A stretch of DNA of 37,929 bases from a virus. This document shows positions 1-37,929 of this stretch, one piece after another (within the stretch, counting starts at the first letter, position 1; every line of letters begins with the position of its first letter). The DNA is taken from the IMG/VR virus record IMGVR_UViG_3300047476_000615, positions 1 to 37,929 of that record. One strand, given 5' to 3'. The translations under genes and the position numbers were made by a program. The notes beneath the pieces were generated by a model that was given only the letters and a program-made list of their open reading frames with translations, was not told where the DNA came from and ran no database searches.

Positions 1-823
1 GTTTATTTTTCCATTGTTTGAATCCAGGCTTTTCCTTATTCGGAGTTTCAAATGAACTATATCTTGTTATAAAAGATTTTGGTAAAGCTAAATTATATTC
101 ATTGGATTGTGCAACCTCCATATTAACGGAATATGTTCCATCTTGTTCAATTGAAAACGAATAACTAATCAGTTTACCTGCAACTCTATCATATGTTCCC
201 TTAGATATTTTACATTTTTCTAAGTATTGGCCAAATTGTTTTGTTGTTGGGACTGTAAATTCTTTAAATGTTTCTACAAATGTATTGTAATCCTTTTTGT
301 CAATCATCACTTGACTCAACCAAGGTGTAGCCGAATTGTCACCATATTCTATCAATATGTGCATACCAGCTTTACAAAAAAACAATTCAAACATTTCAAA
401 TTGTTTCAATGAAAAACATCTAACATTTACTCTAGCTGTTTTTAGTGTATTATTTGTTCCATCGGTATCTATTTCTAACGATTCAATTATTGGTTGTGAT
501 ACCCTTCTCCCAACTTCGTTAACAGTAATTAATTTTCCGGAGAAATCATATCCAATCGATGTAAGACCATTTGAATAGTTTATAGATGGATTTAATTCAT
601 TTGATATAATACAACCATTATATTCAGCTTTTTCTTTATTTGTTAATATTTTTTCTACATTTTGCAATGTTTCCAACTTAGTTGGTTGTGGTTTTCCGGA
701 TATAACTTTTGCACCAGATGTCATTATCACAAAAGGCATTTTGGTATTAGATGCTTTTGGATTATTTTCTCTTTCTTTTAAAATGTCTACTACCCAAGCT
801 TTTAGTGGAGCTAAATATATCAT
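1..823 (-). CDS. Putative baseplate/hub structural protein, 3' end cut by window edge
   Basis: The frame opens with ATG at 823, five bases after the stop of the LysM gene, and stays open for about 274 codons to the window edge, so the C-terminus is missing. The protein begins MIYLAPLKAWVVDILKER. A central segment, RCFSLKQFEMFELFFCKAG, is followed by ILIEYG and later by an ISYSFSIEQDGTYSVNMEV beta-rich stretch, which reads like a structural beta-domain protein rather than an enzyme. Position is the main guide: it follows the tape measure, a tube-initiator-like protein and a LysM protein, which is where contractile tails encode the central hub (gp27/VgrG-like) or a baseplate protein. I do not recognise a named family, and no SD precedes the start. 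The reading frame is secure; the role is inference from gene order. Confidence 0.6.
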   Translation of the reverse strand, partial: MIYLAPLKAWVVDILKERENNPKASNTKMPFVIMTSGAKVISGKPQPTKLETLQNVEKILTNKEKAEYNGCIISNELNPSINYSNGLTSIGYDFSGKLITVNEVGRRVSQPIIESLEIDTDGTNNTLKTARVNVRCFSLKQFEMFELFFCKAGMHILIEYGDNSATPWLSQVMIDKKDYNTFVETFKEFTVPTTKQFGQYLEKCKISKGTYDRVAGKLISYSFSIEQDGTYSVNMEVAQSNEYNLALPKSFITRYSSFETPNKEKPGFKQWKNK

Positions 824-828
824 ATAAC

Positions 829-1125
829 TTATCTGTTAATTCTTTCAAATTCATTCAATATCTGTGTTAGATTTGCAGGTATTCTTAATTGTTTTCCTAC
901 TTCTATTGAAAGTGATGCATCGTTTAAATTATTTGCAACTGCAATTACCCACCAATACATAGTATTTCCATAATATTTTGAGGCCAATAAATCCAATCTA
1001 TCCGACTGAGTTGAGATTATGTATGTATCTTCGTTTGTCGGTTTTATTTTTGGATATATAGTAGATTCCAAATATTTCTTTTTGGTATCTTTTGTTGTCA
1101 ATGTTTCACTATATTGATATCTCAT
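829..1125 (-). CDS. LysM-like baseplate protein (gp53-like)
   Basis: A 98-residue protein with a LysM-like module at about residues 33-84: an opening DTYIIST, then SDRLDLLASKYYGN, MYWWVIAVANNL, and a closing GKQLRIP. This matches the pattern by which small LysM proteins of contractile tails, and the LysM-like part of T4 gp53, are recognised. Such proteins sit at the tail tube/baseplate junction in the virion; binding peptidoglycan is not required. Its place right after the tape measure and tube-initiator-like genes, and before the hub candidate, is the usual order in Myoviridae-type tails. The stop of the upstream gene lies three bases away, so the genes are probably co-translated. The family call is good; equivalence to T4 gp53 is an inference. 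Confidence 0.75.
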   Translation of the reverse strand: MRYQYSETLTTKDTKKKYLESTIYPKIKPTNEDTYIISTQSDRLDLLASKYYGNTMYWWVIAVANNLNDASLSIEVGKQLRIPANLTQILNEFERINR

Positions 1126-1128
1126 TTA

Positions 1129-2751
1129 TTAATAATTTTTTATATAAGAATCATCTACCGTTGGTTCTATTTGAGGAACATCTTTAAGTAATGTTCGTAT
1201 TTGGTCATCATTAAACTTAAACATTGTTTTATCAATCAACTTATCGTTTTCAATTTTTTGTATTGCAGTAGATGTAGGTTGTGTTGGTAATTCTCTCTTT
1301 TTAACCGGTTCAAATTCAGGTGCTTCATCGAATCTATATGTAATAAGTTCATCTTCAGCATTTATATCATGATTTTCAATTATTGTCATTTCAAATGAAA
1401 CATCTACAAATGTTGGATAAACGATATTTGCATTTTCTTTTAAAAAGTTTGGATTTGAGGTTGCCCATGGTGCATCTTGAGGAACGGTTATCGATACATT
1501 TGAAACAAATCCTTTTAAATTTTTATATAAATCACCAATACTAAGTTGAATTGTAGTTGGTGAAAAAACCAATGGTTTATATGTATTACCATTTAATGGA
1601 ATAGATGTTAAATAATTTGATGGATATCCTAATTGTCTTAAAACATTTAATTTATCTCTCATTACAATTTGTTCCCCATTATTTATCCAATAAACTCTAA
1701 AATCAAATCCTATTTTTCTTTCTACTCCTCTATATCTGTAATTATTGAATGGTGAACCAACATATTTAAATGAATTCCATTCAGGTGTTATGTTATCTTG
1801 TATATCCGTAATTGTAGCGGGGAACACTAAAGAATTGGATGTTCCTTCGATTTTTATCTTTATATATTGTAATCTATTTCCTGTATTTTGTTTTATCAAA
1901 TTACTTAATTGTGTATAATCAAATAATCTTTCTTTTAACAAAATATTATCTATTAAATAATGTCTATCGTTTCTTCTTATTCCTGCATCCTTTGTTGAAA
2001 CCAATTCTTTCAATCCTAAAACATTTGGAAGTTTTATATATTCACTTCCAGGTTTTTCATATGAATTATATGCAGCACCAAATGAATTTAATTCTTTTGA
2101 AGCAGCTATTTTATCTTTTAAATTTCCAATAGCTTTTTTTCTTTTACCAGTCAATGCGTTTGTAGCCAATTTACCTATTGCCTGTTTTGCTGCACCTGTT
2201 GCTGCACCTACTGCATTTCTCGCAATATCGGATGGACTTCCTTTTAATAATCCGGTAAGTATATTTGTTCCTGCAGGTTCTTGTGATACAGCATAGTTAG
2301 TATCTGGTTCAACTGCATATTTTAATCCATTCCAATCACCTCCGATTGGTTGGCCATTTACTGAAACAGGTGGTTTACTTGCATCACCTTGTCCTTTATC
2401 ATTTGCAGGAAATATAGTGTCCGATGGCCTATTAGCAGAACCACCTAATAAATTACTTAAAAATCTACCAAAACCACCTCCACCTGCATTTTTTGTATCT
2501 ACATATCTTGAGGATTTTACTGCCAATGTTCTTGCCGGGTCTATTGAACCTTTTGATGATATTCTTGGTAAATCTGTTCCATATAATGATGGTAATCTCT
2601 TGTAAAACAAAACTCTTGGACCTGTTTTTGAAGATTCGGCTGAAACAACATCTTTAACTTGTTGTCCCAACCCATTACGCTTTTGTTTGGTTTCTATTGG
2701 TTTTGCACCATTATAACCATCCAATAATAAATCTTTAAGAAATTGAGCCAT
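1129..2751 (-). CDS. Tail-tube-initiator / baseplate tube-cap-like protein (gp48/gp54 position)
   Basis: A 540-residue structural protein in two parts. Residues 1 to about 250 are low-complexity (Gly, Ala, Lys, Pro) and look flexible. Residues about 255-490 look like a folded beta domain: RHYLIDNILLKERLFDYTQL, then FPATITDIQDNITPEWNSF, RGVERKIGFDFRVYW, and near the end FVDVSFEMTIIENHD. The PATI-x-D-x-D/N-x-I-x-P-x-W pattern resembles tail-tube-fold proteins that initiate the tube on the baseplate. In T4 the genes after the tape measure are 48 and 54 (tube cap and tube initiator), and this gene is in that place. A promoter-like ATATTTATA element lies 17 bases before the ATG, and no SD is visible. 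The disordered N-terminal half is unlike T4 gp48 or gp54, so the exact equivalence is uncertain. Confidence 0.6.
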   Translation of the reverse strand: MAQFLKDLLLDGYNGAKPIETKQKRNGLGQQVKDVVSAESSKTGPRVLFYKRLPSLYGTDLPRISSKGSIDPARTLAVKSSRYVDTKNAGGGGFGRFLSNLLGGSANRPSDTIFPANDKGQGDASKPPVSVNGQPIGGDWNGLKYAVEPDTNYAVSQEPAGTNILTGLLKGSPSDIARNAVGAATGAAKQAIGKLATNALTGKRKKAIGNLKDKIAASKELNSFGAAYNSYEKPGSEYIKLPNVLGLKELVSTKDAGIRRNDRHYLIDNILLKERLFDYTQLSNLIKQNTGNRLQYIKIKIEGTSNSLVFPATITDIQDNITPEWNSFKYVGSPFNNYRYRGVERKIGFDFRVYWINNGEQIVMRDKLNVLRQLGYPSNYLTSIPLNGNTYKPLVFSPTTIQLSIGDLYKNLKGFVSNVSITVPQDAPWATSNPNFLKENANIVYPTFVDVSFEMTIIENHDINAEDELITYRFDEAPEFEPVKKRELPTQPTSTAIQKIENDKLIDKTMFKFNDDQIRTLLKDVPQIEPTVDDSYIKNY

Positions 2752-2767
2752 TTATAATTTTATTTAT

Positions 2768-2776
2768 TATAAATAT
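2768..2776 (-). promoter_or_regulatory. Promoter-like element ATATTTATA before tube-initiator-like gene
   Basis: The coding strand reads GATATTTATAATAA 17 bases before the ATG at 2751, in the gap after the tape-measure gene. It is one of a family of near-identical elements placed before many genes here. The promoter role is inferred from recurrence and position. Confidence 0.45.
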
Positions 2777-2801
2777 CTACTATTGTAATTTGTAGTAATT
2801 A

Positions 2802-5351
2802 TTAGGATTTAGTCTTACCCTTTTCTTGTGTTTGAATCTTTTCAATTCTGGTTTTTAATTCTTTACCATCCAATACTAATTTCATAACATTATCCGTTGA
2901 TAATCCAGACATAACTGCAGTAAGAGCTCTTATATCTTTTGTAAGATTAACCATTGTATTTGTAGATGTATTTAATTGTTCTAATTGCAACATACTCTTA
3001 TGGTTTCTATCTAATATTTTAACCATTGTAGAAGATTGGACATCGATACTCTTTTTAGTATTTGAATTATCAATCCCTTGTGTCATTCCCGTTGTAAAAT
3101 TTGTACCAGTAGTAACATTTGTTGTCATGGGTACACCAACATTTACTGCAGGTGTGTTTACTGATTGATTAACTCCAATTCCACCTGGTTTCAAATTACC
3201 ATATGAAAGACCCTGACCTCCCATATATCCCATATTATATGTATTCAGTTGAGTAAAATATCCAGCTGTTCCAGTTAGTCCACCAGCTCCTGCTGCAGTT
3301 AATTTAGCTCCCTGTGTTACCATATTAATCTTTTCAGCGGCACCAATCATAATCTGCCCCATAGCTTGGTTTTGGATTTGTTGTGCTTGTAATCCTACCA
3401 TCATTGCATTTACATCTCCAGAATATAATGTTTTTAATTCTTTAGTATCTATTCCAGTTGCCAACAAAGCAAATTTTGCAGATATAGTTGCATTTTCAAC
3501 ATTCAAAGTTCTCATAGCTTCTGTGAATGTATCTAAAAATTGTTGATTTGATACTATTCCAGCCTTTGGGCCTTTCTCATATGTTCCTGCAGCCAATTGA
3601 CTTAAATCCATACCACCCAATGCAGCAGACAATGCTTGAGTTCCAAATAGTCCCTGTGATTGTGCTTTTTCTAACACACCAGATGATTTTAAAACACCAA
3701 ATGCTTCATCGGTTCTACCTGCTGCAAATAATGCTCTGGCTTCTGATAAATCGACATTTTCACCCAACATTGCAGATAATTCCATTTCTTTACGGATACT
3801 ATCTTTATAATTTAAAACCATAGATTTTCCAGCTTCTGCTATTTTTGCAAAAGAACCACCCATATCTCTAACACTTTTCACCTGTTTTACTAATTCTGCA
3901 CTACTTTTTATATTATATTGAAGTGCAAGTTCACTTGAATTTTGTAGTTCTCCTGCAATATCTGCAACATTAAATCCCTTTAAACCAACACCACTCAATG
4001 ATTTTTGTAAACTGTCAAATGCATCTGCACCACCAGTTTTGTCCAACATTCTAAACATTCCTGTTAGACCTGAAACTTGCCCACTTGCTAATCCTGTTTT
4101 TTTAGCAAACACGGCAACATCTGTTCCCAAACCTTTCATTCCACTATTTGCACCGGTAGACATATCAGACATCGATGAAACTATTGCATCTGCACCGATT
4201 CCAGCTAATTGTAATTGGTCATTTGCATATTTGACACTTCCTAATCCACTTCCAAAAAATGCAGTTTTAGATATAGCTCTAAATTGAGCAGCTCCTTGTT
4301 CTAATTGTTCACTAAATGCCAAATTTGCTCTATCTGCAACTATACCGGCATTTAATTTAGCAATTTGTTCGGTTTGTGATATCTGTGTTTCTAATAGTTT
4401 TTCTTGTAACTCATACTCCCTTCTAACCTTTACAACAGGTGCATTCATTAATTTACTAGCGATTTCTCCAGCATTAGCTAAAACTTTAAATCCACCTTTT
4501 ATTAAATCATATATACCTTTACCAGCAGCAACAGTCATTGCACCTTTCATCATATCACTCATACCATCAATTGCACCAGATATTTCTGGTGTAACTTTGA
4601 AAAATTCAGTAAATGCTTCTGAGCCTGCTTTTTTAAAATCTCCTTTTAATTGTAATTTTTCGGCTAAGTTTCCAAAACTATTAGATTCTTGAGCCATTTG
4701 TTTTATTAATTCTTTAAGTTCTTCAGATTCTACTTTGGCTAAATCTATTTTTGATACTATACTTGAAAAAGATTCCGATGCATTTCGTATTTTATTAATA
4801 TATTCATCCATATCAATATTTCCAGCCTCTTGTTCTTTCATTGCATTTGATATAGATGCTTGCATATCTACATATGATGCTGCAGCTTCTTTTATTTTTT
4901 TGCTTTCTACGCCACCACCACCATTTTTTACTTCTGCAGCAATACTACTGAATACCTCTTTTACTGCAGTTGTTCTATTTTGAAGTGTTTCGTATAATTT
5001 TGTATTTTTTCCTATTGCATTTCCAATACTAATAAGTGAATCTTCTAAATCTTCAAATTGTGTTTTTTGCTCTCTGGTTCTTCTGCCAAATTTTTCTTGT
5101 TTATCCGATAGTTTATCGTATTCGGATTGTGCTTGTCTTAATGATTTTACTATTTCTTCGTATGTATCATTTTGACTTTTTAATTCTTTTAATTGTCTTT
5201 TGATTTCTTCTCTAACATTTCCGGGAATATCGGCAAATTCTTTAGCCTTTGCATTTAACGACTCATATTTTAATTTGATTTCGTTTAATGCATCAATATA
5301 TTCCTTTAATTCTTCTTTACTTTGGAAATCCGATTTTGTAGATTTGGCCAT
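2802..5351 (-). CDS. Tail tape measure protein
   Basis: An 849-residue protein. Residues 1-250 are highly charged and helical with coiled-coil character. Residues about 260-300 form a hydrophobic Ala/Gly segment (GAMTVAAGKGIYDL, GGFKVLANAGEIA), followed by a long Ala/Ser/Gly/Leu-rich region with GLSGMF-type motifs and a charged C-terminus ending LKTRIEKIQTQEKGKTKS. This organisation, together with position after tube and chaperone-like genes and before baseplate genes, is typical of tape measures, which set tail length by spanning the tube lumen. It is longer than T4 gp29 (about 590 residues), which would fit a longer tail if the usual length proportionality holds. The start MAKSTKSDF is six bases after the previous stop, suggesting coupling. 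The family is inferred from architecture and synteny. Confidence 0.75.
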   Translation of the reverse strand: MAKSTKSDFQSKEELKEYIDALNEIKLKYESLNAKAKEFADIPGNVREEIKRQLKELKSQNDTYEEIVKSLRQAQSEYDKLSDKQEKFGRRTREQKTQFEDLEDSLISIGNAIGKNTKLYETLQNRTTAVKEVFSSIAAEVKNGGGGVESKKIKEAAASYVDMQASISNAMKEQEAGNIDMDEYINKIRNASESFSSIVSKIDLAKVESEELKELIKQMAQESNSFGNLAEKLQLKGDFKKAGSEAFTEFFKVTPEISGAIDGMSDMMKGAMTVAAGKGIYDLIKGGFKVLANAGEIASKLMNAPVVKVRREYELQEKLLETQISQTEQIAKLNAGIVADRANLAFSEQLEQGAAQFRAISKTAFFGSGLGSVKYANDQLQLAGIGADAIVSSMSDMSTGANSGMKGLGTDVAVFAKKTGLASGQVSGLTGMFRMLDKTGGADAFDSLQKSLSGVGLKGFNVADIAGELQNSSELALQYNIKSSAELVKQVKSVRDMGGSFAKIAEAGKSMVLNYKDSIRKEMELSAMLGENVDLSEARALFAAGRTDEAFGVLKSSGVLEKAQSQGLFGTQALSAALGGMDLSQLAAGTYEKGPKAGIVSNQQFLDTFTEAMRTLNVENATISAKFALLATGIDTKELKTLYSGDVNAMMVGLQAQQIQNQAMGQIMIGAAEKINMVTQGAKLTAAGAGGLTGTAGYFTQLNTYNMGYMGGQGLSYGNLKPGGIGVNQSVNTPAVNVGVPMTTNVTTGTNFTTGMTQGIDNSNTKKSIDVQSSTMVKILDRNHKSMLQLEQLNTSTNTMVNLTKDIRALTAVMSGLSTDNVMKLVLDGKELKTRIEKIQTQEKGKTKS

Positions 5352-5357
5352 AGTTTA

Positions 5358-5600
5358 TTAACTATATTGTTTGATAAGTCTGTCGATTTCAGTAGTATCC
5401 ATACGATTTTTAACTTTTACAGCTCTAGTTGCTTTTAAAAGTTTTAAAAAATCACTTTCCCAATTTTCAAAAGATTTGGCTAAAGATGGGTCTGCCTTTC
5501 TTAATTTTTTTATGAATTCACCCTTCTTATCGGATCCAGTATTTCCACCTAAAAATCCTAAAATTTTATTTAATAAACTAGACTCAATTAATTTTGGCAT
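5358..5600 (-). CDS. Small basic helical protein between chaperone-like gene and tape measure
   Basis: An 80-residue Lys-rich protein, mostly helical, with segments FIKKLRKADPSLAKSFENWE and LLKATRAVKVKNRMDTTEIDRL. I do not recognise a family. It sits between the +1-frame gp26-region ORF and the tape measure, a place where tail phages encode small proteins that aid tape-measure folding or baseplate hub assembly. A promoter-like ATATTTATA lies 14 bases before its ATG, so it may be the first gene of a tape-measure transcript. A plus-strand frame of nearly the same length lies opposite, but it has no support from context. Confidence 0.65.
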   Translation of the reverse strand: MPKLIESSLLNKILGFLGGNTGSDKKGEFIKKLRKADPSLAKSFENWESDFLKLLKATRAVKVKNRMDTTEIDRLIKQYS

Positions 5601-5613
5601 AATAATACTTTAG

Positions 5614-5622
5614 TATAAATAT
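5614..5622 (-). promoter_or_regulatory. Promoter-like element ATATTTATA before small pre-tape-measure gene
   Basis: The coding strand reads GTAATATTTATACTAAAG, 14 bases before the ATG at 5600 and touching the stop codon of the upstream ORF. It belongs to the recurring element family and is a likely start of the tape-measure transcript. Confidence 0.45.
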
Positions 5623-5903
5623 TACTTTCTAGATGTTTTCGATGTATTAGATTTTTTTCTGGCATTTTCATAAGATTGTTTTTCGGAATCTTTTACTTTT
5701 AATAACTCTCTCCAATAAAACTCTCTTAACTTAATAGGCATATAATACAAGTCTTGCCAATTGAACCCACCATTGGCAAAATAAATCATTTGAAATATTT
5801 TCTCATGTAAAACTAAAGAATAGTTACTCGGCAGGGTAAAAAAACCCAATCCCAAAGGGAATCTTAAGTGCCTCCACTTCACCATTCGAATGTTCGAAAT
5901 CAA
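5622..5903 (-). CDS. Overlapping +1-frame ORF after gp26-like gene, candidate frameshift extension (tail assembly chaperone, gp51-like position)
   Basis: A 93-codon frame that overlaps the end of the gp26-like gene by 80 bases in the +1 frame. Its first 22 codons merely re-read gp26 coding sequence, while the part beyond the gp26 stop looks like real protein: LVLHEKIFQMIYFANGGFNW, QDLYYMPIKLREFYWREL, then a basic tail. The GGFxWxDlxxMPixLRxFY pattern recalls small tail-assembly chaperone or T4 gp51-type domains. No SD precedes the ATG at 5903. The two frames meet at a run of seven T (5838-5844), so the domain may be made as a +1 (or -2) frameshift fusion of about 337 residues, or by independent initiation. 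A homopolymer sequencing error would give one continuous gene instead. The existence of the downstream coding part is likely; its start is uncertain. Confidence 0.6.
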   Translation of the reverse strand: MISNIRMVKWRHLRFPLGLGFFTLPSNYSLVLHEKIFQMIYFANGGFNWQDLYYMPIKLREFYWRELLKVKDSEKQSYENARKKSNTSKTSRK

Positions 5904-6636
5904 ATGTTAAATCTAAATCAGGAGTTATAGATTTCATATATTTTCTTAATCCTCTACTATCTCCAGCTAATAATTGATTTGCAACAAAATTACTAATATA
6001 TCCCAAATCTCTATTTCCGTTTACTTCTACAATAATTCTTCTATATCTCGCAGTAATTTCATTACCTTGTTTTGTAATTTTTTCACTAGCTTCTACATCT
6101 TTATTTATTGCCAACTCATCACCATGTGTTAATAACTTAAATTTAATTGGTGTTTTTGAAACTGGTAAAACAAAATCATATTCATTTTGTCTATTTAAAA
6201 GAGATTCATCAATTTCTTTTATTTTTATTTTAGACAAATCTACATTAGTTTCTACTTCTTGTCCCGTTACATTGTCATTCACCGTTATTTCATAGTCTGG
6301 ACCAAATGCCAACATTCTACTTGTAACTAATATTGCATTCTTATCACCCAATAATAAATCATTAATGTTTACTCCAGGTTCAACTACGATAGATTCTAAT
6401 AATTTATCTAATTGAATACCTTTACGAATTAAATTAGTAGAAGTCAAAATGTCTTCTTCTTTTGCAGTCATTAACTTAATTGTGATTTCTCCTTTAGAAA
6501 GTGGAGATGATTCTGGATAACATAAACCTTTTGATGGTAAACTGATAATCTCTGTTGGAAATGGGAATGTTTTTTGTGTTTGTTGTGTAAATCCACCCAA
6601 TCCTCTTGTAACTTGTTGTTCAATATTTTGTTCCAT
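5824..6636 (-). CDS. gp26: gp26-like baseplate hub/assembly protein (T4 base plate protein family)
   Basis: A 270-residue protein with the signature of the T4 gp26-type base plate family: an N-terminal PFPTEIISLPSKGLCYP, then EITIKLMTAKEEDILTSTNL followed by IRKGIQLDKLLESI, then LLLGDKNAILVTSRMLAFG. In T4, gp26 acts in assembly of the central baseplate hub and is not a major virion part. Here it sits between the tail tube gene and the tape measure, the place held by tail-assembly chaperones in other tailed phages. The 3' end carries a T7 homopolymer just before the stop, where a second frame takes over. It is the first gene after the strong terminator that follows the tube gene; the leader has no ATATTTATA element and no SD. 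Confidence 0.8.
   Translation of the reverse strand: MEQNIEQQVTRGLGGFTQQTQKTFPFPTEIISLPSKGLCYPESSPLSKGEITIKLMTAKEEDILTSTNLIRKGIQLDKLLESIVVEPGVNINDLLLGDKNAILVTSRMLAFGPDYEITVNDNVTGQEVETNVDLSKIKIKEIDESLLNRQNEYDFVLPVSKTPIKFKLLTHGDELAINKDVEASEKITKQGNEITARYRRIIVEVNGNRDLGYISNFVANQLLAGDSRGLRKYMKSITPDLDLTFDFEHSNGEVEALKIPFGIGFFYPAE
5838..5844 (-). other. Seven-T run, possible frameshift site
   Basis: On the coding strand the gp26 frame reads GGG TTT TTT TAC CCT GCC GAG TAA. Slipping +1 within the T run gives GGG TTT TTT ACC CTG and joins the open frame that continues to 5622. A tRNA-Phe can re-pair anywhere in the run. No stimulatory structure was identified. Confidence 0.4.
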
Positions 6637-6684
6637 AATATAACTTTTGTCTTTATTATATATATTATGTTTTTCAAAAATAAA

Positions 6685-6711
6685 AAAGGGATACTTTTTG
6701 GGTATCCCTTT
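6685..6711 (-). terminator. Intrinsic terminator after tail tube gene
   Basis: On the coding strand a perfect 10-bp stem AAAGGGATAC / GTATCCCTTT with a 7-base loop (CCAAAAA) is followed by a T run. It lies about 20 bases past the gp19 stop and before the gp26-like gene, so it should reduce read-through from the abundant tube message into hub assembly genes. Confidence 0.85.
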
Positions 6712-6731
6712 CTTTTATAGTTTTAATACGA

Positions 6732-7223
6732 TTAGTATTCTAAGATTGCGTAATCGTAAGCCAAGTTTAATGTGATTGAAACTGGGTCAGTTGTGTTTGA
6801 CCAATCCATTTCACCAAAGTTAGCTTGAGTGATAAATGCACCTTTCAATGTCCACTCTTCAACTTTATCTCCTACTGGTCCTAATGCCCAAAATTTGATA
6901 TCTTTTTTGTAGAATGCAGCGTATCCATCTCTACCTGTTAACGACTCATGTGATAAACGAATCCAATCCATTACTTGTTGAGCTCCAGATGGAGTAATTG
7001 GGTCGTATAGAGTGATTTCTACATCATCCCAAGTTGTTTTACCCTTTATCTTTCTCTTTACATTGATATGGTCTAATTCAACCACTTCTGATGTAACAGT
7101 AGGTCTTTGTGCTGTTTTGATAATGTATGACTCGATACCATTGATTTCCATTATAAATCTGTTAGCTAATTTAGGCTCAAAATTACGATAGAAAATCTTA
7201 TCAAACTCTAATATTTCTGGCAT
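6732..7223 (-). CDS. gp19: Tail tube protein gp19
   Basis: A 163-residue protein, the length of T4 gp19. Diagnostic segments are KLANRFIMEINGIESYIIKT, then KRKIKGKTTWDDVEITLYDP, then AFYKKDIKFWALGPVGDKVE, and a C-terminal NFGEMDWSNTTDPVSITLNL. gp19 hexamers stack to make the inner tube through which DNA passes. It lies directly after the sheath gene, as in T4. A promoter-like element is 27 bases before the ATG and a strong terminator follows its stop, so it can be expressed as a short, abundant monocistronic message as well as with the sheath. Confidence 0.93.
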   Translation of the reverse strand: MPEILEFDKIFYRNFEPKLANRFIMEINGIESYIIKTAQRPTVTSEVVELDHINVKRKIKGKTTWDDVEITLYDPITPSGAQQVMDWIRLSHESLTGRDGYAAFYKKDIKFWALGPVGDKVEEWTLKGAFITQANFGEMDWSNTTDPVSITLNLAYDYAILEY

Positions 7224-7249
7224 TTTACTTTATTTTTATTGTTCTTTTA

Positions 7250-7258
7250 TATAAATAT
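7250..7258 (-). promoter_or_regulatory. Promoter-like element ATATTTATA before tail tube gene
   Basis: The coding strand reads GAATATTTATATAAAAG, 27 bases before the gp19 ATG in the 47-base gap after the sheath gene. With the terminator after gp19 it would define a separate tube message. Confidence 0.45.
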
Positions 7259-7270
7259 TCTTTTTTCAAA

Positions 7271-9502
7271 TTATCCGTTAAAACTTGCTCCAGTCGGTAA
7301 GATGTTGAAATCAATTTGAATAAATTCAGCAGTCTTAGTTGGTTGTAAATAGATAGCTCCTTTTAAGATGTTTCTATCGATTACATCAGCAGTATTGTTT
7401 GTTTCATCCATTACTACTCTGAAAGCGTATAAACCTTGTCTTTGTTGGATAGATTCTAAATAAGGGTTAACGATGTTTAAGAATGTGTTTCTTGTTGTAG
7501 AACTATTTTGTTCGAATACTAAGAATCTTGAAGTAGACGCGATGTATTTTCTAACAGTTAACAATAATCTTCTAACATTAATTCTGTCCAATGCAGATGG
7601 TTTATCTTGTAAAGTCTTTTGACCGAATACTACGATACCTTGACCTGGGAATTGAACGATTGGGTTAACTTTTGCTTCGTATAATGTATCTTTTTCAGAT
7701 TGAGTTAATCTATTCAATACACTAACTGCTCCTGTCAAACCACCTCTATTTAAACCTGCTGGTGCGAACCATTCTGCTGCTACTCTATCGTTTGCTGCAA
7801 ATACACCAGGTAACAATACTGAAGGTGGAACTGAAATCAATTTATTAGTGTTGATGTCAATTGTCTTAACCCAAGGATAGTAAGTTGCTGCCATATTTGA
7901 ATCAACCGAATCAGCTTGTCCTGTTACTTGTGTAATAGTGTCATTTTGTGAAGTTGAATCCATAATATAGAAACAATCATTTCTTTCTTCTACCATATCT
8001 AATACATCAGTTACTACTGCAGGATGTAATCTTCTTACAACACCTGGAGTTACTACCATATTGATATCAAATTCATCCGCGTTTGATAAAGCAGATACTA
8101 ATTTACCATAAGCTACTGAACCACTTGCTGCAGATGTTGATAAATCGAAACCTTGTGAGTTTGTATTAGTAATATCACCACCTTTATAAATTGGAGTTGC
8201 TGGATTAACACCATCAAAACCTTCTTGGAATGCTACAACGAATTGAGCTTCAGAAGAACCAACTGTTAATGAACCACCATTTGATGCATCTAAACCAAAT
8301 GCTGTATTTGCACCCGATGTTGCACCTACTGGAATAGGTCTTAAGTAAATTGAGTTATCTGTGTTACCATCTAAATCAATACCACCATATACAGTTGCAG
8401 AAGAACTTACAAAAGTTACTGCAGGTATTTGAGAAGATAATTGAGTTGATGCAGATATTGGTAATTGATAAGCTGCATGTCCGAATGGAACTGCTTGAAC
8501 TGGAGAGTTTTCGTTTAAGTTTACAATTCTAATATATTTTGAATTGTTTACCCAATCACCAGTTTCAGTTATTTTTCCATCAGATGCAATTGATAATTTT
8601 CTATCACCAATTACTCTACTAATGTAGTTAGGAGAGTTAGGGTCTAAGTTTAAATTAGAGAAAGTTTCTACTACTACTTTTTTCTTATTAGTATCGTCAA
8701 ATTCTCTCACTACAACTGTGAATGTTCCATAATCTGTTCCGTTTACTGAACCAGCTGCTTTGATATTCGTAATACCAATTTTAATTTTAGTGTTTGCTCT
8801 GTTTCCAGCACCTAAAGTTTCAAATTGGAATAAGTTAAATCTTTCACCACTAATCAATTGAGATTGAATCATTGGAGTCAAAGCTTCTTGTGCGTCCATT
8901 GTAAATGCTTGGTTATCCAAAACATTAACAGATGCAGTTGCGTTTGCATCAAATGTTACACTATGATTTTTGAAGAAACCATATACATAAGGTTTTTTAT
9001 TACCATATGCAGATGTTCCAAATACCGCTTCAATGTCGTTTGTATCAGCCGAATCCAACGATGCAGATAATAAACCAGCATTTGAACCAGATAATAAGAA
9101 ATCACCATTTCCGTTTGGAGTTACTATTGTTCCTGCAAATCCAGCATTTGAACCAGATGTAGTATTAAATAGAATACCAACAGACGCGGTTACTGAACCA
9201 GAAGCTACTGTTAATAACAAAGGAGCCGTTTCAGTATATCCATCGATACCAGCTACTCTACAAATAGTTGCAGTTCCTGCTTCTCTTAAATAATTTTGAA
9301 CAGCTAATTCTGTATAATAAGTTCCATCTACATTACCAAAAAGAGTTTCAAACTCAGCTTGTGAATTAACGATTGTTGGAACCAATGGGCCTTCTTTGAA
9401 AGGGCCAATGAATGCTGCACCTATTTCTGCTACACCTTGTTGTAAAAATGAAAGGTCGTTTTCTCTTGTGAATACGCCTGGTGATACAATTTTTTCTGCC
9501 AT
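7271..9502 (-). CDS. gp18: Tail sheath protein gp18
   Basis: A 743-residue contractile sheath protein, longer than T4 gp18 (659). The N-terminus, KIVSPGVFTRENDLSFL, QQGVAEIGAAFIGPFKEGP, and the segment GTYYTELAVQNYLREAGTAT are hallmark gp18 sequences. The C-terminal domain carries LDRINVRRLLLTVRKYIAST and the handshake region ending IDFNILPTGASFNG. The middle (roughly residues 130-440) is Ser/Thr/Asn/Gly-rich and is probably the variable surface-exposed domain. The protein contracts around gp19 at infection. A promoter-like element lies 36 bases upstream of the ATG; no SD is present. It is followed by the tube gene in the standard order. Confidence 0.95.
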   Translation of the reverse strand: MAEKIVSPGVFTRENDLSFLQQGVAEIGAAFIGPFKEGPLVPTIVNSQAEFETLFGNVDGTYYTELAVQNYLREAGTATICRVAGIDGYTETAPLLLTVASGSVTASVGILFNTTSGSNAGFAGTIVTPNGNGDFLLSGSNAGLLSASLDSADTNDIEAVFGTSAYGNKKPYVYGFFKNHSVTFDANATASVNVLDNQAFTMDAQEALTPMIQSQLISGERFNLFQFETLGAGNRANTKIKIGITNIKAAGSVNGTDYGTFTVVVREFDDTNKKKVVVETFSNLNLDPNSPNYISRVIGDRKLSIASDGKITETGDWVNNSKYIRIVNLNENSPVQAVPFGHAAYQLPISASTQLSSQIPAVTFVSSSATVYGGIDLDGNTDNSIYLRPIPVGATSGANTAFGLDASNGGSLTVGSSEAQFVVAFQEGFDGVNPATPIYKGGDITNTNSQGFDLSTSAASGSVAYGKLVSALSNADEFDINMVVTPGVVRRLHPAVVTDVLDMVEERNDCFYIMDSTSQNDTITQVTGQADSVDSNMAATYYPWVKTIDINTNKLISVPPSVLLPGVFAANDRVAAEWFAPAGLNRGGLTGAVSVLNRLTQSEKDTLYEAKVNPIVQFPGQGIVVFGQKTLQDKPSALDRINVRRLLLTVRKYIASTSRFLVFEQNSSTTRNTFLNIVNPYLESIQQRQGLYAFRVVMDETNNTADVIDRNILKGAIYLQPTKTAEFIQIDFNILPTGASFNG

Positions 9503-9537
9503 TTTATATGCTTTAATTTAAATTTAGTAATTCTCAA

Positions 9538-9546
9538 TATAAATAT
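9538..9546 (-). promoter_or_regulatory. Promoter-like element ATATTTATA before tail sheath gene
   Basis: The coding strand reads TTATATTTATATTGAG, 36 bases before the gp18 ATG in the 68-base gap after the Hint-domain fibre gene. Confidence 0.45.
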
Positions 9547-9570
9547 AATATTCTATCCCAAAACAATAAA

Positions 9571-11286
9571 TTACTTATATGTAGGAGAGAAATAATTATA
9601 TGTCTCAGTAACCTTTGTTGAATTCTGTAATGTATTATAAAACAATACTGGTCCTATTTGTCCATTCCAAAATGTTGTTCTTGCACTATTAGCACCTATT
9701 GTCAAATAGTTTGTAGATGATGGTGCATTAAATGCAGATGCAGTAAATGTCCCTACCGAACTACCATCCACATAAACGGTCACAGTTCCACTTGGTTGGA
9801 AAGTTGCAGAAATCATATACCAAACATTCGTAGATAAAGATGTTGTCAATTGTGCAGAGTTACCCAATGTACTACCATAGAATTTAACTCTATTCAATGT
9901 GGAGTTATCAGTTGATTCGATTGCCAAACCATAAAATCCCGCGTAATCAAAAATGTGTCTTGTAGATGTTCCCAATGTTGTGGAAGGTCTAATCCACATA
10001 TGAATTGTACCTGTATTGGTATTGAATTGTGTTATACCACCATTAATATTTGAACTTGTATCTTTATACCAGAATTGATTTGTTCCATTTCCAGTCCAAT
10101 ACTTTTCTTTTCTACTTGCCCCATTATTATATCCAGGATTGCCACCACTAATACCAGCAGCATTTGAAACACCTGCAGGTCTTACACCCGTATTATATCC
10201 ACTCAAATCTAACCAATCTGCGGTTGTTGTTCCTGATGTCGATGATGCTTTAGAAGGGTCTAAATACATTCTTAATCCAGAAGATGGAATATATGGTTGT
10301 GTTGTTGTTCCTTTGTTGTGTGAAATTAAACCATTTGAAATATACACATCGGCATTTTCTACATTCACCGTTACGATTTCAACATCAGCATTTATTATTT
10401 CAATATTAGTAACTTCAATTTCAGTTTGGTCTTGCATGATAAGTCTGTCTCCAGGTAATATATCACCTACATTTTTAAACTTATATTTAGAAATCTCATT
10501 ATCCCAAACATATAATGGGTGAGTTTCGGTTGCATTTATTAAACCATTGTTAAGTGAGAAATATCCTTCTGCAAAATTAAATGTAATATCTTTTACAGTT
10601 ACATTTTGTGCAGTTCCACTTAATTCATCTGAATAGTGAAATCTCCACTCAACTTGGTCACTCTCTGGATCCAAATTTTCATCCGGTAAACCCGCAGGAA
10701 CCCATGATTTAATTTCATCACCAACATTCAAATCTTCAACATTTATTTCAGTTCCGTCTGCCAATTGAATTTTAGTTCCAAATAATAAACAAAAATCAGG
10801 TTGGTTAATTGTATTATAAACATCTACTGCATATAAAGTTTTAGTAGTTACAGATGCATAATTTGTTGCATTTATATTGTATCCATCTTCATATTTCATT
10901 GTCAAAACTGCAGAAGCCTCAGAATAGTTTGATGAATTAATTGCTGCAGGTGTAATTGGGAAAACCGAAGGGCCTGTTCCGAATGTTTTTGAACCAGTTG
11001 CAAAGTTTGAATTATTAAAAGAACAAGTATAGTTATTTAATTGTTGTTGAACTTTTGAATAAAACAAAGAACCCGTTGAACTAAATGAAAATTGTGCGTT
11101 CTCAGTTGTTGATTCTACTATATATGTAAAAGTAGGAGGTGTAACTGTAATTCCATCGGTTGCAAAACCAATAAATGAACTATTACTACTATTTCCACTT
11201 AATGCACCCATTGAAACTGCACCTGGTCTTGCAGAACCACTTACGGCTCTATATAAATTTCCTAAAGATAAATCAGTTCTTGCCAT
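9571..11286 (-). CDS. Tail-associated protein with intein-like Hint domain and C-terminal LamG-like domain
   Basis: A 571-residue three-part protein. Residues 1-165 are a beta-rich N-terminal domain starting MARTDLSLGNLYRAVSGSAR. Residues 166-324 are a Hint (intein-type) module: Cys166 in DFCLLFGTKIQLADGTEINV, a block B TxxH (Thr253-Glu-Thr-His256, then PLYVW), and an end at VYISNGLISHNKG with His323-Asn324. Residues about 335-571 look like a LamG/concanavalin carbohydrate-binding fold (GLRMYLDP, WLDLSG, WYMISATFQPSGTVTVYVDG). There is no homing endonuclease. The residue after Asn324 is Lys, not Cys/Ser/Thr, so it resembles bacterial intein-like domains that cleave or ligate rather than classical inteins. 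It sits at the end of the fibre cassette, before the sheath gene, and is probably a virion surface protein processed autocatalytically. Confidence 0.8.
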   Translation of the reverse strand: MARTDLSLGNLYRAVSGSARPGAVSMGALSGNSSNSSFIGFATDGITVTPPTFTYIVESTTENAQFSFSSTGSLFYSKVQQQLNNYTCSFNNSNFATGSKTFGTGPSVFPITPAAINSSNYSEASAVLTMKYEDGYNINATNYASVTTKTLYAVDVYNTINQPDFCLLFGTKIQLADGTEINVEDLNVGDEIKSWVPAGLPDENLDPESDQVEWRFHYSDELSGTAQNVTVKDITFNFAEGYFSLNNGLINATETHPLYVWDNEISKYKFKNVGDILPGDRLIMQDQTEIEVTNIEIINADVEIVTVNVENADVYISNGLISHNKGTTTQPYIPSSGLRMYLDPSKASSTSGTTTADWLDLSGYNTGVRPAGVSNAAGISGGNPGYNNGASRKEKYWTGNGTNQFWYKDTSSNINGGITQFNTNTGTIHMWIRPSTTLGTSTRHIFDYAGFYGLAIESTDNSTLNRVKFYGSTLGNSAQLTTSLSTNVWYMISATFQPSGTVTVYVDGSSVGTFTASAFNAPSSTNYLTIGANSARTTFWNGQIGPVLFYNTLQNSTKVTETYNYFSPTYK

Positions 11287-11290
11287 TTTT

Positions 11291-12295
11291 TTATATATTA
11301 TTCTCGTTATAAATATCTAAAAGTTTTTGTTTCCAACTTTCTTTGTCTGAAAAATGTTGTTTCATCCAACTTTTAAGTTTTTCAAATTCATTATACTTCG
11401 TTTCCCAACTATCTTCACAAATGGTTTGATAGGTTTGATTAAATGTTTCTTTACTTTTTGCCTTGTATTTGTAATCAAGTGGAACATGCCAGTTTTCATG
11501 TAATATTGGTAATTTACCCCAATCGACTGCTTCAAATATTCCATATCCAAATGGTTCATATTCAAAACAAGAGTGAGATATTCCCCAATCAAGCTTGTAA
11601 AAGTTTTCTTTATATTTGTGTTTAAATTTATAAATTCTACTTTTTTGGAATTTGTATCCATATTTTTTTATATAATATTTGTCTAATGTTTCTGAATTTG
11701 TAAACAATACCGAATCGATATTATCTATATATTCCACATTTTTTCTACCTTCAACTCTTGCTGCAAATCCTACTTTGGTAGATTTAGACAATTCTTTTTC
11801 TTCGATAAATTCGTAATAATTTGGAATAATATGTAAGTTATCCGTTTGATATGGAAAATTATATAATCCTATCCAAATTTTATTTTTAACTTTATTTATT
11901 AATTCACTTTCCCATTCCCAATTTCCATACCAATGCAAATATTCATCTTTATTCATTTGACCTACCAATGATACCTTAGTCAAATTATGAAATACAATTG
12001 AATCTATTTTATCTATATTATTGTATATTGCAGTTGTTGGTGTGTAATGTCCATGTAATATGTGTATCTTTCTTGCACCCTTTAATATTTCATCAATTTT
12101 CAATTCATCAGTTTCCCAAATATGGTCAATATCAATTGGAAATTCTTCGTAATTATTTGGTCTTTTTCTATGAAATAAAAGAAGTGGCTTAACTTCCAAA
12201 TGAGGTGCCACTTCTTTTATCCAATTAGTTACCCATATATCAGCACCACTGTTGAACCAAGGGCCTCCAGCGGTGGTGTAATAAATGTCATACAT
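11291..12295 (-). CDS. GT-B fold glycosyltransferase (GT4-like)
   Basis: A 334-residue protein with two Rossmann-like halves. The N-terminus has TTAGGPWFNSGADIWVTNWI, a glycine-rich acceptor-side loop, and later HILHGHY. The donor half starts at VGFAARVEGRKN (residues 175-186; Arg180 and Lys185 fit the phosphate-contact pattern). The EX7E motif of retaining GT-B enzymes is complete at Glu247-PFGYGIF-Glu255, within FEYEPFGYGIFEAVDWGKLP. It would transfer a sugar from an activated nucleotide sugar. It lies within the fibre cassette four bases after an S74 fibre gene, so likely acceptors are the phage's own Ser/Thr-rich fibres or the host surface; neither can be read from sequence. No signal peptide or membrane segment is seen, so it is cytoplasmic. 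Confidence 0.82.
   Translation of the reverse strand: MYDIYYTTAGGPWFNSGADIWVTNWIKEVAPHLEVKPLLLFHRKRPNNYEEFPIDIDHIWETDELKIDEILKGARKIHILHGHYTPTTAIYNNIDKIDSIVFHNLTKVSLVGQMNKDEYLHWYGNWEWESELINKVKNKIWIGLYNFPYQTDNLHIIPNYYEFIEEKELSKSTKVGFAARVEGRKNVEYIDNIDSVLFTNSETLDKYYIKKYGYKFQKSRIYKFKHKYKENFYKLDWGISHSCFEYEPFGYGIFEAVDWGKLPILHENWHVPLDYKYKAKSKETFNQTYQTICEDSWETKYNEFEKLKSWMKQHFSDKESWKQKLLDIYNENNI
11308..11316 (-). promoter_or_regulatory. Promoter-like element ATATTTATA before Hint-domain gene
   Basis: The coding strand reads TAGATATTTATAACGAG, 22 bases before the ATG at 11286. It lies inside the last codons of the glycosyltransferase gene, so the Hint protein may have its own start of transcription. 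Confidence 0.42.
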
Positions 12296-12298
12296 TAA

Positions 12299-13825
12299 TT
12301 ATAACCCTTTTTGTTTCTTTAGATTTTCTACTTCTAAAGTTAAATTGTGTATTTGTGTTTGTTGTTCTTTAATACCTTCAATTAATAATGCAACCAATTT
12401 GTCGTATTTAACTGCCTTATATCCTGTTTCTCTTGTAGTTACCAATTGTGGTAATACTTCTTCAATTTCTTGTGCAATTACACCGACATCGTTTCCTTCA
12501 AATCCGTGGAAATCTTTCATATCTTCTTTCCAATCGTAAGTGTTACCACTAATCTTAGAAATCTTTTCCAACGCGTTTGGAATTGGAGTAATATTTTCTT
12601 TAAAGTTTCTATCAGAAGTTGAGTATGCAACGATATCACCACTTGCGTCAATTCTACCAGAAGTTCCACTTGCAGCCATACCAATTCCCAAAGAACCAAA
12701 TCTTACATCGGAAGTCGTAGAACCACCTGTTGTAGATGATAGAGTAATTTGAGATGAACCACTTACAACCGTATTACTATTTAATTGTGTTTTTACATCA
12801 TTTGCAAAGTTTGTTGTAGAACCTGCAGTGATTTGAGATGATCCAGAAACTACACCATTTGTCGCGTTGATTGTACCATTGAATGAAGTTGCGGTAATTA
12901 CATCTGCTTTGAAATCTGCCAATGCAAATCCGTTACCTGTTGTATCAATTGTACCAGATGGTTCTACATTATATCCTTCAAATACCTTCCATGCACCACC
13001 ATCACTTGCATCTCTAAAGATACCAGCGTGTGCATATACTCCATCATTATAATTACCAACAATACCTAAATCAGGATTGGTTACTTGAGAAGTATTATTT
13101 AGATAAATCAAGTTATCCGATACTGCCAAGTTTTCAGAATTGATAATTGATTGAGTTCCATAAACTACAATGTTTCCTAAGAAAGAAACTGTTGAACCAG
13201 TTAATTGTATTGCATTGTTTAAAGAAGATGTATATGTGTTTAAACTTGCAGTTACACTTGCTAAAGTTGTATTTTTGGTATCTAAACTTGCAGTATAAGT
13301 TGATAATGTTGAATTTTTACTATCTTGTGATGCAGTAAATGTATTTAATGATGTTATAGATGATTCAGATGAACCTGTTGCAGTTTCTAATGCCGTTATA
13401 GATTGTGCATTGAAAGTTTTAACTACTGTATTTCCTTCTATAAATTTAATTGAACCAGTTGAGATATATAAATCTCTCCAAATTTTGTCTGCAGAACCTA
13501 AGTCAAATGCATTTGTTTCAGATGGGATAAGAGATGAACTCAAAGATGCAACTACATTTACTGTATCGGATGTAGCATCACCTATTGTAAGTTGTCCACC
13601 CAATGTTAAATTACCATCTACTTTTGCGTTTCCAGTAATGTTTAATGAAGAACCAGAGATACCTGCAACTGAAATATTACTACCTGTTCCTAGTGCAGAA
13701 AGTGTTACATCTCCTGTATCAAGTCCGATTTGTAATGTTCCCAATGTGGTGTTCACATATGGTTCTCCGAATGCTAACGAACCTGATTTCTGTGCGGTTG
13801 TCCCACGTCTAAATTTAAGTGCCAT
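12299..13825 (-). CDS. Tail fibre protein with Mtd_N-like N-terminus and peptidase S74 chaperone C-terminus
   Basis: A 508-residue fibre protein. The N-terminus MALKFRRGTTAQKSGSLAFG fits the short beta domain that attaches many phage receptor-binding proteins (major tropism determinant N-terminal type). Residues about 130-230 carry Ser/Thr-rich heptad-like repeats (TASLDTKNTTLAS). A module with SFLGNIVVYGTQSI and YNDGVYAHAGIFRDASDGG recurs in the 24.2-27.0 kb gene. Residues about 402-508 are the intramolecular chaperone (peptidase S74): SDRNFKENI, with Ser404 and Lys409 at the expected dyad spacing, then GNTYDWKED and DVGVIAQEIEEVLPQLV, ending in a coiled coil. The chaperone drives trimerisation and then cuts itself off. 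A promoter-like element lies 36 bases upstream; only a weak AAGG precedes the ATG. Confidence 0.85.
   Translation of the reverse strand: MALKFRRGTTAQKSGSLAFGEPYVNTTLGTLQIGLDTGDVTLSALGTGSNISVAGISGSSLNITGNAKVDGNLTLGGQLTIGDATSDTVNVVASLSSSLIPSETNAFDLGSADKIWRDLYISTGSIKFIEGNTVVKTFNAQSITALETATGSSESSITSLNTFTASQDSKNSTLSTYTASLDTKNTTLASVTASLNTYTSSLNNAIQLTGSTVSFLGNIVVYGTQSIINSENLAVSDNLIYLNNTSQVTNPDLGIVGNYNDGVYAHAGIFRDASDGGAWKVFEGYNVEPSGTIDTTGNGFALADFKADVITATSFNGTINATNGVVSGSSQITAGSTTNFANDVKTQLNSNTVVSGSSQITLSSTTGGSTTSDVRFGSLGIGMAASGTSGRIDASGDIVAYSTSDRNFKENITPIPNALEKISKISGNTYDWKEDMKDFHGFEGNDVGVIAQEIEEVLPQLVTTRETGYKAVKYDKLVALLIEGIKEQQTQIHNLTLEVENLKKQKGL
12723..12769. repeat. 47-nt direct repeat, copy 1 (in S74 fibre gene)
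   Basis: Identical base for base to 14264-14310 in the adjacent larger fibre gene. It encodes the VVSGSSQITLSSTTGG segment just upstream of both S74 chaperone domains. Exact identity at the third codon position points to recent exchange between the two genes. Confidence 0.85.
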
Positions 13826-13860
13826 CTAGTTTACCTTTTTTTTAGTACGGTTATAATATG

Positions 13861-13869
13861 TATAAATAT
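13861..13869 (-). promoter_or_regulatory. Promoter-like element ATATTTATA before S74 fibre gene
   Basis: The coding strand reads TAGATATTTATACATAT, 36 bases before the ATG at 13825, in the gap after the large S74 fibre gene. Confidence 0.45.
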
Positions 13870-16800
13870 CTATTTATTTTCCAATTCCTTAACTTTTGCA
13901 GATAATTCTTTTATCGCTTCAATTAAAACAGGAACTAATTTCACATAATCAACTGCCAAATATCCAGTTTCTCTTTCAGTTACTACTTCTGGCAATACTG
14001 ATTGAACTTCTTGTGCTATTACCCCCAAGTCATGTCCTGTATGAGAATGTATTGTTTCAAATCCTTCTTTCCAATCGTATGTATTACCACTAATTGATTC
14101 AACTTTTGATAATGCATTTTCAATTGGTTGAATATTTTCTTTTAATCTTTCGTCAGAAGAATAGAATGCTACGATATCACCAGTTGCTCTAATCTCACCA
14201 CTAACACCACTTGCAGTAGTTCCAATTCCCAAAGAACCGAATTGAACATTTGCGGAAGTACCACCACCTGTTGTAGATGATAGAGTAATTTGAGATGAAC
14301 CACTTACAACTCCTTCTACATTCAATTTAGTTTTTATTGTAGTATCAATAGAAGATGTAAATAAATTTACAGATGCAGTTGATGCAGCTAATTGGTCAAT
14401 TCTTATAGTTTGCAATGAATTTAGAGTATCATTGGAACCCGTATATGTGTTTAATGATGATAAGATATCCAATACTTGTGAAGATCCCGATACTACACCA
14501 TTCGTTGATGCAATTGCACCAGTAATACCACCTATTGTGCTAAAACTACCGTCATCGGTTAATGTTGCAACCGTAACACTATTTGCTTGATTATTGAAAT
14601 ATATACCACTTGTTCCGGTATAGAGATACAACACATTACCATTGGTAGCAAACATTTTTTGGCCACCAACATTTTCGTTTATGACACCATCGGTAAATAC
14701 AAATTTATTACCTTGTATATTTGCAGTAGATACTATTGACCCCGTCACTTCTATATTACCATCAAATGCAGTATCAGTTCCATTGTGATAAATTCCAGAT
14801 GAACTAATGTGGTCACCACCCATTCCCATTATCAATTTGTTGGTTGGCATTCCTACTTCATCTCCTAATGAACCTGTATTTCTTGGTCCAGAAATTAACA
14901 TACCACCATTATATGAACTTCCACTTGATTTTTGGTAAACCCATCTTTCATTTTGAGAATCATATAATAAAGAACCCGTAGCTTGAGTGGAACCGGAATC
15001 AAATACAGATAATCCAGCAAATCTAACTGAAGGTGTATCCGTATTCAAATAAACAATATTAGTTCCTATTGAAACGGCAGATGCGGTTATGTTTTGTAAA
15101 GATGATGTACCCTGTACTATTAAATCTCCAGTTACATATGTAGAACCACTTATAATTTGTGTTCCAACAAAAGTATTAGAACCGGTAGTTGCATATGTAG
15201 TTTCAATTACATCCAATCTACTACCTGCAGATGCAGTGAAAGAATTAACTGATGCAGTTCCTGCAGCAATTTGGTCGATTCTTGTAGTTTGTAAAGTATT
15301 TAAATTATCATTTGAACTTGTATATGCATTAATGTCAGAAATATGCCCATCTACACTTGCAGTATAAGTTTCTAAAGTATCTGCTTTATTTTCTAATGTA
15401 GTTATTCTTACATTTTGAGAACCACTATCACTTTCTAATTGGTCTAATCTACTATCCAATGATTGACTTAATATTTCAATTGATGTAGATATAGATGTTG
15501 AAACTGCAGTCAATTCACTATCAGTTGCAAATGTTGTATTCAAAGAAGAACTCCACAAATTCAATGATGCAGAAGTTAATTCTAAATTATTTAATCTGTT
15601 ATTTGCAGATGCAGTGAATAAATTTAAACCATTAAATGCTTCAGCTTGTCCTTCTGGAGTCAAAATTGAAGTTGTATATTCCAAATTATCCAATCTATTA
15701 TCTACCGATTGACTAAATGTTGGATATATTGATGATGTGAATAAATTTAAAGAAGCAGTTGCAGAATTATATGATGCAGTTATATTTTCAATTATTACAA
15801 ATTTTTCATCAACACTTGAAGTATAATTTGCCAAAGTAGTTGATTTGGATTCTAAATTGGTAATTCTTGTATTTTGAGAACCACTATCAGTTTCTAAACT
15901 ATTTAATCTACTATCAACACTTGCAGTGTATATACCTAAAGTAATTGATTTACTTTCTAAGTCATCAATTCTAATTTCGTGATTTGATGCAGTTGAGAAT
16001 AATTCTACTATACTTGCAGTTGCCGAACCTGTAAATCCATTATAAGATGCCGTTATGTTTGATATAATAACATCTTTTTCATTCTGAGATGCAGTCCAAC
16101 TATTTAAGTCCGAAATGTGTCCGTTAACACTTTGTGTATATGTGTTTAATGATGCAGTATGTATGTCGTAAGATGCAGTTAAACTTTGTATTGTAGTAAA
16201 CTTATTTTCGAAAGAACCAGTTTTTACATTTATATCAGAAATGTGTCCTAAGATAGATGCTGAAGTAATTTCGGAATTAGTTAATCTACTATCTACTGAA
16301 GTTGAATATATTGTTAAACTTACACCATTCAATCCAACAAAAGTTGATGCACTTATTGAGCCAACTGAACTTAAGTTTGTATTAAATGAAAGTCTATTAT
16401 TTGCATTTTCCCAACTCATTGAAACATTAGCACCTGCTATTTCAAAACCAGCACCATCGGATGCTCCACTATTCGTTGAACCACTTGCTAATGTAATTAC
16501 TTTATCTGCAACATATAAGTTTTGTGTATTAACATTTGTTGTATTTCCATCAACAACCAAATTACCTAATACTCTAAGATTCCCATCTGTTACATCAATT
16601 GCAGTTTTTAAAGATTGTGTATAATCATTTAAAGATTGTGTACTTTCTTCTAATCTATCTAATCTATTGTCGAATGAAGTTGTAACATTTGATATTGTTT
16701 CAAATTTATTAGATATTGATGAACTAAATTCTGTTACATTTCCGATACCACTAATTGAACCACTAAATAATGTTGCAACTATTGCTTGTGAAGATGTTAA

Positions 16801-17865
16801 TGGTGTATTCATTAACATATTACTAGATGAAACAATAAGTGTAGATAAATTATTACCTATCTTAATTTCTTCTGCAGTATATTGTCCTATTTGAACATAA
16901 TCACCATATACCAATGCCTGTGTCTTTCCGTTTGGTAATTCTTGTACAGATATATTTGCCAAATTACCATTTGAACCCGATGGATATATTCTCATATGTG
17001 TCCTATATGGCCCTACATTAAGTTCGGCACCATATGTTGAATTTATATGACTATCCCAAGAATGTATTTGTAAAGAATGTTCATATGTACCCGTTTCATC
17101 TTGCCAGTGTTCAACACCTATTCCCAATCCATCATAATATCTACCAGTTGATGATGTAAATGGTGCCACTTTTAAAAAGTGTGATTCCGTTCCAACAGCA
17201 GGCCAATCTCTTGTAAATTCTATATTTGAACCACTAACAATTAGAGAACCTGTTATATTTTGATTTCCTATGAATATATTTGAACCGGTAGTTGCATATG
17301 AACCACTAACTCCTTCAATGCTTTCCAATCTACTATCAACACTTGTAGTATAAGTTTGTAGAGTAGTTGCTTTAGATTCTAAACCGGTTATTCTTGTATT
17401 TTGAGAACCTGAATCGGTTTCCAATTGGTCTAATCTACTATCTACTGAAGTTGAAAATATTGTAAATTCAACACCATTGATACTACCACTAAATGAACCA
17501 ACAAATGCAGATGCGGATATACTATTTGCATAAACATTTCTATAAACAGTCGTTGGACTACCTAAATCAAATATATTTGAACCCGATGGTATAATTGACC
17601 CACTAAATGGTGAATTTACATTTACACTATCGTTTGCTAAATTATCTCCCAAATAAATGTTTCCACCTATTTTGACATCACCAGATGCGGATATGTTACC
17701 AATTAAGTTAATATCACCTCTTACTGGTGTATTTAAAGGTAATAAATTATAGTTATTTGAACCACTGCCAAATTGAATAGAACCACTTCCATTGTGTAAA
17801 TACAATTCACCATCTACAAGTGTGACATCAGTCGTTCCTCTTCTTAATTGAAATATAGCTGCCAT
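13870..17865 (-). CDS. Large tail fibre protein with peptidase S74 chaperone C-terminus
   Basis: A 1331-residue protein, the largest in the window. The N-terminus IFQLRRGTTDVTLVDGELYL is an Mtd_N-like anchoring domain. A long central part has many degenerate repeats of the type SVDSRLxxLExxSGSQNTRI and NxTASYNxxTASLNxxT, with heptad spacing that suits a trimeric beta/coiled-coil shaft. Modules NLVVDGNTTNVNTQNLYVAD and QNITASAVSIGTNIVYLNTD are shared with the 19.5-21.9 kb gene. The C-terminus from about residue 1236 is the S74 chaperone: Ser1237 in SDERLKENI with Lys1242, then GNTYDWKEG and DLGVIAQEVQSVLPEVV, then a short coiled coil. It is probably a main long fibre or receptor-binding protein. 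A promoter-like element lies 20 bases before the ATG. Confidence 0.85.
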   Translation of the reverse strand: MAAIFQLRRGTTDVTLVDGELYLHNGSGSIQFGSGSNNYNLLPLNTPVRGDINLIGNISASGDVKIGGNIYLGDNLANDSVNVNSPFSGSIIPSGSNIFDLGSPTTVYRNVYANSISASAFVGSFSGSINGVEFTIFSTSVDSRLDQLETDSGSQNTRITGLESKATTLQTYTTSVDSRLESIEGVSGSYATTGSNIFIGNQNITGSLIVSGSNIEFTRDWPAVGTESHFLKVAPFTSSTGRYYDGLGIGVEHWQDETGTYEHSLQIHSWDSHINSTYGAELNVGPYRTHMRIYPSGSNGNLANISVQELPNGKTQALVYGDYVQIGQYTAEEIKIGNNLSTLIVSSSNMLMNTPLTSSQAIVATLFSGSISGIGNVTEFSSSISNKFETISNVTTSFDNRLDRLEESTQSLNDYTQSLKTAIDVTDGNLRVLGNLVVDGNTTNVNTQNLYVADKVITLASGSTNSGASDGAGFEIAGANVSMSWENANNRLSFNTNLSSVGSISASTFVGLNGVSLTIYSTSVDSRLTNSEITSASILGHISDINVKTGSFENKFTTIQSLTASYDIHTASLNTYTQSVNGHISDLNSWTASQNEKDVIISNITASYNGFTGSATASIVELFSTASNHEIRIDDLESKSITLGIYTASVDSRLNSLETDSGSQNTRITNLESKSTTLANYTSSVDEKFVIIENITASYNSATASLNLFTSSIYPTFSQSVDNRLDNLEYTTSILTPEGQAEAFNGLNLFTASANNRLNNLELTSASLNLWSSSLNTTFATDSELTAVSTSISTSIEILSQSLDSRLDQLESDSGSQNVRITTLENKADTLETYTASVDGHISDINAYTSSNDNLNTLQTTRIDQIAAGTASVNSFTASAGSRLDVIETTYATTGSNTFVGTQIISGSTYVTGDLIVQGTSSLQNITASAVSIGTNIVYLNTDTPSVRFAGLSVFDSGSTQATGSLLYDSQNERWVYQKSSGSSYNGGMLISGPRNTGSLGDEVGMPTNKLIMGMGGDHISSSGIYHNGTDTAFDGNIEVTGSIVSTANIQGNKFVFTDGVINENVGGQKMFATNGNVLYLYTGTSGIYFNNQANSVTVATLTDDGSFSTIGGITGAIASTNGVVSGSSQVLDILSSLNTYTGSNDTLNSLQTIRIDQLAASTASVNLFTSSIDTTIKTKLNVEGVVSGSSQITLSSTTGGGTSANVQFGSLGIGTTASGVSGEIRATGDIVAFYSSDERLKENIQPIENALSKVESISGNTYDWKEGFETIHSHTGHDLGVIAQEVQSVLPEVVTERETGYLAVDYVKLVPVLIEAIKELSAKVKELENK
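14264..14310. repeat. 47-nt direct repeat, copy 2 (in large S74 fibre gene)
   Basis: Identical to 12723-12769. It marks the junction between the variable shaft and the conserved chaperone end of this fibre. Confidence 0.85.
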
Positions 17866-17884
17866 CTAGTTATTTTATGTTTCT

Positions 17885-17893
17885 TATAAATAT
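17885..17893 (-). promoter_or_regulatory. Promoter-like element ATATTTATA before large S74 fibre gene
   Basis: The coding strand reads CCATATTTATAAGAAAC, 20 bases before the ATG at 17865. Confidence 0.45.
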
Positions 17894-17895
17894 GG

Positions 17896-18633
17896 TTAAT
17901 TATTAAAATCAAAATCCAAATAATTATTAGTTCCTAATTGTAAAAACAAATCAGTTATTGAATTATTTAGTAAAACATTTCCATCAACTTCATTTATTAA
18001 AGTTGTCTGTCCATTAAATGTTGTTGTTATATTTGTTAAACCACTACCATCACCTATAAATGATGTTGCCGTTACACTACCACTTATGTCAATTGACCCA
18101 GTAAATTGATGTGTATCATCTATCGTATCACCAAATTTAGTGGAACCACTTTGATAAATTACAGAAGATGAAATTACATTAATATTGAATTGTCTTGCAT
18201 TAACTTCACCATTTATAGTTAAATCACCCAATATACCAACTGAACCTGTTAAATTTGCACTACCTGTAAATTTAAGATATTCATGTGTGACATTTAGAGT
18301 ATCATTTACTTGCAATCCGCTACCACTAATATCTCCACCAGCATCAATATCTCTATTGGTTATAATATCTCTAATTACAAATAAATCTCTTTGAACATTT
18401 GCATCTTGTGTTACAAGTAATTCACCAAATGAACCCGTTTGAGTTAATGTGATTGAACCGGTTGTAGTTGAATCCGTTGTTAAAACACTTTGTATAGTAT
18501 CGACATTGCCCGACCTTTTTATAAAGATTTTACCATCATATGTATTGATTGCTAATTCACCGGCGTTTAGAGAACCTGTGTCAGGTACCTTACCCGGAAG
18601 CGAAGAACGCTTGAGTATAATGCTTTGGGCCAT
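17896..18633 (-). CDS. Fibre-like structural protein, paralogue of the 18.8-19.4 kb gene
   Basis: A 245-residue protein. Its N-terminus, SIILKRSSLPGKVPDTGSLN, AGELAINTYDGKIFIKRSG, is clearly paralogous to the next upstream gene (about 60% identical by eye over 45 residues) and more distantly related to the RRG-type anchor domains of the larger fibres. The rest is a beta-rich series of short Gly/Ser/Thr repeats (ITLTQTGSFGELLVTQDANV, GSVTATSFIGDGSGLTNITT). It has no S74 domain and no recognised receptor-binding head, so it may be a short adaptor fibre. A 14-bp palindrome and a promoter-like element precede it, and its leader is longer than those of its neighbours. Confidence 0.72.
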   Translation of the reverse strand: MAQSIILKRSSLPGKVPDTGSLNAGELAINTYDGKIFIKRSGNVDTIQSVLTTDSTTTGSITLTQTGSFGELLVTQDANVQRDLFVIRDIITNRDIDAGGDISGSGLQVNDTLNVTHEYLKFTGSANLTGSVGILGDLTINGEVNARQFNINVISSSVIYQSGSTKFGDTIDDTHQFTGSIDISGSVTATSFIGDGSGLTNITTTFNGQTTLINEVDGNVLLNNSITDLFLQLGTNNYLDFDFNN

Positions 18634-18672
18634 ATCTATGGACTATATTTTAAGTGTTATATAACAAAAAGT

Positions 18673-18686
18673 GTAGTATATACTAC
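18673..18686. promoter_or_regulatory. Perfect 14-bp palindrome GTAGTATATACTAC (possible operator)
   Basis: A perfect inverted repeat lies between the promoter-like element (18690-18698) and the start of the fibre-like gene at 18633. In this position it could be a repressor or activator site, or a short hairpin at the 5' end of the message. No matching regulator is seen in the window. Confidence 0.4.
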
Positions 18687-18689
18687 CAA

Positions 18690-18698
18690 CATAAATAT
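18690..18698 (-). promoter_or_regulatory. Variant promoter-like element ATATTTATG
   Basis: The coding strand reads ATATATTTATGTTGG, 57 bases before the ATG at 18633. One base differs from the consensus, and it follows a terminator, as expected for a new transcript. Confidence 0.42.
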
Positions 18699-18713
18699 AT
18701 TATAAAAACAAAA

Positions 18714-18735
18714 ACCCCTACTTTTTAGTAAGGGT
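18714..18735 (-). terminator. Intrinsic terminator after 212-residue fibre-like gene
   Basis: On the coding strand the stem ACCCTTAC / GTAGGGGT (8 bp with one G-U) and a 6-base loop are followed by a TTTTTG-TTTT tract. It lies about 30 bases after the stop at 18762. Confidence 0.8.
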
Positions 18736-18761
18736 CTTATTATAATATTATTTAATTTATT

Positions 18762-19400
18762 TTAGAATTGTCCACCATCTGGCCCAGCTTCTAATGCAAC
18801 CAATCTACTTGCAACCGAAGAACTGAATGAAAGAACATCACCTATTCCATATAAAGAACCACTAAATCCGTTTGTTATATCAAATGTTCCTCTAACTTCT
18901 TCATTATATCTAATTTCAACTGCAGAAGGTGTAGTTGCAACTTTGTATAGAGAACCACTACCTTGAATATATCCAGTTGAACCTGCAAACGGTTCTCTAT
19001 TGAAATCAAAATCATCAGGTCTCATTGATGCAGTGATTCCTGTCAATCCACTACCATCACCAATAAATAAAGATGAAGATACTATTGATGCACTTACTGC
19101 ACCAAATATATCAATATCACCATTTCCAATGATATCTCTAGTAACATATAAATCTTGTCCAATATTTGCATCAAAATCAATTGTTGCTTCACCAAATGAA
19201 CCGGTACCAGTTAATGTAATTGAACCTGTTGTTGTAGAATTGGTAATAACAAAAGACTCAATAGATTGTGTAGAACCTGATTTGTGTATAAAGGCTTTAC
19301 CATCATAGGTATTTATTGCAATTTCTCCAACCTGTAAGGATGAGGTATCTGGAACTTTACCTTGTATCGCCGAGCGTCTTTGTAATATATTTTGAGCCAT
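18762..19400 (-). CDS. Fibre-like structural protein, paralogue of the 17.9-18.6 kb gene
   Basis: A 212-residue protein starting NILQRRSAIQGKVPDTSSLQ, VGEIAINTYDGKAFIHKSG, the same anchor-like N-terminus as the next gene downstream. It continues with ITLTGTGSFGEATIDFDANI and DGSGLTGITASM repeats and ends SSSVASRLVALEAGPDGGQF, a short trimerising heptad followed by a GG tail. There is no chaperone or lectin domain. The two paralogues next to each other suggest tandem duplication and divergence. Terminators on both sides make it a likely monocistronic unit, although no ATATTTATA element is visible in its leader. Confidence 0.72.
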   Translation of the reverse strand: MAQNILQRRSAIQGKVPDTSSLQVGEIAINTYDGKAFIHKSGSTQSIESFVITNSTTTGSITLTGTGSFGEATIDFDANIGQDLYVTRDIIGNGDIDIFGAVSASIVSSSLFIGDGSGLTGITASMRPDDFDFNREPFAGSTGYIQGSGSLYKVATTPSAVEIRYNEEVRGTFDITNGFSGSLYGIGDVLSFSSSVASRLVALEAGPDGGQF

Positions 19401-19440
19401 TATTTATCTATTTTAGTAATTCATTAAAAGGTTTATTAAA

Positions 19441-19464
19441 ATCCCCCCATATTTCAGAGGGGAT
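19441..19464 (-). terminator. Intrinsic terminator-like hairpin after 814-residue fibre gene
   Basis: On the coding strand the stem ATCCCCTC / GGGGGGAT (8 bp, one G-U) with an 8-base loop is followed by a short TTTTAAT tract. It lies 11 bases past the fibre stop. The U tract is weaker than in the other terminators here. Confidence 0.7.
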
Positions 19465-19474
19465 AATTTATTTC

Positions 19475-21919
19475 TTAGAATGAACCACCATCTATTGTGT
19501 TACTCATTACGAAGTCAGTACCATTCCATTGTAAAACATCACCATTTGTTGTAGGTGCGGTTACTAAATCTAAGTTACCAGCTGCTGTTCTAAATGCAAT
19601 TCTCTTAGAAGAACCACCAGTAGGTAAGTTAAACGAACCTGTAAATGCTGATGCTGAAATTGGAATATTTGCAGTCCATGCATTTGGTGTAGAATCATAA
19701 GTAAATGTTGCGTTTGCACCTGCTACTTCAAATCCAGCTCCGTTTGCAGTTGATTGGTTTGTAGAACCACTTGCTAATGTAATTACTTTATCTTCAATTG
19801 TTAAAGTTGAAGTATTTAATGATACAGTATTACCTTGTACTACCAAATCACCACCAACTACTACATCACCAGTCGTTGTTACTTTTGCAAATGTTACATT
19901 ATTTCCAGTACCCACACCTTGTATTGTTCCAGTACCTTCTAATGTATCCAATCTACTATCTACTGAAGAACTAAATGTAGTTCCAAAAGAAGATGTAAAT
20001 GTTTCAATAGAACTCAATCTACCATCAACACTTGCAGTGTATGTAGATAATGTTGAATTTTTTGTATTTTGTGAACCAGTAAATGATTCAATATTAGTTA
20101 ATCTACTAGCTTGAGAAGCACTATCTGCATTTAATTGAGATAACTGACTATCAACACTTGATGTATAAGTTGCTAATGTAGAATTTTTAGTTTCTTGAGA
20201 ACCACTAAATGATTCTAATGAAGTTAATCTGTTATTTTGTGCAGTATTAGTTGTATCATTAGATGCAGTGTATGAGTTTACATTTGAGATGTGTACATCA
20301 ACACTTGCAGTATATGTAGCTAATGTAGAATTTTTAGTTTCTTGTGAACCAGTAAATGATTGTAAATTAGAAAGTTGTGATGCTTGAGAACCACTATTAG
20401 TTTCTAATTGACTCAATCTACTATCAACACTTGTAGTATATGTTTCTAAAGTTGAGAATTTAGAATCAACACTTGCAGTGTATGTTGCTAATGTAGAATT
20501 TTTAGTTTCTTGTGAACCTGTAAAAGTTTCTAATAAAGCAACTCTTGTTCCAATTGAACCACCTCCACCTAAAGAAGCTTCTACTGAATCCAATCTACTG
20601 TCTACTGATTGCGAGAATGCTGCAACATTACCAATACCAGTGATTGAAGAAGCACTAATTTCATTAAGAACATCTAAACTACCAGATAAAGTGATTTTGT
20701 TGCCACCACTTTGAGTCATTATAGAGTTATCAATATGGTCATCTCCGATTGCAACAGGTATTTTACCTGATGTTAATCCACTTTCTTCACCGATTGCACC
20801 TGTATTTTTAGGGCCTGCTATTAATATTGCAGAATTATATCCTTCATTTGCACCAGATGGATGAACATATATCCAATGGTTATTTAATGAATCCCAATAA
20901 AGAGAACCAGTTGCTCCCGTAGAACCAGAATCATATACATCAATACCACCAAATCTAACTGCCGGAGTTGCTGTATTTAATTTAACTATGTTTGTTCCGA
21001 TTGATACTGCACTCGCTGTAATATTTTCTAAAGATGAAGAACCTTGTACTACTAAGTTTGCAGTAACATAAACTGAACCAGTAATTACTTGGTCACCAAA
21101 GAAGATATTCGAACCAGTTGTTGCATATGAACCTGTTACACTCTCTAATGAAGTTAATCTGTTATTTTGTGCAGTATTAGTTGTATCATTAGATGCAGTG
21201 TATGAATTTATATTTGTGATACTAACATTAATACTTGCAGATGTGGATTCCAAATTGTCCAATCTACCATCAACACTTGCAGTGTATGTAGCTAAAGTTG
21301 AATCTTTAGTTTCTTGTGATGCAGTGAATGAATGTAATGTAGATAAATCGGAATCAACACTTGCAGTGTATGTTGCTAATGTTGAAAACTTACTATCTAC
21401 CGAACCCGTATAAGTAGCTAAAGTTGAAAACTTACTATCTACTGAACCAGTATAAGTAGCTAAAGTTGAATCTTTAGTTTCTTGTGATGCAGTAAATGAA
21501 TTCAACAAAGTTACTGAATTACCAATAGTTCCACTACCAATTGAAGCACTTAATGCATTAATTGAAGCTGCAACTGAAGAGCTAAATGGTTGAATATTAC
21601 CAACTAAGTTAATAGCTTCGTTGCCATCGGTTCCCAATAAGTATAGGGTAGAACTACCACTTGCATAGTAAGGAACACCCTTAACCATTCCATTATATGT
21701 AGAACCTGCAAATGTGTTAGGTGCAGCATCTCCAATAAGGAATCTATTTACTGCTTGAACTTGTCCGTCTGCAGGAACGGTAAATACCAAAGAACTACCA
21801 TTGGTTACCGTTAAATTTGATGAACCCGATGCAATTACTAATTCACCTTTTACTAATGATGAGGTTACTGCCGAAAGGGCTTCCAACGAACCACGTCTGT
21901 GTTTAATGATTTGTGCCAT
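19475..21919 (-). CDS. Tail fibre protein with long trimerising repeat shaft
   Basis: An 814-residue fibre protein. The N-terminus IIKHRRGSLEALSAVTSSLV followed by KGELVIASGSS is an RRG-type anchor. Residues about 140-270 and 455-650 hold many copies of a 14-15-residue repeat of the type STLATYTASVDSKF or FTGSQETKNSTLATYTASVD, consistent with a coiled-coil or triple-beta shaft. A conserved module (SSLENITASAVSIGTNIVKL, then TPAVRFGGIDVYDSGSTGAT) is also found in the 1331-residue fibre. The C-terminus ends NGDVLQWNGTDFVMSNTIDG, a common ending of phage fibres. It has no S74 chaperone. The repeats are near-identical in DNA as well. A promoter-like element lies 44 bases before the ATG. Confidence 0.8.
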   Translation of the reverse strand: MAQIIKHRRGSLEALSAVTSSLVKGELVIASGSSNLTVTNGSSLVFTVPADGQVQAVNRFLIGDAAPNTFAGSTYNGMVKGVPYYASGSSTLYLLGTDGNEAINLVGNIQPFSSSVAASINALSASIGSGTIGNSVTLLNSFTASQETKDSTLATYTGSVDSKFSTLATYTGSVDSKFSTLATYTASVDSDLSTLHSFTASQETKDSTLATYTASVDGRLDNLESTSASINVSITNINSYTASNDTTNTAQNNRLTSLESVTGSYATTGSNIFFGDQVITGSVYVTANLVVQGSSSLENITASAVSIGTNIVKLNTATPAVRFGGIDVYDSGSTGATGSLYWDSLNNHWIYVHPSGANEGYNSAILIAGPKNTGAIGEESGLTSGKIPVAIGDDHIDNSIMTQSGGNKITLSGSLDVLNEISASSITGIGNVAAFSQSVDSRLDSVEASLGGGGSIGTRVALLETFTGSQETKNSTLATYTASVDSKFSTLETYTTSVDSRLSQLETNSGSQASQLSNLQSFTGSQETKNSTLATYTASVDVHISNVNSYTASNDTTNTAQNNRLTSLESFSGSQETKNSTLATYTSSVDSQLSQLNADSASQASRLTNIESFTGSQNTKNSTLSTYTASVDGRLSSIETFTSSFGTTFSSSVDSRLDTLEGTGTIQGVGTGNNVTFAKVTTTGDVVVGGDLVVQGNTVSLNTSTLTIEDKVITLASGSTNQSTANGAGFEVAGANATFTYDSTPNAWTANIPISASAFTGSFNLPTGGSSKRIAFRTAAGNLDLVTAPTTNGDVLQWNGTDFVMSNTIDGGSF
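20214..20275. repeat. 62-nt direct repeat, copy 1 (inside 814-residue fibre gene)
   Basis: Exact copy of 21144-21205. It encodes the SYTASNDTTNTAQNNRLTSL part of the shaft. The two copies lie 930 bases apart in the same frame. Confidence 0.85.
21144..21205. repeat. 62-nt direct repeat, copy 2 (inside 814-residue fibre gene)
   Basis: Exact copy of 20214-20275. Recombination between the copies would remove or add 930 bases (310 residues) of shaft in frame. Confidence 0.85.
21384..21467. repeat. Tandem repeat, two 42-nt units in fibre shaft
   Basis: Units 21384-21425 and 21426-21467 differ at only two positions and encode two successive 14-residue blocks of the type STLATYTGSVDSKF. More divergent copies continue on both sides. 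Confidence 0.85.
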
Positions 21920-21962
21920 ATTTTGTTATTCTCTTTTTTAAGAAATTTCTCGTTTTACTTTC

Positions 21963-21971
21963 TATAAATAT
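21963..21971 (-). promoter_or_regulatory. Promoter-like element ATATTTATA before 814-residue fibre gene
   Basis: The coding strand reads TTATATTTATAGAAAG, 44 bases before the ATG at 21919, in the 102-base gap after the small fibre gene. The rest of the gap is AT-rich with only a weak 6-bp stem. Confidence 0.45.
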
Positions 21972-22021
21972 AACTTTTTTATTCAATCGTATTCAGATTA
22001 AATGATATGTGTCATTTTTTT

Positions 22022-22441
22022 TTAGAATTCACCCATATCAATATTCAAATTAGAAGTTGTAACGGCCAATTCAGCATCAGTTGCAAATCCACTATCCAAT
22101 GAAGAACTAAATTGGTTTATAGATGAACTAAATTGATTTAATGAATCCAATATACCAACAACTTGTAATGAACCAGATACCAGTGTGGGTAATCCTATAA
22201 TATCTTCGTAATTTACAGAAGTTGCAGCAATATCTCCAACTACTTTTGATCCAGATAATAATCCACTGGTTTCTTGTAATATAACCTGTACAGATGAACT
22301 AACTACGCCATCGGGTAAAATACCAACAACTTCGGATGCTACAATATTGATTACTGATTGTGAAAAGTCTGCACCTGTTGCTGCTGCAGTTGTTAATGCA
22401 GAACCACTTTCTATTTGTTTTAATCTAATTAAACTTGCCAT
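22022..22441 (-). CDS. Short fibre-like protein
   Basis: A 139-residue protein starting MASLIRLKQIESGSALTTAA, an N-terminus of a kind seen on phage fibres and adaptors, followed by a beta-rich middle (SQSVINIVASEVVGILPDGV, SVNYEDIIGLPTLVSGSLQV) and a C-terminal heptad region (LNQFSSSINQFSSSLDSGFA). It ends in DMGEF and carries no head or chaperone domain, so it may be a truncated or adaptor fibre. The promoter-like element is only five bases from the ATG, and the ATG is preceded by AGGAT. If that element is a promoter, the message would be nearly leaderless. Confidence 0.68.
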   Translation of the reverse strand: MASLIRLKQIESGSALTTAAATGADFSQSVINIVASEVVGILPDGVVSSSVQVILQETSGLLSGSKVVGDIAATSVNYEDIIGLPTLVSGSLQVVGILDSLNQFSSSINQFSSSLDSGFATDAELAVTTSNLNIDMGEF

Positions 22442-22445
22442 ATCC

Positions 22446-22454
22446 TATAAATAT
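22446..22454 (-). promoter_or_regulatory. Promoter-like element ATATTTATA abutting a start codon
   Basis: The coding strand reads AAGATATTTATAGGATATG. The element ends five bases from the ATG at 22441, the closest spacing in the window, so transcription could start at or next to the initiation codon. Confidence 0.42.
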
Positions 22455-22455
22455 C

Positions 22456-23463
22456 TTATAATTTAGTTATTCGTATATATCCACTTCCACTATTGTATGA
22501 GTTAAGGTTTGTAATTGAACTTCCACTAAATGTATTTAATCCATCATAGTTTCCGTCAGATGTTGCTACTGATGTCGCGGTTGATATAATATAAGAACCC
22601 CCACCAAATCCACCCCACGAACCAGCATATGATGATGGTGCACCCCACGATGTAGATGCGTTACCACCCTTTGAACCACTCACAAATGCATTACCACCTT
22701 CACCATATGTTCCTCCAATAAATGGTCTTGTGTAAGTTCCATCACCATTTTGGCCATTTCCTAAAAATCCACCACCTCCACCGCCATCGTATCCATTTCC
22801 AGATACTACCGATGCGGAGTTAATATGAGAACGACCTCCCAAACTTCCACTTCCACCGGTTGCACCTCTTACCGATGCTGAACCCGATGTGGATGTTGAA
22901 CCACTACGACCTGTAAAAGTAGAGGCTAGGTATGCACTATATCTACCACTTCCACCACCACCCCCTGCTATTAATACCGGTGTTGCAAGTGAACCAGAAA
23001 TTGTGACAAATGAACCACCACCTCCACCAAATCCTTGATATGTTGCATATTGATTTACATTTACACCTAATGCATCAGTAAACTGGCCAACAACCATCAT
23101 TATTTTTTGTCCTTGTGTTAAAGGAACTCTTGCTCTAATAATTGCACCATTACCCCATGTCAATGAACCGGAGAAAGCAGGTGCAGTTCCACCTCTTGCA
23201 CCGGCAGTTTCAATTTCATAAGTTGCCGTTTCAGGAACAGTCCATATTTGATATCCTTGAAATGAACCGGTTGTAAAAAATGTTGGATTTGAAAAATAAC
23301 TTCCAGATGAAGAACCGGTGTATGATGCCAATATTGCAGAACCAGATGGGCCCAAAGAACCACTAGCTCCAACCGTTGTAAATGTAAATGATGTAAATGG
23401 ATACAAAGCTGTTGAACCAATTCTTAAACTGCCTCCAAATTGTCCTATAAATTGTATTGCCAT
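22456..23463 (-). CDS. Glycine-rich tail fibre/adhesin-like protein
   Basis: A 335-residue protein with three parts: a short N-terminal domain (AIQFIGQFGGSLRIGSTAL), a beta segment with the typical IWTVPETATYEIETAGARGG that introduces Gly-rich phage domains, and a long glycine-rich region with runs such as FGGGGGSFV, AGGGGGSGR and YDGGGGGGFLGNGQNG, ending GSGYIRITKL. Gly-rich adhesin tips of T-even-like phages form poly-glycine-II bundles whose loops contact the receptor, so this may be a receptor-binding tip or adhesin added to a fibre. It sits between a LamG-like protein and a short fibre gene, one base after the upstream gene. Confidence 0.75.
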   Translation of the reverse strand: MAIQFIGQFGGSLRIGSTALYPFTSFTFTTVGASGSLGPSGSAILASYTGSSSGSYFSNPTFFTTGSFQGYQIWTVPETATYEIETAGARGGTAPAFSGSLTWGNGAIIRARVPLTQGQKIMMVVGQFTDALGVNVNQYATYQGFGGGGGSFVTISGSLATPVLIAGGGGGSGRYSAYLASTFTGRSGSTSTSGSASVRGATGGSGSLGGRSHINSASVVSGNGYDGGGGGGFLGNGQNGDGTYTRPFIGGTYGEGGNAFVSGSKGGNASTSWGAPSSYAGSWGGFGGGSYIISTATSVATSDGNYDGLNTFSGSSITNLNSYNSGSGYIRITKL

Positions 23464-23464
23464 A

Positions 23465-24193
23465 CTATAATCCGTATTTAGATTTATCTACATTGTAATT
23501 ATTTAAAACTTCCGATGCAGTTAATGCTTTATTATATAATCTTGTTATACCAATTTTTCCATCAAACCATTGATTGTATTCACCACCATTATATGAACCA
23601 ATGTATAAATTTGTAGTTGTATTTAATAAACTAGCCAAACTATGTCCTACACTACCTACACTACTACCATTCACAAATGTTTCAAGTGTGTTAGTTGCAA
23701 TATTAGTAAATACATAAACTATCTGATACCAATTATTAAGTGTTCCAACATGATTTGAACTATTTTGATATAATGTAGAACCTGAACCTGTACCCGAACC
23801 GAATTGTGCATAATATGTTGAAGATGTAGTTCTAATACTATAACTTACATTTGATGCCAAACCACCTGCATTAAATTTACCAAGTACCACATCATTTCCA
23901 GCTACTGATTGGTTTACCCAAACTTCTATTGTCCAATCACCACTACCTGGTTCTAATAATGCATTATCTGCTACCGAAATTTGTGAAGAAGAACCATTGT
24001 ATGTAAAATATGGTGAAGTGAAGGATATGTTTGTCATTGTTCCATTTCTACCATTTCCACTTAAATCCGTAATAGTTGTTCCACTTCCAGGATAAGATGC
24101 TGGATTAGATGGGTCGTAATGTAATACCAACCCACTACTTACAAATGTAGGTATTGGTAATATACTAAATCCTTTTGAAAATGTTATACTCAT
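23465..24193 (-). CDS. LamG/concanavalin-like lectin-fold tail protein
   Basis: A 242-residue protein that is almost entirely one LamG-like jelly-roll domain (laminin_G_3 type): GLVLHYDPSNPASYPG, TDLSGNGRNGTMTN, DWTIEVWVNQS, NWYQIVYVF, TLETFVNGSSVG, LYIGSYNGGEYNQWFDGKIG, ending ITRLYNKALTASEVLNNYN. This fold often binds sugars on phage fibres and baseplates. It resembles the C-terminal domain of the Hint-domain protein at 9.6-11.3 kb. The short N-terminus (MSITFSKGFSILPIP) would be the attachment part. It follows the 921-residue fibre with a three-base gap; an AGGATAGG sequence overlaps the end of that gene just before the ATG. Confidence 0.82.
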   Translation of the reverse strand: MSITFSKGFSILPIPTFVSSGLVLHYDPSNPASYPGSGTTITDLSGNGRNGTMTNISFTSPYFTYNGSSSQISVADNALLEPGSGDWTIEVWVNQSVAGNDVVLGKFNAGGLASNVSYSIRTTSSTYYAQFGSGTGSGSTLYQNSSNHVGTLNNWYQIVYVFTNIATNTLETFVNGSSVGSVGHSLASLLNTTTNLYIGSYNGGEYNQWFDGKIGITRLYNKALTASEVLNNYNVDKSKYGL

Positions 24194-24196
24194 AAC

Positions 24197-26962
24197 CTAT
24201 CCTATGTATGCTACTGAAAAATTATCGTTTACATCAAATGAAGCAGTTCCTACGGTCACTATTGCTTTAAGTGTATCTCCTACTGCTAATTTAGAAATAG
24301 TAGAAGCCCCAATATGGTTTGTAGTTGTATTTGCTGCCCACTCTACCATTACTTGTGCAGTTCCAGTACCAAGACCGGTATAGTTTTTATAAACAATTAC
24401 TTGAACCGATTGTGCACTACTATTTGAATTTGTTCTACAAACTAAATTTACTTGATATAATCCTGTAATTGGTGCAGTAAATGTACCCGTTGTATTATCC
24501 CATCCACCTTGATTATAATCAACAATTGTCATACTACCAGATAATATAGTTACCGATGTTGTTGCTCCACCCAATCCATATACTCTAAATCCAGGTCTAT
24601 TCGGCATTGTGATTGAACCGCTACTAATACTAATTGAACCGGTCAATGATAAACTACCACTAACTCTCAATGAACCACTAATTTCTGCCAATCCGGTATT
24701 TTGTATATATAAATTACTACCACTTGTCAAATAAAGTGATGATGTATTTGCAGTTATTTGTGATGCAACAATATTTCCATTTGTTAAATTCAACGAACCT
24801 GTAATTGTTTGGTTTCCGTTAAATGTATTTGAACCCGTTGTTGCCAATGAACTACTCCAAACATTCAACGAAGATGTAAATGTGTTTAATGAAGTATTTG
24901 CATTAGATGCTGTGAATGTATTTAATTGTAATATCGATGAAGTTACTGAACCGGTTACTAAATATCTTCCATCAAATGAACTTGTCAATTGTGATGAACC
25001 ACTAATTACTCCCGATGGTAATGAACCACCACTTCCACTCGCAGCATATCTTGTATCCAATGATGCAGTTAATTGTGAAGAACCACTTATTACATTGTCA
25101 CCACCAATTGTTAAATATATTGTGTCCAATGACGAAGTAAGTTGTGAAGAACCACTAATTACTCCTGATGGCAATGGTTGAACACTACCACTTAGAGTAT
25201 ATCTTGTATCAAATGAAGATGTAAGTTGTGAAGAACCACTAATAGTTCCTGCAGGTGCAGAAACAATATTATTAATTCTAGTATTAACGGAAGAACTAAA
25301 TGCAACTACATCACCAATTCCAAAAACTGAACCACTTAATGAACCCGTAATTCCACCACTTGAATCTACAAAAAGATTACTACCACTTGTCAAAGATATA
25401 GTTGAACCAGTTGGTATTGTCACTCCACCATTTACAACTGCTACTGAACTTACAATCAATGAACCCGTTATTGTTTGGTTTCCGTTGAAAGAGTTTGAAC
25501 CGGTTGTAGCAAATGAAGAAGTTAATTGTGAAGAACCACTAATTACTCCCGATGGTAAAGAAACACTACTTCCACTTGCAGCATATCTAGTATCAAATGA
25601 AGATGTAAGTTGTGATGAACCACTTATTACACCATTTGATGCATTGATTACACCATTGAAAGATGTACCTGTAATTACTCCTGCTTTAAAATCTGCTAGT
25701 GTGAATCCTGTACCAGATGTGTCAACAGTTGCAGTTGTTTCGGTTTGCAATCCGTTAAATACTTTCCAACTATGTCCGTCACTTGCATCCATAAAGATAC
25801 CAGCATGTCTATAAGTTCCATCGTTATAGTGACCAACTATACCCAAATCATTATCGGTAGATGCAGTTGGTGATAAATAAAGAATATTATCACTAATTTC
25901 AACATTTTGTGAACTAATTATCGATTGGGTTCCATATACAACAATATTTCCTAAGAAAGAAACAGTTGAACCTGTAAGTTCAATTGCACCTTTTAAAGAT
26001 GATGTATATGAATTTAATGAAGTTATACTATCGGAAGAACTAATAAATCCTAATGAAGTTATTTGTGCAGATGAACTTATTAAATTATTTGGTAAAGGTT
26101 GGACTGAACCACTCAATGTATATCTTGTGTCAAATGATTCGGTTAATTGATTTGAAGAACTTATTGCACCATTCAAATTTGTCAAAAATGAACCAGTTTC
26201 ATTTTCAGTAATCCAACTACCACTTACATTTTCAATTGCATTTAATCTATTTACTAAACTTGCAGTTGAAATACTTGCAGTAAAATTATTTAAAGATGTT
26301 AAATCCGTAGATTGTGAAACCAATCCGGATGGCTTTCCACTAATATTATCCCATGTCGTTTGAGTGATACTTCCACTTACAACATATCTTCCATCAAATG
26401 AAGATGTTAATTGAGATGATGAACTTATTGCACCATTTAAAGATGTCAAATAAGAACCACTATTCAATTCTAAATTATCTATTCTACTATCAACACTTTG
26501 ACTTAATACACCATATACTAGTTCAGTAACATATGGAGTTAAATCTTGTTCATTAGTTGCTGCAAGTATTTCCGAATGAACTGATGAACTAAATGACTCA
26601 AATGAAGATGTTGTTAATCTTGCATTTATACCATTTGTAAATGCAGTATTTAATGCAGATTGTGAAGATGTATATGAATTAAGTGATATTAAATCTGTGG
26701 AAGATGATGTAAATCCCAATGCAGTTATTTGTGCAGATGAACTTATTAAACTTCTACCTTTAACTTCAAAAGAAGATGTCACTGACTCTAAAGATTGTAA
26801 TCTATCTCTATCCAGTATATTAACTCTGGAAGTAACTGCATCCGCAAGAACATCCAATTCTATTTTATAGGTCGTTCCATTGTCTACACCAACTATCACC
26901 GTATCCAATGATGCCGATGTTAATGCCGTTAATTCCGATATCTTTTTTCTTACATTTGCCAT
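24197..26962 (-). CDS. Tail fibre protein with repeated SGSSQLTSSFDxRY units and C1q/TNF-like head
   Basis: A 921-residue fibre protein. The N-terminus VRKKISELTALTSASLDTVI, VGVDNGTTYKIELDVL, is the KISELT-type attachment domain common on phage fibres. The shaft holds about eight copies of GVISGSSQLTSSFDTRYAAS or close variants and the shared module SFLGNIVVYGTQSI through GIVGHYNDGTYRHAGIFMDA (also in the 12.3-13.8 kb gene). The C-terminal 130 residues (RPGFRVYGLGGATTS, GTFTAPITGLYQVNLVC, AVGDTLKAIV, FSVAYIG) look like a C1q/TNF-type trimeric jelly roll, a probable receptor-binding head. It is the first large gene after the neck genes. No ATATTTATA element is seen before it, so it may be co-transcribed with the neck operon. 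Confidence 0.82.
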   Translation of the reverse strand: MANVRKKISELTALTSASLDTVIVGVDNGTTYKIELDVLADAVTSRVNILDRDRLQSLESVTSSFEVKGRSLISSSAQITALGFTSSSTDLISLNSYTSSQSALNTAFTNGINARLTTSSFESFSSSVHSEILAATNEQDLTPYVTELVYGVLSQSVDSRIDNLELNSGSYLTSLNGAISSSSQLTSSFDGRYVVSGSITQTTWDNISGKPSGLVSQSTDLTSLNNFTASISTASLVNRLNAIENVSGSWITENETGSFLTNLNGAISSSNQLTESFDTRYTLSGSVQPLPNNLISSSAQITSLGFISSSDSITSLNSYTSSLKGAIELTGSTVSFLGNIVVYGTQSIISSQNVEISDNILYLSPTASTDNDLGIVGHYNDGTYRHAGIFMDASDGHSWKVFNGLQTETTATVDTSGTGFTLADFKAGVITGTSFNGVINASNGVISGSSQLTSSFDTRYAASGSSVSLPSGVISGSSQLTSSFATTGSNSFNGNQTITGSLIVSSVAVVNGGVTIPTGSTISLTSGSNLFVDSSGGITGSLSGSVFGIGDVVAFSSSVNTRINNIVSAPAGTISGSSQLTSSFDTRYTLSGSVQPLPSGVISGSSQLTSSLDTIYLTIGGDNVISGSSQLTASLDTRYAASGSGGSLPSGVISGSSQLTSSFDGRYLVTGSVTSSILQLNTFTASNANTSLNTFTSSLNVWSSSLATTGSNTFNGNQTITGSLNLTNGNIVASQITANTSSLYLTSGSNLYIQNTGLAEISGSLRVSGSLSLTGSISISSGSITMPNRPGFRVYGLGGATTSVTILSGSMTIVDYNQGGWDNTTGTFTAPITGLYQVNLVCRTNSNSSAQSVQVIVYKNYTGLGTGTAQVMVEWAANTTTNHIGASTISKLAVGDTLKAIVTVGTASFDVNDNFSVAYIG

Positions 26963-26963
26963 T

Positions 26964-27515
26964 TTATATAATTAAGTCTAAATCGTTTTCAGTTGATAAT
27001 ATTGTGTCATTTTCTGCAGCAATTGGAACATCTACTAATTTACCTATAACATAAATATCATTTATTGTTACATTATCAAAATCAATATATTCACCATTTA
27101 ATGTTACAACAACATTATTTCCAACATTTTCTATTGTATAATCTCCAGGAATATGCAAACCGAACACTAAAATTTCAAAATTTTCAGGAGATGCACCTTC
27201 CGTTCCATAATCTGTATAAACATTTCGAATGGTTAGTGTATTATTTACATTATCAAATTCATCAATTGTTCTACTAACTTGTCTTGCACCAAATTGTAAA
27301 ATTTCATTATAAAAATTTGATATTTTATTTTTATTATTTACTAACTTAGTCGGATTTGGGTTACTTCTTGTATGAGATTGGTATGAAGATGATGATGGTA
27401 ATTCTACATTTAATAAACTACCCGTAATGTATAATTCATCGTTTACATTATTGGGATTTATTTTAGGTATAATCCTATTTAATTTTCTACTATTTGATGA
27501 AAATCTTTTAAGCAT
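26964..27515 (-). CDS. Neck-proximal structural protein with gp15-tail-like beta module
   Basis: A 183-residue protein starting MLKRFSSNSRKLNRIIPKIN. Residues about 90-175 (TIDEFDNVNNTLTIRNVYTD, EILVFGLHIPGDYTIENVGN, YIDFDNVTINDIYVIGKLVD) repeat the pattern seen at the C-termini of the two preceding genes: an opening strand, a DYxI turn, and a closing I-x-V-x-GK-x-x-DV. The first 70 residues are Asn/Ser-rich and probably flexible. It overlaps the preceding gene by 8 bases, with AAAGGAG 12 bases before the ATG, which is also coding. I do not recognise a named family; a neck or fibre-adaptor role is inferred from position. Confidence 0.65.
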   Translation of the reverse strand: MLKRFSSNSRKLNRIIPKINPNNVNDELYITGSLLNVELPSSSSYQSHTRSNPNPTKLVNNKNKISNFYNEILQFGARQVSRTIDEFDNVNNTLTIRNVYTDYGTEGASPENFEILVFGLHIPGDYTIENVGNNVVVTLNGEYIDFDNVTINDIYVIGKLVDVPIAAENDTILSTENDLDLII

Positions 27516-27837
27516 ATCTTTCTATATCTCCTTTTACTTCTATATAATCCGTTTCGTCTAATTGAAATTCAAAATTAGATTTTATAAATTTAAATTGTAA
27601 ACCTGTTGGAGTTGATTCAACTATATAATCTCTTGCATTTACCATTTGAGTATTTATATAAACTGAAACTCTATCTTGTGTTTCTCTCAATTCAATCTCT
27701 CTCAAAACATTTACAAATTTCCAATTAGTTGCTTCGAAAATCCAATAAGTAGAATCTGTTAAATTTTTTGGTGTTAATATTACTTTACTAACTTTTCTAC
27801 TAATTTTTTGTGTTATATCTAATAAACTTCTTTTCAT
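27508..27837 (-). CDS. Small neck-proximal structural protein with related beta module
   Basis: A 109-residue protein, MKRSLLDITQKISRKVSKVI followed by LREIELRETQDRVSVYINTQ, DYIVESTPTGLQFKF and DETDYIEVKGDIERYA. The second half matches the C-terminal module of the gp15-like protein before it and of the protein after it. It starts at an overlapping stop/start (TAATG) with the gp15-like gene, so translation is coupled. No enzymatic motif. It is probably a small connector or adaptor; the family is not recognised. Confidence 0.65.
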   Translation of the reverse strand: MKRSLLDITQKISRKVSKVILTPKNLTDSTYWIFEATNWKFVNVLREIELRETQDRVSVYINTQMVNARDYIVESTPTGLQFKFIKSNFEFQLDETDYIEVKGDIERYA

Positions 27838-28958
27838 TATACAACATCAATAAATTTACCTGTTATAGAAATTTCATCACCACTATCTACATTGAATCCT
27901 ATATTTACCGAATTAAAATTTATAGTTAAACTATTTAATGTCATTGATACTGAAAAATGTGTTGTTGGGTAATATCTAACACCATTTATATAAACTTTAA
28001 TATCGTAAGATTCATCACCAATAGTTATTCCCGAAGTTACTACCGATGTTAAACTTGCAGGTGTTTTTATTGTTTTTATTCCGGTAAATGTTATAGTATT
28101 TTCTGTTACTGGATTTTGTATTTTACTACCATTTAAAGATAAGAAATCAATTAAATCTTTACTATCATAATATGGTGAAGGTGTAGTCAAAAATCCTTCC
28201 AATCTACCACTACCACTCGTAACATCTACTTCAGTTGCAACTACAATTTTCTTAGTAGACATTGATTTTTTAGTTGTTGGTTGGCCATCGAATTTTTCTG
28301 GTAGTAAATAAGCTTTAACTGCAACCGTAAATTGTAGTCTATTTATTCTTTCACTATTTTCTCCAACTTCGTTTACAACATCAAAGTCCGAAACTTCCGT
28401 TCTAAATTTGAATTTATCTTTATCTCCCCAAAATGTTCCAGCATATTGTAATTGTTCTATAACTTCATTTAAGTGCTCGGTATAAGAAGTCCAAGCCATG
28501 CATTCATAACTAACTTCAACATATTTAGGCATAGTTATATTGTATACTTCATATTTTGGAGTAGTATTTTTTCCCAATAAACTGAATCTATCGTATCTAT
28601 TATCCTTTGACCATTTTGTAATTGATGGGTATGAAACATGTCTATTTAACATTGGCATATTTTCATCCTTACCAACTGATGTTCTCCTAATCATCATTAT
28701 TGGTAATTGTATTCTACCTTTATTATCTCTATATACACCATCTCTTCTTGCACCATTCCATCTTTCCGAATTACCATATATCACAGGTATTTTTAATACT
28801 TTGCCATTATCATCTAATTGTGGTAAAACGGTATCTTCTAAATAAGACATCATTGCATAATCAATATCAAAAAGAGATATTTTTTGTTTTATATCTCCTT
28901 TATTTGACTTTATTTGTTCTGCCCTATTAAGGTCTTTTCTAAGTGGGTTCGTAGACAT
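27837..28958 (-). CDS. gp15: gp15-like tail terminator / sheath stabiliser with extra C-terminal domain
   Basis: A 373-residue protein. Residues about 15-235 fit the pattern of T4-like gp15 proteins: KIPVIYGNSERWNGARRDG, GRIQLPIMMIRRTSV, NRYDRFSLLGKNTTPKY, VYNITMPKYVEVSYECMAWT, SYTEHLNEVIEQLQY, INRLQFTVAVKAYLLPEK. In T4, gp15 caps the finished sheath and tube and joins tail to head. Residues about 290-373 form an added beta module (KVYINGVRYYPTTHFSVSMT, DEISITGKFIDVV) that is repeated in the next two genes. It follows gp14 in the standard T4 order, but genes 16 and 17 (terminase) do not follow, and a fibre cassette is inserted instead. The gp15 assignment rests on motif pattern and synteny. 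Confidence 0.68.
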   Translation of the reverse strand: MSTNPLRKDLNRAEQIKSNKGDIKQKISLFDIDYAMMSYLEDTVLPQLDDNGKVLKIPVIYGNSERWNGARRDGVYRDNKGRIQLPIMMIRRTSVGKDENMPMLNRHVSYPSITKWSKDNRYDRFSLLGKNTTPKYEVYNITMPKYVEVSYECMAWTSYTEHLNEVIEQLQYAGTFWGDKDKFKFRTEVSDFDVVNEVGENSERINRLQFTVAVKAYLLPEKFDGQPTTKKSMSTKKIVVATEVDVTSGSGRLEGFLTTPSPYYDSKDLIDFLSLNGSKIQNPVTENTITFTGIKTIKTPASLTSVVTSGITIGDESYDIKVYINGVRYYPTTHFSVSMTLNSLTINFNSVNIGFNVDSGDEISITGKFIDVV

Positions 28959-28959
28959 A

Positions 28960-29415
28960 TTATTTTATTCTTTCTTCTATGTTTAAAGCAGATTTTCTTA
29001 CCATAAATGCAGAACATACAACACTAAAATTATTAGATGGCAATCCACCTACAAATTGAACTTCAGTTGTATTATCAATTTCATAGTAAGAATTGTCAAA
29101 GTAAATGACATCACCAATTTCTGGGTATGTATTTTTTTCCTCTAACATCCATCTGTCAAATCTAAATTCAACATTTTGTGATGTATCTGCACCAAATCCT
29201 TCATATCCCGCAGTTTGGCCAGATTTATTTATTAAAACATTCAATTCAATTCCTGGATACCAAGTTTTGTTTATAGATTCACCATATAGGTTTACTTTAG
29301 TTTCATTTAAATTAACTTTAAATAAAACTGCAATGTTTTCTACAACATCGTCTACCACTTCTCTGGCAAAACTCTTAAATAATTCGATATCTCTACCTAC
29401 TGCAAATTTTGGCAT
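28960..29415 (-). CDS. gp14: gp14-like neck protein
   Basis: A 151-residue protein, shorter than T4 gp14 (256). The core NLYGESINKTWYPGIELNVL, followed by GYEGFGADTSQNVEFRFDRW and EIGDVIYFDNSYYEIDNTTE, matches the gp14-type neck family, in which an incoming molecule description of the form PEIGDVIxF precedes a conserved YEI strand. gp14 with gp13 forms the collar where the tail joins the DNA-filled head. It starts two bases before the end of the gp13 coding region, with a weak AGGA in the leader. It lies between gp13 and a gp15-like gene, as in T4. Confidence 0.72.
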   Translation of the reverse strand: MPKFAVGRDIELFKSFAREVVDDVVENIAVLFKVNLNETKVNLYGESINKTWYPGIELNVLINKSGQTAGYEGFGADTSQNVEFRFDRWMLEEKNTYPEIGDVIYFDNSYYEIDNTTEVQFVGGLPSNNFSVVCSAFMVRKSALNIEERIK

Positions 29416-29416
29416 A

Positions 29417-30613
29417 TTATCCTACATATAATTTTAAAGGAACTTTTCTTAACATTTCTTGGTGGTGTGTAGATTCATGTGCTTTATTTTCCATCACATT
29501 TTTTCTACTCATCTCATTTAGATTTTCTCTAAGCTGTTCAATCAACATATCTTTTTCAACTTGAGCTTCTGCTCTCAATGCTGCACCATCTAATTGAATT
29601 TCACCATCTGGAATTGGAACCGAACTATACTTTTCTCTTATTGCACCTAATAATTCTTTTGAAAGTGCTAATGTATATTTTCTAATCCATTGTTTACCAA
29701 CATCATTAATATTTCCATATTGAATAAAATCATATGGAACATCCGAATAATCAGAAAGTGAATCTGCTTGAATTGTTTGAGAATCATGTTCAAATTCATC
29801 TCTACTCATATATTCAAAATAAACTCTACTCATTCCTGTTCCGGTTGGAATTGGGAATATTTCTAATTTATTATCTACAATATTGAAAGTATGATGTGAT
29901 TTACGAATGTGGTCATTAAATTCAATTTGTTGCATTCTCAATACATCTTCGTATAAAGGCATCATTAAGAATTGTGCAGCAGGTGAATAATTACCAAATC
30001 CCAATTCTGAAATTAAATTTAGAGTTCCTTGTGCACCTACTGAATACGGGTCAAAAAATCTTGTGATTGCAGGAATTGCTTCATGGTATACTTTTGTCAC
30101 ATCGATAGTAGAACTTCCAGTAAACATTGTTGAAAATGATTCACCAGTAATAACATCAATTGCGGATTCTAATAAATCATATATTTGAACTGATGCTGTT
30201 AAATCCACATATGCCTTTTTAATAGCAGTTGAACCCCCAACTCCAGCCAAAGTTCCATATTGTTGCGACATACGAACTGCAGTTGGTAAGAATGAACCAT
30301 CTACAAGTGTTTGTGATAAATTGTTATATTTTGTTTTTGGTTGACCTCTTAAAATATCAATATTATTTCTGATATTAAATTGGTTAACTTGTGCAGAATA
30401 TTCCGAAGTTGCTTCTTCAAAACATGCCCAAATTTGTTCATTATCCAATTCGATGTTTACAATAGGATATCCCAATCTTCTTGCAACCCATGTTGCAGTT
30501 TTAGGTGCATCCAATCTAAAATCAACATCGGAATCGTATAAGCCAAATGGAGTTGATGAACCTGAAATAAATGATCCTGATAATGAACCAGACCAGTATG
30601 TGTTTACAGACAT
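29417..30613 (-). CDS. gp13: Neck protein gp13
   Basis: A 398-residue protein. The C-terminal half carries the conserved gp13 block: DVGKQWIRKYTLALSKELLG, AIREKYSSVPIPDGEIQLDG, AALRAEAQVEKDMLIEQLRE. Earlier segments (WVARRLGYPIVNIELDNEQI, ACFEEATSEYSAQVNQ, FDPYSVGAQGTLNL) match the longer gp13 forms seen in marine T4-like phages. gp13 forms the head-completion ring under the portal. The first 25 residues are Ser/Gly-rich. A promoter-like element lies 26 bases before the ATG, so this begins a neck gene transcript (13, 14, 15 and two small genes) that may run on into the fibre cassette. Confidence 0.85.
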   Translation of the reverse strand: MSVNTYWSGSLSGSFISGSSTPFGLYDSDVDFRLDAPKTATWVARRLGYPIVNIELDNEQIWACFEEATSEYSAQVNQFNIRNNIDILRGQPKTKYNNLSQTLVDGSFLPTAVRMSQQYGTLAGVGGSTAIKKAYVDLTASVQIYDLLESAIDVITGESFSTMFTGSSTIDVTKVYHEAIPAITRFFDPYSVGAQGTLNLISELGFGNYSPAAQFLMMPLYEDVLRMQQIEFNDHIRKSHHTFNIVDNKLEIFPIPTGTGMSRVYFEYMSRDEFEHDSQTIQADSLSDYSDVPYDFIQYGNINDVGKQWIRKYTLALSKELLGAIREKYSSVPIPDGEIQLDGAALRAEAQVEKDMLIEQLRENLNEMSRKNVMENKAHESTHHQEMLRKVPLKLYVG

Positions 30614-30638
30614 TACTTAAAGTTTATAGTTTTACTAC

Positions 30639-30647
30639 TATAAATAT
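30639..30647 (-). promoter_or_regulatory. Promoter-like element ATATTTATA before neck operon
   Basis: The coding strand reads TTATATTTATAGTAG, 26 bases before the gp13 ATG in the gap after the fibre-like gene. Confidence 0.45.
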
Positions 30648-30665
30648 AAGAATAAAAAAAGAATA

Positions 30666-31715
30666 TTAACCTATTTGAGTTAATGTTGCAATAACCGATG
30701 GAATAGCGGGTCTATTAGGTGTAGTTTGTGTTCCCATTGAGTGTAATTCACCGGTTGATGCATTACAACTCCACATTAACTCTACATAATCATTTGCTTC
30801 AATTGGTAACATAAAATTCCAAGCTGCAACTGAACGACCCAATTGTCCTGCTGATTTATTTACATCAACTTGTGTATTTGAGTTTGCAACATTACTTCCA
30901 GTATATGCTAACCATATATCAAAAGTAATGTTTGTATTTGCCGTATTTGATAATTGAGATGAAAATTGTAAATTGTATATACCAGTATTATCTACTTTAA
31001 TTTTAGTTCCATCAACAATTGAAACATTATGTGCAAAATCAATTGTGTTTAATTTCTTTGCGTATGCAGTATTTGCAGAACCACTTTGTGTAGTTGTATC
31101 ACTAAATTGTCCGTAATTGAATAGTTTGTTTCCTGCTAAATAAAAATCAGAACCACTTGATACATTTATATTTCCTTTAACATCTAATGAACCTGTGATT
31201 ATTTGTGAACCGGTTGTATAGATTGAACCAGTCATTGTAATTGTGTGGTTATGGAAATTAGTTGAACCACTTACATCTATATTTCCACTTAAAAATGTAT
31301 TACCCAATAAAGTATTGTTACCAATTTGAGTAGTAGAACCACTTACTAAAAATGAACCAGTAATAGTTGAATTTCCGATAGTATTTAATGAACCGGTAAT
31401 TCTAACTGAACCTGTAAAAGTATGTGTATCACCATCGTCTAATCCGAAATTAGTTGATGCCGTATAATGTGTTACGGATGATGTTGTTACTAAAAATTGG
31501 TTTGCATTTATATCACCATTTATAGTAAGATTTCCATTTATAATCTGTTCTCCAACAAAAGTGTTTGATGAAGTTAAAGCGAGTTGATTTACATTGAAAT
31601 AACCAAATTCACCATCTGGTTGTTTTGCCATTATAAATGAATTCGTTCTACGATTTGATTCATCGATAGAATGTTGATATAGGTCGTATGCCTTAAATAC
31701 AATTTTAGTGTTCAT
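30666..31715 (-). CDS. Head- or neck-located fibre-like protein with C1q/TNF-like C-terminus
   Basis: A 349-residue protein. Residues about 50-210 are short Gly/Ser/Thr beta repeats (IINGNLTINGDINANQFLVT, GSVRITGSLNTIGNSTITGS) like those of the tail fibres. Residues about 215-349 (KLNTIDFAHNVSIVDGTKIK, DNTGIYNLQFSSQLSN, TFDIWLAYTGSN, PIEANDYVELMWSC) look like a C1q/TNF-type trimeric jelly roll. It lies between the capsid gene and the neck genes, apart from the main fibre cassette, which suggests a head fibre, decoration or neck whisker. The start is uncertain: the ATG at 31715 adds 28 basic residues, while a second ATG at 31631 (MAKQPDGEFGYF) begins like the other phage proteins here and follows CATTTATA. 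Confidence 0.7.
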   Translation of the reverse strand: MNTKIVFKAYDLYQHSIDESNRRTNSFIMAKQPDGEFGYFNVNQLALTSSNTFVGEQIINGNLTINGDINANQFLVTTSSVTHYTASTNFGLDDGDTHTFTGSVRITGSLNTIGNSTITGSFLVSGSTTQIGNNTLLGNTFLSGNIDVSGSTNFHNHTITMTGSIYTTGSQIITGSLDVKGNINVSSGSDFYLAGNKLFNYGQFSDTTTQSGSANTAYAKKLNTIDFAHNVSIVDGTKIKVDNTGIYNLQFSSQLSNTANTNITFDIWLAYTGSNVANSNTQVDVNKSAGQLGRSVAAWNFMLPIEANDYVELMWSCNASTGELHSMGTQTTPNRPAIPSVIATLTQIG

Positions 31716-31754
31716 AATACTAACAATATATATGAAGAATTTTTCATATTGAAT

Positions 31755-31790
31755 AAAAAAAGGGAAAGTATTTCTACTTCCCCTTTTTCT
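31755..31790 (-). terminator. Strong intrinsic terminator after major capsid gene
   Basis: On the coding strand AAAAAGGGGAAGTA / TACTTTCCCTTTTT form a 14-bp stem with one G-U pair and a 4-base GAAA loop, ending in seven T. It lies about 40 bases past the gp23 stop. The rest of the 114-base gap (31716-31829) is AT-rich and shows no gene. Confidence 0.9.
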
Positions 31791-31829
31791 TTTATGTTAA
31801 GTTTATTACTTATCTAATCTACTCAAAGA

Positions 31830-33446
31830 TTATAAAGTGTTTAAACCATCAACGACAATCTTACCGTAGAACTCTGGTCTTACGATTTTCTTAGCGTATC
31901 TAGTCATAACACCTCTTCTTGGAGTGAAGTTAGTTGGGTCATAAACTAATGGAGTCATAATCAACGGAACATATGGAGCGTATACAGCACCTGTTTCGAA
32001 GAAGTTAGAACCTTTGAAACCTAATAAGATTACATTCTCAGTCATGTATGGGTTTTTGTAAACATCATATCTGTTAGAGATTGAACCGATATTAGTAACA
32101 CCTGCTGCGAAAGATAAAGCATCTTTACCTGGGTTAGCAGAGAAACCATTCATTGATTCTAAAATAGTAGCCACGTTTGGAGATACAACTAAGAAGTTAG
32201 CACCACCTCTCATAGTTAACTGATGGATTTTGTTAGATACCTTTTGTAATTTGATACCTAAAGTTTGATACCAAGTGCTCTTAGTGTAAGCAGATGCAGC
32301 AGCTGCATTTGAATCAATTGCGAAAGCACCAGTTGCTGAATCGTAGTCATATCCTACTCTTGCAGACCAGTAATCAGTTGTGAAAGCGTTTTGTTGTAAC
32401 ATTTCTAAGATTTCTAAGTCGATTTCTAAAGAGATGTACTCACTTAACATTTGAGTTAACTCAGCTTCAGCGTCTACACTATGGTAAGCGTTTAAGTCTT
32501 GAGCTAATTCTGGAGTCCAAATTGCTTTTAATTTTCTTGTCTTAGCAACAATTGGTTCAGATTTCAATTCTAATTCGATTTCTGGGATAGCCAAATCAAT
32601 TCCTTTATCTTCGAAATCACCTCTGTTGTAATCAGTTGGTTGAACATGGTAAGTCAAAGTTTGAGTTGTCAATGAAGTTGCAACTAATGCAGCTGAAGAA
32701 GATACATAGAAAGATGCAGAACCTGCAGTATCTATTGTAGTTAATTCAGGGAATGCAGTTACAGCAGCAGAACCAGAGATTTTGAAAGCTCTTACACCTT
32801 GCCAATCAGCATCAGCAGGTAAACCTACTTTTACTTTTCTCCAAGCGTCTGGAGTTGCAGCGAAAGATGCAGATAATGTTTCATTACCTAAGAAATCAGA
32901 TGCAGAACCAGAAGTTACAGTTGCAGTTACTGCTGCAGTTGTATCATTGATTGTATATCCGAATCTACCAGCACCATAAAGACCACCTTCAGCAGCTTGA
33001 GTAGAACCCAATTTGTTACCTGCAGGAGATAAATTGTCTTTACCGAAAGTACCACCATTACCAAACATAGAAGAACCAGATGCTGGTCTACCTAAAGTTG
33101 TGTTAGTACCATATTTGAAGTCCATGTAGAAAATAAGACCTGAAGGTAAGTTCATAGGTTGAACTGAAACGAACTCTTTAGAAGCGATAGAACCGAAGAT
33201 TCTTCTTACTAAAGGTAACGCAACACCAGCCCATTCTTCAGAACCTGCTGAAGTACCTGTTCTTGTAGCCTCATCCAATAATTGTTTTGCTTGGTTTTCT
33301 AACATTACTGCCATACCATGCTTAGCTGTTTCAGAACCTGCGTTCTCTAACAAACCTGTTTTTTCCCATTTTGCTTTCAAACCTCTAGTTTGCTCAAGCA
33401 TTAAAGACTGTGGGTTAGCGCCTGTCATTAAATTTTTTAAGTCCAT
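31830..33446 (-). CDS. gp23: Major capsid protein gp23
   Basis: A 538-residue protein, close to T4 gp23 (521). Diagnostic segments are LVRRIFGSIASKEFVSVQPM, NLPSGLIFYMDFKYGT, KLKAIWTPELAQDLNAYHSV, EISLEID/ISLEIDLEILEML, VSPNVATILESMNGF and KIVRPEFYGKIVVDGLNTL. It forms the hexamers of the HK97-fold head. Candidate gp21 cleavage sites of the L-x-E type near the N-terminus include LLE at residues 32-34. The region about 125-290 carries Ser/Thr/Ala-rich insertions, probably surface loops. The gene has no SD and follows gp22 with a 26-base gap. Base composition is less AT-rich than its neighbours, as usual for a highly expressed gene. Confidence 0.97.
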   Translation of the reverse strand: MDLKNLMTGANPQSLMLEQTRGLKAKWEKTGLLENAGSETAKHGMAVMLENQAKQLLDEATRTGTSAGSEEWAGVALPLVRRIFGSIASKEFVSVQPMNLPSGLIFYMDFKYGTNTTLGRPASGSSMFGNGGTFGKDNLSPAGNKLGSTQAAEGGLYGAGRFGYTINDTTAAVTATVTSGSASDFLGNETLSASFAATPDAWRKVKVGLPADADWQGVRAFKISGSAAVTAFPELTTIDTAGSASFYVSSSAALVATSLTTQTLTYHVQPTDYNRGDFEDKGIDLAIPEIELELKSEPIVAKTRKLKAIWTPELAQDLNAYHSVDAEAELTQMLSEYISLEIDLEILEMLQQNAFTTDYWSARVGYDYDSATGAFAIDSNAAAASAYTKSTWYQTLGIKLQKVSNKIHQLTMRGGANFLVVSPNVATILESMNGFSANPGKDALSFAAGVTNIGSISNRYDVYKNPYMTENVILLGFKGSNFFETGAVYAPYVPLIMTPLVYDPTNFTPRRGVMTRYAKKIVRPEFYGKIVVDGLNTL

Positions 33447-33472
33447 TTTAAATGAATTTATTTTTTATTTTA

Positions 33473-34702
33473 TTATTTGATAATACCTGCTAATTTTTTA
33501 AATCTATCAGAAAAATCAGCTGATTCAGCAATTACTTGCTTAACTTCAGTCTTTGGAGCAGTTGATTTAACTGCTTTAGAAGCGATTCCTTCTGTGATTG
33601 ATTTCTTAGCTGTTTTAGTAATTGAAGTATATTTGAAGTTCTCTGCTAATGTAGAGTAAACCAATTTAACTTCTCTTACTGATTTTGTTCTATCCAAAGT
33701 TTCAATCACTTTCACTTTTTGCTCGTTAGTCATGTTGTGTGCTCTGAATAATTTGTTTGCAAATAACAACTTAGCGTTCAATAAGTTCACTTCGTTGATA
33801 GTTGTTTGAAGAGATTTGATAGTTGCATAAGCTTCTTTCAATTCTGCATCTTTTTCATCTTCTTTAGATTCTTCAGCTTCGTTTGTTAAGTCAGCTTCCA
33901 TTTCTCTTAAGATTTCTTCTAAATCGATAACTTCATCCATTTCTTCTTTGTTATCTTCTTTAGCTTCTTCATTAGTAGCTTCTTTTTCTTCAGTTTCGTC
34001 TTTAGCTTCTTCAACTGTTTCTTCTTTTTCAGTTTCTTCAGCTTCGTACATTGATTCTTCGTTTTCGTCAGAATCTTCACCTTCTAAAGTTGCTTCTAAT
34101 TCTCTGATAATAGCTTCTAAGTCCAATTCTTCTTCATCAGACTCTTGGTCATTAGAATCCATATCCATTGAATCATCACCCATGTCAGAATCCATATTCA
34201 TGTCATCTTCTTGTGAGTTGTCTAAATCCAATGTGTCTACATCATTTGTGTCATCCATAGAATCGTTACCTTCTAATTCTGCAATTCTTGCCTTTAATTC
34301 AGCAATTTCTGCATCTTTATCAGATACTTCACCTTCCATGCCTTCTTCTTCGTTGATATCAGCTACTTTTTTGTAGTCAGTACCAGCTTGTTCAGGTTTA
34401 CCACCATCTTTTTCAACACCAACTGATAAATCAGTATGTGCATCTAAAGTAGGGTTTTTACCTGGAGTTTCAGCATATCCAGCTTCTACTTTTGAACCAA
34501 TTCCAGTAGAACCTAACTCTTCGTTTTGCATTTCTTCTTCGTCATTTTCCATTTCAGCTTCAGCTTGTAGCTTTTGAGTTAAAATAGATTGAAGTCTTGG
34601 AGTAAATGCTTCTTCAAGAGCTAATTTTGCATTAGCTAAAGCAGTTTCTTTAACAGCTTTGGCATCAGCGATTGCTTCTTTCAATAATTTTGAATTTGCC
34701 AT
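33473..34702 (-). CDS. gp22: Prohead core scaffold protein gp22
   Basis: A 409-residue helical protein with an extremely acidic middle (residues about 50-290, many Glu/Asp runs such as NDEEEMQNEELGS and DEEELDLEAIIRELEATLEG). The N-terminus MANSKLLKEAIADAKAVKET and a C-terminal domain (AKLLFANKLFRAHNMTNEQK, VIETLDRTKSVREVKLVYST, DFSDRFKKLAGIIK) are as expected for T4-like gp22, the internal scaffold digested by gp21. It is longer than T4 gp22 (269), mostly through the acidic insert. This gene is unusual in having a clean Shine-Dalgarno sequence, AAGGAG eight bases before ATG, in a non-coding leader of 186 bases, directly downstream of the phage bS21 gene. Confidence 0.88.
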   Translation of the reverse strand: MANSKLLKEAIADAKAVKETALANAKLALEEAFTPRLQSILTQKLQAEAEMENDEEEMQNEELGSTGIGSKVEAGYAETPGKNPTLDAHTDLSVGVEKDGGKPEQAGTDYKKVADINEEEGMEGEVSDKDAEIAELKARIAELEGNDSMDDTNDVDTLDLDNSQEDDMNMDSDMGDDSMDMDSNDQESDEEELDLEAIIRELEATLEGEDSDENEESMYEAEETEKEETVEEAKDETEEKEATNEEAKEDNKEEMDEVIDLEEILREMEADLTNEAEESKEDEKDAELKEAYATIKSLQTTINEVNLLNAKLLFANKLFRAHNMTNEQKVKVIETLDRTKSVREVKLVYSTLAENFKYTSITKTAKKSITEGIASKAVKSTAPKTEVKQVIAESADFSDRFKKLAGIIK

Positions 34703-34710
34703 TTGTTTTT

Positions 34711-34716
34711 CTCCTT
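34711..34716 (-). promoter_or_regulatory. Strong Shine-Dalgarno sequence AAGGAG of gp22
   Basis: AAGGAG lies 8 bases before the ATG at 34702, in non-coding DNA. It is the only clear non-coding SD among about 30 gene starts in the window. Confidence 0.85.
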
Positions 34717-34821
34717 AAATTTGTTCGTGAAGTTATTTAGAAAGGAACTCCAATAGAATTATATTGATTGTTCGGTCACACCTTATAGAGAAGGGTATTC
34801 ATTAATCAATAGTATAAAAGT

Positions 34822-34851
34822 CAAATCCCATATTAAATAATGGGACATTTG
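34822..34851 (-). terminator. Hairpin after bS21, probable terminator
   Basis: On the coding strand CAAATGTCCCAT / ATGGGATTTG pair as a stem with a two-base bulge around an 8-base TATTTAAT loop, followed by GACTTTTATAC. The U tract is short, so it may instead be a processing or attenuation hairpin in the gp22 leader. Confidence 0.6.
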
Positions 34852-34888
34852 ATAATATATATAAACTTTTTTTAGAAAACTAAAGAAA

Positions 34889-35068
34889 TTATAAAGAATG
34901 TTTGTTTTTTCTTATAGTTTCTTCTTTTTGTAATCTTTTTCTAACCGAAGGCTTGGTAAAATTCTTTCTATCTCTAAGTTCTTCGATTTGTTTTGTGGAC
35001 TGAACTTTTTTCTTATATTCCTTTAATGCCCACTCAATATTTCCACCCTTAACACTAACTATTAACAT
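34889..35068 (-). CDS. rpsU: Phage-encoded ribosomal protein bS21
   Basis: A 59-residue gene, below many ORF length cut-offs. The product starts MLIVSVKGGNIEWALKEYKK, continues KVQSTKQIEELRDRKNFTK, then PSVRKRLQKEETIRKNKHSL. This is the bS21 pattern: an N-terminal strand I-x-V-x-x-x-x-x-I-x-x-A-L-x-x-Y-K-x-K, then LRxRxxFxKPSVxKR, with the KPSVxKR form typical of Bacteroidota. bS21 binds the small ribosomal subunit next to bS18 and the 3' end of 16S rRNA and influences initiation. The ATG shares its A with the stop of the upstream DUF5856-like gene (TAATG), so translation is coupled. It lies at the end of the prohead operon, just before gp22. Viral bS21 genes are known from surveys; their role is still unclear. 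Confidence 0.9.
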   Translation of the reverse strand: MLIVSVKGGNIEWALKEYKKKVQSTKQIEELRDRKNFTKPSVRKRLQKEETIRKNKHSL

Positions 35069-35439
35069 TATTGTAAATTAACCAATTTGTATTTTGTTGA
35101 GTATAATAAAGTTACAATTGTGTCTATATCGTTTTGCAACCAACTCATTTGTAATTTTTCGTCTTTTCTTAATTTTGCAACTGCTGCAATTAATTTGTCA
35201 AAATATGCAATTATATTTTTAATATCATTATTCGTATCCAAACCACTAACAGGTTGTAATTTAATCAAACCATATTGTCCTTGATATGCTTCAACCAATC
35301 CGTCTACCATACCACCAATTGAATCATAATAATTTCCCAATGCCAAATGTGCAGATAAAGAACCTACACCTTTAACTCCTAAATGAAATGAATGAACCTG
35401 TGTTCTACTATGTAATAATAATGATGCTAATTGTTCCAT
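35068..35439 (-). CDS. DUF5856-like helical protein (ferritin-like)
   Basis: A 123-residue all-helical protein, MEQLASLLLHSRTQVHSFHL, VKGVGSLSAHLALGNYYDSI, GGMVDGLVEAYQGQYGLIKL. The H-S-R-T-Q-x-H...H-x-A-L-G-x-Y-Y-D...L-V-E-x-Y-Q-G pattern matches a phage protein family (DUF5856) resembling ferritin/Dps four-helix bundles. Several conserved His and acidic residues could bind metal, but no function is established. It follows a helical gene by one shared or adjacent base and overlaps the bS21 start. The family label is from memory of the pattern. Confidence 0.65.
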   Translation of the reverse strand: MEQLASLLLHSRTQVHSFHLGVKGVGSLSAHLALGNYYDSIGGMVDGLVEAYQGQYGLIKLQPVSGLDTNNDIKNIIAYFDKLIAAVAKLRKDEKLQMSWLQNDIDTIVTLLYSTKYKLVNLQ

Positions 35440-35865
35440 TTATTTTGTTTTGTTTTCTCTGATTCCCAATCTTTCTTTCATAACATCTTCAGAAATGTCT
35501 GCAATTTCAAAATATCTACCCAATACATTTCCCATATCTTCGTAAAGTGCTTCCAATCTTTGTTGTTGTTGAGATGCTTCTTTTGCTTCCTTTTCAAATG
35601 CACCTTGTAGTTTTTTCAACTCACCCATATTTCTCTTAATAGTCACTCTATCAAACCAATCATCACCTTCTCTTAAAGTATATTCTTGTGCAGCATCTGC
35701 AATTGCACCTAAAGTTTCAGCAACTTGTCTGATGTCTGATTTTCTACTTATAGATTCTCTATGTTGTCCGTATGTTGAAATAATTTCCAAAAAATGTTTC
35801 TTCAATTTTGAAGGCAATTGTTGGAATTGTTCATCTTCTTTTAATAAATCTTTTAACTTTATCAT
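35440..35865 (-). CDS. Helical protein of unknown function between gp21 and bS21 region
   Basis: A 141-residue helical protein with a Lys/Glu-rich N-terminus (MIKLKDLLKEDEQFQQLPSK), a middle DIRQVAETLGAIADAAQEYT, a conserved-looking GDDWFDRVTIKRNMGELKKL, then a coiled coil rich in Gln/Glu (KEAKEASQQQQRLEALYEDM). The MKLKDLLKE-type start is common on small late proteins of phages of this kind. Its location next to the protease and scaffold genes suggests a prohead core component, comparable by position to T4 gp67/68, but no family is recognised. Confidence 0.65.
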   Translation of the reverse strand: MIKLKDLLKEDEQFQQLPSKLKKHFLEIISTYGQHRESISRKSDIRQVAETLGAIADAAQEYTLREGDDWFDRVTIKRNMGELKKLQGAFEKEAKEASQQQQRLEALYEDMGNVLGRYFEIADISEDVMKERLGIRENKTK

Positions 35866-35866
35866 A

Positions 35867-36457
35867 TTAGTTTAATTCTATTATAATTTCTCTCATTAAA
35901 TCTTGTGACTTACACCATTTACCACATTCTTCAGCTTGTTGTGCCCATTGTTTAGATTCTTGCAATGGGGCCATAAATGCACCATGTGTTGATGGATTTG
36001 ATACAAAGTCCCACCCAACTAATTCAAAGTCTTCCTGAACCATTACAGTACCATCTCTCATTTCCTTTACTGAACCTAATCCTCTTGAAGAAATTCCTAA
36101 ACGAATATTATTTTTTAATAATTCTTTTAAGATATTGCCAGATGGAGTTGAAAGAATTTCTACTACTCCACATACATCATCACCTTCCCACCAAATTTCT
36201 CTGATGTTATGTGATACATTTTTTAAGTTAATAACAGGAGAATCTGGATGGTCTAATTCACCCAATGCTCTTCTTTCTTTAATAAGTTGTTCGTATTTTT
36301 TACACTCTCTTTCTAAGATTTCTTTTGGATATCTTCTATGATTTTGATTTGGTGCACCTGCTCTTTGAAGAATACCTTTAACTAAGTAAGTTCCGTTTTC
36401 TTCTTTTTGAAGTTTTGCCTCAAATAAATGAGTTTCTATTAATAATCCTTTATTCAT
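35867..36457 (-). CDS. gp21: Prohead core protease gp21
   Basis: A 196-residue serine protease of the T4 prohead protease family (herpesvirus-like fold). Key residues are visible: His70 in RALGELDHPDSP, Ser123/Ser124 in IRLGISSRGLGSV, and Asp150 in FELVGWDFVSNPSTHGAF. The N-terminal LVKGILQRAGAPNQNHRRYP is also typical. It cleaves gp22, gp23 and other head proteins after L/I-x-E during maturation. The start ATG overlaps the stop of the EF-hand-like gene (TAATG). It is in the order 21, (two small genes, bS21), 22, 23. Confidence 0.93.
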   Translation of the reverse strand: MNKGLLIETHLFEAKLQKEENGTYLVKGILQRAGAPNQNHRRYPKEILERECKKYEQLIKERRALGELDHPDSPVINLKNVSHNIREIWWEGDDVCGVVEILSTPSGNILKELLKNNIRLGISSRGLGSVKEMRDGTVMVQEDFELVGWDFVSNPSTHGAFMAPLQESKQWAQQAEECGKWCKSQDLMREIIIELN

Positions 36458-36750
36458 TATTTAGAATTTCTTAATTTTTCCAAATCAGATGCTTCAATTT
36501 CACCATCCCCATCGGCATCTAACTTATGTTGATTACCTACTAATTCTTCTGGTAAGTTTGACAATTTACCTTCGTTTTTAGCTTTATATGCTTTATCTAC
36601 TGCATTGAAGAATTTAGACTTTTGTTTTGCATCCATATCTTTTAAAGACTTATGTGTTCGTTTCAACATATGTCTAAAAAGTTTCTCATAATCATCATGT
36701 GATTCATCTAATACTTCTCTAACGATATTTTTTAATTCTTCTAAATTCAT
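36457..36750 (-). CDS. Small helical protein with EF-hand-like calcium loop
   Basis: A 97-residue protein from the ATG at 36750 (MNLEELKNIVREVLDESHDD). A TTG at 36762 would add four residues but would overlap the preceding gene. The middle is basic and helical (RHMLKRTHKSLKDMDAKQKS, KFFNAVDKAYKAKNEGKL), and the C-terminus has DADGDGEIEASDLEKLR. That loop satisfies EF-hand positions 1, 3, 5 (Asp), 6 (Gly) and 8 (Ile), with Asp rather than Glu at 12, so calcium binding is plausible. Only one loop is present. It is coupled to gp21 by a TAATG overlap; a promoter-like element lies 58 bases upstream, inside the preceding gene. Function is unknown; a prohead role is inferred from context. Confidence 0.7.
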   Translation of the reverse strand: MNLEELKNIVREVLDESHDDYEKLFRHMLKRTHKSLKDMDAKQKSKFFNAVDKAYKAKNEGKLSNLPEELVGNQHKLDADGDGEIEASDLEKLRNSK

Positions 36751-36751
36751 T

Positions 36752-37336
36752 TTATTGTGCAATTTTTCTGATTTGTTGTTCTAATTTAAGTAATCTTTCT
36801 TTTATAGTATAAATATGTTTATTTGTTCTTTTCCAGAAATTTTGATTACTTACACCATTCTCCTGTTTCAATCTACCATACCAACCCATAAATTTATCAA
36901 TTTCTGCAAGTTGTTTATTGATATTAGAAATTCCTTTATTAACTTTTATATATGCAGGGGAATCTTCTTTTTTTAATTCAATCCATCTATTTTCATTAAC
37001 TACACTATATCCTGTTAAATCTGCAAGTCTTTTTCCTTTTTTCTTTTCATTTCCAGGTTTACCGAATGCTTTAGGAGTGTTATATCCTTGTACATTTGCA
37101 GTCGTATTCATCTCATCAATCATACCCTTAATTATTTCTTTAAGTTTTGTAATTGATTCTGATTTTACTTTGTTTGGTAATCCTTTATGTTTTGTAGATG
37201 CAAAGTCTTTTGCAGATTTGTCATCCATATCGGCTGCAACTTTTGCAACTTCAGGAGATGGAGCTTCCATATCACCTTTTTGAACGGCATGTACCATTCC
37301 CATAAATCTTTGTTGTGCTTTACTTTTTGCTGGCAT
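36752..37336 (-). CDS. DUF3008-like protein
   Basis: A 194-residue protein. The N-terminus MPAKSKAQQRFMGMVHAVQK, through VAKVAADMDDKSAKDFASTK, is a clear DUF3008-type sequence (MPAKSKxQQRFMGM), a small domain found in phages and bacteria with no known function. The next part holds NTTANVQGYNTPKAFGKPG, a motif often seen on late proteins of T4-like phages. The C-terminal half is basic and helical, with ELKKEDSPAYIKVNKGISNI and LLKLEQQIRKIAQ. It overlaps the preceding gene by 17 bases and ends one base before the EF-hand-like ATG. It sits where T4 carries small head core genes. Confidence 0.78.
   Translation of the reverse strand: MPAKSKAQQRFMGMVHAVQKGDMEAPSPEVAKVAADMDDKSAKDFASTKHKGLPNKVKSESITKLKEIIKGMIDEMNTTANVQGYNTPKAFGKPGNEKKKGKRLADLTGYSVVNENRWIELKKEDSPAYIKVNKGISNINKQLAEIDKFMGWYGRLKQENGVSNQNFWKRTNKHIYTIKERLLKLEQQIRKIAQ
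36808..36816 (-). promoter_or_regulatory. Possible internal promoter-like element ATATTTATA
   Basis: The coding strand has CATATTTATACTATAAAAG within the DUF3008-like gene, 58 bases before the EF-hand-like ATG. Because it lies in coding sequence, chance is more likely than for the intergenic copies. Confidence 0.25.
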
Positions 37337-37835
37337 TTTTCAATTCATTTACTAATTCATAAGTCATCATCATTGCAGACAAATGTTGTTCTTTAATTTT
37401 TTTAACAGATTTAATTTTCTTTATATTAGAAATTGTTTCTGTTAATTTAATTTTTGTAACCGTATCAGTAATTTGTGTATTAACTTCTTTTAATGATTCA
37501 ATTAATGTGGAAACTTCTTTATTAACAAATTCATTTAATTTACCAGTATTATTTATATTATTAATGTATTCTCTTAATAATGTCTTTTGTTCTTTTGATA
37601 AATTTTTGTATTTGTTGTTAAACGATTCTACTAATAATTTATAAGAAACTGCTCTTAAATCTTCGTCTTGTTTTCTATATTGTTCTAAAACTGCATCTTT
37701 AATTTTAGAATCTTTATTTTGAATAGAAGTATTGATGATATTTTCTGCAATTGTAAATCTGGAAGATACAATATCCGTTGGGTCAAATTGTTCATCAACG
37801 GTAACGGTTTCAAATATCTTATAGATAGATGCCAA
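37320..37835 (-). CDS. Helical protein of unknown function, start uncertain
   Basis: A 171-residue helical, Lys-rich protein if started at TTG (37835), MASIYKIFETVTVDEQFDPT, DIVSSRFTIAENII, ending MMMTYELVNELKNASKK. The frame stays open for 27 codons further upstream to a TAA at 37917-37919 and that extension reads like real protein (IKEIKETYNLDEFIKSPISN), yet contains no ATG, GTG or strong RBS. So the true start could be a rare codon, or a base may be missing or extra near the window edge. The gene overlaps the DUF3008-like start by 17 bases. No family is recognised; in T4, small head core genes lie between portal and protease. Confidence 0.55.
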   Translation of the reverse strand: MASIYKIFETVTVDEQFDPTDIVSSRFTIAENIINTSIQNKDSKIKDAVLEQYRKQDEDLRAVSYKLLVESFNNKYKNLSKEQKTLLREYINNINNTGKLNEFVNKEVSTLIESLKEVNTQITDTVTKIKLTETISNIKKIKSVKKIKEQHLSAMMMTYELVNELKNASKK

Positions 37836-37929
37836 TGTTTTATAATTAGAAATAGGAGATTTAATAAACTCATCTAAATTATAAGTTTCCTTAATCTCTT
37901 TTATAAGATTATATTTTTATTTTGTGAGT

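Follow-up and report, generated by a model that had tools for sequence, protein, structure and literature searches.

A conserved RNA leader with a covarying hairpin and a lone Shine-Dalgarno sequence precedes the putative scaffold gene of phages with and without bS21

The DNA analysed here (the window), a fragment of 37.9 kb from IMG/VR, has every recognised gene on the minus strand. The part of interest is a T4-like head-gene cluster with the following organization:

35867..36457, minus strand: prohead protease gp21 (Peptidase_S77)
35068-35439: DUF5856 / 'starvation-inducible regulator' protein (phrog_858), between gp21 and bS21
34889..35068, minus strand: phage bS21 (rpsU-like), 59 aa (Pfam Ribosomal_S21)
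34703..34888, minus strand: gp22 leader, 186 nt, non-coding, conserved in relatives whether or not bS21 lies next to it
33473..34702, minus strand: gp22-like prohead core/scaffold gene, for an acidic protein of 409 aa, so named because it stands between the gp21 protease and gp23
31830..33446, minus strand: major capsid protein Gp23 (PF07068), without a Shine-Dalgarno (SD) sequence

The phage bS21 scores 50.5 bits against PF01165, for a curated cut-off of 27, and is thus a member of the family. Profile searches with the gp22 product gave no PHROG or Pfam family match; judging from position alone, it would be the scaffold. The place of the DUF5856 protein between gp21 and bS21 is conserved, including in relatives without bS21. 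A Bacteroidota host is suggested by the low use of SD sequences, by relatedness to Flavobacterium phage immuto (the capsid is 53% identical to those of immuto relatives) and by the similarity of the phage bS21 to Flavobacteriales proteins (about 50-61% identity with the best-matching one over residues 1-50). The motif ATATTTATA, the reverse complement of the T4 late TATAAATA, occurs at 11 sites on the coding (minus) strand of the window and at none on the opposite strand. Each copy lies 13-54 nt upstream of some gene start, as might be expected of a directional, promoter-like motif.

The gap between bS21 and gp22 is conserved far beyond the gp22 protein itself (alignments of 65 distinct gaps and of 67 sequences). 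From 5′ to 3′ on the minus strand, it comprises:

34869..34888, minus strand: near-invariant block TTTCTTTAGTTTTCTAAAAA, first element of the leader and abutting bS21; candidate part of a promoter or terminator
34851..34865, minus strand: AT-rich stretch TTTATATATATTATC (ATATTTATT in relatives), putatively late-promoter-like
34825..34846, minus strand: hairpin HA, GTCCCAT/ATGGGAT, with several complementary versions of the stem among relatives
34763..34810, minus strand: P1/P2 element, ATTGATT-AATGAATACCCTT..AAGGTGTGACCGAAC-AATCAAT, specific to the clade of the window
34728..34752, minus strand: hairpin H3, TGGAGTT ... AAT AACTTCA, common to three capsid clades and located just 5′ of the SD
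34711..34716, minus strand: SD sequence AAGGAG of gp22, with a spacing of 8 to the ATG (context AAATTTAAGGAGAAAAACAAATG)

In relatives without bS21, the leader starts at the same near-invariant block. Since it persists when bS21 is missing, the leader belongs to gp22, and the idea that it would be a 3′ element of bS21 is rejected. HA would probably lie close to the mRNA 5′ terminus. In two loci where bS21 is missing (L030 and L012), a terminator-like hairpin adjoins the 5′ side of the leader, about 190-230 nt before gp22; in L030 it reads CCTCAAAGAAATTTGAGG followed by a T run.

Folded as a single sequence, the leader of the window is only mildly stable (z -1.2), so that the case for a structure rests on covariation. 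The strongest signal comes from H3, which is found in the clade of the window (win), in the mel clade (relatives of the capsid of Microcystis phage Mel-JY01) and in the imm clade (relatives of the capsid of Flavobacterium phage immuto), at a median distance of 24-28 nt before the ATG. Phage immuto, a cultured relative lacking bS21, itself carries a leader of the H3 type. Across 60 aligned leaders, six of its 7 base pairs covary and 99.5% of the cells are paired, a value inflated by the preselection of leaders having at least 6 of the 7 pairs; when the helix is slid along the alignment, 52% are paired at most. Fairer evidence is given by the double-changed cells, 83 as compared with 20.9 +/- 3.6 after shuffling, and by an unselected tally, in which all 7 pairs can form in 142 of 166 leaders. 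A covariance model of H3 returned 28 hits in 849 kb, all of them, by position, gp22 leaders, with one hit per locus and one apiece in contigs of 238 kb and 209 kb. Inside the window clade H3 barely varies, and its support comes from the wider clades. Its loop is mostly 11-13 nt in the window clade versus about 6 elsewhere. The sequence of the stem changes freely, while the end of the loop (AAU) and the proximity to the start site are retained. These comparisons indicate that H3 is a real base-paired structure specific to gp22, present with or without bS21 and in SD-using as well as SD-poor phages. In P1/P2, the internal loop is almost invariant and P1 covaries at two pairs (G-C/A-U and A-U/G-C); P2 hardly varies in the window clade and lacks covariation support. 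Thus, the gp22 leader behaves as a conserved structured RNA, through H3 when set against shuffled and slid controls and through the two covarying pairs of P1. Downstream of Mel-JY01's own promoter-like stretch, directly after it, a similar motif (AATGAATAC) occurs, whose homology with P1/P2 is unproven, and it was not counted as the same element. No Rfam family reached its gathering score in the window or at 11 related loci, on which ground a known RNA family or ribozyme was set aside, and literature searches on the gp22 leader found nothing.

The SD sequence stands at the 3′ end of this leader. A preliminary description of the window had singled out gp22 as the lone strongly SD-led gene in an SD-poor set, and this was borne out: among 33 genes scanned, it is the sole one with a strong SD in a non-coding leader. 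The only other AAGGAG precedes the gene at 26964-27515, but it lies inside the upstream coding sequence with a spacing of 12 nt, and this gene was not accepted as another SD-led one. In 11 of 21 distinct relatives, this gene is again preceded by an SD-like match of 6 nt or more; it is the only other window gene with a frequent SD in the leaders of relatives, again within the upstream gene. At a threshold of at least 5 nt, an SD is found in 23 of 32 distinct gp22 leaders, in none of 37 for the capsid gene and in none of 33 for bS21. In a 238-kb relative carrying bS21 (G008), gp22 alone of 248 genes has a non-coding-leader SD of at least 6 nt, and in a 209-kb relative it is among two genes with a 5-nt SD; for these contigs, genes were called heuristically as the longest ATG ORF, a procedure that missed the true gp22 start in another relative (G014). 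G008 also carries a tmRNA (Rfam 77.5 bits; L428 18753-19125) with a predicted 23-residue tag, DEKSTMTYDDLMAFVGMDYAVAA, and 26 tRNAs (L429 1220-8700).

Duplex energies were calculated with the tail AUCACCUCCUUUCU, presumably that of Flavobacteriales 16S rRNA. The gp22 leader reaches -8.2 kcal/mol, the second rank among window leaders, and yet 5% of random 30-mers from the window pair more strongly than this, at -9.4 kcal/mol or below. The gp22 SD is therefore exceptional for its correct placement, not for its strength. Host rpsU leaders have a median of -19.8 kcal/mol (80 relatives), whereas the leader of the phage bS21 itself has no SD (-2.7 kcal/mol); neither phage gene has an extended SD of the rpsU type (below about -13 kcal/mol). 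Many leaders of the window clade have AAGGAA instead of AAGGAG.

Considering these features, it is rather likely that the gp22 SD belongs to a conserved folded leader of the scaffold-capsid mRNA acting in cis. The SD would form the final part of a dedicated 5′ leader of the gp22-gp23 transcript, arranged as the AT-rich promoter-like stretch, HA, P1/P2 in the clade of the window, H3, the SD and the ATG. As judged from its position, this leader would be part of a late mRNA and would control in cis the translation of scaffold and capsid, and perhaps the stability of their message. Within the leader, the lone SD would serve for ribosome docking, either kept alongside the rest or slowly decaying. 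Because the stem of H3 changes freely while its loop end and position stay fixed, it may be imagined that H3 is recognised by a phage protein or by the ribosome itself. Autoregulation by the scaffold would be a natural candidate mode. The cis-acting function is proposed from sequence comparison.

In another model, the gp22 SD would be a relic of SD-using ancestors, decaying slowly within a constrained leader and now of minor importance. Such ancestors are conceivable, as SD-using mel-clade relatives that carry bS21 have SDs on about 65% of their genes, gp22 included, and the AAGGAA and lost forms of the window clade look like intermediates of decay. Mere inheritance nevertheless fits poorly with the retention of the SD at gp22, when other genes, such as gp23, show none in the leaders counted above, and with its retention in two SD-poor lineages. 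This model is considered unlikely, though it deserves to be weighed.

The adjacent bS21 gene offers a further explanation, the one put forward in the preliminary description: a phage bS21 lacking the tyrosine clamp would displace that of the host, free the anti-SD and give a burst of gp22 scaffold. One of its premises held up, in that Arg53 of the phage protein aligns to Tyr54 of Flavobacterium johnsoniae bS21 (7JIL sequence), a position occupied by Tyr in 80 of 80 Flavobacterium-type host bS21s. With Arg53, the phage protein lacks the aromatic residue that defines the anti-SD-sequestering bS21 of the Bacteroidia type. The distinct bS21s of the window clade have Arg (63/65) or His (2/65) at this site. 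Tyr or His is present in other phage bS21s retrieved, which makes the window clade a real exception. In the mel clade, the site is occupied by 23 Arg, 15 Tyr, 2 Phe, 1 Lys and 1 Met, and Arg is the commonest state among bS21s of SD-using phages. Arg being usual in these SD-rich phages, it neither points to adaptation to SD-less hosts nor marks reprogramming here.

It is probable that the phage bS21 is incorporated into host ribosomes, and the biochemistry of reprogramming is plausible because F. johnsoniae ribosomes with the Y54A substitution prefer strong SDs and increase their translation (PMC9976891). In other Bacteroidetes phages, bS21 is expressed late with the structural genes (PMC9723584). 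Moreover, among 88 SD-poor loci, some on incomplete contigs, the gp22 SD is present in 30 of 34 with bS21 and in 19 of 54 without. These raw counts lean towards a link between bS21 and the SD but are confounded by clade: a sign test on the capsid tree, with few independent pairs and low power, gave a median p of 0.625, and the Fisher p of 0.035 within the window clade is uncorrected for relatedness.

Individual relatives break the link in both directions. The SD is present and bS21 was not found in L024-L026 and L030 of the window clade (contigs up to 102 kb with no Pfam S21 hit, being fragments in which absence is unproven), as well as in L287-L293, L302, L303 and L312 of the imm clade, whose other genes are nearly SD-free. 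Conversely, bS21 is present and the gp22 SD is missing in L028, L035, L072/L073/L079 and L074/L076/L080, an outcome that the preliminary description itself had named as refuting. This mismatch leads us to reject bS21 as the main cause of the lone SD; a link with bS21, while still conceivable for the AAGGAG forms, is not supported by the sequences compared. The energetics point the same way: in reporters, AGGA was unresponsive to bS21 mutation, while AGGAGGU gained 70% with Y54A, and bS21-linked autoregulation is tied to pairing below -13 kcal/mol (PMC9976891), far from the value for gp22. Host rpsU, with its much stronger SD, should also be raised equally by the phage bS21. Thus, the premises of the preliminary description (lone SD, loss of the Tyr clamp, SD-poor genes) stood and its causal step did not; reprogramming as the source of the gp22 SD is judged quite improbable. 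The bS21 gene appears instead as an old passenger of the head-gene cluster, which does not explain the SD. Mel-JY01, an isolated cyanobacterial phage, has a 75-aa bS21 in the same cluster (L162 6185-6412), and bS21 near gp22 is widespread among related phages with SD-rich genes. On the host side, one Flavobacteriales genome carries two rpsU copies of equal score, 8.5 kb apart (G321:C1 3683484 and 3692039).

Two variants can be envisaged. Host ribosomes devoid of bS21 would read the gp22 SD, as they do that of host rpsU and independently of the phage bS21, and gp22 translation would rise as bS21 runs short late in infection; F. johnsoniae ribosomes without bS21 do favour strong SDs (PMC9976891), and the lone SD occurs in phages without bS21, but the published effect is tied to an extended SD below -13 kcal/mol, whereas gp22 has -8.2 or weaker, and the host of the window phage is inferred, not proven, all of which leaves this variant very doubtful. 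There is similarly little chance that, in phages having both the full AAGGAG and Arg53, incorporated phage bS21 would partly free the anti-SD while H3 presents the SD, making gp22 the message of a specialised ribosome during head assembly.

The reading of the gp22 SD as part of a folded leader replaces the story of ribosome reprogramming by a leader RNA with covariation and no Rfam match, which precedes the scaffold gene in many T4-like phages with either SD-rich or SD-poor genomes. The relatives, with or without bS21, with or without the SD and with Arg or Tyr, provide a comparative set for the study of phage bS21 function.

In T4, the head cluster gp21-gp22-gp23 has the protease-scaffold-capsid order of the window. 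However, about 30 nt separate genes 21 and 22, the H3 model has no hit and no bS21 is found there; a leader inherited from T4 itself is therefore dismissed, T4 being without the gap. By description and not by sequence, the gp22 leader may be likened to the leaders of T4 genes 32 and 43, phage translational operators with structured RNA at the start site. It may likewise be compared, by description, with the scaffold gene of P22, which is autoregulated.

As for bS21, the phages of Chen et al. (2022, PMC9723584) share with the window a bS21 in the head-gene cluster, near protease and capsid, in large low-GC phages. Their bS21 is encoded on the strand opposite to the head genes and has an aromatic residue at position 54 in 61 of 61 Bacteroidetes-phage proteins, whereas that of the window has Arg and is co-directional with gp22 among head genes that are all on the minus strand. 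The published view of an ever-aromatic anti-SD clamp in such phages is hereby corrected. The autoregulation of F. johnsoniae rpsU (McNutt et al., 2023, PMC9976891) resembles the window in having one SD gene in an SD-less setting, and loss of Tyr54, a residue also lacking in the window bS21, raises SD use. There, however, the SD is an extended one and belongs to the bS21 gene, whereas in the window bS21 has none and gp22 has a modest one. Finally, the freshwater-2 RNA of Rfam (RF02980) has hairpins followed by AAGGAGAAAACAAAUG, as does the gp22 leader. Window positions 34700-34761 reach 18.1 bits (E 1.1), short of the gathering score of 49.9, and are not a member of this family, but freshwater-2 may be another phage leader of the same sort.
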